Origin: Pleodorina starrii
Taxonomy: Eukaryota > Chlorophyta > Chlorophyceae > Chlamydomonadales > Volvocaceae
Reading direction: 5' to 3'
NCBI GenBank assembly: GCA_030267565.1
Contig: BRXU01000032.1
Location: 620,001 to 684,000, forward strand
Length of the DNA: 64,000 bases
In this document: positions 1-64,000 of the stretch, piece after piece
Position numbering within the stretch: position 1 is the first letter of the stretch
How the letters are laid out: every line of letters begins with the position of its first letter
The notes under the pieces: model-generated
Told to the model about the DNA's origin: nothing
The model's input: only the letters and a program-made list of their open reading frames with translations
Databases searched by the model: none
Position numbers and translations under genes: made by a program

Positions 1-205
1 CAACGCAGGCCCCCCGGGGTGGGGGTGGGGGCGGAGGGAAAGAGGGCACCAGCAGCCTCCGTGACCCTAAGCCTCCCCGCAGATGAGTCTACATTACATT
101 TGGTCTGCTGGGTTGTGTTGTCTGGGCGCTCGTGCCGTTCTTATGCTGTCGCGCCTACTCGTTCATCTGGGTGGGTCTGGCGGCGACGCGGTCGCTGCGC
201 CTCCC

Positions 206-350
206 GTCTTGGTAAGGACCCAGTTGCAGTACGTTCGGTGGGTATTGCCCCCTCCCGGGGGACCCGTGACCCCTTCCGGGGGTTCCGGATCCGCTCCTCG
301 CTAACGCCGCCGTCTCCGTCCCTCCGCTGCGGCAACGTTTTTCTCCCTAC
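206..350 (+). repeat. Interspersed repeat family 1, long copy in the last visible ALIX intron
   Basis: This stretch carries the core CGCTAACGCCG...CTCCGCTGCGG followed by a T-rich stretch and ACC. It also carries an upstream part (CGTCTTGGTAAGGACCCAG... to GGTTCCGGATCCGC) that recurs in reverse complement at 39311-39445. It lies in intron sequence and has no coding role that I can see. Confidence 0.6.
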
Positions 351-367
351 CCCGCCCTCCCCCCCAC

Positions 368-3300
368 CTGCAGCCGGGGCATCTGTGTGGCCGCCGCCTC
401 CACCCTCAGCTCCCCGAATGCGGTCTCTCTCTCCGCCAGCCTCCGCAGCACTCCCTGGTCGCTGTCACCCGCCTTCTGCATGGCGGACCTGGGGACAGGG
501 TGGGGGGGAGGGGAGGGGTAAGAAAGGAGATACCGCAGCGAAGGGACTGAGACGGCGTCAGCGAATGGTGGGGGGGGGTGAGGGAAGGGGATGTTTCCGA
601 CGTGTGGGGGGGAGAGGGGGGCGCGGGACAGGAGGGGAGGGTGTGCGCGTTCTGAAGTGCCGTCAACCCCTACTTCATCCCACCCCCCCCCCCCACCCCC
701 GCCCCGCCGCCGATGAGCGAGGAGGGGAGGGGCAGGGGGGGGGGACGCGGCGGTGAAAACATCCGACCAGGAGCGACCAGGTGACGGCACGCGGGCCCCA
801 AACTAATGCTGCCATGTCCCCAGTGGCCGCGGGGCGGTACGACATCGTGGTACGGCACCTGTACTGCGAGATCCGGTCCCAGTACGGCTTGGAGGCGGTC
901 GCCGCGGGCTGCACGCGCCACTTGTCTCCGTGCTTGTCGCGCATCTCCCCATCCGCCCGCGAGTCGGCGTCCAGAGACTCCTGCGGGGGGGGAGGGAGGG
1001 GGGAGGGGGAGGGGGAGGGGGGAGGATGCAATGCCAAACTGGGACACTGGTTGTAAAGCAACTGGGGAGAGGGGGAGGGGAAAAAGAAAACGGCCCCGGA
1101 TGAGAGAACGGTAGGGGAGGGGGGAGGGGTGCAGTGGACCAGTCCTCATGAGGCTGGCTGACAGGCTGGCAGTACGGCATGCTGGATGGGGGGTGGGGGG
1201 GGGGGACACTTCGGGCGAGCAGGGCACTGCCTTTGCAGGCTGGGAGGGCCCACGGGGACTGAACACGGTACGGCGCGGTCAGGGCGGTTAGGGCGAGGTC
1301 GCGGCTCCTCCTCCCCCTCCCCTAGGGGGGTGAGAGGATGGGTTGTACATGGGTTGTACATGTACAATGCGGGGGTGGGGGTGGGGAGGTGCTCCCCCAC
1401 ACAGCTCATTCGCCAACTGGTGGGTGGGTGGGGTGATACGGATTCGGTCACATGCCGCAACACAGCTCCCCCCTCCCCCCCTTCCCCCCTCCCCCACCTG
1501 CGCCGCCATGAGGTCCGCATCCACCTCCCGACGGATCTCCCCGATCTCCGCCAGCATCTGCCGTACGTACGGCAAAGTACGGAACAGGAGCAAGCGAGCA
1601 ACACAGGGCATTCGCAGGGTCATGTCAGGAAGAGGCAATGTCACGCGAACCGTGATGCCCAGCCGAGCCGAGCCGAGCCTGCAGCCCTCCTCGGGGGCTC
1701 ACCCACCCACCCACCCATCCACCCATCCACTCCGCCAGCCCCCGCTGCTTCCGAAGCACCCTAACCCCCCTCCGCCACGCATACCGCTCTTATCCCCCCC
1801 CCCCAAACCCCTCCCCCCTCACCGTTCTGCATTTCACTCTCAACCCCTTCCCCCGCTGGCCCCCCTCTACCCCTTCCCCCCCCGCCACTCCATTCGTATT
1901 CTCCCAAACCCGCGCCTCCTCCTCGCCTCCCCTCCCTCATCCCCCCCTCCCTCCCCCCCCCGCTCCCCCGCTTACGCCCTTAAGGTGGTTGAGTCCCCCG
2001 ATGCCCTCGATCTCATGCAACTCCCGCAGCAACGCATCGGGCAGGGCGGCGGAGGTGCGAGCATCCAGGGCCTGAAAGGGGGGGAAGGGGGGGGTGGCCG
2101 GGGGCGGGGAGGAGGTTTGGGGGGAGGGCGTCAGAGGCTGCGAGGGCGGGGGCGGGTTGGGGGGCGGGTTGGGGGGCGGGTTGGGGGGTCAGGGTGGGGG
2201 GTAGGGTGGGGGGGAAGCATCCGCACGGTGTCGGCACTCGACAGGCGGAGCAGAGGCGAGGGCGTGTGTGTTCGCCGTGTGTGTGTTTGTGTGTTTGCCA
2301 CGTCACACACCATGTCGCGGGCAGACCGCGATGCTGCCCTGCCCTGCGCTGTTCTGTGCTTGCGTGCATGTGGCCGCATGCACTGGCTTGGGGCACTACG
2401 CAGTCAACGAGCCGCGCCCGCTCCGAAACCCCCCCCCCAAAGACCCTACATCCCATGCAGACCCCTCTTAAGTCACTCGAAACCCTGTATCACCTTGCCC
2501 GCCCCAGACCCTAAAGACCCCCTCCCCCCTACTCCCTTCCCCTCACCACAACCATCACCACAACCGTCACAAAACCCCAACCCTAAGACCCCCGCCCCTC
2601 CCCCTCCCCCTCCCCCCACACACACACCTGCAGTGTGTCCGGCAGCTCCCACTCCCTGAACTTGATCCGTGCGTTGTCGGTTGCCCCCGCCAGTCTGTCC
2701 AGTTGGCGGCGGATGAGGTCGTCCACCAGGTCCGTGTACTTGGACAGGGCGCGGGCGCTGAGGAGGCGGCGGGCGGGGGGGGGGGGTAGGAGGAGGGGAG
2801 AAGGGGGAAGGGGGAAGGAGGGGGGGAAGGGGGATTACCGTAAGAGCTTTGGGCGAGGAGGGTAGAGCCATGCGCTGAGGCCAGCTTAGCAGGCTGGCAG
2901 GCACACGGCGGCTTCTAATGGAGCAACCGAAGAGGGGTACCTCCCCAGGGGGGCGATGGAGGGGAGGGCGGAGGAGGCTGCGGACAACACACGCATGACC
3001 TCTCCACCCCCACCCCCAAAAAATAACAAAACAACGCATTGCACTCGTAGTCCCCCCCCCGAACCCCCGCCCACACACCCACACCCACACCCCTACAACC
3101 CCCCCACCCACACCCCTACCTGGTGTCCGGCACCAGCCCCGTGAAGAGCTGCTCCGCCGCCGCATCCAGCGCCCCGGCTGAGGGGGGGACGCTCTTGACC
3201 AGCAGGGCCCCGCTGGTGGGGGGCAGCTCGGAGAAGGTGGGGACCTGGGGGGGAGGGAGGGGGAGGGGGGGAGGGAAGGGAGGTGTCGGAGAGCCTGGGT

Positions 3301-6300
3301 AAGGGGAGAATTGGGGTGAGTGTTGGCGTGTGTTGGGTTGGGAGAGTGTTTGGGTTTGGGTTTGGGTTCATGAGGGGGAGGGAGGGTGGGGGAGGGTGCG
3401 ATGTGGAGGCCTACCGGGGATATCGGGGACCCCAGGGGGCAGATCGTGACGAGAGGCAGACTCCCCCCCACACAAGGGGAATGGCGCGCAGAGGGCGGGG
3501 CCAGCAGGAGCCAGAAGGGGGGGGGGGGGCAATGAAGAGCATTCGGGTGGCCCCCAGCGATGCCCCGTTCACCGGCCCGTTTGCAGCTCGAACGGAGGAG
3601 GTGATGGCCCCCCTTCCCTCCCCTCCCCTCCCCCCCTCCCCCCCCTCCCCCCCTCCCCCCCCCTCCCCCCCCCCTCGCCTTCATGAGGTAGATGGAGTTG
3701 TTGTCCTTCTCCGCCTTCACAAGCAGAGACTGAACCAGGTCCTGATTTGGGGGGGGGAGGGCGAGGAGGGGTACATTGGGGGGCGATGGTTCGGGCGGGT
3801 GAGCGAGGGTGTGGCTGACGGGTGCAGCGGGTGCAGGCGGCGGGTCAGGAAGTGGAGGGCGGCAACTTGATGGTAAGACTGGACCTGGATGTCTAGCAGC
3901 GGAACGGGGCCCAGCAACACCCCCCACACCAAAGGAGCTTATCACTCCCTGACCCCCCGCCCCAACCCAACGCATCCCGCCGCACCGGCCCCCCCTTCTT
4001 GCCCTGCAGACCTGCAGGCACGCATCGACCGCACATGCACACCGCCCCCGCCCCTGCACCGCCCCGCCCCTGCACGCCGACCGCATCGCCCTGCTGAGTC
4101 GTGTCTCGGTGCCGGTGCCGGTGCCGGTGCCTGGACCCGTCTCAACGCAGGAGGCACCGCTGCGTTGTGCTACCGGACGGGGACCCTTCCCTTCGTATGC
4201 CCTCCTGACTGCCGCCACCCAACACCCCTCCTTCCCCGGCCCATCCGCGCCCCCGCGCACGCGCCCGGACCGCCCTCTCCGTTTTAAACCCCCAGCACAC
4301 ACCTACACACAACTACACACATGCACACCTACAAATACACCCCTACACACACACCTGCGTGCGGTTGACGCTCTCGATCATTTCGTTGCTGATACCCTTG
4401 GCGATGCGCCGGGTGCTCTGAACGCGGAGGGGGGGGGTTGGAGGGGTGGGGGGTTAACAAGAAAGAGACCCCAGCAGCGAAAAGGGCGGAGACGGCGTCA
4501 GCGAGCGGACCCTGCTGTGGGGTGGGGTTGGGGTTGGGGGTGGGTGATGGTTGGTGGGGGTGGGGGTGGTGGGGGGAATCGAGAGTGAGGTGCGCTCCGT
4601 TGTGAGGGGGGGGGGTGGCAAAGGAAGGATGGCAGCAGCCACGCGGCCAACAGACAACAGGCGCACACACACAAACAAACACACACACGCAGCTGCAGGT
4701 GGCCCGACCGCTTCACCTCTTCTCACTCAGAGAGAGGGGGGGGGGTACCTGGCTGGCTCTGCCTGGCTCTGCCTGTGAACCGTCCTCCACCCGGGACACC
4801 CGTCCACCCATTCAAACACATATACATACCCCTACAGCCCCAAACACACGCGCCCCTCTCTCCCCCCACCACCATACCACCCACCCACCCACCACCCTCT
4901 CCCCCCCACCTGCAGCCTCGCGAATGCCTCCTTGAGTGCCGCAATCTCCCAGTTGACCTTGTCATCTGTCCGGTATTGCCGACTGGACTGAATCAGCTCC
5001 TCTACCTGAGACACCAGTGACAATGGGGGGATGGGTGGGGGGAAGGAGAGGGGGTGGGTGGGCAAGGAGAGAGGAGGAAACAGGAAACAGTCCTGACTGA
5101 CTGGCTGGCTGGCAGGCATACGCAGACGAACGGGAGCCAAAAGGGAATTCCGGAAAGGAGGGGAGTGAGGGGGGACTACCGGTAGCGACTTGCAGAGTGA
5201 TGCTTTCGATTGGATGTGTGTGCATGTGTGGATGCGCGAAGCGGCTACCTTGGGCGGGTTGGGTTGGGTTGGGCGGGGAGCAGGACCCCGCAGACAGACG
5301 CTCGCCCGCCCAGTTGACCGGTGGGGGCTTCTGGACCCGATCCTCTTCTCACCCCCCCCCATGCGCTGTGCTTTGGGAAAGAGAGCGACTCCAAGTCCAA
5401 GTTCTCCTTGCCCGACCAACTCACACCTCCCACCCGCCTCTAACCCCCTTCCTCCCCCCGCCCGATCTCCAACCCCCCCCCCGCCACGCCCCTCAGCGCT
5501 CCTGCTCCTCCGTCGTTCCTCCGTGTTCCTCCGTGTAACCCTCGTCCATCAGTTCGGCCTGCCAATTCTTTCGCCCCACCACCACCACCACCACCACGAC
5601 CACCGGACTGGGTAAAACCCCCGGCCACCCGCCCCTTCCCTGGCCCCCCTCCCCCTCACACCTCCCGCCACCCCGCCCCACCCCGCCCCCTGCCCACCAC
5701 CGGACTCCCCCCTACCGAGTATATGCTGGCCTTGAGCTGCACGTGTTGTGGCCAGCTCTTGTCGAAGTAGTTGAGCAGGGCGGGGGAGTCGAAGAGGCGC
5801 TCCACCTCCACGTACATGCTGCCGGTCTGAAGGGGGGGAGGAGGGAGGGGGGAGGGAGGGAGGGGGAGAGGGGGAGGGGGTTAAGGGGGTTGAGGCGGGG
5901 GAGGGGGTTGAGGCGGGGGAGGGGTTGAGGCGGGGGAGGGAGGGTAAATGGAAAGTAGAATGGCGAGAGAGGGGGTGAGCGGGGGCAGGACGGGGGGGTA
6001 GGGCGGGGAGGGAGCACGGGTTCAAATAAAAGGGATTCGGGGGGAAGCTGGGGAGGTTGTGAGACGGGTCAGGAGGGGGGAGGGGTTGAGTGGCCCCCGT
6101 GGACGATGGAATGCCCGGGGGAGGGGGGAAACGGAACGGGGGGCGGGGGGGGGGGGTTAAGATCGCGGGAGGTGGAACGGCGCAAGGAGACACGGGCCCC
6201 AGATCTGGTGCTACTGCTGGAGAGAGACCTCGGAGACATCTCCCGGCCTTGGGGAAGCAAGGACGTGAACGCCCCACCAGTCACCCATGCCCCAATCCCC

Positions 6301-9300
6301 GCCCGCCGCCCTCTTGATTCCCCTTCCCTGTCAATCTACCCGCCCTTTCCCCCTACCCTACCCTTGCACGCACACACACACAACCCCTCCCACCACCCGA
6401 CTCAGCTACAACTCCCTTCCCCCTCCTCCATGAGCGAGGCACAGCCCCCTCCCTCCCCTCCCTCTTCCCCACCCCCCCCCCCCATTCCCCTCCCCTCCCC
6501 CTCCCCCTCCTCCCTCCCCCCCACCTCCCCCCCCACCTGCTTAGCCAGTCGGGCCAGCACATTGGGGCTCTTATTGTCCAACACCGCCTTGTGGTACACA
6601 CACTCCTGGGGGGGGGCGAGGAGGAGAGGGGGGGGAGGTGAAAGGGATGGGTTAGGAAATGGCCGCAACGATGGCAGGGGGGAACAAGGGCGCGAATGAG
6701 GGGCGGGGGTGACGTGGCGAATGTGGGTGTCACCAGAGCTAGCTGGCAGGCTGGTGGAGGCGGGACCGCAGACTGGGTGAGGATGCCCGGGGCTCCCTCC
6801 ACCCCTGGAGCTGAGGGCCCCCCCAGGCGGCCCCCTCCCTTGCACTCCCATCTTCGCCCCTTACTGCCCTCAGCCCTCACCACTCATTCCCGCTCGATGC
6901 CCCACTCCCTCGGCCCTCACCCTCACCCCCCGCCACCCCAATGTGCCCCGCGGCAAGCCCCGCGGCAAGCCCCGCCAAACCCCGGTCCGGACCAACAAGC
7001 CCCTTTCGCCTCCTTCAGACCCCGAGCGACCCAAAAGCAGCGGCCGCCGACCACCACCACCCTCCCCCCACCACCCGCTCCGCTCCCCTCCCCATCCCGC
7101 CCCGCGCCCCCATCCTGGGTCCCACCCCACCCACCCGCCTTCAACTTGCTCCTTTATCCCGCCTCTCCCTCAGCCCTCACCACTCAGCCCCTTACACCCC
7201 CGATCCCCCCCTTTCCCCCCCGCCCTCCCCCTCTCCTCCCCCCTCCTGCCCCCCCCACCTGAGCCTGTGTGAGCATGAGCTTCTCCAGCAACAGCCCGCA
7301 CTCGGGACCGATGTCGGTGGGGCGGGGGGTGTCCGTCTTGCCAGCCTCGCCCTCGCGCATCAACTGGAACGTGCCGCAGGCCTCCTGGGGGGGGTGAGGG
7401 TGTGTGGTGGTGGGGGGTGTGGTGAGGGGTGGGTGGTGTGGGTGTGTGAGGGTTGGGTGATGTGGGTGCGGGTGTGTGAGGGTGCGGGGGAGTCAGGCGG
7501 GCGGGCAGGGCAGTGCACAAGGGGGAAGGGCCGATGTGCAGCTCAGCCGCTGCACCCCACTGAGCACTCAACACACCCATCTAGGCAGGGGAGGAGCGGC
7601 AAGGCAGGCAGGCAGGCAGGGGGCAGGCAGGGAGCTGCGTTGAGAGCAATGACGCGGCCGTGGTTCAGCGCCGGGGTGGCGCCGGGAGAGCAATCGGAGG
7701 CCGCGGTCCAGGGGCCCAGTCGGGGGCGGGCAGAGAAGCAACACCCCCGCCCGCCCGCCTTACGCACACGCCTGTTCGCGAAGCCTCGGCCCCCCCTCCC
7801 TTCGCAAAGCCCTCCCTCCGCTTCCATTTTCGGCCCGTTCCACTTCAACACCCCGTGCGCCCCCCTGCCTACGCCCCCCTCCCTGCGCCCTCCCTCCCCT
7901 CCCCCCCCTTCCTGCCTGGAACAGCTTGCATGCCGCCGTGAGTCCCTCTGCGCTGGTGCGGTCGCTCTGCAGCGCCTGCTGTGAGGCCAGTGAGGCCAGA
8001 TTGAACAACACACCCGCCTTCTCGTAGTGGATGTTGGTCTGGGACACACGGCGGCTGGGACGGAACGCATCGTTCCAGGCGAACGACACCTGCGCCGGGA
8101 GGGACAGGGGGAGGGAAGGGGGAGGAAGGGGGAGGTAGGTAGGAGAGGGAGGGGGAGGGGAGGGTGAGGTAGGTAGGGGAAGTGGGGGAGGGAGGGCGCT
8201 TGAGGCCGGTGGGGGGTGGAGGCAGGCACAGGCACAGGCAAGACACGTCCCGGCGCTCACTGCCCAATGCACGGGGCGTGTGTCCGGCGCTCCTGACACC
8301 CCACCCTGCCGCCCGGTGCCTCAGTCCCTCAGTCCCTCAGTCCCTCAGGATGTGGGCGAGGCCTCCAAAGCCCCCAAGGCCTTCCCGCTCCCTCGCGACA
8401 CCCTCCTCCGCCCTCTCCTCCGCCTCGATACGGCCACCCCCCACTCCACCCCAACCCGCCCCCACCCCCACCCCACCCCTCACCCCCACCTGCGCGTGTC
8501 CCTTCTCCTTGCTGATGGGGAAGCGGGTCTCCACGGCACACAGGTAGCGGTAGTACCTGGGCGGGGGGTTGAGGGGAGGAGTGCATTAACCCCACGTTGC
8601 TTCGTTGCTACCGGGAAGCCCAGACCGCTCAAGAGACACGCGTTGCCGAACAGGGGAATGGAAGATGGAGGGTTTAGGGGGCGGTTGAATGCAAGGGAAC
8701 CGAAAGGGCCATGTCTGAAGGGGCGGGGTGGCGGGGGAAATGCGACATGCGTACTCGAGTGAAATGGGACATGCGTCCTCTGGTTGCGGCAATCCAGCCC
8801 CTGTGGTCAACCTTGAACTCCAGATATCGCCAGGAGGGTAGAGGGGACAGGGAGTGATATGTTCCTTTATATAAAAGGGCAGGGGGTAGGAGGTGAGGGC
8901 GGAGGTGGCCGGGGAGCGCACGGTGGTGGTGGTGCTGGGGGCGGTGGTGGCGGGCCGCTCTTCGCCACCACACCCACGCAGTTCCAACCGACCCGCGGGT
9001 CGGCCCGAATGGAAACACGCCACGGCCGGCTCTTCCCAAGCCAAAGGATAGACAACCTGGCCTGCTCCCGTCACAGTTTTCCCAAAGCCATGCAATGGCG
9101 GACTGCCCTCGGATCGGTCAGTGGGCCCCCAACTGGGAACTGCTGCCAATTGGAGCACCGCAAGCCGCCGTGTGTCACACACAAGTAACGCGTGATTGCA
9201 TCGGTATGTGAGGTTTGGTGCGCGGTGTCACTGGCACAGTCCGACTGCGGAGTGGGGACTGCTTGCCAAGTGGAGCGGCTGGCCGGCTGGGGGACGGGTT

Positions 9301-9986
9301 GTAAGCGCTCGGGAGCGAGGTGGGCGGGGCTATGAGTCATCTGGCTGGTGAACCCCCCCTCAGCCGCCAGGGGCTGATGCCGCCGCCCGTAAGGCCCCAC
9401 AGAGGAAGCATGCGTTTGCATGTCCTGGCGGTTGTGCAGATTGGGCGGTGAGGGGTGGCTGATTCTTGCATCTGTCCAGCGGCGCGTTTGGAGGAGGATG
9501 CGTACGGAACCGGTACGGAGACGGAGAGTTAGGGTTGTCTTTTGTCGAGGAGCGTAGAAATCCCACAAATGAAGGAAATATCGGACGTCGGGGCGACTGA
9601 TTTTTGAGATGGGTGGATGAGGTGTGGGAGGGAGGAAGGGCTTGAGGGGGGAGGCCGCGCTGTAAGCGGGTTACGCCCGCCCCCTGCCTAACGCCCGGTG
9701 GCAGTTGCCGGCAGCCCCCAAGGGCGTGCCTACCTCGGGAAGCAGCCCGAACCAAGCCCCCCTCTTCTCACTTGGTCACCGTCTCACGCACACCAGGTTG
9801 TGTTCCGCTCTGCGCCAAGATAACCTCGGAGCGCAAGCTCTGCACCCGTTCGAGGTCATCGGCAGCCTCGTCCGCCTCCCGGTTGGAATATGTCGCTCGG
9901 ATGTAGGCCAGCAATGGTGATTTGATGTCAACACTTTCGGTCTTCTTGCAGTGTATTGCAAGCATAACACTTTGAGCGGTGGGCAT
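368..9986 (-). CDS. ALIX: ALIX/BRO1-domain ESCRT-accessory protein (plant-type), 15 exons, C-terminus off the window
   Basis: ALIX proteins bind ESCRT-III through a boomerang-shaped BRO1 domain and act in multivesicular-body sorting and membrane scission; a V-shaped domain and a Pro-rich tail follow. Exons (minus, 5' to 3'): 9986-9772, 8556-8490, 8089-7916, 7384-7259, 6605-6537, 5826-5716, 5005-4910, 4417-4355, 3741-3679, 3244-3120, 2757-2628, 2071-1976, 1557-1498, 980-859, 488-368. All phases join, giving 546 residues from MPTAQSVMLAIHCKKT. Collinear matches to plant ALIX include VETRFPIS, IHYEKAGVLFNLASLASQ, LTQAQECVY, IYLMK, ALSKYTDLVDDLI and LPDTLQ. BRO1 covers roughly residues 5-370 and the V domain begins after it. 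Two introns use GC donors (after 7916 and after 3679). The remaining V domain and Pro-rich tail must lie left of position 1. It sits head to head with asparagine synthetase. Family assignment is firm; individual splice sites are inferred from phase. Confidence 0.9.
519..565 (-). repeat. Interspersed repeat family 1, short copy
   Basis: Reverse-complement copy of the family-1 core (GTAAGAAAGGAGATACCGCA, then GCGAAGGGA, then GACGGCGTCAGCG), inside an ALIX intron immediately upstream of exon 488-368. Confidence 0.55.
3931..3958 (+). repeat. Interspersed repeat family 2 copy
   Basis: AAAGGAGCTTATCACTCCCT followed by GACCCCCC. The same ~30-bp word recurs at 8844-8877 (minus), 16324-16353 and 19226-19260, always in introns. 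Two copies extend upstream into a TATAAA-containing tract. Confidence 0.5.
4453..4504 (-). repeat. Interspersed repeat family 1 copy
   Basis: Reverse-complement family-1 core (AACAAGAAAGAGACC, CAGCAGCGAAAAGGGCGGAG, ACGGCGTCAGCGAGCG), just beyond the acceptor of ALIX exon 4417-4355 inside the intron. Confidence 0.5.
8844..8877 (-). repeat. Interspersed repeat family 2 copy (minus)
   Basis: On the minus strand it reads CTTTTATATAAAGGAACATA then TCACTCCCTGTCC, matching the plus copy at 19226-19260 (TTTTATAAAGGAGCATATCA). It lies in ALIX intron 1. Confidence 0.5.
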
Positions 9987-10290
9987 TTTGTGCGGTAGTC
10001 GAGACCCGATCGCCCTAGAACACTTGCGTGACCAATGCTAAAAAAGTAAGATGTAGTGTACTGCCTGTGACCAACGATAGCGTATGCTCATTTGCCGGTG
10101 AAAACGTTACCGAATGCGCGAATGGCAACGATTATTTCGTGACGGTTAGGTGGGCCTCCCGCGCATTACACTTTAGGAACCCCGTGCGCGCAGCTTCTCT
10201 CTCTTGTAGGGGCACCCTTCTGCTGCAGGCAGCAGAACACTTTAGGGTCGCTTGATTTAATCTTGGTGCTGTTGACTCGCTGGGTGAAAG
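9987..10290. promoter_or_regulatory. Shared divergent promoter interval between ALIX and asparagine synthetase
   Basis: The initiator ATGs of the two divergent genes are separated by 304 bp, so this interval must hold both 5' UTRs and promoters. It is much less G/C-tract-rich than the flanking introns. I see no canonical TATA box at a convincing position for either gene. Coordinated expression is possible but not shown by the sequence. Confidence 0.5.
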
Positions 10291-13200
10291 ATGTGCGGCA
10301 TTCTAGCCGTGCTCAACTCAACGGATGACAGCCCGGCGATGCGGGCGAAGGTGCTGGCTCTGAGTCGCCGCCAGAAGCATCGTGGCCCGGACTGGTGAGC
10401 GACGGAAATAGCTGGGTCGCGCCGCAACACCGTTTTAGGGGTTGTCGACTGTCCCACACGCCTTGTTCATCAGCAATTCGATCTTTGCATGCATTTAGAC
10501 ATCACAATTTCCGCACGTCTTCGCCTTCGGGTGCGGGCAGGACCGGGTCGCGCGGTCCCCTCCGCATCAGTTCGTCGCGGCCACGGCATGTTGCCACGGG
10601 TCGAGCTCATGTGTTCTTCTCCTTTCCTCCTCCTTCTCCTCATGTAAACGCTGGCGGTCCGGTCCAGGGCCCGGATTGAATCCCTGCGGTCGTAAGTTAA
10701 TCCCGTGCGCACCGCCGCCTCCCTTTACGCCGCGCCCGCGGCCATCTAACCATCGCATCCAAGCGCTCTGCATTGCAATTCATGACAATTCTGCTCAGGT
10801 CGGGTATGCACCAGTTCGGCAACAACTTCCTGGCCCATGAGCGACTCGCCATCATGGACCCCGCCTCCGGCGACCAGCCGCTGTACAACGAGGACAGGAC
10901 CATTGTCGTGACGGTGAACGGCGAGATCTACAACTACAAGGAGCTGCGCCAGCAGATCTCGGAGAAGTGCCCCGGCAAGAAGTTCGGCACCAACAGCGAC
11001 TGCGAGGTACGCTCACGTGTTCCTGGACGAGCACGATGGGGAGGGATGCGAGGTATCCGGGAGCAAAGGACATTCAACAGCTCTCAAGTTTGCGTTAGAA
11101 CTGCTCCCCAAGGCGGGCGGTTAAAGAGCGTCGCGAGACGGGAGGGAGGGGCTCGAGTGTATGGAGAGTCCGCGCCCAGGGGGTCGTCGGGGTGGTGGCC
11201 GCCCTCGCCTCCTCTCCCCCTCCGGAAAGGATGGACGAAGATCAGCCCTTATCCCAACCAACCTGATCCTACACGAACGGTTGGGCGAAAAGGATCCGAG
11301 ATCGGGCCACGTTTTGGCTAAAAGATCTAGCGTGCGAGGCGAGGCGGTGCAAGGGGGTAGGGTTGGGTCTCAGCCCGGCCCGCGAGCCCATGGCGCCGTC
11401 GCTTCCCAGCGACCTCCACCGCAGCATCCGAAGCGCGAGGAGTCCGCGTACCCCACACGATCAGGAAGCTCGCCTGTCTATTCTGGCTAGGCGATCTCGC
11501 AAGGGTACCTAGCCAGAATTGACAGCGCTGGCGGTCGTTCGACGGGCGGCACTACCGAACTCATCATAAACATTGGACATTGCAGCAGCAGCAGCACTCA
11601 GCAATAACAACAGCGGTCTCTGGCGTCCCAACGACTACCGGCTGCCGCTGCCTCTGTGTCCATCGGCGGCAGCACCGGCTGAGCACCACCTGAACAGCAG
11701 CAGCAGCAACAGCAGCTACAGCAGCAACAGCAGCAACAGCAGCAACAACGGCAACATCAATGCAGCGTCGGCGGCCACCATCGGCAGCAGCGACTGCGTC
11801 TGCGCCCCCTGGGGCAGGGGCGCCCGGCCCTCGTGCCCCTCGTGTATTGGCACCGAGGCAGCGGAGCGAGGCAGCGGCGGTGAGCAGCTGATGCGCCGCC
11901 GCCGCCAGTGGTTGCGCCGGGGGGAGCAGCAGCCGGTGGCGAACGCAGCGGCGAGCGGGCAGTCGCACCGGGGGCCGGCGGTGGTGCGGGATGTGGCCTC
12001 TTGACGCCTGTGCGCGGGGCAGCTCGCCGCCGCTTGCAGTCGTGCGAGACCGGGCTATCTGGTCCGGCCATCGAGTCCTCCGGCTTGACATGCCGCTCGA
12101 GTCCTCTTGAGGCTTGGCATGCCGCTAGGGGCGGCCGTATGCGGGCTCTGTCGCCCTGGCGTGGGCCCCTGCGCCTCGGGCCAGCGCCACCAGGACTGCG
12201 GCTGAGGAGGCGGCGGCGGAGGAGGCAGCAGCAAGAGCAGTAGTGGCAGCAGCAACGGCGGCGGCATGAGGCAGGACAGGAGGGCCGTAGTGGCAGCAGC
12301 GGCGGCGGCGTGCTGGAGGGGGAGGGCGGCGGTGGCTGGCTGGGGCTGCAGCCGCCAGTCTGGGCAGCAGCACCGGCGTACTCCGGTTCACGCGCGAGCA
12401 CCCCCAGTGCGCACATCTGCGTGCGTGTGCGAGCGAGCCCGACCCGCCGCGGTCCGTGTGGGTCCTGCGCAAGTACCCCCCGGGGGCCACGAGCGCGTGG
12501 CTACCGCCGCTCCGCCTCAGACCAGACGGACAGACACCAGGGAGGGGAATCTTGGTTCAGCCCCGGAAAGCCGGATGCAGTCCCTGATGCAGTCCCTTGT
12601 CCTCATGCGGCAGCAGCCAGGGCTCGACTGTGCGATTTGCCAAATGGGAGCTCGACTGGGCCAGCCGTCGAGCCGTCGAAGCCCTGGGCCTGAAACCCAC
12701 CAAGGCCGAAACAATGGGCGCAGTGGCGGGGGCAGTGGCGCGGGCAGCCCTGGCGCAGCAGCCGGGCGGCGGGTTGGGGCTTCCCCCCTTCCCCCTTCCC
12801 GGCCGGAGAGCGCACCGGGCGGTGGCCCTGCCCCCTGAGCTCCGCCAACCCGCGCTTCCACATGTCCAGGCGGTGTCGGCCAGCCGGCTGCCCAGGGGGA
12901 GAGGGGGCGGCACGGGACTTGTCGCTACCGGCCAGCCAATGCAGCCGGCCATGCAGCGCTGCCAACCAATCAGCCAGCCAGCACAGCCGGTACAGCCAAC
13001 AGCCCCCGGAGTAGGCGGTCGATTGGCCGCTTGACGGGTGTGCGGCCGGACATGCGGTGGAGTGGGTCTGGCGCCGTGGGGGCAACAACGACAACAACGG
13101 GGGGATGGGAAGAAAGTTACCGCAGCGAGGGGACGGAGACGGCGTTAGCGAGCGGCGGGGGGTGTTCACGCGGGTTGGGAGGGGGGCTGTGTGCGGCTGC

Positions 13201-16026
13201 TGAAGCAAGGGGGTGCGATATCAGCGGACGGACGGGCGGACTGACGGACGGGTGGGTGGGTGGGTGGTTCTTTGCTCACAGCCACACCCCGATCTGTGCG
13301 GCGCTCGCCGAAACCGCCTCGTGGCCCCCCGGGCTCAGCCTCCACAGGTTAAGGGCGGTGCTGCCCTGGGCCCTTCGATATCGCCACCGCCATCGCATTG
13401 CGAGGGCCGCATTGCGCGTCGTCGTCGTCGTCACCACTACCCGCGTTTCAGTCCCAAGGCAGCGGCCTCGGCCACTCGCTCCGATTTCCCCCCACCCCCT
13501 GCCCCATAAATTCTGCAGCTCCTCGCGTTTTCCACTGAGCGTTACTGTCGCAACTCCTCCCCTCCCTGCCCTCCCCGCGCTTCCCATCTCGCGCCACCCC
13601 TTTCCTGATACTCGTCTCCTGGACCCTGGGTCCGTTCCGGCGCATGCGCTGCCGGAACACATACCCCCCCACCCGCCCCCCGAACACACCACTCCTCCAC
13701 CACCCCTACCCCCCAAGAGGTGGGAGCGGGAAGCCACCCCCCCCCCCCCCACACACACACACACACTTGTCCATCCCCACTGACACCACGCACCCCCTTT
13801 CCGCACCCCGCTGCCCCCACCCCGCTGCCCCCTTCCCCCGCGGACCTCGCCTTATCACATTCGCATTACCCCCCCCCCGTGCGCCCTACCCGCCCCTACC
13901 CCCCTCCCGGGCGCAGGTGATCAGCCACCTGTACGAGCTGTACGGCGAGGGTGTTGCCAACATGCTGGACGGTTTCTTCGCCTTTGTGGTACTGGACACT
14001 CGCACCAACACCTTTTACGCGGCTCGCGACCCGCTGGGAGTCACGTGCATGTACATTGGCTGGGGCCGCGACGGCAGCGTCTGGCTGTCTAGCGAGATGA
14101 AGTGCCTCAAGGTATGGGGGGGGGAGGGAAGGGGGGAGGGGCTGCTGCGCAATGGCGGAGGGGGGATGATGGGCGAAGAAGCGGGACACGAGGTGAGTGG
14201 AAGTGTGTGGGTGGAGGCGACTGCTGCTGTCTTGATGGACGTCTTGTTGTTGTCCCGCGCGACGGGACCATTCGGGTTGGAATGTGTCGTGGGGTTGCAC
14301 GACTTGGAAGCGGGGGAGGGGGGGAGGGGGGGAGGCGGGGGGACGGAGCGTGGTGTTCGGCGTGGCGACGTTCCCTGGCAACCCGGTAACCCGGGGGGGA
14401 GGGGGGAGTTGGGGAGCATGACCAGCACGGACCCGAAATAACCAGAGGGGCGGAGTACCGGGTCGGGTGGGGTCGGGTCGGGCCTGGATTGAGGAGAAAC
14501 TGCAAAGAAAGGCCGGCGGGCGGCGATGTCCCGGGTTCGATTGATGATGGTGACGACGACCCGGGGGGGGTCAGACGGGGTCGGACGGCAACGCACGCTG
14601 CGGGCGGGTTGGGCGTACTGCGCTGGGTGGAGGGAGGGGGCGCCTGGGTTGGGTTGGGTTGGGTTGGGGACCAGCGGCGGGCGGCAGCGGGCAGGGGGCG
14701 GGTGCGGAGCTCCAGCGCCGTGTCTGGCTCAGTGCCCTCCCTTCTCAGCAGAGGGTGGGAGGGAGCCCCGGGCCCGGGGAGGCGGGGAGGAGGCGGTTGG
14801 CAGCGTGTGCGGTGGGGACTGGGGAGGAGCTCCTCGGGCGGGGGGGGGGCGCCTCAGGAGTTCCTCTTGTGCTTGGCGAGAGGCGGCTGTCCACAAGGGA
14901 GGGGGAAGAGGCGGGGCTGTCCTCGTACCCAACCAGCCACTGATAGGCGCGGTCGGCTGCACCGGGCCCGGGGGAAAGGGCGGTGTCCGGATGTGCCGAG
15001 GTGGCTATCGGAGGGTGCCTCCACCTCCGCACATCGTTGGCCCCCCCCCACACACACACACGGAACGATGCTTGCTTATCATCGACGCAGAAGGGACTAC
15101 GACCCGGTCCGGTCCGGTTCGGTGTCCGGAGGTGGTCTCGGAGGATCTCTCCGGACAGCCGCCGGATTGCTCGCAGTAGTCGCTCGTCTGAGACGTCCTG
15201 CTCCTCCTCCTGGACATGTTTCGCCTTTGCCTGACCCCGACCAGCGGCCATGCGCCCGCGTCCGGCCCACACCCCTGGACCCGCCGATCCCCCCTCCCTC
15301 GCCCCCTGCAAGGAACTTTCGGGCCTCGTGCCGCTGCCCTGACTGACCCCTCTCCTCTCCTCTCCATCCCGCCTCCCCCTCCTTCCCCCCCCTCAGGACG
15401 ACTGCGCCCGCTTCCAGCAGTTTCCCCCCGGCCACTACTACTCGTCCAAGACGGGTGAGTTCACCCGCTACTTCAACCCCAAGTTCTATCTGGACTTTGA
15501 GGCCAAGCCGCAGACCTTCCCCACGGAGCCGTACGACCCGGTCAAGCTGCGCCAGGTGCGTGCGTGCGCCGGGGCGTGTGTTTGTGTATGTGTGTGTGGG
15601 GGCGGGAGGAGAGGGTGGAAGAGGGTGGAAGGAGGGTTGGGGTTTGCGAGTCCGCGGCGAGACTGCCTCTGGCTTGGGGTGGGGTTGGGAAGCGGGCGCG
15701 GTGGTGGTGGTGGGGGGGTGGGCGGGCACTTTGGTGGGCGGGTGGAGGAGGAGGAGGTGGGGTTAGCGCGGGGTGGGGGGGGGGGCGGAGCGGCGTCCCG
15801 ACGGAGTGGGCCCGTGTTGCCCCCGCACCCGTCATCCAGCAGCCATGTAGTCCAACCAGGATTTTTCGTACCAAGTGGTCGCCGCGCCGCCCTCAGACTC
15901 CTCACCCCTGCCCACCCGCCCGCTTGGTCTTCCTCTCCCCCCCCCCCCACACACACACACACACCAACAGGCGTTCGAGGCTTCCGTGGAGAAGCGCATG
16001 ATGAGCGACGTGCCCTTCGGTGAGAC

Positions 16027-16067
<41 letters not shown>

Positions 16068-19000
16068 CCTGGGCGGTGGGCTGGCTGCCGACCCGCCATG
16101 TCGCCCGAGTGCGGTACGCGGCCGCGAGGCCGTCGTTTTCTGGACACCTTGCGCCCGTGGTGTGATGTGATGTGGTGTGATGTGATGTGGTGTGATGTGA
16201 TGTGGTGGGATGTGGTGTGGTGGGATGTGGTGTGGTGGGATGTGGTGTGGTGGGATGTGGTGTGGTGGGATGTGGTGGGATGTCGTTTTCCCTCCACTTC
16301 GTTGCCGTGACCCCCCCCCCCTCCGGGAGCTCATCACTCCCTGACCCCCCCTCCGCGCCTCCACCTCATCCACCTCATCCACCTCATCCACCCCACCCGC
16401 CTCCCTCCACCTCATCCACCTCATCCACCCCACCCGCCTCCCTCCTCCTCTCTCAACCTCCTCATTCATACTGCACTCGTAATACAACTGCCCTCTCCTT
16501 TTCTCTTGTTCTGCGTTTCTTCCGCTCGCAACCCCTCCCGACGTCTCTCCCCTCCTCCCCCTCCCCCTCCCCCCCTCCCCCCCTCCCTCTCTCCAGGTGT
16601 GCTTCTGAGTGGCGGTCTGGACAGCAGTCTGGTGGCCTCCATCGCCGCCCGCAAGATCAAGCGGGAGGGCAGTGTGTGGGGCAAGCTGCACAGCTTCTGT
16701 GTGGGACTGCCGGGGAGCCCAGACCTCAAGGTACGGTAACCCGGGGGAGCGGGAGGGGGCAGGGGGGGAGGAGGAGGGGGTGGGAAAGGGCGGGAGGGGC
16801 TTGGGCTGAGAGAGGGTAGGAGGCGGTGTGTTTTCCGGTTCTGTTGTTCGGAAAGGGGGCTGGCGGGTGGCCGCTAGGGAGGAGGGGAGGAGGGGGGCAG
16901 GGGACACCCCCCAGCTGCGAGAGGGCAGGGGGCTGAGGAGCGCAGTGGGAACGTGTCCTTGGAGACGAGGAGGCAGTTCGATAAGCAAGTGGCGGGGGGC
17001 AGCAGCAGGGGGGGCGTGATGTTGAAAGGGGCGGAAGAGCCATACGAGGGCTACCCGACGTATCCGGGCGGTTGGGGCCCCCACTTCATTCCACCCCGGC
17101 TCCACTGCCCGCCTTCCAACCCCGACTCGCTCCCGACCCCGGACGAACTGCGCGCCCCTCACTCGTTGGCCCGGCTCGACCTCTTTGCCCCCCACCCAGA
17201 ACACACCTGCCCCCCCGGTGCCATGTGTATTGCCCCTCTCCCCCTGGGTGGGGGGGGGAGGGATGGGCGCTCCCCGGGCCCTGAGCTGTCGGTTGAGGGG
17301 CTCTAGCGGCCGACCACACGGGGGGTCAGGTCGAGACTGGTGCCCCTCCCTGGACCCCCGCGCCGACCGGTTCCACCCTCTCTTACCCATCGACCCATCG
17401 ACCCATCGACCCAACCCGACGGCTCCCGCCCGATCCCCGCCCCCCCTTGCTGCTGTGCTGCCTCCTGCCCTGCCCCTGTCCCCTCCCTACGCCCCCTACC
17501 CCCCCCAGGCCGGTGCCGCAGTCGCCTCGTTCCTGGGTACCGACCACCACGAGTTCCACTTCACTGTGCAGGAGGGCATTGACGCCATCAGTGAGGTCAT
17601 TTACCACATTGAGACATTCGATGTCACCACGGTAAGAGGGGGGCGGGGATTGAGGGGGAGGGGGGGTTTAGGGTTTTGGGGGAAGGGGGCGCGGGAGAGG
17701 GGGAGGGGGGGTGATAGCTGGGTGTGCTGACGGAGAAGCCGCAGCGAAGGAGGCGACGCGGGCAGTCCGGTCTTGGTGTCGGGAATACACCGCACACCGC
17801 ACACACGCGACAGGCCCCCCTCCCATGTGCTCCTAAGTCGTCCATATAACCCCACGGGAGCAATTCAGTCCCCTCGCGCCTCATTTGTCGCCATCATTGC
17901 CCCCCTGCCCCCTCCCCCCCCCTTATGCAGATCCGCGCCTCTACGCCCATGTTTCTTATGAGCCGCAAGATCAAGGCCCTGGGTGTCAAGATGGTGTTGT
18001 CCGGGGAGGGCTCTGATGAGGTGTTTGGGGGCTACCTCTACTTCCACAAGGCGCCAAGCAGGGTGAGAGAGGGAGGGGGGGAGAGAGGTGATGATGAGGA
18101 GGAGCTGTACCACTAGCGGTGCAGCGGTGCAAGGGGGGGGGGTGGCGGGGGGCGGCAGGGGGGGCGGGTGTAATGGCGGCGGCCGGCTGCGGCGGGGGAA
18201 AGGGCGCACCGCATCGCATCTGCCGCTACCTACATCATCTCGACCCGTCAAGACTACGCCCTTTCTGCGCCGTCCCGTCCCGTCCCGTCCATGTACGATT
18301 CCACGGGATGCATCCGTCCGTCCGTCCGTCCGTCCGCTCACCACCATTCCCAAACCCCCAATGCTTCCAACGCCCATCTTCCTCTGCCGCCTCGCTAACT
18401 GCCTGGCCCCCTCCCCCGGCCCTCCCTTTCCCCGACTTGATCCCTCGTGGCCCCCCTCCCGCTGCTGCTGTGCTGCTGCTGTTACCATTACCACTGCCGC
18501 ACGTCACTCCCAACCCATCCCTCCGCCCCTCCGCTGCCTCTCTGCTCGCCCCTCCTCCCCCCAACCCCTACCCTCCCCTCCCCCCCCCCTCCCCGCCCCC
18601 CCCCTCCCCTCCCTCCCCCCCCTCAACGCAATGCAATGCAATGCCATTCAGGAGGAGTTTCACAGTGAGACGATCCGCAAGCTGCAGGACCTCTACAAGT
18701 ACGACTGCCTGCGGGCCAACAAGGCCACCATGGCCTGGGGGGTGGAGGCCCGGGTGCCCTTCCTGGACCGCAACTTCCTGGAGGTGGCCATGGCCATTGA
18801 CCCGGCGGAGAAGATGATTGACAAGAGCAAGGGTAAGGGGAAGGAAGGGTGGGGGGAGGCTGGGGGGAGGGGAGGTTTAGGGTTGTAAGCATGTGCAATG
18901 CGAATGGTGGGGGGGGAAGGGGAGGGTTGGGGGGGAAATGGGGAGGGGGAGGAGGTGGGTGGGATTGGAAGAGAGCTGGGTAGAGAGGGAGGGAGATGGA

Positions 19001-20929
19001 GACGGGGAAAGAGTGGGAGGGGCAGGAGGGGGCAGAGCAGAGCAGAGCGGGATTCACCACCACCACCACCACACGGATGCATACCTCGCTGATCAACCCA
19101 CCTCCCACTGGCCCCCCCCCCCGCCCGCTGCTGCCGCCCGCCACCCCTTTCATCAACCGCCACCCCTCCCCGCCCCTTCATCGCCCCCCCCTCCCCTCCC
19201 CCCTCCCCCCCGTCCGCAGTGACTCATTATTTTATAAAGGAGCATATCACTCCCTCCCCCCCGTCCCTCTCCGCAGGCCGGATTGAGAAGTGGGTGGTGC
19301 GGAAAGCCTTCGACACACCCGAGGTGCGCAACAGCAGGGGCTGGGGGGGTGTGGGTGCTTGGGGGGTGCTTGGGGGGGAAGGCGGGGGCCGGGGGGAAGG
19401 AAACCACCAGTTGGCCAATTCGCGCGCCCAGTGCGCCCCGCCTCAACCCACTGCAGACAACCTGCACTGATTTGTGTTTGTCGTACCTTGTGCCGTACAG
19501 GATCCGTACCTGCCCCGCGAGGTGCTGTGGCGCCAGAAGGAGCAGTTCAGCGATGGTGTCGGATACAACTGGATTGACGGCCTCAAGGTAACCCATCTGG
19601 GGTTGGGGGGGTTGGGGTGTAGGGGAAATTAGGGTTGTTTTAGGGGTTCCACGGATAGGGGGCTGGAGGCCCAGAAAGTCCTTTCTGCCCCGCCTCTGGG
19701 GGCCTCTGGGGGGGCCCTGTGAGCCCTCGTACGGATTTCTTCCGGCTATACGTGAATAAGCCGCCCCCACCCCGTTATCGCTATCGTTATCAGACCCCAT
19801 CCCGCCATCGTTGCGGCATCTTGCCGGTATGTGTGCCCCGCCCCCGCCCCCCCCCCCACACACACACACCCTGCTCACTCTCAGGCGCACGCGGACAGCC
19901 AGGTCAGCGATGAGATGCTCAAGAACGCTGTGCACAGGTACGGCGGCACGGCACGGGTTTAGATACGCTCCAAAACGAGTACGGCAGCCCTGTTGTGCGG
20001 GGCTCGAGGGGTCGGCGCCCCCCCAGGGTGTCACTGCGATGTGTCGCTGAACGCGGCGTCAGGTTCGGCGGCAACCCAACCCCCCTCCCCCCTCTTTGCG
20101 TCATCCCCCTGGAACCATACCTCTGTTGCCACCTTTGCACTAGGCCTCCTTCCCCCCCTCTCGTCTCGTCACGTCTTTAGAGACTGTCCTGAGCTCCCCT
20201 CCCCCCTCCTCCCCCCCCCTCGGGCTCAGGTTCCCCGACAACACCCCCCGCACCAAGGAGGCCTACTGGTACCGCTCCATCTTTGAAAGCCACTTCCCCC
20301 AGAGGGCCGCCATGGAGACGGTGCCGGGGGGCCCCTCGGTGGCCTGCTCCACCGCCACTGCCGCGATGTGGGATGCGGCGTGGGCGGGCAAGGAGGACCC
20401 CTCGGGTGAGAGGGGAGGGCGGGGTGGGGAATGGGAGATGGGGGCGGAAAGGGCTGGGCTGGGTGGCGGGCGTGCGTGCGTTCGGAGGGATTTGAGGGTT
20501 GGGTTGAAGGGTTGGAAAGAAGGGTGGGGCTGAACGCGACGGGCGATTTAGGCTGGCGGGGGGGGATGTAGGTCTCTGTCCAGGTACAGGTCTCTGCGCC
20601 CTTGCCCCGACAGACTGGTGGCCGATGCCGCCTCTGAGGGCTCGGGATTCCGGGTGGGTGGATGGAGGCGGGTGGGTGGGGGTGGGTGGGTGGCGGCCCC
20701 TGATCCGACCAACAGCCCCGAACTGGACTCGCATACCAACACCCCGCGTACCACCCCCCGCTAACTCCTGTTGGCCCCCCCTCCCTCCCCCCTCCATTCG
20801 CACCACCCTGCTGCTGATGCGCACCCAGGCCGCGCCGTGGCGGGTGTCCACGACGCCGCGTACGAGGAGGCCGCGGCGGCCAACGGCGAGGCCAACGGTG
20901 AGCCGGCGGCCAAGAAGGCGAAGAAGTAG
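10291..20929 (+). CDS. ASN1: Asparagine synthetase (glutamine-hydrolysing), 14 exons, 582 aa
   Basis: Makes asparagine from aspartate, glutamine and ATP. Exons: 10291-10394, 10799-11006, 13917-14111, 15397-15555, 15971-16019, 16597-16730, 17509-17631, 17931-18062, 18652-18832, 19277-19323, 19501-19587, 19885-19937, 20230-20405, 20829-20929. They sum to 1749 nt with every phase consistent and a TAG stop. The start MCGILAVLN supplies the Cys2 nucleophile of the N-terminal glutaminase, followed by [18 protein letters not shown] and NGEIYNY. The ATP-pyrophosphatase motif LSGGLDSS is at about residues 242-249. [11 protein letters not shown] and [10 protein letters not shown] mark the synthetase domain. 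The C-terminal tail ends in basic residues (KKAKK). The length is normal for the family. Intron 2 is unusually long (2.9 kb) and repeat-rich. The product name is firm; the symbol follows general usage for the family. Confidence 0.96.
11475..11524. repeat. 17-bp inverted repeat (hairpin) in asparagine synthetase intron 2
   Basis: TGTCTATTCTGGCTAGG (11475-11491) pairs with CCTAGCCAGAATTGACA (11508-11524) with one mismatch across a 16-nt loop. It is isolated in the intron and its function is unknown. Confidence 0.6.
11578..11790 (+). repeat. CAG/CAA-triplet-rich tract in intron 2
   Basis: Imperfect CAG and CAA runs (for example near 11698-11755) resemble polyglutamine-coding repeats, but they lie between two securely joined exons of asparagine synthetase. 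Frames through it contain no recognisable domain, so I treat it as intronic simple repeat rather than a nested gene. Confidence 0.5.
13107..13154 (-). repeat. Interspersed repeat family 1 copy
   Basis: GAAGAAAGTTACCGCAGCGA, then GGGGACGGAGACGGCGTTAG and CGAGCGG: a reverse-complement family-1 core in asparagine synthetase intron 2. Confidence 0.55.
16029..16063 (+). repeat. (TG)n microsatellite in asparagine synthetase intron 5
   Basis: About 17 TG dinucleotides follow shortly after the GTGAGA donor of exon 15971-16019. Confidence 0.9.
16159..16283 (+). repeat. 15-bp minisatellite in asparagine synthetase intron 5
   Basis: Tandem units of TGTGATGTGATGTGG drift into TGGGATGTGGTGTGG, about eight units in all. 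The array is purine/thymine on the plus strand and would be TCA/CCA-rich on the other strand. Such arrays are often polymorphic. Confidence 0.85.
16324..16353 (+). repeat. Interspersed repeat family 2 copy
   Basis: GGGAGCTCATCACTCCCTGA followed by a C-run. It lies directly after the intron-5 minisatellite and before an imperfect tandem of CCACCTCAT words (16355-16445). Confidence 0.45.
18313..18336 (+). repeat. (CCGT)n microsatellite, asparagine synthetase intron 8
   Basis: Six copies of the tetranucleotide CGTC in a row, within the intron between exons 17931-18062 and 18652-18832. Confidence 0.8.
19226..19260 (+). repeat. Interspersed repeat family 2, extended copy next to an acceptor
   Basis: TTATTTTATAAAGGAGCATA then TCACTCCCT. 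It ends only 16 bp before the acceptor AG of exon 19277-19323, so the repeat supplies part of the polypyrimidine tract. Confidence 0.5.
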
Positions 20930-22214
20930 AGCGGCAGCAGCCAAGGGGGACTGCGCAACATGGTCGCCCGTCTGTCCCGCGACACGACGCGACACGAGTG
21001 TGGAAGTAGCGCGCGGCAGCCACTGCCGCCCTCAGTCCTCAACGGCGGTGGTGGTGGCGGCGGCGGCGGTGTGAGCAGCAGCGAGCCCACCCACCCACAG
21101 CGCCTCGGTGGGGCGAACGGCCCCCGTTGCGACAGCGAAAGGGGACGATGTGGAGTTTCGGAGCATGTGCTGTGCTGCTGCCCCCTTGGCCTCCACCCCC
21201 GGAGGGGAGGGGAGGGGAAGGGGGGGAGGTCACCGGCGGGCGGAAGACACGCTCCAGTCCGACAGAGGGCGATGACCTCCCTGGCTCGGTGTTTCTCACT
21301 CTCTGGTTACCGGGAGCATACGGCCCCGCCCCACCCTGCCTTTGCGGGCCCAGCCTACCCCCGGCCTGGCCGGGCCGAACCCGCCTTTGGTCTTCGTTGT
21401 GGGCAGAAGGGCAGAAGGCCCTGGCTTGTACGTGGCGTGGCTGGGGGGAAGGGAAGCGTACGTGTGTTTTGGGGGGTGGCCGAGGAAGGGTTAGGGGAAG
21501 GGGCGGCGGAGGTCCTGCAGGGGCGACAAAACGCCACACGACACGACACGGTACGACTGCACCCGTTGGTTGAGCGGGGAATGCAGTGCCGGGCGGGGCG
21601 AGGCGGGGGCTGGCAGCGGACTTGGTGTGTGGTGTGTGGGGGGATGGGGTCGGCCCCATGAACGGGAATGGTGGGGGCAAATCGGACGATGACTGGGACG
21701 GACAGCTTTGGGGGCAGAGACCCGGACAGCTTTGGGGGCAGAGACCCGGACAGCTTTGCGGCGGCACCCTGGCCCTGGCCCTGGCCGCGGGGGTGGAGCT
21801 ACACGAATGTGAAGGACACTGGGCGGGCTGGGAATGACAACCAGGGTGTTTTGGGGAGGGGAGGAGAGGGGAGGGGAGCGGTGTGAGAGCCAAAGAGCGC
21901 GAGCGGCCGTGCGCCGAGGGGTGGGTGGGCGGGATGACCCGTCTCTCTCTCCGCCTTTTTTTGCAATTTTAGAGTTGACTGACCGCATCACGAGAAGCGT
22001 CTATGTGTGTCTGTGTGTGTCCGTGCGCGTTTGTTTGTTTTCTTTCTTTGTCTCGCCGGCAGAGGGCGGCGAAGCGTGCGTCCACCGGTCAGCAAGCTAT
22101 CTAGCTGGCAGCGTCTCGCAGCCGCCGTGGGACGAGCGCAGGACAAGTGGGCTGCCGTACGAGTGGCCTACGGCACTGTGCCGGCGAGCGGTTGCCGTGC
22201 TGGCAAGGATCGGG

Positions 22215-22810
22215 GCGCGGGGGAGGGGCTGTGCTGCCGGTGCTGGGTCTGCGAGGTGGTGGTGGCAGGATACGGGCAGCCGAACGGATGGATAGGGCTG
22301 CTGCGCCCCTACGGGGGATTCTGCCGATGCGGCCACGCAGCAGGAGACGGACTGACTCCCGAGATTGCTGCGAGTGGCGGATTGAACGATTGGTGCCCCG
22401 GAGGGAGAGCGGCGGGTCGGTCGAGACTGAGGCTGAGGTCTGTGTAATGAAGGAGCGTAGCCGAGCAGAATGAGAGGAGCCTGTGTACCTTCTACCGGCC
22501 GAGGAACAACGCCATCAACGCCGTGTGGGTCGGGTCTGACAAGCGTTCCTTGCTAGGCCCAGATCTCAAGGGGCAGGCACCCAGTCAGGCAGGCAGTCCG
22601 TCCGTCAGTCAGGCCCACACGTCCGTCCAGAGCTGTACAGGGCACAGCCACCAGCCAGGTCCGACTGGACCGACTGCCTACCCGGTACCCGCACCCATTC
22701 AACTCGGGAGGCGGCACAACCGCTGCTCAATGAATGGATCCATGATGATGTTTTCTACTCCGGGTCCATCAGGGGCCCGCAGCGGCCCTGAAGCCTGGCT
22801 CACTCGGTCA
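22215..22810 (+). repeat. Diverged segmental duplicate, copy 1 (partner 25205-25920)
   Basis: Two separated words are shared in the same order with 25205-25920: CTGCCGGTGCTG...TCTGCGAGGTGGT...ACGGGCAGCCGAACGGAT, then CGACTGGACCGACTGCCTAC...CACCCATTCAACTC and a weaker CAATGAAT...CC(G)GTGTCCA stretch. Each copy precedes a knottin-like gene. Confidence 0.6.
22443..22447 (+). terminator. Candidate TGTAA polyadenylation signal for asparagine synthetase
   Basis: TGTAA is the usual polyadenylation signal in volvocine algae. This is the first one I find downstream of the asparagine synthetase stop, about 1.5 kb away, which would make a long 3' UTR. Confidence 0.3.
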
Positions 22811-24154
22811 CCCGCACTCCCGCACTCCCGCAAACAGCAACCGCCGCCGCCATTCCAAGACTGGCTTAGTCACAAACAACATACCGGTACACTGCAGGGG
22901 CGCAGCACAGCGCCTGCAACGGCCGGCAGCGCGGCCCCCCTGGACCCGACTGGCGAACCCAACCGGCGCGACAGCTACAGCTACAGAGGTACAGCCAGGG
23001 CGGTGCCGTGCCGGCGGCAGCAGCATCTTTTGGGCGGGAGATCGCGTCCCGCGACATCCCCACGCGCGGCAGCAGCGACGACAGTCGTACAGGGTCGTAC
23101 AGCCTACAACTCTACAGGCCTCATGCCCTCATCCCAAGGCGGTGAAAACGGCCACCGCCAATCCCCGTCTCCAGCCCCCGACCCGGTGTCGCGGTGTGTG
23201 TGTGGTCAACTACGTCGTGTGTGCCGTGACAGGCTGGTCCGGCAAGCGGGTAGGCACAACAGTAACGGCCGCCGAGTGCGTGGGAGATAACAAGGGTGTA
23301 ACTTGTCCGTTACGTGCGTTAACCTCATCCCTTCATACATGGGAACATGGCACGTCCGGCTTTACGTGTCTCGTTTCGGTGGCTTCTGGTTGTAGCGGCG
23401 GTGGTGGTGGCGGTGGTGGGAGGGGGGCCATGTGCCTGCAGTCGAGGGTTGAGGGCAGCGGTCAAGGGAAGGCGCCCTCGGGGAAAGATCACGAGAGCGG
23501 AAAGGTCGGTTAGGCAGCAGCCGGGAAGCAGCAGCTCCAAAGGAAGTAGCCTCAGGCCCACCGCTCGGGGGGAGGGCTGCACCTGGGTGGGACGCAGTGA
23601 CCCATGGGTCATCATCGTTTGGTGGTGGTCGCGTGCGCCCTGGCCGCCGTGAGGAGGCCCGGGGACTCCGAGGTCTCGAGGGGACATGCCTCTTTACCGT
23701 TTGGAGAGAGGGTATGCAGCGAGCAGAGTTACGAGTGTCGTGACGTCACCAGCGCCACCAGCAGCGAAGACTGATACTGTAAGCCCGAGCGAGCCCGCTG
23801 GGCGGGATGCCACGTGAGCCCACACAGTGCGAATTGAATTGACGGGAATGTGCTTTCTACGCGGGGTGGGCATTGGGCTGAGCGGCGGACCCTCGGACCC
23901 TGAGCGGTTGACACGGTCAGGCGTTGCGGCCATCCACCCTAGCAGTTGCGCTCCGCCCAAGTAATACCGCAATAGCCACATCGACGTTGCCGTCTGCGGC
24001 CTCCACAGTGACCTTCCTCACCCACCCCCCTCTCCCCCGGGGCCCCGGCGCCCAGCCCTCACTCGGCCACTCCCCACGGGACTCCGAAACACACTTCACT
24101 GCAGTGTGTGGATGATGAGAAGTGGCCCTCCCCCTTACGCCCTCCCTCCACACC

Positions 24155-24415
24155 TTACGGCACTCGGCACATGTAGCTCTGTCTGCCGGGCCCGATGCAG
24201 ATGACTTTGGGGTTGCCGCAGCAGGGGAGGTCGTGGTAGCCGCTGGGGCCGCAAGCGCTACCCGGGGGGAGGCACGCCTGCAGCAGCGCCCGCGCCGCGC
24301 TGCCGTCCCGCTGCTCCAGGCCCCTTGCGGCGGCGAAGAGGGATGCGATCAGCAGCAGAGCAGCCGCCAGCAGCAGCAGCGGCAGAGGCGGAAGGGAGCG
24401 CCGGGGGAGAGCCAT
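24155..24415 (-). CDS. Small secreted six-cysteine (knottin-like) peptide, copy A, 86 aa
   Basis: Single-exon frame MALPRRSLPPLPLLLLAAAL... ending CRVP. An N-terminal basic patch and a Leu/Ala-rich core (about residues 8-30) look like a secretion signal. A short linker (LEQRDGSAARALLQ) leads to a cysteine domain spaced C-x6-C-x9-CC-x6-C-x9-C. Adjacent CC in a six-Cys pattern is typical of inhibitor-cystine-knot peptides, which include plant antifungal peptides, protease inhibitors and venom peptides. I do not claim toxicity or any activity. It is nearly identical to copies B (26326-26601) and C (27570-27833) up to the fifth cysteine; only the last loop and tail differ (IGPGRQSYM here). Three-fold conservation of frame and cysteines argues strongly that it is real. 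Confidence 0.8.
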   Translation of the reverse strand: MALPRRSLPPLPLLLLAAALLLIASLFAAARGLEQRDGSAARALLQACLPPGSACGPSGYHDLPCCGNPKVICIGPGRQSYMCRVP

Positions 24416-25204
24416 AGTCCGATATTTGAACTAGCGACGGGTCTGGGTCTGTGCTGGCAGCCGCAGCAGAGCCGGCTCAAACGTGTCAGTGTTGTTGTTA
24501 CGGATGTCGCTCTTGAACCGAACGTGTTGGGTTATCACTTTGTTTGGTGGGCCTTGCGCTGCTTGCGGGGTGAGCGCGGTGAGCCGTTTTCAGAGCAGCG
24601 ACCTACAAAGTTTGCTTGCAGTGACAAGTTGGCGGTACAAACTTATCGCAAGCGCTCCTTTTACCGGGCAGGTGTACCGTGTACGGCAAGAGGAGATATA
24701 TCGGCTTCTTGGGAGCTGAGGAGAGGGCGGCGCCGCCGCACTGTCAGCCAGCAGTATGGCATGTGGTCTGCCGGGTGCCGGGCAGCATCTACTCGCACGC
24801 AGGGGCGCCCTGCCACCTCCCGCCAGCGGAAAGCTGACAGCCGCCGCTGTGGGACCCACGGTGGGGTCCTTTTTTCCGTTTGCGCCCCCTCATGTGCCCC
24901 CCTCCCCTCCACCCTCCGGAGGAAACAGCTCTCTTCCGCGGAGGGACCTCACCTTGTGGGGCCACGGGGCACTGACCTCCGCTGCTGCTCACCGCTGTTG
25001 TTGCTGTCTCGGGCGCACTCGGGACCACTTCCAGGTAACCGACTCTGCTGACACACTGGCCGCGTCCCGGTGCGTGGGTGCGTGCGTGCGTGGGTGGGTG
25101 TGTGGGTGGGTGGGTGGGCCTCAGCTCTGCAGCGTCACGCCTGTAAAGAGCCCATTGCTGCTGCCACGGCATCTCGGCCGCACACAGCACGAGAGTGACC
25201 AGGG

Positions 25205-25920
25205 CTATGCGTGGCCTGCTGCCGGTGCTGTGTCTGCGAGGTGGTTGCAGTATACGGGCAGCCGAACGGATAGGATTGCACACTGATTCATTCTCTGCCG
25301 ATCAATGCCGGGGGGGCCGGCTCTCTTTGACGACGACGGGGTCCAATGCGGTCCGTTGCGGCGCCCCGGCGACCTTCCAGTGTCCCGGCGGCGGACGAAA
25401 TCTGCTGCTGGGACGTTTTCGTAGGGAGCGCTGGCTGCCCCCGCGAGGAGGAGCCCTCTCTTGTCTCGTCTCCCGCGCCGACGAGCGAACAACCCTAAGG
25501 CTTCCAACGACGTGCGAGTCTGGTAAGAGGCAAGAAGAAGGAGCCGGAGTCCATCTGCTCAGAACGAACGAATGAGAGATTCTTTACCGAAATGACCGCT
25601 TCGCGGCTCCACGCAATCTGGAGCCTCGCAGCCCAAGGTTATAGGGCGAGAAAAGGCTGTCGCGGCGGTTACATGCAACCAACTTACAACCGGCACTCAA
25701 GGCAACAACCTCGTCAGCGGAGTACGGTACGTGCAGTACGGCCGGCCTTCAGTCAGGCAGGCCGACATGGACTTGCAGATATGTACAGGTAACTAGGCCC
25801 GACTGGACCGACTGCCTACCCGCACCCATTCAACTCATGCAATATCAGCGTCATCATCAGCAGCAGCAGACATATATACATTCAGTGAACAATGAATCAA
25901 CGATGCTTTTGCTCTCCGTG
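25205..25920 (+). repeat. Diverged segmental duplicate, copy 2 (partner 22215-22810)
   Basis: See partner. Same order and orientation of shared words, more compact spacing. It lies just downstream (in the minus sense) of knottin-like copy B. Confidence 0.55.
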
Positions 25921-26222
25921 TCCAGGCACATGCATGGCACGTCTTGCTTGGCGTGCCCCCATTGACGTTGGCTTTGGTGGTGTTAATGAGAGGGTAGAGG
26001 CTCGGCGGGAGTGTGCCTGCAATCAGGTGTGAGGGGAGGAGGTGTAAGAAAGGAGATACCACAGCGAAGGAACGGAAGCGAGGGGGTAGGTAAGTCAACA
26101 GGGCGTTGCGCCACCAACCAAGCAACCGGGATCCGCCACGCGAGATGTACCGGTATCCCCGCAGATTGCCGCTCGACACATCGCCGCCGCGTCAATTCGA
26201 TTAGCTGTCCCCGTATCCCGGC

Positions 26223-26227
26223 TTACA
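26223..26227 (-). terminator. Candidate TGTAA polyadenylation signal for knottin-like copy B
   Basis: The minus strand reads TGTAA about 100 nt after the copy-B stop codon, a reasonable position for an algal 3' end. Confidence 0.5.
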
Positions 26228-26325
26228 GCCTACAGCGCTCCTCTCTACAGCACTACTCCCGGGGGGGTGGGGTCTAAGGAGCAACGCAGTGTGGCCCTGT
26301 GGCGCCTGGTGGCCCCCATCTCACC

Positions 26326-26601
26326 TCACGGCTCCATGCACGAGTAGTCGGTGTAGTCCCCTTCGCTCATGTCTCCGACGCAGATAACTCGTGGGTTGCC
26401 GCAGCAGGGGAGGTCGTGGTAGCCGCTGGGGCCGCAAGCGCTACCCGGGGGGAGGCACGCCTGCAGCAGCGCCCGCGCCGCGCTGCCGTCCCGCTGCTCC
26501 AGGGCCCTTGCGGCGGCGAAGAGGGATGCGATCAGCAGCAGAGCAGCCGCCAGCAGCAGCAGCAGCGGCAGAGGCGGAGGGGAGCGCCGGGGGAGAGCCA
26601 T
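26326..26601 (-). CDS. Small secreted six-cysteine (knottin-like) peptide, copy B, 91 aa
   Basis: Same architecture as copy A: MALPRRSPPPLPLLLLLAAA signal-like N-terminus, LEQRDGSAARALLQ linker, then C-x6-C-x9-CC-x6-C-x13-C. The final loop (VGDMSEGDYTDYS) is longer and more acidic than in copy A, and the tail is MEP. The start is the first ATG and is shared by all three copies. It is transcribed divergently from copy C; the two share inverted-repeat upstream sequence (26738-26860 with 27345-27465), so they are an inverted duplicate with related promoters. Secretion and a disulphide-knotted fold are inferred from sequence only, and the target is unknown. Confidence 0.8.
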   Translation of the reverse strand: MALPRRSPPPLPLLLLLAAALLLIASLFAAARALEQRDGSAARALLQACLPPGSACGPSGYHDLPCCGNPRVICVGDMSEGDYTDYSCMEP

Positions 26602-26737
26602 AGTCCACTTGCGGTGGGGCTGAGCCGGTGAGGGGCGCTGCTGGTCGGTGTTGGTCGGGGCAAGGCTCGGCAGAACGTTTTTGATGAGTACTGATGTTAC
26701 CGTATTGTTATTGTTGGGGTGAGCAGGGCTGCTTTAT

Positions 26738-27465
26738 TTTGTGGCGGTCGAAGGTTAGTAGCTTCACACGGCTGGTTGTTAATAAGGTTGGAACGCGTTG
26801 TTTTGTTTTCGCCCCTTCGACGGCTCCCAACTGTCTGTTAACTCGCAAGGGGTTTCGCAGCGGCCAGCAGCCAGCAGCCAGACAGATCCTCTGGGGAGGG
26901 CAACGACTGCTCGGCCCGGCTCTACGATGGTTGCCGGACCGGCCGCTGAAACCACAGTTGGGATCCAGGAAGGGGGCAGCCAACGGCGCACGGCACGGCG
27001 GTCTGTAGGCCGTTTTTCCCGGCGGCCTGTAGGCCGTTTTTTCCATTCAGTTGCCGTTTGTTCGGTCGATCGATCAACCGTTCGTTCGGTCGTTCGTTCA
27101 CCTCGCTCGTTCACCTTTTGCTACACCAATACATTTTTATTCGACGGCACGCCAGTAGACCTGCTAAGCAGCAATCCGCGTGCTGCAACCGGAAAGCCGC
27201 CCAAGGAACATTCGATTTGGGATAAGATGATTTGGGGACAGCCCAGAGCCCACCCAGCAGGACGGAAGATAGACGACCGCTATCTAGCTGGCTTACTTGC
27301 CAACAATTAGGTAGGATTAGGTCATGTTACCAACTTGGTGCGAACTTCTGACCCCTTGCGAGCAGACAGTTGGGAGCTGTCGAAAGGGGCGAAGCCAAAA
27401 CAACGAGTATTTAACCTTATTAACCGCCGGCCCTGTGAGACTGCCAACCTTGGACCGCCATACGG
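26738..27465. repeat. Inverted repeat flanking the B/C divergent promoter
   Basis: The arm 26738-26860 (including GGTTGTTAATAAGGTT, CGTTGTTTTG, TTCGCCCCTT, CTCCCAACTGTCTG, CGCAAGGGG) is matched in reverse complement by 27345-27465 at roughly 80 percent by eye. The spacer (26861-27344) holds two copies of GTAGGCCGTTTTT and runs of GTTCGGTCGATCGATC-type words. The arms lie 100-140 bp upstream of the ATGs of copies B and C, so they are likely the duplicated promoters. The right arm carries a TATTTAA. Confidence 0.7.
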
Positions 27466-27569
27466 TAAAAGCAGCCTTGCACCGCCCCGTCCCAACACAA
27501 GCGCTCACTCGCACTTCCCACCCAGCCTCGCACCGAGCATCACCGATCCAGCCCCACCACAAGTAGACT

Positions 27570-27833
27570 ATGGCTCTCCCCCGGCGCTCCCCTCCGCCTC
27601 TGCCGCTGCTGCTGCTGCTGGCGGCTCTGCTGCTGATCGCATCCCTCTTCGCCGCCGCGACCGCCCTGGAGCAGCGGGACGGCAGTGCGGCGCGGGCGCT
27701 GCTGCAGGCGTGCCTCCCCCCGGGCAGCGCTTGCGGCCCCAGCGGCTACCACCAGCTCCCCTGCTGCGGCAACCCCAAAGTCATCTGCGTCGGAAACGTG
27801 AACGGTGGAGACTACTCGTGCATGGAGCCGTGA
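27570..27833 (+). CDS. Small secreted six-cysteine (knottin-like) peptide, copy C, 87 aa
   Basis: MALPRRSPPPLPLLLLLAAL signal-like start, LEQRDGSAARALLQ linker, then C-x6-C-x9-CC-x6-C-x9-C ending MEP. The fourth copy-wide block (GNPKVIC) is intact and the last loop is VGNVNGGDYS-like. It is the only plus-strand member. Its 3' flank (27902-28003) is similar to 26190-26310 in the same plus orientation although genes B and C are inverted, so flank and gene were duplicated or inverted in separate steps. The same caution on function applies as for copies A and B. Confidence 0.8.
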   Translation: MALPRRSPPPLPLLLLLAALLLIASLFAAATALEQRDGSAARALLQACLPPGSACGPSGYHQLPCCGNPKVICVGNVNGGDYSCMEP

Positions 27834-30437
27834 GGTGCGATGGTCAGACGTTGTGCTGCCAATCTTAGCAACCGCGCTCCGCCTGTTTCCATATCGCAGC
27901 CGCGTCAATTCGATTAGCTATCCCGGCTTACAGCCTACAGCGCTCCTCTCGCTAATCCCTGGGGGCTCAGCGACGCAGTGTGGCCCTGTGGCTAGGTGGC
28001 CCTTCAAACGCTCAAGGTGGTCCTCCGCCCACCGACCCGTGGGTCACTGAATTATTAACACGTGACTTGCCGACTTCACGTCCCGACACCGCATTTCCAT
28101 GCGCACTGGAAACAGGAAAAGGCGGCAGTAGCGGGGGCGCTCGCTCGGGGGTCTCTGCATATGCCGTTATTCCAGTGCCGCAGCTGCACACCCCCGGGCT
28201 TCATTGTTGCATTGATAGACAACGACATCGAAAGAGACACCACGCACCTCGTTCAATTCATTTCCGGACCTTCTCACAGCCATGACGCATGCGAGCCTTC
28301 CCCAGGCCCTCCGCATTACCCCGAGACCTGGTATCCTTTAGCCATTTTCCTGTGGCTCCGCTGCCCTCACCACCCTCACCCTGCCTTTGTTTGTTTGCAG
28401 GAGGCGCACTCTCTCTGAGGCTCTACCCCTTCCCTCCACCCTCCTTACCACCACGAGCCTTATCAAGTACGGTACGACAAACACGCAGTGCCTTGCATGC
28501 ACACGCACGTGCTACACCGCCGCAAGTACGGCACCGCCTCGAGTGGCATCTTCCAGTTGTGCGGTTGGTCGCTAGCCGGAACAGCGAACCAGTTTTGGAC
28601 ACTCTGCACCCCGTTGGGCACTCCCGTGCGGTTGCTATGGGCAGTTGTGCGTTGGCTCGTTGGCATTACGTATTTGCGGGACATTATTTGCAGAACAGGG
28701 CACGGCCCTAAGGGAGAGGGCCGCTGGCCGGGCGATCCAGGGCGCCCAGATGGGGCAAGTCAGCATCCGCAGCAGTTGCCACACGAGTTGGTTGTTAGTT
28801 GTGGTGGAGCAGTTGGTCCTAGCAGCTGCCGTACTCTCAGTCCGTCTGCCTGCAGCGGCACTGGAGGTCGTGCCTCCACCAAACCGAGCATGATGGTGTG
28901 ATTGGCCGGTGTGCTGCCTGGTCGGTTGTAAGGTGGTGCTTCCGGCTGGCTGGCCTGCCGTCTCCGTCGCCGCCGAACACCGGCTGGCTCCCAGCGCAGC
29001 CGGGTACCTAATCTGGTGATCTGGTGAGCCGCACACGCCAGGACTGCTGAGGCCTGCTGAGGTCGTCCCGCGGGTGGTGGCTCCAGTCCGTGCAGCCCCC
29101 CGCCTCCAGCCGGATGACCCGCCGCCATTCAGCTGTCGCCGCCGCGTGCGCCGCACCACGCCGGTTTTCTGAATCCAACAAAAAACAAAGACGTGCACAC
29201 ATGCACACGCACACACGCATACGTGCTACGGCGACTCCAACAGAGCAGCACACTCAACACACACCAACACGGGTGTGCGCTCCAGGCGCTTGGACTGTCG
29301 GGCGGACCGGAAGAGGGCGGGCGGGCCTCGGGAAGGAAACACGGTCGGTCAGCGCGAGCCTGCACCCGTATCGAACTGCTTCACGAAGGCCATTCCCTTT
29401 CTCCGCCCCTTGGTCAGCGCCAAGCCAACGCACGCTGCAAGGTGCAGGCGGCCTCCTCCCTGACGCACCCTCCAACCCGAACTCCAGGGAGCCCCGCTCC
29501 ACATCCCAATGCCGGGAACGCACATGGCAGCATGCGGCAGCTTCCACAGCGAAGCGCCGCGGCACGCCGCTGGGACCCCACCGCACCGTGCATTACTTCA
29601 CATCCGCATCCGCCGTCGGGAGAGAGAGAGAGAGCGCTGTCCTCTTAAACGCTTCGATGGCACGCACGCACTTGGTGCGTCGTCCGCAATGTATCCCCCC
29701 CAAGAAACCCTACCGGCAATAAATCAGAAACCCCATCACAAATCTACCATGACCGAGCTGCGCCGCGCCGCACAATGGCCCCCCTAATCCCTCCCCCTCT
29801 CCCCCGCTAGAGGCCGGACCGGGTCCTTCCGACACCCGGGCTTGGCGACCTGGCCGCGGAGTGCAGCCCCGAGGCCACTTCCAACCAAAACCTACCAATA
29901 CTCGCGCGAGGGAGGCCGAACTGCATTGGGCCCACCCCCCTTGGGCCGCCTTGCTGTCCTCCCTCGCCACATCCCTGACAACGAGTGGGTACGAGTGGGT
30001 GCGGCCGCACACCGATTGTGACGATGATGGTGGCGGTCACTCGGTGGCCCCCCACCCCACCCCACCCAGTCAGCCACCCGGTCATCCTGCGCTCCCTCAG
30101 GGCCTGCCCCGCTGCCCCGCCCTGGAGCCCCGCTGTCCTACCGCCTTCCTAACTCGTCTCGTCACTGCCTGCCCCCCATTACCGCACGCAGCTCCCGGCC
30201 GAGATGTGCTGACACACGTCCGGAGCAAAGCCTTGGGCCCAGTGGTTAGTTCCTCACAACCAACCAACCAAACAACCAAAGAGGAGCGCCCAGACACGGT
30301 CCGTGCTAATGGCAGCACCCCGGGGTAGGCCATCAGCATCAACACAAGTTGCCCGGAACAGTCCGGAACAGAGCCCGGCAACCTGGGCTGCTGCTGCTCC
30401 TGACCAGTAACACACGCCCGCAAGTCCTCATCTGCAC

Positions 30438-30488
<51 letters not shown>
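30438..30488 (+). repeat. (CA)n microsatellite
   Basis: About 25 uninterrupted AC dinucleotides, the longest dinucleotide array in the window. Confidence 0.95.
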
Positions 30489-30492
<4 letters not shown>

Positions 30493-30852
30493 GCAGCTGA
30501 ACTCCTGCCGGCCGGCGGGCCGACCCCGGTCCGGTCCAAACGCAAACTTAGGTCAATATACACGTGTTCGCTGAGTTGAAAGTTATGTGCCACACGCCGG
30601 CGCGCTGGCGCGGTGCCCGCACCACACCAAGTGGCTGAGTGGCATTGATGAATGATGATGTCCCCCCGGCGAGGGCCCTTTATGGGCGATTGGGGTGGCG
30701 GCAGCCTCTCATGACACAATGCCCACAAACTGAGGCGCCTGAAGCGCTGCCACTTGCCCTCCTCCGCAGTCGCCAACACCTCATGTACCCCCAGTGTTCG
30801 CGAAGGGCGGCACGCTAGAGCCCCTGCACTGGTTGTCCCTGCCACCGCCTGC

Positions 30853-30857
30853 TTACA
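30853..30857 (-). terminator. Candidate TGTAA polyadenylation signal for the Tctex1 gene
   Basis: The minus strand reads TGTAA about 50 nt after the stop codon. This is close to the stop but usable. Confidence 0.35.
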
Positions 30858-30905
30858 CTTGCCGCAAACCCGCTTCCCCCGCTTCCACCTGCGCCCTCGG
30901 ATTCC

Positions 30906-31486
30906 TTAAATAGCCAGCCCGAAGACGGTGCAGATGCAGTAGAGGCTTTTGTTCTCCCACCGCACGGTGCGGCTCCCGTCTGTAGTACTGTCCCACCAGC
31001 ACGACGCCGCGGTGTGAAGGCCCGCGCCTGCGCCCGGGAACATGGCGCCATGTCAGGGATTGGCGACGGCAAAGGCAGGGGCAACGCCTTTGCGGAACAA
31101 ATCCTTACCGTTCTTCTGCATTATGACGCACGTCACCACGTATTTAAAGGGCTTGTTCAGCGCCGTTAGCCGCTTGATGCAGTGTTCTAAGCAGCTAGAC
31201 GTCCACTGGCTGACCTGTATGCCAAAGCAGCTGTTCGTATCGAAAGCCCGGGTCCCCGGTAGCGGAGCACTGGAGTGTTTCCCAAGCGACTCACCTTGGC
31301 CTCACTGTATTGCTGGTTCTGAAGCACAGCATCTATGGACTCTTTGATGATATTGCTTACGTCGTCCGCAACAAAGGCCGCCTGCGACCGCGGCACATAA
31401 GGGTCAACTGCATGCGAAACAAATTCCAAACAATCCCTCCAATTCTCATTATTCACCTCCTCGACGCTAGGGTCCGATGCCTCCAT
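30906..31486 (-). CDS. TCTEX1: Tctex1-type dynein light chain, 4 exons, 114 aa
   Basis: Tctex1 light chains dimerise and bind dynein intermediate chains; in green algae they occur in cytoplasmic/IFT and axonemal inner-arm dyneins. Exons (minus): 31486-31457, 31381-31295, 31214-31109, 31027-30906. They sum to 345 nt with TAA and all phases join. Diagnostic segments are [64 protein letters not shown] and the C-terminus CTVFGLAI, so the fold is complete. The length of about 114 is typical. Intron 1 is exactly 75 nt with no in-frame stop (GTGAAT...GTCGCAG), so a naive frame reads through it from an upstream ATG at 31513. I chose [10 protein letters not shown] as the start because removing this intron gives the compact N-terminus expected for the family. 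Which dynein it serves cannot be told from sequence alone. Confidence 0.92.
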
Positions 31487-32378
31487 TCCGTTCAATTTTA
31501 CTGGAAAATTCACAGAGTTGAGGTACCGTTTGTGTTCGAAGACTTCAGGTGCCGTTCGCGTAGTTAAAGTTCATGTAGGAAGTACACTACTAGAAGCGCT
31601 TAACAAGGTGCAAATGTGGGTTTGCCAAAGATGGATGATTGGGCGCTACATCGTGTACGGCAGTTATGCTTGCTTCCTTCTTTCTGTTTGGTGCCCCGCG
31701 CATGTATGCGCCAATTGCACTTGCCTAAACAGACAAAGGTGTTTTTTCAGATGAAAACTAAAGTCGTAAATGTCTTATTCCAGTTGCCTCTCGAAACTAT
31801 ATGACGCCCTAACAATTCGCGATGTACTCATTGCGCATGGCTACAATTTTCAGAAGTAATGGGTATTGAGTATTGAATTCTATCTCACGCATAAATCTGC
31901 CAAGCCTCAAGGAATAACTGCCTGCGACGTTGACGACGGCTTCCGCGTGCCTCCTACGCCACGATTACACCCGACGCGCAAGTTTCTTTGAAGCACACTG
32001 CGTCACATCGCGGGCTACACGTGGGTGCCTGAGATCCACCCACCTCCCGCCGCGGCCCGAGGACACGCACGTCTGCCATCGGCGCAGATTGACGCTGCTG
32101 CCGTGCTGCGCCGTACTGCATGAGGCGCGCTTCGGAGCCGACAGATGCTGGAACCACTGCGGCCTTTCGGTCGGCGCGGGCAGTCACGTTCAACGAGGTG
32201 CGGCCTTACCTCTCGCCCCGAAACCGGGGCCGCCAGCGCCCCTCACACACCCCCAAACCCGGGTTCGCCCCCTGCGCATGAGGGAGGGTCTATTCCCCGG
32301 CTCCACTCGCACTCAATTCTGAGCCTCGAACAAGCACCTGCAGCTTACTCCTGCCCCTCCTGCCGTTCCTCCTCACAG
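31487..32378. promoter_or_regulatory. Divergent interval between Tctex1 and the large coiled-coil gene
   Basis: It should contain the Tctex1 promoter and the 5' part of the plus-strand gene. The part 31600-31930 is comparatively AT-rich. A frame open from ATG 32145 runs directly into the first mapped exon of the next gene (in frame at 32379), so part of this stretch may be its first exon. Confidence 0.45.
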
Positions 32379-35300
32379 CAGGCGCCTCGGCCGGCGGATC
32401 AGCGGCAGGGTGGCCGCTACCGGGGACCCAGCGACTCGGGTCGGGACGACCCCGCCAGCCTGCTCAAGGAGTGAGTGGCAGTGCAGTACGATGCAGTACA
32501 TCGCAGGCCAGTGCAATGTACTGCACCATGGGTAGCGGGAGCAGGACCCGGACCGCCTGGGTGGTAAAGGAGGAGATACCGTTACCTGGGTGGAGTTGTT
32601 GGAATAGAGGGGACGGGTGTTTGGCTGGGAGGAGCAGCCTTTGGCCCGAGGGGCTACCCTCCTGCTGGGGGGAGCTGGCGCTGATTGGGCGGAGCGGGTC
32701 GGGCTGCAGGGGTCTGGGCTGCGGGCGGCCCATGTGCAGAGGGGCGGGGGTTGGCCTGGCGGATTGGCGCGGGGGCTGCCCTGCCCGTGTTGTGCGCTCC
32801 GCTCCGCTCCATCCCACTCCGCTCCGCTCCATCCCACTCCCTTCCTTCCCTTCGCTGTGCCTCCGCAGCTTCGATTCCAAGCTGCAGTCCATTCAGGAGG
32901 TGCTGGCCAGGTACCAGTCGGAGCGAACGGTGCAGGGCCGCGGAGGGGCGGGGGCGGGGGCGGCAGCAGGAGCAGCAGGAGGGGCAGCGGCAGGCGGGGC
33001 AGGCGCACCGGGCGGCACCGGCGGGGCGGCGGGCGGCCCCGGGAGCGACGGCCACAGCCATGAACGCGAGCCCCGGATCAACTCTGCGCCCAGCACCGCC
33101 CGGCGCTGGCAGCCGCAGCAGCAGCAGCTGAAGAGCCACGACTCGGGGCAGCAGCAGCCGCAGCAGCAACTGCAGCAGAAGCGGGTGCTGAATCCGGCGA
33201 ATGTGATGGATGAGGAGGTGTATGTGCGGGTGAGAGGAGGCCTAGCCGGGCGGGCGGGCTGTCTGGCTGGGCTGCCACGGGGGGGAGGCCCGGTCTATAC
33301 GCGTGGTCCCCGGGTCGGCGATGGCTGGGGAGGGGGCGGGGGCGTCAGGGAGGGTGGGGGTTCACGCTTGTTTGCTGCAGTGGGGGGAGGGCTACACGGC
33401 GCCGCTTCCTTCCTTCCGGTTGTTGTGACCGTATGCTCGCCGGGAGCACCGGGGGGCGGGTTGAAGGCGGGGTCTGGGGGGTACAGGTGGGAGGCGGGAT
33501 GCTTGCCACCGGGTTAGGCTGCACCGGGGCACCCGATCAGTCGGCGGTTAGAGTCCGCTGCCGACCCAATGCGGACTGGGGTGAAAGGTGAGGGACCGAA
33601 CCGGACTGGACCGGACCGGCTGCCCATCCGGCGTTCAGCTTCTGCGGAAGGGGCCCCGCTGTTCCCCTCCCTTCAACTATCAGCCAGCCAGCCAGCCAGC
33701 TTGCCTAATCGGACCGTTTTTCACTATCCCCCCTCCCCCTGCCCCTCCCCGGGGAATAGACCGACCCGTTCGAACCCCCCCACCTTTTGTCGGCCGCTGT
33801 GGCATCCCCCCCCGCTCTCCCCGCCCCCTTACAAACAGTCAGTCGGTCGGTCAGCCCCCTAGCCGTGCCCGCTGCTGCTGCCTCCTCCCTGTCCTCTCAA
33901 ACCCCTCCCTTCCCGCCCGCCTGCCCGCCGCCCCCTCTCTTCAGCACGTGCTGGCCACCCCCCGGCGCATCAAGAGTGCGGTCCCCGGGGTCTCCCGCGC
34001 CCTGTCCGCCCGCATCGAGTACTACCGCTGCCACCGGGACAAGGCGCAGGTGGGGGGGGGCGCTGGGGAGGGGAGGGGAGGGGCGCGACCTCGGTGCAGG
34101 GCACCCCCCATCCGCGGTCGGTTCCTCCGCTGCGGTTCCGTGTTCGGCCTCCCCTCTGGTCCCTCTGGTCCCAGCCCAACCCAACCCAGCCATCGGAATT
34201 ACCCCCCCCCCCCCCTTCCTCCGGTTGCCGCTTCCCCCCCTCCGACCCGCACCCGCAGGAGAAGGCCGAGCGCGCCCGCGAGGAGCAGCTGGCGGCGCAG
34301 CGGGAGCGGGAGACCTGCACCGACGTCTCGGGGGCCGGCGGCAGCGGCGCCGCCTCCACTGCCGCCGCCTCCGTCGCCGCCTCCACCGGCCCCCCCATCA
34401 ACTTTGTGGAGGCCAACCGGCGCAGCATCGTGCCTAGCGCCCTTCCGCCCTCCCTGCAGCTAGCCATAGAGACAATTCGCGACCAGGCCCTCTCAAACCT
34501 GGCGGCGTCAACGGGCCGAAGCAGCAGCGGCCGCCGCGGAGGAGGCGGAGGCGGCGGCGGCGGCACGCCCTCGTCGGCCACCGCCTCCGGCAGCGGCGCC
34601 GGCGACGCCAGCAGCCGCTCCTCCTGGCGGCCCTGGTCCGGCATGCCGCCGCCGTCGCCGTCGGCAGCGTTCGCGCGCGGCAGCAGCGCCGCCACAGTGC
34701 CGTACACCTCGTTGACCGTCAGCCCCGTCACCACCCCCGCCACCGGCGACCGACCCGGAGGCGGCGGCGCCGCCAGCGGCGGGTTTTACACGAGCCGTAC
34801 GATAGGGATAACGTCGGGCCCCGGCGGCGCGGGCTTGCTGCAGCCGGCGTCGGAGCCGGAGTGGGAGGCGGCGGGCGGCGGCGGGGGGACGCGGCCCGGC
34901 GGTGGCGCGGGGCGGTCGGCGGCGGCGGCGGCGGGGGGGCGGCACGCCTGCGTGTCGTGGGATGGCAGCGCCGACGGCGACAGCGGCGGCGGGCGCAGCG
35001 GCCTCAGCAGTCCGTCGGTGTTCCTGACGACCGTGGACGTGGCGTCGCGAGGGGCCAAAATGGCGGGAACGGCGTCGCCGACGACGGGCGGCGACGCGTC
35101 GTCGTCGTCCCCGGCGGCGCCGCCGTCCGGCCGGGCATATTTCGGGCCGGGGAGGATGATGGGGTCGGCATCGCCCGTCGGCGCGCCGCCGGGCGGCAGC
35201 CGGGATGAGTCGCCGACGGGGCGCAGCCGCTCACCTGCCGCCAGCAGCGGCGCCGCCACCGCCCTCCCCTCGCGCCCCGCCACTGCCAGCACCAGCTCCC

Positions 35301-38300
35301 TCGCGCCTTACGGGTACGGCGTCAACGGCGCCGCGATGCGCGCCAGTACCAACTCCCCCGGCGGCATCGGCTTTGGTTTGGGATCCACCGGCGCTTCCGG
35401 CAAGGGCGGGCCTGGGTCCACGTGTGGGAGTGGCGACGTCAGTCTGGCGGCGGCTGCGGGGGCTGGCGGTGTGGACACTCGGCGGCTGCGATTGGCGCTC
35501 AGTGCCCGGCCGGCCAGCGGCGGCTCCCCCACCAAAAGGTGCGTCTGTGCGTGTGTATAGGGGTGTGTATAGGGGTGTGGGGGTGTGCTCATCAGGGCTC
35601 CTGTGTTTATGTTTGGATAGGGGTAAAGAGGGTTTTAGGTGTTGCCGCGCTGCGCGTGCGTGTGCGTGTCTCGCCGCCGCTGTGTGTTGACGGGCGGGTC
35701 CACGGTGGGTCCACCCTTGGGGTTGGTGCTTTGTGAGCGGAGGGAGCCGCATGACGAGTGGAGTGGAGTGGGGCCTGGCGTTGGGGCTGGTTGGGGGGCA
35801 TCAATCCCCTGGCCCCTTTTCCACCGTGCTCCCGGCCCGCTTTGGTTCTTGGGCGTTCACACCCACACCACGCGGGAGGCGGCACACACACACACACTCG
35901 GCACCGCCGTGTATTGTACGGCCTTGACTACAAGCGCACAGCGCATGCAATAGTGCCGTACCCCGACACTGCTGCTGCAGCAGCAGTGGAGGGAAGACAG
36001 TGTCCAAAGTGCGTACCCCCCCCCCTCGGGGGCCTCCGGGGTCTTCAACGGGCGCTGCGGGCCGCTGTCCCACCCTTTCTTGCGGACAAGTCCACTCTTT
36101 CCTCTCCCCTTTGCCCCTTTTGCTCATTTAGATAATCAGAAACGAACCCGACGCAAGCGAGCCTCCCTCGCCCCCTCCCTCCCTCGGCCCCCTCCCTCGC
36201 CCCCCCCTCCCTCCTCCCCCCCTGACCCCCCTTTCCTTCCTTGTCAGGATGGACTTCATAGCCGAGCACGCGGCCCGGCGAGTGGAGCGGGCGATCTACG
36301 CCGCGGAGGTTCGCGAGCGGGCCGCAGCACTGGATGCGGAGCGGCGGCGACACATCGTGGCTCTGTCGGAGCAGCGGGCGGCGGCGAGGAGGGAGGAGGA
36401 GGCCAAGCAGGTGGCGGCCAGGGCGCTGGCGGAGAAGCAGGAGAGGTGGGCAGGGGGGGTGGGGAGGGGGGGGGGGGGGTGGGGGGTGGGGGGGGGATGG
36501 GGTGTGTGGGGGGGGAGGTGGGTGGGGGATGGGCTGAGAGGCTGGAGAGGTGGGTGGCTGGCTGAGTGGCGGGAGATGGGGGGATGTGATAAGGGGAGGG
36601 GGTACGAAGAGGGGGGAGGCGGGGGGCCGTGGTCTCTTAGGGTTATGGGCTCAGGACAGTGCCGACCCAAAAGAACGGACCCAAAGCTGCACACCAGACG
36701 CACCTGACAGCGCCGTTGCCCTGTCCCGCACCAGGCCATGACCTCCCACACTCACGACACCGGAAAGGGGCCACACACGCTCCGCCACCTCCCGCCCCGC
36801 CACGTCCCGCCCCGCCACGTCTCACTCCGTTCGCGGTAAAGGGACTGTCGCACACCGCCGTGGTCGTACCCCTCACTGACCGCAATCACTCGCTGCTGGG
36901 CCATGGCTCCCCTCCCCCCTAGTCCCGGGCCGTTTTAATTACCCCCCTGGTCGATAGGCTCTTCTTCCCCACCCGCCTCCCACCTCCACCTCATCAATTC
37001 CCCCGCCCCCCCCCTCCTCCCCCGCCCCCCCCTGCCGGCTCCGTGTCCCCCGGCTCGCCTCTCCGCTGCTCCACCGCGGCGCTCTGTGGCTCCCCTCTTC
37101 CACCAGCCTTCGTTGAGTCATGTGCCGTCCCCCGCCCTCCCCCCGCCCGCCCATACACCCTGCCCCCTTCCCCCACCCCGCCCCAACCTCCCCCCCCGGG
37201 ACACAGGCAGCGGCAGTGGACGGCTATTGTGGGTCTGTGCTCCAAACTGTCTTTCGTGGCGGAGAGGGTGAGCGGGGGGGAGTGAGGGAGGGAGGGGGGG
37301 TCCAAGGCAGGGAGGCAGGGGGCCCGAATGTGGGTCGGGTTGCATGGGCTGCAGGAACCAAGGGGCTGGGCCCATCCATCGCAGCGGGGGGACACAGCGC
37401 GAACGGCTGACGGCGGCGGGTGGGTGGCTGGGTGGGTGGTCGGGCTCAGCGGATTGGGGCCTCCCGGCTGCGAGACTCCGAACCCGCACGTGCTGCCGCC
37501 ACCTCCCTGCCTCCCTCCCTCCCGCTCCCCCGTCTTGCTTCCGCACCACACCGCACCGCACCACACCGCACCACGCCGATCTGGCGGTGGTTGCGGTGGT
37601 GGCCTTTCCTTTCCTCTCCTCTCATTGCTCTCCCCAAGGGGGGTTTGGGGCACTTCCCGCTCCGCCACCCACCCCTGAGAGCGGAGCTGAGCTGGTCTGT
37701 CCTACTCTGATGCCGGTGCTTGTTCTGATCCTTGTTCTGATGCGTGTCCGTATCCGTGTCCCGATGGTGGGTCGGGTCTCAGATCATGGATGACCGGCGG
37801 GTTCGCAAACTGAGGGCGCTGCGGAAGAAGGCGGCGGTCAAGATCGCGACCTGGTACAAGGGCATACTGCTCAGGTGGGGGGGGAGAGGGGGAGGGGGAG
37901 AGAAGGGGGAGGGGGGGGCCATAGAAGAACAACTTTCCCAACGCGATCGTTCAGAGTTTATGCAGTAGGGTGTTTGGGGGGATGCGTATTGGGAGGCGCG
38001 GGGAGGGCGGCGTGTTTAGTTGGGTGTTGGCGGGTGCTGGTGGGTGCGATTTCGGTTGAACGAACCAGGGCAGGGCAGCAATTGAGGGAGTACGTGATTA
38101 CGTGAGTAGGTGAGTGAGCGAGCGAGTGGTACCGCCGCCGGCCGCACAGAGAGCTGCCTCCAGAATGCATTTTGGAGGTGTGAGGTGAGGTGAGGTGGGG
38201 TGAGGTGAGGTGAGGTGAGGGCTGACTGGCCGGGGCCCTCCACCGGGACACCCCTCCGACCCGGTCCTGACTCCAGGCGCCTGGTGGCCGTAGCCAGTAC

Positions 38301-41300
38301 GCATTTCGCACAGCTCTCAAACAAAACCCTAAAAGCAACCCTAAACCCTAAAACCCCCGGCCCAAACCCCCCCTCCCCCCCCCCCAGACGTCGGCAGGTG
38401 GAGCTGGTGTCCCTCATCCAGCGCCTGCGCCACCTGTTCGTACCCTACCTGGCAGCGCAAAAAGTGCTTGTACGGCAGCGGTGCGCCAACCGAATCGTGT
38501 CCTTCCTGGAGTACACCAGTACGGCCAACATGGCGGTGGTGGGTGTACGGCGACTCAAGGCGGAGGTGGACGTGCTGCAGAGGTACGGGGGAATGGGGGA
38601 GGGGAGGGGAGGGGAGGGGAGGGGGTGACGGTTCAGGAGAGAAAACACCCACCGCAGCGAAGGGACGGAGATGGCGTTAGCGGTAGGGGAGGGGGCGGAT
38701 GTGTGTGAGGCGTGTGTGTATGCGGTGGGGCAGGGGCAGGTTGGGGGGGAGGGCGAGGTGGGCGGGGCTGTAGGATAGGGGCACCTTGTTTCCGACGCCC
38801 CTGTAACCCTGGTACGGCAACATGGGACCAACAGCACCGCCATAGCCCCGCCCCCCCGTCCAAACCAGTACGGCATCAACTATTGTCGCAGCCCCCTCTC
38901 CGATGTCCCCACCTCCTGCAACACCCAGCAGGCCCCCCCCCTCCCCTGGGTCCTCCCCCTCCCCCTCCCCCCTGTTGGTCTTATCTAACTCAAACCCCCC
39001 TCTCCCCCCCTCTCCCCCCCTCTTCCCCCCTCTTCCCCCCTCTCCCCCCCTCTCCCTCCCTCCCCCTCCAGCTCCTGGCGCAGCGCCCTGCTGGTCCGCT
39101 ACATGCAGCGGCAGATATTGTACAACCAGCTCACCCGGCTGGAGAGGGAGATCGTGGGGGCCAACAAGCGGGCGGAGAGGAACGTGCAGAACCAGGTGGG
39201 GGGGTGGGGGGGTGGATGTGTGTTCGGGGGGGGGGGGGAAGAGAGCTAAGGGCGTCTGTGTCGGGGTGTGTGTGTGTGGGGGGGGGGGGGGCGTGTGATG
39301 CGGAAGTGGGGTTATGAAAAACGTTGCCGCAGCGGAGGGACGGAGACGGCGGCGTTAGCGAGGAGCGGATTCGGAACCCCCCGGGGAGGGGGCAATACAC
39401 ACCGAACGTACAACTGGGTGGGTCCTTACCAAGACGGGAGGGGAGGGGGGTTGTGGGGGGCGGGTCCGGAGAGGTCGGGGGGGAGGGGGAGGGGGAGGGG
39501 AGAGAGGGAATGAGGCAGTCTGAGGGGCAGGATGACATGCGGAAAGGGGGAAGGGGGGGCGGGGGCGGGTGAAACCCTCCTTGCCTCGCATGCACGCATG
39601 CATGCGGACATCGATGCCTTTTAATGCCTCGCGCCTCGCCTCGCCCGCGCCCTCCTCCCATCCACCCAAACCCCAGACCTTGTTTCCCTTTTCCTGCTTT
39701 CACCCGTCCCACCGTTTCTCCGTTTCTTACTTTTCCCCCGTTCCTCCTTCCTCCTCTCCCCTTCATTTCCTGCGCCCCCCCATACGTGGATAACCCCCCC
39801 CTCCCCGGGGGGTCCTCAGATGATGCGTCTGGGCAAGAGCGTCAACATCCTGGAGCCGGATGCCGCCATGCTGCCCCCCACCCGCTCATTCAGGGGACTG
39901 TCCGGCAGCCTCAGCTTCCGGACACAGCAGGCCCTGAATGCAGCGGGACAGCAGCTGCAGGGGGGGCAGGGGCAGGGGGGGCAGCTGCAGGGCGGAGGCA
40001 TGAGCGGGCTGCAGGGGGGGCCGCAGGGGGGGCCGCAGCTGAGCGGGCAGTTGGGCATTGGGTACGATGCGCTGGCCGTCATTCCCGCCAACGACGGCGG
40101 CGGTATGGGTACGACATCGCGCGGAGTGACGAACACCCGGCAGTACGACAGGTACGGTGTGACAGGAGGAGAGAAAGTACAGGAGGGAGGGAAGGATCGC
40201 CCGAAGGTAATGGAAAACCCTAAAACCCACCCGCCCACCCGCCCGGCCTCTGGGTTGCTGACTCGGTAGCCCAGCGAGCGAGGGAGGGACCCAGAGGCCG
40301 GGCTCCGGTGGCGTGGTGTGTGTGTGGTGTGTGTGTGGGGTGTACCACCTGCACCAGGTCCGCCTATCCACGCATTTCCTACCCCGTGCCCTCGGCCGCT
40401 GTTGCCACTTGACCCACATCCCCTCCCTCCCCTCCGTCCCTCCCCCCCTCCCTCTCGCCCTCCCTCCTGTCAGGTCTCGCCAGCCGGGTCGCGGCGTGTT
40501 GCTGGTCCACGAGACCGGGGGGGAGGAGGACGACGAGGTGCTGAGGGGGCACACGGAGATGGTGCCGCGGGAGGTGAGGGGGGGGGGCAGGTGGGGGGGA
40601 GGGAAGTGGGGGAGGGCACGTGTGGAATTGGTTGGTTACTGCTCACGGTCGGTCACTGGTCTCGCTCTCGATTTGGTGGTCGCCCCCCACCCACCTGCAG
40701 GTCCAGTCCACCGCAACAACACCACACCGGGCTGATACCGCTCGGACACCCCCCACCCCACCCCACAACCCCCACCACCCGCCCTCCACCCCCCACTGCC
40801 CCACCCCACTCCCCAGCCCCCCCGGGGGGACAGGAAAGCCGCCTGCCTGCCTGCCTGCCCGTCCCGAACGCCGGTGCACACCTTAACCCCCGGAAACCCC
40901 CGTTGGCGATGTCCGCCCCTCCCCTCCCTCCGTGCGCCCCCCCTTCTTCCTCTCCCCTTCACAGGCACGCGCACACCCTCCCGTCCAACTCATTGCTCCC
41001 CTTCCCTCCCCCCCCCACACCCGGCTAACGCCGTCTCCTTCTCCGCTGCGAAATTTTCTTTATACCCCATCCACACCCACTCCCTCCCTCCCCCTCAGGT
41101 TCGCGAGCAGGTGGTCAGTTCGTTCCTGTTGGATGCTCGTCGGGAGCACCGCAAGCTCCTGGAGCAGTACAGCAACGAAAAGATGTTGTACCTGGCGAGG
41201 AAGCCAATCGAGGAGATGAGGCAGAAGATGCTGAGGGACGCGGGTGGGGCCGGGAGGGCGAGCGGGAGGGGTGGGCGGAGGGTAACGGAGGCGATGGGGC

Positions 41301-42380
41301 TGAGAAGGGGTGGGGGGATGGGGCGGAGTGGAGCGATTACCGGGAGGGGCATGCGGGGGAGGGAGGGCGGGAGGGAGGGGCAGGTGCGCTCAGACACGAT
41401 GTGGGGGGATGGTGTCGTGATGGTTTGTGCTCTTGTGGGGTGTGGCGTCGTGGCGTGTCGGAGCACCGGGGGCGGGGGAGCTCGAGGGCGCCTGTCTGCG
41501 GCTGCGGCTGGCGGCTGCTTCTGGCGGCTGACGGCTGGCACGGGCTGCCGCGGTCCTGGAAGGACAGTCCGGTCCGGCACCGCCTCCGGGGCCCTTGCCC
41601 ACACCCACATTGCGGCTCTCGCCCAATACTTCCCCCCCCTCCCCCTCACGCAAATTTACTCTTCAAAGCCCCCTCCCCCTCCCCTTCCCCGGTACTCACC
41701 CACTCCCACTCCCGCTCCCTCTCCCCCTCCCTGGTGGCTACAAACAGCGTCAAGGACGCACTGCACTGCACTGCACCCAACCAATATCCTCCGCCTACCT
41801 CCCCCGCCCCTCCCAACCCCTCCCGCCTTTCCACCACTGCGCTTTCATCATAATTACCCGCCCCCCCTGCCGCCCCCCCCCACACACACACACGTGGTCC
41901 CTTCGCTGCGGTATCTTCGGTCTTTACATCCCCACCCACCCACCCAACCACACACCCACACACGCCCACACACATGCCCACACGGCCACTCTCATGTTTT
42001 CAGGTCTGTCTGTGGAGCCCGATATGAAGGCCCCCGTGATGCCGCACATGCGCCTGGTGTACCCGCGGACCAAGCTGAGGGAGCTGCTGCGTCGGGCGGT
42101 GGAGATCAACGCGGCGAGGCTGGCGGCGGCGGAGGAGCGGCGGCAACAGGAGGCGGCGGCGGTGGCGGAGGGCGGGCGCGGCGGTGGCGGCGGCGGCGGA
42201 GGGGCAGCGCACTGGCTGTCGGGCGAGCGAGGCGGAGGCGGAGTGCTGTGGGCGGATCAGGCGGGGAAGGGCGGCGGAGGGGGGGAGCGGGGGCGGCGAA
42301 CCTCCCTCTCGCGCAAGTCGCTGGCGGCTACGTCGCACCGGCAGATGCAGATGCGTATGCTGCCGTCGGCGGGGCTATGA
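32379..42380 (+). CDS. Large low-complexity/coiled-coil protein with IQ-like motif; at least 13 exons, 5' end unresolved
   Basis: I do not recognise a named gene. Exons joining in phase: 32379-32470, 32869-33229, 33945-34049, 34259-35538, 36248-36445, 37207-37267, 37783-37874, 38388-38582, 39072-39195, 39820-40151, 40474-40573, 41099-41243, 42004-42380 (TGA). They give 1153 residues; more may lie upstream (frame open from ATG 32145). The N-terminal part has a helix (FDSKLQSIQEVLARYQSE) then Gly/Ala/Gln-rich sequence. Exon 34259-35538 is a 426-residue Ser/Gly/Ala/Pro disordered region. Then come Arg/Glu/Ala-rich helices (ERRRHIVALSEQRAAARREE), a basic helix with an IQ-like motif (KIATWYKGILLRRR, matching I-x-xxx-K-G-xxx-R with Ala for Gln), more amphipathic helices, a Gln/Gly tract and a basic C-terminus. 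This looks like a scaffold or calmodulin-binding cytoskeletal protein; a flagellar role is only a guess. Confidence 0.75.
38181..38220 (+). repeat. GAGGT minisatellite in an intron of the coiled-coil gene
   Basis: Seven or eight near-perfect GAGGT pentamers in the intron before exon 38388-38582. Confidence 0.8.
38326..38357 (+). repeat. Short interstitial telomere-like repeat
   Basis: Three CCCTAAA(A) units (ACCCTAAAAGCAACCCTAAA, then CCCTAAAACCC) lie in the same intron. Algal telomeres of this group use TTTTAGGG, so this resembles it on the opposite strand. It is too short to prove telomeric origin. Confidence 0.5.
38638..38683 (-). repeat. Interspersed repeat family 1 copy
   Basis: GAGAAAACACCCACCGCAGC, GAAGGGACGGAG, ATGGCGTTAGCGG: reverse-complement core in an intron of the coiled-coil gene. 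Confidence 0.55.
39311..39445 (-). repeat. Interspersed repeat family 1, long copy
   Basis: Matches the reverse complement of 206-350: core AACGTTGCCGCAGCGGAGGG then ACGGAGACGG, followed by GCGGATTCGGAACCCC, CAATACACACCGAACGTAC and GGGTCCTTACCAAGACGGG. The two ~135-bp copies are 39 kb apart in introns of different genes. Confidence 0.65.
41023..41072 (+). repeat. Interspersed repeat family 1 copy next to an acceptor
   Basis: GGCTAACGCCGTCTCCTTCT, CCGCTGCGAAATTTTCTTTA, TACCCC, ending 26 bp before the acceptor AG of exon 41099-41243. Confidence 0.6.
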
Positions 42381-42849
42381 TTGTGGAGGAAGAGGAGGGG
42401 AGGGGAGGGGAGGGAGGGGAGGAAGAAGAGGGGGTTGTCGGACGTCGGGGAATGTGGCTGGAGAGGGAAGGGGAGGGGATGGATGGTGCAGAGAGGCCTC
42501 GAGGGGTTGGTTGCACACCGGGTTGTACGGAGGGGCGGGGGTTCAAGGGGAGGGGAGGGAAGGGGAGTGTGCAGGCGGTGTGGTGTCTTGTCCGCGGCGT
42601 GAGGTGAGGTGAGGTGAACCCGGGGGGGCGGTGACTCTGTCGCGGCGAAGGGCCAGTTGCGCGGCTGCATACGGGCCCGACTCCTTCCTTCGCCCCCTCC
42701 TTACCTTCCACCAGGGCCTTCCCCCCCTGTAGCCTTGTAGCTTGGCTGGTAGGGGAGTGGGGTGATTTCGGCTTCTCAATATTCGTTTGGCAGCGAACGA
42801 TGCGGCCCTCGCCACCGGTACCGTATGCTGGAAGCTGGGTAGGCCGGGG

Positions 42850-42900
42850 GGCGTTACAGACGGCCCTTCACATCTCGCTTGAAGCGCCGTCTGTAACGCC
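42850..42900. terminator. Perfect 15-bp hairpin carrying the TGTAA signal of the coiled-coil gene
   Basis: GGCGTTACAGACGGC (42850-42864) pairs perfectly with GCCGTCTGTAACGCC (42886-42900) over a 21-nt loop. TGTAA at 42892-42896 is about 510 nt past the stop codon and is therefore the likely polyadenylation signal. The left arm presents TGTAA on the other strand. Confidence 0.55.
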
Positions 42901-45639
42901 ACACGCACTGAAGGACGACGCACTGAGGGGCGCGCAAACCCCACATCGGTCCACGTGAGTATGTATGTCTGTCTGCCTGCCTGTATGTATGTATGTATGT
43001 ATGTATGTGGCACGGTACGGTACTATTAGAAGGGGTAATCCGCCTCCGCAACGCGGGCTGCTTCCCTCCGCTAGCACCTGCTCCTCTTCCTAGCGACCCA
43101 CACCACACGCCGGCGGCTGCGGCTGCGGCTGTGGAGCGGTGCGGTGCGCTCCGGTGCGGCACTGCCTCCGAGTCAGCTGCAGCTGCTGAGGTGGCGCGGG
43201 AGATACGGCACCTGCCTCCTCCGTTCTGCTGCCGTTGTGATGTTCGTCACATCCGTCACCGCTGGCTGCTGTGGCTGCGGCGGCTGCGGCTGCGTTGCCT
43301 AGTGTGTGTGTGTGTGTGCTTGTGCTGGCTGTGTGACTGCCGGCGGAGCGCTCAGGCAAGTGGAGGGCGGGCAGGGCAGGTCTCCTTCACTGTCGAACGA
43401 ACTGCTAAATTGTGCCCCACTACCGGTACCGTACCGTACCTTGACGTTCGGGAAGCTGCCGGTGGGGCGCAGTGGCGGCACTGCAAAGGGTGCCCTGCTG
43501 CTGCTGCTGACGGGCCGCTGCGGACGGTGGGGCTGTCAGAAACTGATTGGGGCGAATTTTGGGGTACTGCGCGCGCAGGGGAGGGAGGGAGGGAGGGAAG
43601 GAGAGAGGGAGGGGTCCGTCAACAACGGTAATGGGACGCTGTGACGCTGTGGGCCGCATTGTATGCCGTACAACCTCTTGTGGAGGTGGAGGTGGAGGTG
43701 GAGTGCCAGGTCCTTGATGCGTGTCCGCGATTTGGGAAAGCATGAACGCACTCTTTTTCTTTCCTGGGTTCCTGGGTGTACCGGTACGTGTACGTGTACG
43801 CGCGGCGCCTTTGCGTGGCAACCGGCCTCCCCGCGGGCGGAGGGGAGGAGGGTCAGGTTGCAAGAGCGAGAACTGCTGCACATCTTTTGGGCGGACGACG
43901 AGGCGGATGAATGAATGAATGAATGGGTGATTGGACGAATGGAAACGAGGTAACATCCGGCGGCGAGCACGCGCGGGCGTGCGGTCCTTTGCAAGAGGCT
44001 TCTTGCGGGGAAACCTTGAGGCAGTTGTCGGTTGTAGTTGTTACGGTTGATGGTTGTGGTTGGCGATCCAGTTAACGCGGGTTGACAAGGTTTGGCGTCG
44101 GAACGTCGTGCCTCGGTTTGCGCACGACTCATGGGCAGCGATCTCGTTGACCTTTGGGTGGCTCCAGTTTAAAAGTTGTACAAATCAGATCCGGCCACAT
44201 CAAGTACCGGTAATGGCCCACAGGCGGTGCTCCGGAACATCACCGTATGCCGGAACCCCAGGAAGCCCCCAGAAGGGCCGCTCGGGGGAGGGTGAAGTGG
44301 GCCGGTGGGCCAGCCAGCGGGTCGATGAGATCGGGTCAAGGGAGGGCCCAACCAGGCCAGACAGCCCGGGTGGTCAACGGGGGAGCGGCCGAGCCCCTCA
44401 CGAGGGGATGGCGCAGCACACAAACCCGCGACCGGGGGGGCCCAATTGGCAGCCAGCAGCACAGCAGGGTGCCGGTGTCCCCCACCCACCCACCCCCCTC
44501 CATATCAGGGCATGGATGCGGGTGACACTGTCAACAACCCATCCGGTGAGCGGCCCCAACCACCCACAAACACCGGACTTGCTTGTGGCCGCACTGACAG
44601 GCCAGGCCCTTGGCGGGCGACTCGCGGACTGCTGCCGGAAGAGGCCCTCCGCCCCGGAATAGGAAAAGGAGCGCCAACCAGGGGAGCCTTCCACACCAGG
44701 CCTGGGACCTAATCAACGTGCCAATGGGCCAATGGGCGATGGGCCAGGCGGACCAGCGGAAGCCTGGTTCTTACCCCCTCAGGGCCCCTCGCTGCAGCCC
44801 GCAAGGTTGGGTCGTGTGGAGGGGTCTGCACGGCAGGTCACAGTGCACACCGCAACCGCAGCTCCACTGCACGTAGCGCCGCTCCGGGGCGGCGGCTCCG
44901 GTGGCCCGATGGATAGATACGGTGGGTGCCGATAGAACACGCAGCCCGCGTGAGGGTCGTGCGACACCGAACGCACAGCGGTCAGCAGCCAGGTGCTGCG
45001 CAGTGGCGGGGTCCGTTTGATGGTCCGGAGCATGAACACGGCTTTTAGGGCGGTTTTCCCAGGTGGCTGCCCTTCCAGTTGCTCGGGACAGCTTTATTTG
45101 CGGAGCCCTGTACTTTGCTTCGGCATCAGGCCCTTGCTTCCTGCAGTGTCAGGTGCGGGTTGCACCGGGTTGCATCCATTTGGGTCCATCATAAAACGGT
45201 TCATGCATTGCTGCTCGTCCGGCGCCACGTACGGGTAGGTTCCAGAAGCTCCAACTAATCGGTGTTTGTGTCGGCGGCTTCTTTCGTCCACCCATCGGCT
45301 TTGTCCACCACTCATCCAATCCGCCGCAGAATCTCACTTTCGGCGTTGAAAGATCAAATTGGCTTTTTCGCGCCTTACAAGAGGCTCCGGTTTCGCCCCA
45401 GGGCTGTGTTTTCACGCTGTGGCTCTGACCAGCTCACTTACTCCTCACTTTCGGCGTTTATTGGTGTGCCAGCAGCAGCATCTGGGCCTGGGCTCTGGCA
45501 CACCCACGCACGCGGAAGGACCGCGCTGCTCCCTTCCGCCGACTCGGTGAGTTGCCCTACCGCTGCTTCATCCGCATTCGCAACCTGCAGGTTGGTAGCG
45601 AGGCACCGACTGGGGGTCGTCGTATCTGCTTGTGAAATG

Positions 45640-45912
45640 CTCTGAGCTCCCAAGGGGTACAGGGGGAGGGGAGGGAATAGGGTCCCAGACTCGGAGCAGG
45701 GGTACGGCAGAGAGTGAACGCGTGTGTATGAAGGCGAGGGGATGTGCCGACACCAACTGTGAGTTCGGATTTGGGGGGATTCCGTCGGGTAGCGCCCGTG
45801 ACGGCAAGCCGAGTGAGACGCCGTGTGGTGCACCGAACTTGCTAACCACGCAATCCTACCTGCTGCGATGGCGTATGGATATCGGGTGTAGAGCGTAGTG
45901 GCGAGTGGTGTG
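45640..45912 (+). repeat. Dispersed repeat family 3, most complete copy
   Basis: The first part (45640-45740, starting CTCTGAGCTCCCAAGGGGTA) recurs at 58892-58990. The second part (from about 45801, GGCAAGCCGAGTGAGACGCC) recurs at 62701-62795. Both partner copies are in the same orientation. No coding capacity is evident. Confidence 0.7.
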
Positions 45913-46260
45913 TGAGTGACCTTCCATAGGAACATGTACATACACCGGCGGGTGCCATACTGCGCCCGTGCTCGCGCCCGTGCCGTCATCTTCCTCGTTG
46001 CCCACGCCCCCGTCGTCGCCTCCGTGGCCCCTCTCGTCGTCGCCGTCATTTCCGTCGGCCCCGGGCCTGTGGAAGCGGAAGCACGCGAAGCTGTACAAGG
46101 TCTCTGTCCCATCCTCACCGCTCTCTGTCCCGGATGTCCTCACCGCTCTTGTGCACCTGCGTGGCCTTCAATGTTGTCCTTCGCTTCCATCCTCAACCCC
46201 AACATCACCTCTGCACCTCCTCCCGTCTCCTCTTGCCTGATCATCCTCATCGCAGCCCTC

Positions 46261-46460
46261 CGCAGCCTGTGTGCGGTCCCCCCGCAGCCTGTGTGCGGTC
46301 CCCCCGCAGCCTGTGTGCGGTCCCCCCGCAGCCTGTGTGCGGTCCCCCCGCAGCCTGTGTGCGGTCCCCCCGCAGCCTGTGTGCGGTCCCCCCGCAGCCT
46401 GTGTGCGGTCCCCCCGCAGCCTGTGTGCGGTCCCCCCGCAGCCTGTGTGCGGTCCCCCCC
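46261..46460 (+). repeat. 22-bp minisatellite, nine units
   Basis: Nine head-to-tail, almost identical units of CGCAGCCTGTGTGCGGTCCC plus CC. Since 22 is not a multiple of 3, all three frames stay open and spurious periodic proteins are produced. Confidence 0.95.
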
Positions 46461-46526
46461 GGTCGCTGCGCTTTTCAGCTCGGTAAGGTTACAGGTATGT
46501 TCGGTAAGTATTGCTGGGTTCTGGGT

Positions 46527-46866
46527 CCGTTCGCTAACGCCGTCTCCTTCTCCGCTGCGGTATTTTCTTTTTTACCCCCCCCCCGGATCCAATGCCACGC
46601 TTCCCAGCTACCCTCCTTACCCTCCTCCCTGGCACCTCATCTGGGCTAAATAGTTTGACAGTCCTGCTTGAATGGAAGATCGATACATGGCCAGTTCCGT
46701 TCGCTAACGCCGTCTCCTTCTCCGCTGCGGTATTTTCTTTTTTACCCCCCCCCCCCGATCCAATGCCACGCTTCCCAGCTACCCTCCTTACCCTCCTCCC
46801 TGGCACCTCATCTGGGCTAAATAGTTTGACAGTCCTGCTTGAATGGAAGATCGATACATGGCCAGT
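46527..46866 (+). repeat. 170-bp tandem duplication containing family-1 repeat cores
   Basis: 46527-46696 and 46697-46866 are almost identical (one extra C in the C-run of the second). Each begins with CCGTTCGCTAACGCCGTCTC, continues through CCGCTGCGGTATTTTC and a T/C tract, and ends with GATCGATACATGGCCAGT. The very high identity suggests a recent duplication. These are the cleanest family-1 cores in the window. Confidence 0.9.
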
Positions 46867-47548
46867 CCTGCGCTTACTCCGTGACCCGTAAATGCTGGTA
46901 TTGGGACTGCCCAGGTTGCAATCCCGCACTATCCGTGCACTATAAGGCTGTATCTGGGGATAACGCCTACGTCAGGCTGTTCCGGGTCGAGTCTCTGGTC
47001 GCTTGGGCCCGCATTCCGCGGTTTGGGCTTTGGGCCGCAGTCGTGTCAGGCGCGGTATGTCACCGGTGATCATTTTGGGTCCACTAAAAAACCGTAAGAC
47101 GGCTCATGAGTAAGGGTTCGTACAAGGCCTTTGTGACGCGTGCATTTTGCTTCCTTGCCTTTTGTGTTGCCAGGCAAGGCCTTTCGTATTGCCAGCGTTG
47201 TTACGTGGCCGGGTCCACCCGGCAGTGGGCAGCCGGCCTAGATAGACCAATCGACCCACAACCAACTAGAAACTGCTCTTTAATGCTCTTTCTTGGCTGG
47301 CATGCTTCCATAATAATTTATATTGCTGAAGGCATACACTCCTTGCCATGGCAGCATTGCGTTGTCGAGCAAGGCTGCACTGCCGCTGGTGTAGCGCCGA
47401 AACCCGAAAGTCTGCCTACCTGGCAACAGGCCGTCTGGACAACCTCAGTGCTCCTTTAGCCATCTACGTGAGAATATGCAGCATGTTGTGTGGTTAGCTT
47501 ACGCCATCGACACTGGTTTTTACTTTTGAATTCGGCGCTGGTGTAAAA

Positions 47549-50500
47549 ATGACACGGCGCCGAAGTCGGGCCCAGAGGCGAAATGCCAATAACGACCTCG
47601 ACACCGGCTGTGGACTGTCTGCCCTCGATGGCTTTGCTCGCCGCGCAGCACTTGGCGACACCAGCGTCACGGCGATGAAGCTCGTGTCTCTGGCAAAGGC
47701 GTTCACCTACCCCCTGCCCGCGATCATAGTGGACATGAGCGCTTCTATGGCTGCTGACTTGTTTGCCATGCTTGCCGTGGCGCTGCGTCGGTCGAGCCCA
47801 GCTGCTCAGGACGTCGACGAGGCCGCGCGAGGCCTTTACCGAACCCTGCGCCGGGGCCTGTCCCACTTCATCTCGGATGCCATGAACGTGCAGGCCAGAG
47901 AAGTGCAGATGCTCCTGGCGAGCCTGCTCCTGCGCACCGATGTCCTCCGCTGCTACGCCATGCTGCTGCGTGATGCCGGGCGGCAGCTGCAACAGCATTC
48001 CACGAGCAGCAGCAGCAACGTTGCGACAACCGAAGCGCTGCTCTCCGAAGTCAGCGGGCTTCTGCGGACCCTTGACAGCGCCGCGTCAAAGGTCGCCTGG
48101 GTGAAAGGCGACGGCCCCAGCGCCGATCCCCGTATCCACGGCCCGGGGGCCATGACCGCGGAGCAGTTCCTGCGGACCCTCTCGGCGGAGCTCCGAGCCA
48201 GCTCCCTGCTCGACGCCTGGGTGACCTTTTTCTTGCAGCTCAGAGGATGCGCCTCGTCGGACATGGAACAGGCGGCGCCGCTCCTGTGCGCATTCACTGA
48301 CGCTGTACGGCGATACAGCACGTGGTTTGGGGACCGCGGCCTAGCGTTCTGCGCCGGCGCCACCACCGACACGGGGCTCCACTACCTGCTGGCGGCGCAC
48401 GTCGTCGGCCTAGTGGACGCCATCGACGGCGGAATGCAATACGGTGTGCACGATGACGCGCCGTTGCTGCCCCTCGCCCAGGCCCCAGGCGAAGACGACA
48501 AAGCCCAGTCCCGCGCCTCCGCCTCCTCCGCCTCCTCCGGCGCCATCTTTCTGGACACTTCTCTGCTTAAAGTGGCGCTCCAATGGTGGTCGTACTTCCG
48601 CGACGGCGCCGCCACCGCCGCCGCCGCGGCCTTCCCGCCATGGAACAACGCCGCGACATTCGACATCTGCATCCGACTGGTGCACGCGGCGGTGGCGGCG
48701 GCGGCGCGGCCGCGGGATCGGGTTCGGGATGTGGGTCGGAGCCGGGAGCCCGGCGCGGTGCGGCTGGCGCCATCCGCCTGCGGCCAGGTGACCATGCTGG
48801 CTTTGCAGTGCGCGGAGTCGGCACTGCGGGGGATCATCTCGCGCCGCAGCCTGCGTCCGCGGGGCGGTGGCGGCGGCGGCGTGCCAGGGCGGCGGCCGGA
48901 GGATGTGGAGCGGCTCCGGGCGCTGTGGGCGGCTTACATGGCTGCGGTGGACGCGTCCGTGGAGTGGGTGCTGGCCGGCGGCGGCGACAGCGACGACTCG
49001 GACGGCGACTATTGGGGCGACTTCAACGTCTTCATCATTAACGACCTAATGCCCAACACCGGCCACTCCACAGCAGGCACGTACGCGTGTGGGCTGCGTC
49101 CAGGGAACTCGCGCGGGGGGGGGCGTGTCTTCCTGGGGGGAGGGGTGCGGCCTGACATGACTGCCCAAGCCGGGGGTACAAAGCCCTGCGGAAGGATGCA
49201 AGGAGAACCCACCTCCTGGCTGCCCTTTTCTTTTTGCTGCCTGCTGCCCCCGCCCGCAAAACCCGCACAGGTCCCCCGCTGCCGAGTGCGCTTGGCGTCG
49301 AGGCCGAGGTCGTGCTCTCCGCCGGCGTTGTGGCTCGCATGGAACGCCTGATACGGGTGGCGGTGTTTTACGCCCCGCCCCTATGCGGCGTCGAGAGCTG
49401 GAACCAGATCCTTATGTTTGGTCCGGTTTCGGAGCTGGCTGCGATGATTGCCACGGCAGCTAAGTACGCCGGGGGTTCGCTCCCGGAGACAGCGGGATGG
49501 GAGGGGCGCTTGGAGCCGGAGACAGAGGACGATCCGGCCAGGTGCCGCGCGACTGAACTTGCGCGCGGCTTCACGGCGGCGGCGAGATTCCTGGGAGTCA
49601 CGACTTCTCCTGGGGGAGGCCTGCGCGACCAGCTCGCGGCGGTGCTGCTCGCCGGGAGCGGTGGGGCTAGCGGCGGCGAGGCTGGCGGCGGCGGCCGGCG
49701 GCCTGATCAAGGTGATGGCGCCGGCGACGCGTGCAGCCAGGGGTCCGCAGCCGGGGAGAGCAGCCGTGGCGGCGGTTCGGCTGCTGGCAGCAGCAAGACC
49801 GGCGGCGCCGGCGGCGGCTCCGCTGCCGACGGCAGCCGCAGCAGCCGCAGCAGCCAGGCCGAGGCCGCTGGCGTGCAACAGCTGCTGGACCTCACCTCCT
49901 TCGCGTTCGTCAGGCTCCTGCCGGTCATCTCTCGAGCCATGCAGCACTTCCACCTGCCCGCCCTCGACCATCTACCCGGACTTGAGAAGTTGACATCGGG
50001 CGTAGCTGCGCCCCTGCAAGTCGTCCTCCGAACCTGCCTGCTGGTGCTGCACGCCGCGGCGGCGGCGGCGCAGCCGCCACCGCCACCACCATGTCGCGAG
50101 GATGTCGTGGCGCCCGGAAGCGGCGTCGGCGGCGGTGGCGGCGCAGCCAACTCGCCGTCGCATCCGCACCCAGGTGCTGGTGCGCAGTCGGCGGCGGCGG
50201 AAGTGGCGGCGGCGGCGGCGCAGTGGCGGCGGCTGCTCCTGGTGGAGGTGGGCGCCGTGGAGCTGCTGGGCGCCGCCGCCAGGGCGCTGAGCTTCCGCCG
50301 CCGTCGCCTGCAGGAAACGACTGAGCGCGCCAGCTGGGCGCAAGCATGCGGCGATACCTTTGGCGCCGTGCTCTGCTGGATGTGCGCCGTTTTCCCCGAT
50401 GAAATGCGCGCGGCGTTGGGTGGCGGCAGCGGCCACAACGGCGGACGCATTGACCCAGCGGCCTCAATAAAGGGCGCGACGGAGCCGTCATCAGCCGCGG

Positions 50501-50937
50501 CGCAGCTGCGGGCCTGCCTGGCCCTGCCCGTGATAGCCAGGCTCCTGGGACCCAACGGCGACTTCCCGAACCCAACGGCACTGGCCGTGGTGAGAGCGCT
50601 GATGAAGGGCGGCGCCGCGCCGAAGGCGCCGGGGCTGGGCGCGGCCGCGCACGCGGTGGCGGCGGCGCTGCCGCCGCCGGTCGAGGTGCGGCGGCGCATG
50701 GCGCCGTACTGCTGCGCCAACGCCACGTGCGTAAACCGCGACGGGCCCAGTGAGCTGGCGCTGCCGCGGCGGCGGTGCGGCGGCGGCTGCGGCGGCGCCG
50801 TGTGGTGGTACTGCAGCAGGAAGTGCCAGGTGGCGCATTGGCGGGCGGGGCACAAGGCCGAGTGCGAGGCGGCGGGGGCGAGGGCGGGGGCGTGTGGGGG
50901 CCAGGGGCACTCGAGCACCGTAGGGACGCGGGGCTAG
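47549..50937 (+). CDS. MYND zinc-finger protein, about 1060 aa, 2 exons
   Basis: The C-terminus carries a MYND zinc finger: CCANATC, then RRRCGGGC, then WWYCSRKCQVAHWRAGH and KAEC, giving the paired Cys and final His-Cys ligands of the family. MYND fingers mediate protein-protein contacts, and large MYND proteins with Ala/Gly-rich bodies are numerous in volvocine genomes. Exon 1 runs from ATG 47549 (first ATG of the frame) to about 49080. One intron follows. Exon 2 runs to the TAG at 50937. The junction is ambiguous: donor GTACGC at 49081 with acceptor after 49286 keeps phase, as does donor GTGGGC at 49089 with the stronger CACAG acceptor after 49270. The body is helical and Ala-rich with Gly/Ser/Ala-rich linkers (about 49660-49860) and no second domain I recognise. 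Partners and cellular role are unknown. Confidence 0.85.
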
Positions 50938-50940
50938 CGG

Positions 50941-50965
50941 GTTGCTCGCTGTTGCAGCGAGCAAC
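50941..50965. repeat. Perfect 11-bp hairpin 3 nt after the MYND stop codon
   Basis: GTTGCTCGCTG (50941-50951), loop TTG, CAGCGAGCAAC (50955-50965). It would sit at the very start of the 3' UTR. Confidence 0.75.
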
Positions 50966-53113
50966 GGTTTGTGGTTTTTCTTTCCCTGGAGGCAGCCGAA
51001 GCTTCAATTGGGAGATGGGACTGGGCACACGCAGGCTGGTTTAGACGCGGACGCAGGGACGCAGTGAATGGTTTTACAGGGGAGGAGGGGAAGCCGAGGA
51101 ACACACAGCGGTGCTAGCGCGCTGTATGCTGCGCGCGCTAGCACCGGTGTTCCTCAGGATGCGCGTGCAGCAGGCATACAGCGCGCGGGTTCTTGCATGA
51201 GCAGCAGGTTGTTGTCGTACCACGGTACGGTAGGTACGGTAGATGCGTTGTGGCATGATACGGTAAGATGGATCAACGAGCAGGTTGTTGTCGTACCACG
51301 GTAGCTTCAGCCCGGGACGTGTAGGCAGTGGACACAGCACGGTGCTTTGCCTTCCCATAAAAATAAGGCTCGCAACAAAGGGAGCAACGCGTTTGGAATG
51401 CGGAATGTGTATGGATGCATTTCAGTAGCTATCTGGGCGCTGCCTGAGCAGGTAGGTAGGTACGTAGGTAGGTAGGCAGGTTTGCAATCCGACCCGCCGC
51501 CGGGGGTGGGGGAGCGCGGCTTGGGTCTCGCGGCGGATGGAGCAGCTGGATGAGCCGCACATCCATCCACACATGTACAGTGTCTCGAGTCCGGTGTCCG
51601 TCGCAGGGCCTGCAACCCTGCTTCTTTTCTTCATCCTGTTCTACTATGTTTCTTCGGAATGTCGCAGGGCCTGCCTCTCTGTTTTTTCTTAGCCTTGATG
51701 CCGGGGAGTAAGAAAGAAAGGTTATGCCGCAGCGGTGCGGTGGATCGGAGGCGGGAATGGGGGGGGCCGCGCATTCCTGCAGTGCTGCGCTACCGTAGGT
51801 GCGGCGAGCAGATAATGGTGATGTGCGGCGAGCAGATAATGATGATGATGATGATGGTGATGGGTCCCTCTGATGCACCACCAGATCGCGCCAATTCAAG
51901 CGGGCCTTATGCGGGTCCGGCTCTCCCATGCGCCTCATTGAGACGTGCGAGCGGTGGTAGCGATGGTTCTAAGGATGGGAGCGCAGCGGTGGGGCGCAGG
52001 CGACGACGTCAAGAACGGACCCGGCACCCGTGAAGGGGATCCAGGAGCAATATGCACCTGGCAAACCTGTTACGGGATGTTGTACAGTACGTTGACCTGG
52101 CAGGTCGGCCGGCAGGGGTCGGCCGGCATCGGCTGGCGGCTGCATCCTGTCGGCGACTCCAGCGCCTGCCGTACTTCACACCTGCCAATATTGCGTGGGT
52201 GGCTCGCCCTCGCCCTCGCCGCTGCACCCTACCTGTGTGAATGAACCGTTTTTCAGTGGGCGCCCCGAGGATCGCCTGTGCGCACCGCACCTGGCATTGC
52301 TGGCGGCCGAAGCCCAAGCCGCGACGTCGGAATGTGTGTTTTTGTGCTCTGTGTGTGTGTGTGTGTGGGAGGTTGGCCGGACGTAGCAGCGGCCGTTGCG
52401 GTGGCCGCCTTCAAGAGGTGCCGCGAGTGGAATGGCAGGAATGGCTGCGACGCTGGCGGCCTCACGGCAGAATCACGGACACGGACCCGGATGTTGCTGC
52501 TGCGGTGGTGGCCTGCGCCAGGGGGCTGCAGCCCTGCCATGAGTGGCCTGCGCCAGGTGGTCCCTGTCTCCCTACCCCAAGGAAGTCACTTCAGGTACCT
52601 ACTCGACCCCATGGCGTTATGTGCTATCGGGCGATTTCGGTTGGCAGCTTCTGTGCAGTCAGCTTTTGTGCGTGCGGCGGGTACAGTGGGCTCCAGACTT
52701 TAAAAGGGTAGAAGGGTAGAGCTTTAGTTTTAATAGCTTCTGTTTTGTGCGGCGCGCTGCGGGGTGGTGATGCCGCATCGGCGCCGGTCAGCCGAGCAAA
52801 CTGAGCAGCTTGGGAGTTTGGCGGCAGGCCGTGCCGACCCGTGCGGGTGGCCACCCATACTCCTTTGTCGTGACGCGCGTGCTTGTGGCGTTTGTGGCTA
52901 CGAACGCGGCTCCAAGTTGCTGCTGGCCATTTGTAGATGAAAAAACTGCATCCCGCCTTCTCGAGGATGCACGGTTGGTCCGGGGGGCGCGCGGCACGGT
53001 CCGTGCGAGGAGTGAGCGCTGCGGTCAGCGGCTCGGCACGCAGCTTGTCGTACCGCGCACCGCCTTCAATCCGAGCCTCTCGTCACGCAGTCTGCCGCCA
53101 GCCGACGGCCCAG
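50966..53113. other. Gene-poor interval with inverted and direct repeats
   Basis: It contains interleaved inverted repeats at 51096-51187, a 24-bp direct repeat GCAGGTTGTTGTCGTACCAC plus GGTA (51204-51227 and 51280-51303), a GATGAT run at 51838-51860 preceded by a duplicated GCGGCGAGCAGATAATG word, and a partial family-1 core near 51708-51735. I find no TGTAA after the MYND gene in this stretch and no supported coding frame. Confidence 0.5.
51096..51187. repeat. Two interleaved inverted repeats (A-B-A'-B')
   Basis: A (51096-51122, GAGGAACAC...GTGCTAGCGCGC) is complementary to A' (51131-51155, GCGCGCTAGCACCGGTGTTC plus CTC) with a small bulge. B (51118-51133, GCGCGCTGTATGCTGC) is complementary to B' (51168-51187, GCAGCAGGCATACAGCGCGC) with a small insertion. 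The order means the two stems cross, as in a pseudoknot, or are mutually exclusive. Confidence 0.7.
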
Positions 53114-54160
53114 ACACAGCACGAATGGCCACTACGACGGTGTCCGCTGCTTGGTTCTAACCAACACGTACGACCAACGAACCCACCAACCGACCACGAA
53201 TCGCCGCCTTCGACTCCCCACGTGCACGCCCACGTGCCTCATCCTAGGCCACGCAACCGAACCGCTACCACCACCTGCAGGGTACGCTAACGTCGTTGAG
53301 GGCCACCACTCCTCAACGCCATCACCCTCACCCTCGCCGCCGCCGGCCCCTTCACCCCCAGCGGCCGCAGTCCAGGATGGCGCCTCCGCAGCGGCTTGCT
53401 GTTGCGGACTCGCCCGCCCACCACCGCTGTCGCGGCCGCCCTCCTGGCCCGACTCCCTCCCTCGCAGTGGCCGCCTCCCGCCCATCCACTGACGCACTCC
53501 ACCCACTCGGGAGCCTGCAGGCGCCGAGGGGACCGACCGACCGGGCCAGTCAAGGCCGTCTTGCTGTTGGGTTTGTCGTTGGGTGTGTTGCGACAGTGGG
53601 CTCCCGACCCTCGGAGGGGTAGAGCCGGCTGCGGACCAGCTGCGCGACTGGCCGTGTGCGGCACCGGTGCCCGCACACCGGTAGGTCCGATTGCCCTTCA
53701 GGGGGCTGCCCAGCTGCCCAGCACGCAAGGTCGCCTGGAAACACCATGCCAGCAGCAGCAGCATACCCACATCACATTCCTGGGCCAGGCGTTCCCTTTC
53801 GAGCTGTTGGATTCCCGCAACCGCGCGGTCTCACCTGTCCAGAAGGACCCCTACCCCCGTTCCGGCTCCCCCCATCCCAATGCAGATCATGGCAACCTAC
53901 AGTGCAGGGGTGCGCGCCCAGCCCCAGCCCCACCGCACCGCGCCTCCAGTAGCCCCTTCATTACCTCCTCCCCGACCCGGTGAAACGCCCGCCGCCCTGC
54001 TGCGAACCCACAGCTTTTACGTGGCGTGCAATGTATGCAGGCATCCCTAGCCGCCCTACCCTCCCCCGCATGTGGGCCGCCGCCTTCCGCCCTCTGACCT
54101 CCCCCGTCGGTGCACCTTCGTTCGCCGCCGTTCCTTTACTGCGGCTCGCACAATTTTGTC
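53114..54160 (+). repeat. ~1-kb direct repeat, left copy (partner 57108-58078)
   Basis: It begins ACACAGCACGAATGGCCACT and ends ...CACAATTTTGTC. It is nearly identical to 57108-58078 except for indels: the right copy lacks about 100 bp near 53830-53930 and differs around 53370-53430. Frames cross it on both strands but resemble no family. It could be a segmental duplication or the long terminal repeats of an unusual element; it has no TG...CA ends. Confidence 0.85.
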
Positions 54161-54870
54161 GGTTCGGCTGTGGCCCGTTCGGCTGACACCACAACTTTAC
54201 TGCGGCTGACACCGCCGACGCTTGGCAGCGGTGTCCTCCTCGTCCAGGTCCTCATCGATGAGTTGGTTGCCGTTGCTGCTGCGGAAGAGCTCCCAGCCGC
54301 CATTGACGGCGCTGTCGCCGCGGTCAACACTACCGAGCAGGAGGCCCAGACCCTCCCGTTCCTTCCTGAGGAGGTTCTGTCCTTCGTCACTACAGAGGAC
54401 CTGCTGCGCGAGGTTGCTGCGCGCTGCAATCGTGGTCGCGATGCTGCTCCGGTCGGCGCTGGCGCCGCTACTGAGGCGGATGCCATGGCTGTCGATGATG
54501 AGGACCTGGACGAGGAGGACACCGCTGCCAAGCGTCGGCGGGTCGACGACTCTGCTGCTGGGCCGTCCTCTGGGCCCCCGGCTGCTGCTGCGGCGCGGCC
54601 CTCCTCGTCCAGGTCCTCATCATCGACAGCCATGGCATCCGCCTCAGTAGCGGCGCTAGCGCCGACCGGAGCAGCATCGCGACCACGATTGCAGCGCGCA
54701 GCAACCTCGCGCAGCAGGTCCTCTGTAGTGACGAAGGACAGAACCTCCTCAGGAAGGAACGGGAGGGTCTGGGCCTCCTGCTCGGTAGTGTTGACCGCGG
54801 CGACAGCGCCGTCAATGGCGGCTGGGAGCTCTTCCGCAGCAGCAACGGCAACCAACTCATCGATGTTCAT
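54136..54870 (-). pseudogene. Palindromic gene fragment, minus-strand frame (N-terminal acidic domain)
   Basis: The minus frame starts MNIDELVAV at 54870 and reads 88 sensible codons (Ala/Glu/Asp-rich, ending DLDEE). It then runs into the loop and the antisense of its own first arm, giving a Ser/Arg-rich nonsense tail. A plus frame (54110-54898) does the mirror image. The ATG-containing side is probably the true 5' end of a parental gene whose intact copy is elsewhere. The parent is unrecognised; the acidic stretch followed by KRRRV suggests a nuclear protein, with low confidence. I call it a fragment because the coding sense cannot continue through the fold-back. Confidence 0.5.
54210..54865. 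repeat. Nested fold-back: 266-bp near-perfect palindrome encoding the same peptide on both strands
   Basis: Arm 54253-54518 and arm 54600-54865 are inverted copies of equal length (266 bp) with one mismatch that I can find (GGCGCTGGCGCC versus GGCGCTAGCGCC), separated by 81 bp. Each arm encodes, on its own strand, the same acidic stretch from IDELVAVAAAEELPAAIDG to AMAVDDEDLDEE. The loop continues the plus-strand frame as DTAAKRRRVDDS, a nuclear-localisation-like basic patch. A 45-bp piece of that region (54497-54541) is present again, inverted, at 54210-54257, just left of the first arm. A transcript would fold into a very long hairpin. Confidence 0.9.
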
Positions 54871-55084
54871 TGCTGCCGAAACATCGCCGAAGTGGTAACA
54901 GCTCTAGCAGCGAAAAAGGCCAGACAACCGTCTCGATACCAGCTCTGTTGTAGTTAAAAGTCCAACTGCTGGGGGCAGTCAGAACTGCCGATTAGAGAAG
55001 CGCAGAGTGCTTAAGAGCACGAGGTGAGCGGATGTAGCGTACGGCGGTCACAGCGTTCAGAATCGGTGGCCCACCACGGTGGGG

Positions 55085-56500
55085 GGGGGGGGCTTCTAAT
55101 GAGAAAAGTGAGAGATCCAATCTCTTTATAAACTTGCTTGTCGCACAATTCTATTAATAGCCAAATGTAAATTGCGCATAGTGCTTAATACTTATGAAAC
55201 GCTATGAAACGCTATGAAACGCTAGCTCACCACGAAGCAGAACACAAGGGACCACAAAATGATAAACACAACATACATGCCGACATTCTAAAAAGTAATC
55301 CTGTGCAAATGGAGGATGCGCGCTCCAGCCCTGGAGACTATCGGTACCTTCCGCAAGCATACGCAAGTACGGAAGATTTCTGGTCCGACGATGGCGACGA
55401 CATTGACACTACGGGTAGGTTGCTCTATTATGGACACGTACCTATTATGGACGAACATTTTTTCCTGTCGCGACCATGCAAGCATAAATCACAGGAAAAA
55501 TCAGACAAGCGTACAATTGTACGACCTACATACAAGAATTTTCTTACGACACATGTATGCCGTCCAATATCAGTTTGTGAGATCTCAGTCTGCTCGGAAG
55601 TTTTATGCCGTTGCAAATGCAAAGGGCGGGAGCGCCTACGGGGCCGTAGAGAGCAGTTCTCAATTTTACAGAGTCCCTTTTATAGTATTCAATAGCATAA
55701 GTAAGATGGTTAAGACTAGAAGCACTTCCGGACAAGCAAATAAAATTCCTGACACCCGACCCGGCGGGTCGCTCAAGAAGTCGCGCGGGAAAGCGAACGC
55801 GAAGGTCCCGCTGGCAGTCGCCAGGCAGCAGCAGAAGAAACTGCTACAACAGTGTCTAGAGGACATTCAAACTAACAAACGGACAGCAGCGACGCCGGGG
55901 GCGCGGGCGGCAGCGCGGGTAACGATGCTGTCGGCAGTGGGAGCGGGGCCGCTAACCGCAACCGGGGCCGGGTGTCGGGCAAGCCGGACAAGCGGGGCAC
56001 AGGCAGGATAACCAACGATATAATGTTCAAGTTCGCGTTGCAGGCTGAGTGTTAGGTATAATATTGTAGTTATAGGATCTTGACAGGCTGCGCGCGACGT
56101 TTTGGCGGTGTTTCCGTACTGTTCTGCACTCGCGTCCATAATAGGGACAACTGCCGAGCGCAAGGGCAAACATACCCCTCACCGCGTTCCTTACCTGACA
56201 GCGTGCTACCATGTCCATTTGCAGCTGAACGGTTTAGGATATGTCCAGTACATGTGTAAGAACCTTCCGTAATTTTTTGGGCATTTGTCGAGTACGTCTA
56301 CCGATTTCAGAGACGGTTACAACGCTCGGACGGCCCATAATAGGGCAACCTACCCGTACGGAGTTTCGTGTAGAAATCCGCGACGCATGTGGTTGGCCAT
56401 GTGACCGCGGAGCAAGAGCTGGGCAGAGTAATGAATTTAGCTGTTTACGTTCTTACGCTAGGTAGGAAACGCCCAAATGGTTTCGGTGTTTGTGAACACA
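55085..56500. other. AT-richer island with CArG-like palindromes
   Basis: Clearly less GC-rich than the rest of the window. It has three tandem ATGAAACGCT units (55194-55223), CArG-type decamers CC(A/T)6GG at 55441-55450, 56136-56145 and 56335-56344, and a 23-bp inverted repeat (55411-55433 with 56335-56357, one mismatch). Frame 55204-55695 (163 aa) is open but unrecognised. The island lies between the two 1-kb direct repeats. Confidence 0.55.
55706..56011 (+). CDS. Small basic protein frame, possible retroelement Gag-like N-terminus
   Basis: A 101-aa frame starts MVKTRSTSGQANK, then is Lys/Arg/Gln-rich (GSLKKSRGKANAKV, ARQQQKKLLQQCLEDIQ) and ends Ala/Gly-rich. Starts of the form MVxTRS are frequent in Gag proteins of plant and algal Ty3/gypsy elements, and the frame lies between ~1-kb direct repeats. 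However, I find no protease, reverse transcriptase or integrase in 54.2-57.1 kb. It could equally be a chance frame. Low confidence. Confidence 0.25.
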   Translation: MVKTRSTSGQANKIPDTRPGGSLKKSRGKANAKVPLAVARQQQKKLLQQCLEDIQTNKRTAATPGARAAARVTMLSAVGAGPLTATGAGCRASRTSGAQAG

Positions 56501-57107
56501 GGAAGCGATCAACCCAGCCAAGCGTCGCCTTTCGCGTGCTGGGGCCTCGGCGTCCCAGCCGGACTTCCAGTCCCCCACGAAGCGTCCCGGCAAGACGGTT
56601 ACAACCAAAAAACACCCGGATCGTGTCGGCATCATTACGTCGCTCACATCGGGAGGTACTTCGGCCATGATTGGATGGAACGAGGGGGCGCTATGGGCCT
56701 GTGTGCGCCAGTGCCACAGCTGGGAACTCTAGGGGAGGCGACAGCGATTCTGCCGGCGAGCGTAAGGGGCGCAAGAGCAAGCTAGGTGCTGTGGAAACTC
56801 TGACCATGGGAGGCCTATCGTGCAGCTTGCAGCGCAGAATCTCCGCCAGAGTGTGTGGATGCAAGGCGGCATCCACAACCACAAGCTTGGTTTGGTGACA
56901 GTTCCAATGGCAACGTCCTCGTGGACGCGTTGCAGAGGGAGATGGGTTCGGGCAAGACGGGGGCGGTTGGACCGGAATCAGCCCTCCACACGCACACGGG
57001 GCCGTAGGTGGCAAGGGGACTGCCCTCCACCCGGTAGGGATGTGTTGCTAGGCCGGCCGCGAAGGCCCGGAAGATGCACTTGGCCTAGTTAACTGCAACA
57101 AAATCAA

Positions 57108-58078
57108 ACACAGCACAAATGGCCACTACGACGGTGTCCGCTGCTTGGTTCTAACCAACACGTACGACCAACGAACCCACCAACCGACCACGAATCGCCG
57201 CCTTCGACTCCCCACGTGCACGCCCACGTGCCTCATCCTAGGCCACGCAACCGAACCGCTACCACCACCTGCAGGGTACGCTGGCGTCGTTGAGGGCCAC
57301 CACTCCTCAACGCCATCACCTTCACCCTCACCCTCGCCGCCGTCGGCCCCTTCGCCCTTGCGCCCCCAGCGGCCGCAGTCCAGGATCCGACCGATGGCGG
57401 CCCCGTTAGGACGGCACCTTCGCAGCGGCAGAGCTGTCGCGGCCGCCCTCCTGGCCCGACTCCCTCCCTCGCAGTGGCCGCCTCCCGCCCATCCACTGAC
57501 GCACTCCACCCACTCGGGAGCCTGCAGGCGCCGAGGGGACCGACCGACCGGGCCAGTCAAGGCCGTCTTGCTGTTGGGTTTGTCATTGGGTGTGTTGCTA
57601 CGGTGGGCTCCCAACCCTCGGAGGGGTAGAGCCGGCTGCGGACCAGCTGCGCGACTGGCCGTGTACGGCACCGGTGGCCTCACCGGTAGGTCCGATTTCC
57701 CTTCAGGGGGCCGCCCAGCTGCCCAGCACGCAAGGTCGCCTGGAAGCACCATTCCAGCAGCAGGGTACCCACATCACATTCCTGGGCTAGTCGTTCCCTT
57801 TCGAGCTGTTGGATTCCCGCAACCGCGCGTTCTCACCTGTCCAGCCCCAGCCCCACCGCGCCTCCAGTAGCCCCTTCATTACCTCCTCCCCGACCCGGTG
57901 AAACGCCCGCCGCCCTGCTGCGAACCCACAGCTTTTACGTGGCGTGCCATGTATGCAGGCATCCCTAGCCGCCCTACCCTCCCCCGCATGTGGGCCGCCG
58001 CCTTCCGCCCTCTGACCTCCCCCGTCGGTGCACCTTCGTTCGCCGCCGTTCCTTTACTGTGGCTCGCACAATTTTGTC
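57108..58078 (+). repeat. ~1-kb direct repeat, right copy (partner 53114-54160)
   Basis: Same boundaries as the left copy (ACACAGCACAAATGGCCACT to TTTTGTC), about 76 bp shorter overall. The start-to-start distance to the left copy is 3994 bp. Confidence 0.85.
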
Positions 58079-58891
58079 CCGGGGGACCAGCGACTTGAAC
58101 GTCGCGCCCGGCTTCCCTCCCGCTGCAGCCAGGCGCAACGCGGCACGGATGCTTCGCTCCGAGCAGGCCACGTAGACGGCGGCCAGGCAAGCGAGAGCGC
58201 CACGGTACGGCCAGCCTCGGGCTGTGGTCAGCGGGCAGAGGCCCGCAACAAGCCGTTGCAGAAGGGGGCAAGGGGGTGGGGACAGGCGATCTCGATGTGA
58301 AAGCATCGGAGAGCACCCACATCACGGTTTGTTGGGATAACGGACGGGAACGGAAGCGGGTTCTGTGAGCTAAGTCTACGGAGTGTCAGGTAGATTGGGA
58401 GCTTCTTAGGCATTCATAACGCGCCGCAAGTGTGCAAGCGCTTCAAGGTGTTCTGGTTCCAAGCGAGCGAATCGACGCTTTGTTTGACCGGACAGTAAAA
58501 TGAGCGAAGCAAAGCGAAGCAAAACGGAGCCGAACAATTCCCGCTTTCACAGTTCACGTGCTACGGGCCAACGGGCAACCACCAACCATTCATCCAACTA
58601 ACTAATCAACCTACGGTAGTTTCAACCGTCTTCACAGAGCCAGTTGCGCTTACGCGTGTTAGTGGAGTCAGGGGCTTGGAGTCACAGCGGGCCGCGGCAC
58701 CGCCCGTTACCGAGTTGATGCTCGCCGCTTCTGCTTTCCGTACCGCTCGCACCGTAACCCAAGCCTTCAGCAGTGCCAACAGCCGACGCCTGGCCTGCAC
58801 CTACTCACCGCCCTGCCTGTCCTTCTTTGGGCCAAGAGGTGTCAACGCTGTCCAGCGAGGCGGGTGCTCGTCTCTCAACAAGAGTGCATTT

Positions 58892-58990
58892 CTCTGAGCT
58901 CCCAAGGGGTACCGGGGAGGGGAGGAAAGAAGGTCCCAGACTCGGAGTAGGGGAACGGCAGAGAGTGAACGCGTGTGTATGAAGGCGAGG
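58892..58990 (+). repeat. Dispersed repeat family 3, first-part copy
   Basis: CTCTGAGCTCCCAAGGGGTA ... GTGAACGCGTGTGTATGAAG, closely matching 45640-45740. Confidence 0.75.
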
Positions 58991-60372
58991 TCTGCGTTTC
59001 TCACGGCCGCTTGCAGCAACCCGCCTGTGGGTAGAAATGGCGGTGGAGGTAGGTGGAGGTGGACCCAAAGGACTCAACACGGTAGCTGGCACGAAGCAGC
59101 ACCGCGACGGTTGGATCACCAGCAGGTTCCGTACTAGGTACTAGGATGGGAACTGCAAGACTTCGAAACAGTGGGAACGGCGCAGCAGCCGTTCGTTTAG
59201 GGCATACATAGGGCCGCGAGAGGACGGACGGACTTCACGAGGAGCTTCCCAACGCACGAGGAGCAAAACCCAACATCATCACCGCCGATGAATGAATGAC
59301 CACATGTCGCGAGCGAGGGATGCGAGGGAACGAAGGAAGGGCATCATCTGGGAGGACAGGTCACATCCCACCAGCCAGCTAAAGCCTACATCGTGGCCAG
59401 CCGCGACAGTACAGCGAGGTGGTGGACTCCGCTCAGCGACGCAGTGATCAGGGCCGGTACTTACACACATGGCTTTACTAAGGGCGGACACATTTGCACG
59501 CGGCGTCTAGGAAAGGGCTCCAGCATTATGAGGGCCTGACTTTCTGCATGTACGGCGGCGGCGCCAGGTACGGATGGATTCCAGCAGCTGCCTCCACATA
59601 TCACTTAAGACCGTTCTTCCCCACCCGTTCTTGATAATGATCCACCCACATAGAAACGCGCGCGGAACAATACTTACTCATCGATTCAAGGCAATGGACT
59701 TCCTGGCCTCATCTTGCAGAGGCCCAGGTTTCGCCCGCCCCGTGGCGCGCGGTGCATGATTTCCATGGCACTGGAGAGGACTGCTGGCGCTCAAAAACCC
59801 GCATGAACTCAAATATACTTCTTATACATACAGGCGCGGTGCAGGCAAGGAGTGGAGCGCCTGTCGTCCCTTATCTCATCCGCAAGCGCACGCGACGACA
59901 AAATAAGCACCAGGCAGACCGGGCCTCCTCTCTGCATGCCGGCCGGTCGCTGAACTCAAAATTGGCATTGGACTTTGCACCGAGGGCAGAATGTGTCTTG
60001 CCTACGACAGTTCGTGGTTCGTGTCGTTGTGGCGAAGCGCAACGGAGCGCTTGGGTGGTTATTTCTCCCGCAGCAGCGTTTTGCTTTTTTTCCCGAAAGC
60101 GGCATGCAGCAATCCTAACATGGTGCCTTTTTGGTTGTTTCATCATAAAGATAGGAAAGAAAAAGGATTACGTGACGGCCCATGTATGCCGTTCCGCTCA
60201 TGCTCCGGGGCCCGCAATCGCCTTAATCATCGATCCTATAAAAGTCGTCCTACATGCACATTCCCTACTCGTTTTTAGCCAAACGTATTTGCCTTCAATT
60301 CTGATACCTGTCTGAAGTGATTTGTTGCCCTCCAAGGACAGCAAGCTCTCCTTGGTCAGTGAGACATTGGAA

Positions 60373-60516
60373 ATGGCTTCGTGTCACGTCCTGGCCCGCA
60401 AGCCTCAGCAGACCCGCACAGCTGCTGGCAAAGTCACAGTCGCTATGGCTGCTGGTTGTGCATCGGCCGGAGCGAAAATTGCCGCTGGTGTTCCGGTCGG
60501 CATCATGATGAGCTAG
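60373..60516 (+). CDS. Hypothetical 47-aa frame
   Basis: ATG-initiated frame MASCHVLARKPQQTRTAAGK ... GVPVGIMMS, Ala/Gly-rich with a basic N-terminal third and a hydrophobic end. It is superficially like a short organelle-targeted or single-helix membrane peptide, but matches nothing I recognise. It could be chance. Confidence 0.18.
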   Translation: MASCHVLARKPQQTRTAAGKVTVAMAAGCASAGAKIAAGVPVGIMMS

Positions 60517-61153
60517 AGCCTTACTTTTGCATCGGGACAAGTAGCACAACTCGACTCGAAATCGAGCTCCTTGTTGTAGTTTCGTTCATGAATTTGGGAA
60601 AATCAGCGTTGTTGCCAAGGTATTGACTCCAAGGTTGTGCCACTGCAGGCCGCTCGAGATCTTGGCAGCAACCGGCCACAGAGTAAGGCGCCGCAACACC
60701 GTCCTGCTAAACCTCGTTGGCAGGTGTGTGAAAATATGTCAAACCTGCCGTCATGATTTTTGTTGAGTGTTCTGCCTGCTGGTGCCAGCCAGCTGCCTGG
60801 TGCTTAGCTCTCCTAGCTAGGTCACCCGCTCTGTGCGTGCCGCGCATGCGCGCTCCACCATTCGTAAGGGGCCGCTGTTATAATGGGCGCGTGCATGCGT
60901 CAAAGCGTGGATCATGGCTCTGTATGTGGATGGGTATGTTTCGCGCTGCGGCACCTACTTCGTTCGTCGTCCTGCTGCCAGGAAACAGCACCGCGCGCGC
61001 GAGGCTTTGCTGCCATCAGCGCTACAACAGTCGTCACTTGCCATGACGCCCAGCGGCAGCCGGTAAGCAGCATCATTTTCATCTTCCCTCTCACAAACCC
61101 CCCATTTGCACCTCGAACCAGGAACCCCGCCGTCCTCTCTCGATCGCTTCCTT

Positions 61154-62068
61154 ATGAAACGCCGTTCCCTCCCCGCCTGCCATCCGCGCGCGCAGCTCTC
61201 GTACAAGCCCTCGGACCCCGTCGCCCTCAAGGCCGCCGAACCGCGCCGCGCCACCGCCCAGCTGGTGTCCGGCCTTACTCGTGGCAGCCCCACGCGAGGA
61301 GCTGCACCGCCCCTGCGAGTGCACAGCGGCATCCGCGTCTCACCCGGCGGGATCGCGCGGCCCCGGCTGGCACAGCCGCAGCGGTACAGCCCCCTCGCTG
61401 CCTCCATCGTCTCCCCCATCGACATGACCGCGACCACTGCTGCCGCCATTGCCACCGGCGGCAGCTTCACTAATGACTACACCCTCCCCACCCCAGCTTT
61501 GCGGTCCAACGCATTCGTCCTCGCGAAGCTCGCCGCCTGTGCCGAATCCGCCGTGTCACGCCTCACCTTCGCCCCCGCGTCCACCTCGTCGGGATGGTCC
61601 CACCGCACGGCCGCACCCGCGCTCCCGGCCGCACCGTCGTCATCGTCGCGATTGGCCGCCGCCTCGACCACCACCACCACCACCGCCAGCACAGCCAGCA
61701 CCACCGCCAGCACTGGCACCAGCACCTGCGGCTCCACGGTGTCGACCTTCACCACCGCATCTGATGAGCGTGAGGCCGCCACCGCCACCACCACCTCTGT
61801 TTCCCCCTTGGCCAGCACCGCCTCATCCTCCTCCTCCTTCACTCGCACCGCCTCCGACACCGCCAGCTCGTACGACAGTGATGAGGACTGCGAGCGCGAG
61901 AAGGAGGAGCAGGGGGAGGACGACCTGCCGCTGCTCGGCGCCTCGTTCATCGGGAACAGGGGCGTGTTCGTCGCCGCCGGGGAGGGCAGCGCTGCCCCTC
62001 CGCGGTGGTCCGGCATGGGCGCGGACAGGGCCGCTGAGGAAGACGGTGACAACAATGCCGCAGCATGA
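61154..62068 (+). CDS. Hypothetical Ser/Thr/Ala-rich protein, about 304 aa
   Basis: The frame opens at ATG 61154 (MKRRSLPACHPRAQ) and ends with TGA at 62068. The middle is Thr/Ser/Ala-rich (TTTTTTASTASTTAS), followed by an acidic patch (SSYDSDEDCEREKEEQGEDD) and a hydrophobic motif (LPLLGASFIGNRGVFVAAGE). Codon choice is strongly GC-ending as in the confirmed genes, and the acidic/hydrophobic C-terminal third looks protein-like. A 5' exon may exist: ATG 61044 is followed by a GTAAGC donor, but I could not join it in phase. The minus strand also has a long frame (61477-62106), less protein-like. Function unknown. TGTAA at 63004-63008 is the first signal downstream. Confidence 0.45.
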   Translation: MKRRSLPACHPRAQLSYKPSDPVALKAAEPRRATAQLVSGLTRGSPTRGAAPPLRVHSGIRVSPGGIARPRLAQPQRYSPLAASIVSPIDMTATTAAAIATGGSFTNDYTLPTPALRSNAFVLAKLAACAESAVSRLTFAPASTSSGWSHRTAAPALPAAPSSSSRLAAASTTTTTTASTASTTASTGTSTCGSTVSTFTTASDEREAATATTTSVSPLASTASSSSSFTRTASDTASSYDSDEDCEREKEEQGEDDLPLLGASFIGNRGVFVAAGEGSAAPPRWSGMGADRAAEEDGDNNAAA

Positions 62069-62700
62069 TGGGCTGCGGAGATGGGCTGCGTGTTGCGACA
62101 GCTCATCCGACCCGATTGCGTCCCTTGTTACGGTCGTGCGTGGCGGCAGTCAGCGTATGTCAGTGGAATGATGAACTCTTGTCCGACTGGACAGGCAGCA
62201 GGGGAAGGGGAAGGGGAGGGAGGGAGGGAGGGAGGGAGTGATGGGGCGCGTTCTTGCGACTGGAGCTAGCATTGGTGTCACTCGCTTCGAAGTACGCTCC
62301 CTTAACGTTTGTTGGCATGCATAGGTGGCGAATGCTTGGTCCGCAGGGCTGCTGTCGATCTAATCCACCTGGTATGTATGATCAGGCCTTTGTTGGAGAC
62401 GCGACATGAAACACAGCGGCCGAAGGACTGATAGTAGAAGCCGCATGTATGCCCGTCCGGTTCTTGTGGCGGCGACCATCCTTTCGTACATCCGTACTGC
62501 TGGGTGGACTGGGGTCCAGATCAGGCATCGTTATGCACGCGTGCACAGGCCGGTATCAACGAGATCGGGACTGGGCAGTTGTGGGTCGCCAGGAAACACG
62601 GGCGCGTGTAGTCGAATGCGTGCGCCGAGTGAAGTCGAGTGAAGCGGCCCCTGTGGACCCTAAGGCCCCTGTGTTTGTACGTGTCGTATACAGGGCGGCG

Positions 62701-62795
62701 AGGCAAGCCGAGCGAGACGCCATGTGGTGCGCCGACTTTGCTTTCCACACAATAATCCTACCTGTGGTATAGCGATTTCAGAGAGTAGTGGCGAG
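62701..62795 (+). repeat. Dispersed repeat family 3, second-part copy
   Basis: GCAAGCCGAGCGAGACGCCA ... GTAGTGGCGAGTG, matching the second half of 45640-45912. Confidence 0.7.
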
Positions 62796-64000
62796 TGATG
62801 AATGTGTATGGGACTCATCATAGGTGCGGGCGGCGGTGCATGTGGTGGCATCTACGGGTAGGTACCGCGGAGTGACCCGCGGTGCGTGTTCGGATACGGG
62901 CGCGCGCGGCGACATGTACGAAATGTATGTACGTGTACGGTATTGGCTATCGCAAATAAAGCTATCAGGACAGGTTCTACCCTTGTGTCGGTCCGGAGCC
63001 CACTGTAACAACCTGAGAAATGTTTAGAAAGGCAGACGGCCGTGAGTCGCTGACCAGCCGTTCCCGCATGCGTGCGCTGCCGCCTGCCAACTGCTGTGTG
63101 GGCATGGGTTACGGAGCAGCGCTTGGAGTCTGTCATACGTCATACGTACCTACCCATACCAACATCTTTACCTACCCCTGCAGATATGTTTTGACATGGT
63201 TGGGGAGTGCGTGCGTAACCCCATACATGCATACCTGAACACCTAACCATACGTATACACAAGCCCCAGGGGGGGCCATGGGCTAATTACCAAACGCCTA
63301 TGAGTACGACATCGCCAACAACACATTGGCAATACCGTAGCCGAGGGGAAACGCGCTCAACGATTGGAACACAGGCAGGAGGGCAGCAGGGTAGCGCAGT
63401 TCAGAACACGTCCGGGTAGGAGCGGAGCGTGCGTGCATGTTACCCCAGAGGCTCTGCCCGGCCGCTTTTGTCCGTTGCGCTCCTCTTTATCAGCACGTAC
63501 GTACGTACCTGCACTCTAAGCGGCCCGGAAGAGCCTCTGGGGCTCTGCCCCAGGCTGATAAAGAGGAGCGCAACGGACACGAGGCGTAGAGCAAGATGTG
63601 TTGTGCCCCCGGCAGCGGCAACCGCTCGGTTGCCCTCCCCCCGGTGCCCTGCTGTACCCGCACGCAACCTGTCGACTCGCGACTCGACCGTCGACTCGAC
63701 TCCGCATGGCAAGCAACGAGATTTGGGGCCCCTTCTCAAGTGTCCCAGTAACAACACCACATTGCAAAACAAAAGAAACCAAAATCCTGAGCTATTCTCA
63801 AGTCAACGACAACTGCCACACAGCCTTCGAGACAGGAACCCCCCCCCCAAGCCTCCTCAGCCCGCCCACTTGCAAGGCCAGCCCTACTTTGAGAACATGC
63901 CCAAGCCCAACCATCCACCTCCCAACCCATCGCACGAGGCATTGTTCATGCTCTCATTTACCAACCGGGAGTACCACCACCCGCCGCCCAGCCTCCCACC
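62796..64000. other. Right-end interval, no gene recognised
   Basis: It contains TGTAA at 63004-63008, the interleaved inverted repeats at 63446-63578 and otherwise unremarkable sequence up to the window edge. No supported coding frame. Confidence 0.45.
63446..63578. repeat. Two interleaved inverted repeats (A-B-A'-B'), one perfect over 25 bp
   Basis: B 63470-63494 (GTCCGTTGCGCTCCTCTTTA plus TCAGC) is the perfect reverse complement of B' 63554-63578. A 63446-63467 (CAGAGGCTCTGCCCGGCCGC plus TT) is complementary to A' 63518-63539 with about two mismatches. The order A-B-A'-B' makes the stems cross. Confidence 0.85.

Follow-up and report, generated by a model that had tools for sequence, protein, structure and literature searches.

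A sense-antisense-sense gag palindrome in Pleodorina starrii, probably derived from the spliced RNA of a Ty3/gypsy chromovirus

The window, a stretch of 64,000 nt from contig BRXU01000032.1 (C32) of the Pleodorina starrii genome assembly (positions 620,001 to 684,000, forward strand), includes a long palindrome that adjoins an LTR end and lies between two copies of a direct duplicate. The features of this locus are listed below. Element positions (el) are nucleotide positions in the chromovirus copy L015, and exon numbers refer to the predicted exons of the same family.

53118 to 54160, plus strand: D1, a ~1-kb direct duplicate, 91% and 98% identical to 57112-58078 in two blocks
54161 to 54211, no strand given: 51-bp spacer from D1 to the gypsy piece; 54195-54212 resembles 54134-54151 (89%)
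54212 to 54256, minus strand: third segment, sense again, from the exon 3/exon 4 join into exon 4; 45 of 45 nt identical to the reverse complement of 54497-54541
54253 to 54518, plus strand: left arm, 265 of 266 nt identical to the right arm (reverse complement)
54253 to 54607, plus strand: inverted copy, comprising the left arm and continuing through exon 4 (KRRRV) to ~54607; 54489-54607 is 89-90% identical to L010
54287/54288, plus strand: exon 1 joined to exon 2 without intron 1; homologue of the L019/L015 join el 512/585, GT..AG
54434/54435, plus strand: exon 2/exon 3 join, intron 2 absent, placed to within ~10 nt; L012/L015 join el 716/1045, GT..AG; also L009
54502/54503, plus strand: exon 3/exon 4 join, intron 3 absent; L012 joins el 1226/1821
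54519 to 54599, no strand given: loop, 81 nt
54600 to 54865, minus strand: right arm, 266 nt, within the sense copy of the gag start
54600 to 54870, minus strand: spliced gag start in sense, with the ATG at 54870 and the ORF MNIDELV..., homologous to L009 and L011
54871 to 54927, minus strand: leader from the primer-binding site (PBS) to the ATG, collinear with L009 and L018
54928 to 54941, minus strand: putative PBS TGGTATCGAGACGG, just past the LTR end; the same sequence follows the 5' LTR of L015
54946 to 55055, minus strand: 3' part of an LTR with ACAACA at its end, corresponding to nt ~268-381 of the L015 LTR
57112 to 58078, plus strand: D2, the other duplicate, matched to D1

The palindrome is confirmed as real. 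The two 266-bp arms with a single mismatch and the 81-bp loop of the original prediction were reproduced, and the mismatch lies at 54461/54657. The arms are 99.6% alike, and their length and identity are far beyond chance. When they are lengthened inward to 276 nt (54253-54528 and 54590-54865), the number of mismatches rises to five and the loop shortens to 61 nt, the four mismatches gained all lying near the loop. With a minimum of 60 nt and a maximum separation of 5 kb, the window has two further inverted pairs, at 24-28 kb, which are less alike (79% and 94%). In the same region, 24192-24420, 26316-26631 and 27540-27843 are three copies of one window repeat, one of them inverted (90-96%).

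On the plus strand, the left arm, loop and right arm are preceded by the 45-nt piece at 54212-54256, which repeats the left-arm/loop sequence 54497-54541 in the orientation of the right arm, and the segment order is hence sense-antisense-sense. A third inverted piece had been predicted at 54210-54257; it is present, though a little shorter. At the second junction, the antisense and third segments share 4 nt, GATG, which form part of the self-complementary octamer CATCGATG. Microhomology at this junction therefore exists as anticipated, but not as the 9-nt ATCGATGAG that had been named. For want of a close parent copy, the first junction is placed only approximately, near 54600-54607. It is also true, as had been remarked, that both strands encode the same peptide, yet any palindrome with an open arm gives that result. 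The only protein match for the locus is the annotated P. starrii protein PLESTB_001578600 (P0001), which aligns with the minus strand in two blocks, at 100% identity. Searches of Rfam, phage DNA and, for ten window ORFs, Pfam returned nothing matching the palindrome.

Read on the minus strand, the final ~110 nt of an LTR (55055-54946) come first, followed by the PBS-like site, the leader, the ATG at 54870 and the right arm. This arrangement indicates that the arms represent the start of a chromovirus gag region, not a host gene. The LTR end is 85-95% identical to 40 other genomic places listed, and all 40 alignments of this piece end at 55053 or 55055. When the genome was searched with the left arm plus loop, 33 matches were obtained, three of them within the palindrome and the other 30 at 71-90%, and the relatives of the arm sit in LTR retrotransposons. 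The intact parental gene that the original prediction proposed to find in this way did not emerge: all 28 of 28 candidates were scored, and none in the assembly was more than 90% identical to the arm.

As the piece spans only the LTR end to gag exon 4, and two LTRs and pol of a complete element were not found, it is classed from its sequence as a derivative fragment, apparently a truncated insertion of the 5' end of an element. No target-site duplication is visible around the window copy, and pol and the 3' LTR are absent, which argues for non-standard integration or later trimming. The LTR similarity stops at nt 268; an RNA start at this position is not supported, as none of the 41 matches listed begins there. 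Formation as a LINE-made processed copy is not supported either, since neither a poly(A) tract nor a target duplication was seen by eye at 54212 or 55055.

The family was characterised in L015. Its 381-bp LTRs are 99.7% alike, its ends are TG..CA (TGTTGT...ACAACA), the target duplication is GCAAC, and a PBS-like site, TTGGTATCGAGACGG, follows the 5' LTR. The pol ORF (1391 aa) encodes protease, reverse transcriptase (RT), RNase H, integrase and a chromodomain, with domains in the order RVT_1, RT_RNaseH, Integrase_H2C2, rve, SH3_Tf2-1 and Chromo, of which the rve match (31.5 bits) is just under the cut-off of 32.6. These features identify the parent family as a Ty3/gypsy chromovirus, to which the window piece is assigned through the match of its LTR end, PBS and gag to L015 and relatives. 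The LTR, PBS-like site, gag, pol order and chromodomain of the family are those of Ty3/gypsy chromoviruses in general. In contrast to these, the P. starrii family appears to have three introns in the leader and gag, and the window piece is a truncated, folded and spliced 5' end without pol.

The three putative GT-AG introns were recognised by comparing copies with and without them. Relative to L015, L019 lacks intron 1 (el 513-584) with exact GT..AG borders, while L012 defines intron 2 (el 717-1044) and has intron 3 removed, el 1226 being joined to 1821. In L035, el 512 is joined straight to 1821, i.e. exon 1 to exon 4. The script left some joins in some copies unplaced; all three introns are consistent with the alignment blocks of L012 and L019. 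The donor of intron 3 is GACGAG/GTACTT in L009 and L015 and the acceptor is TTCAG/GACCTGG in L010. L009, a relative that is 81% alike in one stretch, has introns 1 and 2 present, plus the intron 3 donor.

In the window arms, the joins AAG/AGC at intron 1 and GATGAG/GACCTGG at intron 3 are both exact, and that at intron 2 is placed only to ~10 nt because exon 3 is shorter in the window. The mirrored joins of the right arm lie at about 54831/54830, 54684/54683 and 54616/54615. The absence of the introns indicates that the arms derive from spliced RNA and, given that the same exon joins occur in both arms, the template was spliced before, or during, the duplication. The copies L012, L019 and L035 are integrated chromoviruses without introns; L012 is annotated as PLESTB_001715200 (P0002), in which the leader ORF is joined to a zinc-knuckle-like gag end and the middle of gag is skipped. 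BARE is likewise an LTR retrotransposon with spliced RNA, reportedly a spliced gag RNA, whereas in P. starrii the spliced copies (L012, L019 and L035) are integrated in the genome. BARE is described as having distinct RNA pools (PMC3735527). In P. starrii, integrated spliced and unspliced copies side by side permit a direct test of the use of spliced RNA by an LTR retrotransposon.

The insert between D1 and D2 holds, in addition to the gypsy piece, a second repeat from about 55077 to 57097, and the spacer at 54161-54211 carries an imperfect repeat of the D1 end. D1 and D2 were considered as LTRs of a palindrome-bearing element and rejected, as their ends are not TG..CA, no target duplication is seen, and the paralogues L024, L025 and L026 match upstream of D1 and downstream of D2. 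The match on both outer sides suggests that D belongs to the ordinary sequence of the locus and was duplicated on either side of the insert; the insertion thus appears to have come with, or been followed by, a 1-kb tandem duplication. The identity between the arms (99.6%) exceeds that between the duplicates, so either the fold-back is younger, or the arms were homogenised, or short-read polishing evened them. The idea that D and the palindrome form one unit was also discarded, as the palindrome found in L025 is unlike both the element and the window palindrome. The L025 palindrome (L025:3933-4415, C22) is ~480 bp long and 83% alike, and adjoins a D-family locus. A further repeat of ~950 bp (about 55410-56361) interrupts the older repeat at ~55077-57097; it has short inverted end matches and 99-100% identical copies on C7 and C2, and is perhaps a young non-autonomous DNA transposon.

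The palindrome is probably a truncated insertion of the 5' end of a chromovirus, whose spliced RNA was reverse transcribed with two strand switches. Spliced element RNA consisting of the LTR end, PBS, leader and gag exons 1-4 would enter reverse transcription, and the copying enzyme would switch strand in the exon 4 region and again near the start codon. The resulting sense, antisense, sense product would then enter the genome between what are now the two copies of the 1-kb duplicate. The family, the spliced origin, the segment order and the 4-nt overlap at the second junction can all be read at the locus. The forward-back-forward order is that of a polymerase leaving its template, copying the other strand and returning, and hence calls for two switches. 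The original prediction, that a polymerase working on a gene or cDNA switched template more than once, is accordingly supported at this locus, with the leader and gag of a chromovirus as parent and spliced RNA as template. Template-switch mutations in the four-point model of Loytynoja and Goldman reportedly have this order too, forward, inverted and forward, together with a short overlap. Here, however, the inverted segments are roughly 200-355 nt long, and the events recur within a single segment of a single retrotransposon family, in part on spliced RNA.

This recurrence was established from a census of the gag-3' segment (el 1797-2237, 441 bp), in which all 26 of 26 candidates were scored and the 32 matches were grouped by hand into 25 loci, two C8 matches being counted as one locus; 17 of the 25 were examined as DNA at least in part. 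Inverted duplications occur at four of the 25 loci, on C10, C15 and C35, where the census itself shows opposite-strand matches, and in the window, where they are known from the separate arm searches. The C10 copy (L031) runs in sense through the LTR, PBS, leader and an exon 1/exon 4 join, then antisense to ...CGATACCAA, and in sense again from el ~2112. In the C15 copy (L033), sense sequence to el 2128 is followed by antisense from 2205 to 1858 and sense from 1838, and in the C35 copy (L039) the corresponding limits are 2101, 2152 to 1946, and 2159. The breakpoints differ among the four loci, which argues for separate events. Inverted pairs in L016 were excluded from the count, as they fit the insertion of one element into another in the opposite direction. 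Inverted pairs are also present in L021, L023, L025, L029, L036 and L038, outside the fold-back count.

No inverted duplication was found among the family pol matches (el 2238-6417; best 40 of 60 and 40 of 183 candidates), where one simple inversion without duplication (C2:6527487) was not counted as a fold-back. An 88-nt inverted repeat in pol at C4:3787398-3787485 belongs to a distant relative (68%) outside the 25 loci. As the gag-3' segment makes up 9.5% of the length searched, all four fold-backs would fall there by chance with a probability of 8e-5, or 9e-4 for the three loci other than the window. When the 88-nt repeat of the distant relative is counted, the values are 4e-4 and, without the window, 3e-3. 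The hot spot is nevertheless a rough result, because the survey covered el 1797-6417, with el 418-1796 outside it, and the pol part was a search of the best-scored candidates. Strong local RNA structure was rejected as its cause, the two lowest folding energies being those of the stretches at el 5101 and 661; those at el 1801, 1861 and 2101 also rank in the lowest five, with GC content uncontrolled.

The window copy and the C10 copy are fully spliced, the C35 copy is spliced for introns 2 and 3, and the C15 copy is unspliced. Three of the four palindromic loci are thus spliced, as against three or four of the 19 other measured loci, and the link between splicing and fold-back is borderline (one-sided Fisher test, 0.04 or 0.07). 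The two values arise from the ambiguous C2:8873, with 461 nt missing, which was counted both ways; C2:6531, which lacks 74 nt (approximately the size of intron 1), was counted as unspliced, and C6:3999158 and C8 were left out. The underlying table has 21 rows, and in some of them the LTR end was extrapolated, by no more than 20 nt; the value for C35 was computed apart, and C32 was judged from alignments.

The strand switches most likely took place during reverse transcription and not later in chromosomal DNA, as judged by the spliced template at three of four loci, the clustering in one segment of one family, and the antisense segment of the C10 copy, which stops no more than about 2 nt from the edge of the PBS. 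In LTR retrotransposon replication, minus-strand cDNA normally ends at the PBS. Integration of a spliced gag retrocopy, with the fold-back arising afterwards through template switching while chromosomal DNA was replicated or repaired, is rather unlikely. Such switching would equally be expected to give the three-segment order with a short overlap, and very short foldback inverted duplications have been described at yeast DNA breaks (PMC11724301). The fold-back of C15 lies in an unspliced element and may therefore be a DNA event, which counts against an origin of all four in reverse transcription. A DNA-level process does not, however, readily account for a 441-bp segment that, at 25 loci, has four fold-backs differing in their breakpoints, when none was seen among the family pol candidates scored, nor for an arm at C10 that ends at the PBS edge. 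Palindromes are also a known artefact of long reads, produced by fold-back at the hairpin adapter. An assembly or sequencing artefact is unlikely, to the point of being given almost no weight here, because only the arms are mirrored while the outer flanks differ, the arms are mismatched, and the assembly (P. starrii NIES-4479; 95 contigs, 136.1 Mb) was built from PacBio reads polished with Illumina data (PMC10256686). Moreover, a third sense piece follows the arms, and three further loci have the same kind of structure with other breakpoints.

Origin by strand switching during reverse transcription of spliced RNA does not require any function for the palindrome, and a hairpin RNA would form only if the locus is transcribed. 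The original prediction went further, to a hairpin yielding small RNAs against the parental gene. A natural silencing trigger, in which read-through RNA folds into a long hairpin and gives rise to small RNAs against the family, would resemble Mu killer of maize, whose anatomy is reportedly an inverted duplication of part of a transposon. The window has the inverted duplication but, unlike Mu killer, few exact matches between its arms and present family copies, and its transcript is hypothetical. Long near-identity to active copies was not found, as no fetched locus had more than 7 of the 335 21-mers. Among the loci fetched, exact arm 21-mers are common to two C8 places only (7 of 335 at 187 kb and 5 of 335 at 202 kb), with no exact match in the remaining loci; single 19-mers are common to the arms and L014, L015, L016, L033 and L035. 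Together with the lack of a parent above 90% identity, this goes against the predicted targeting, and the annotation of P0001 across the palindrome is no proof of expression. The host is, as predicted, a volvocine alga. In favour, a 613-nt RNA is predicted to fold at -679 kcal/mol, as a very stable hairpin. In Volvox, Gypsy elements give rise to small RNAs bound by AGO3, and miRNAs are made from the inverted repeats of Jordan (PMC5093975); a small-RNA pathway therefore exists in the group. The Jordan loci are, as described there, also transposon-derived foldbacks in a volvocine alga, yet Jordan is a DNA transposon whose terminal repeats fold (PMC5093975), whereas the window holds an internal gag duplication of an LTR element. 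A silencing role for the palindrome is weakly supported by these comparisons and appears highly improbable.

Long hairpin loci are thought to seed transposon silencing, but their formation is seldom observed. In this case the sequence allows the steps to be followed, namely spliced RNA, reverse transcription, two strand switches and insertion, with three comparison loci in the same genome. A broader proposal is that the family often reverse transcribes its own multiply spliced RNAs and that the polymerase folds back in the GC-rich gag-3' stretch, palindromic progeny being a recurrent by-product (four of 25 loci). This is offered tentatively, as a possibility that is somewhat doubtful. If true, such a family would be a steady natural source of long-hairpin loci and a possible origin of silencing RNAs. 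Recurrent gag palindromes from spliced retrotransposon RNA were found undescribed in the titles and abstract openings searched, a set with most subscription journals outside it.

Two other rearrangements were observed in the family. L016 (C2:6697391-6709538) is a full chromovirus apparently inserted in an opposite-direction copy near el 400 of the host element. In L010 (C8), a 303-bp direct repeat (L010:4406-4708 and 5239-5541) lies in the gag region, its copies being 97.7% alike and 833 bp apart, with a T-run between them.
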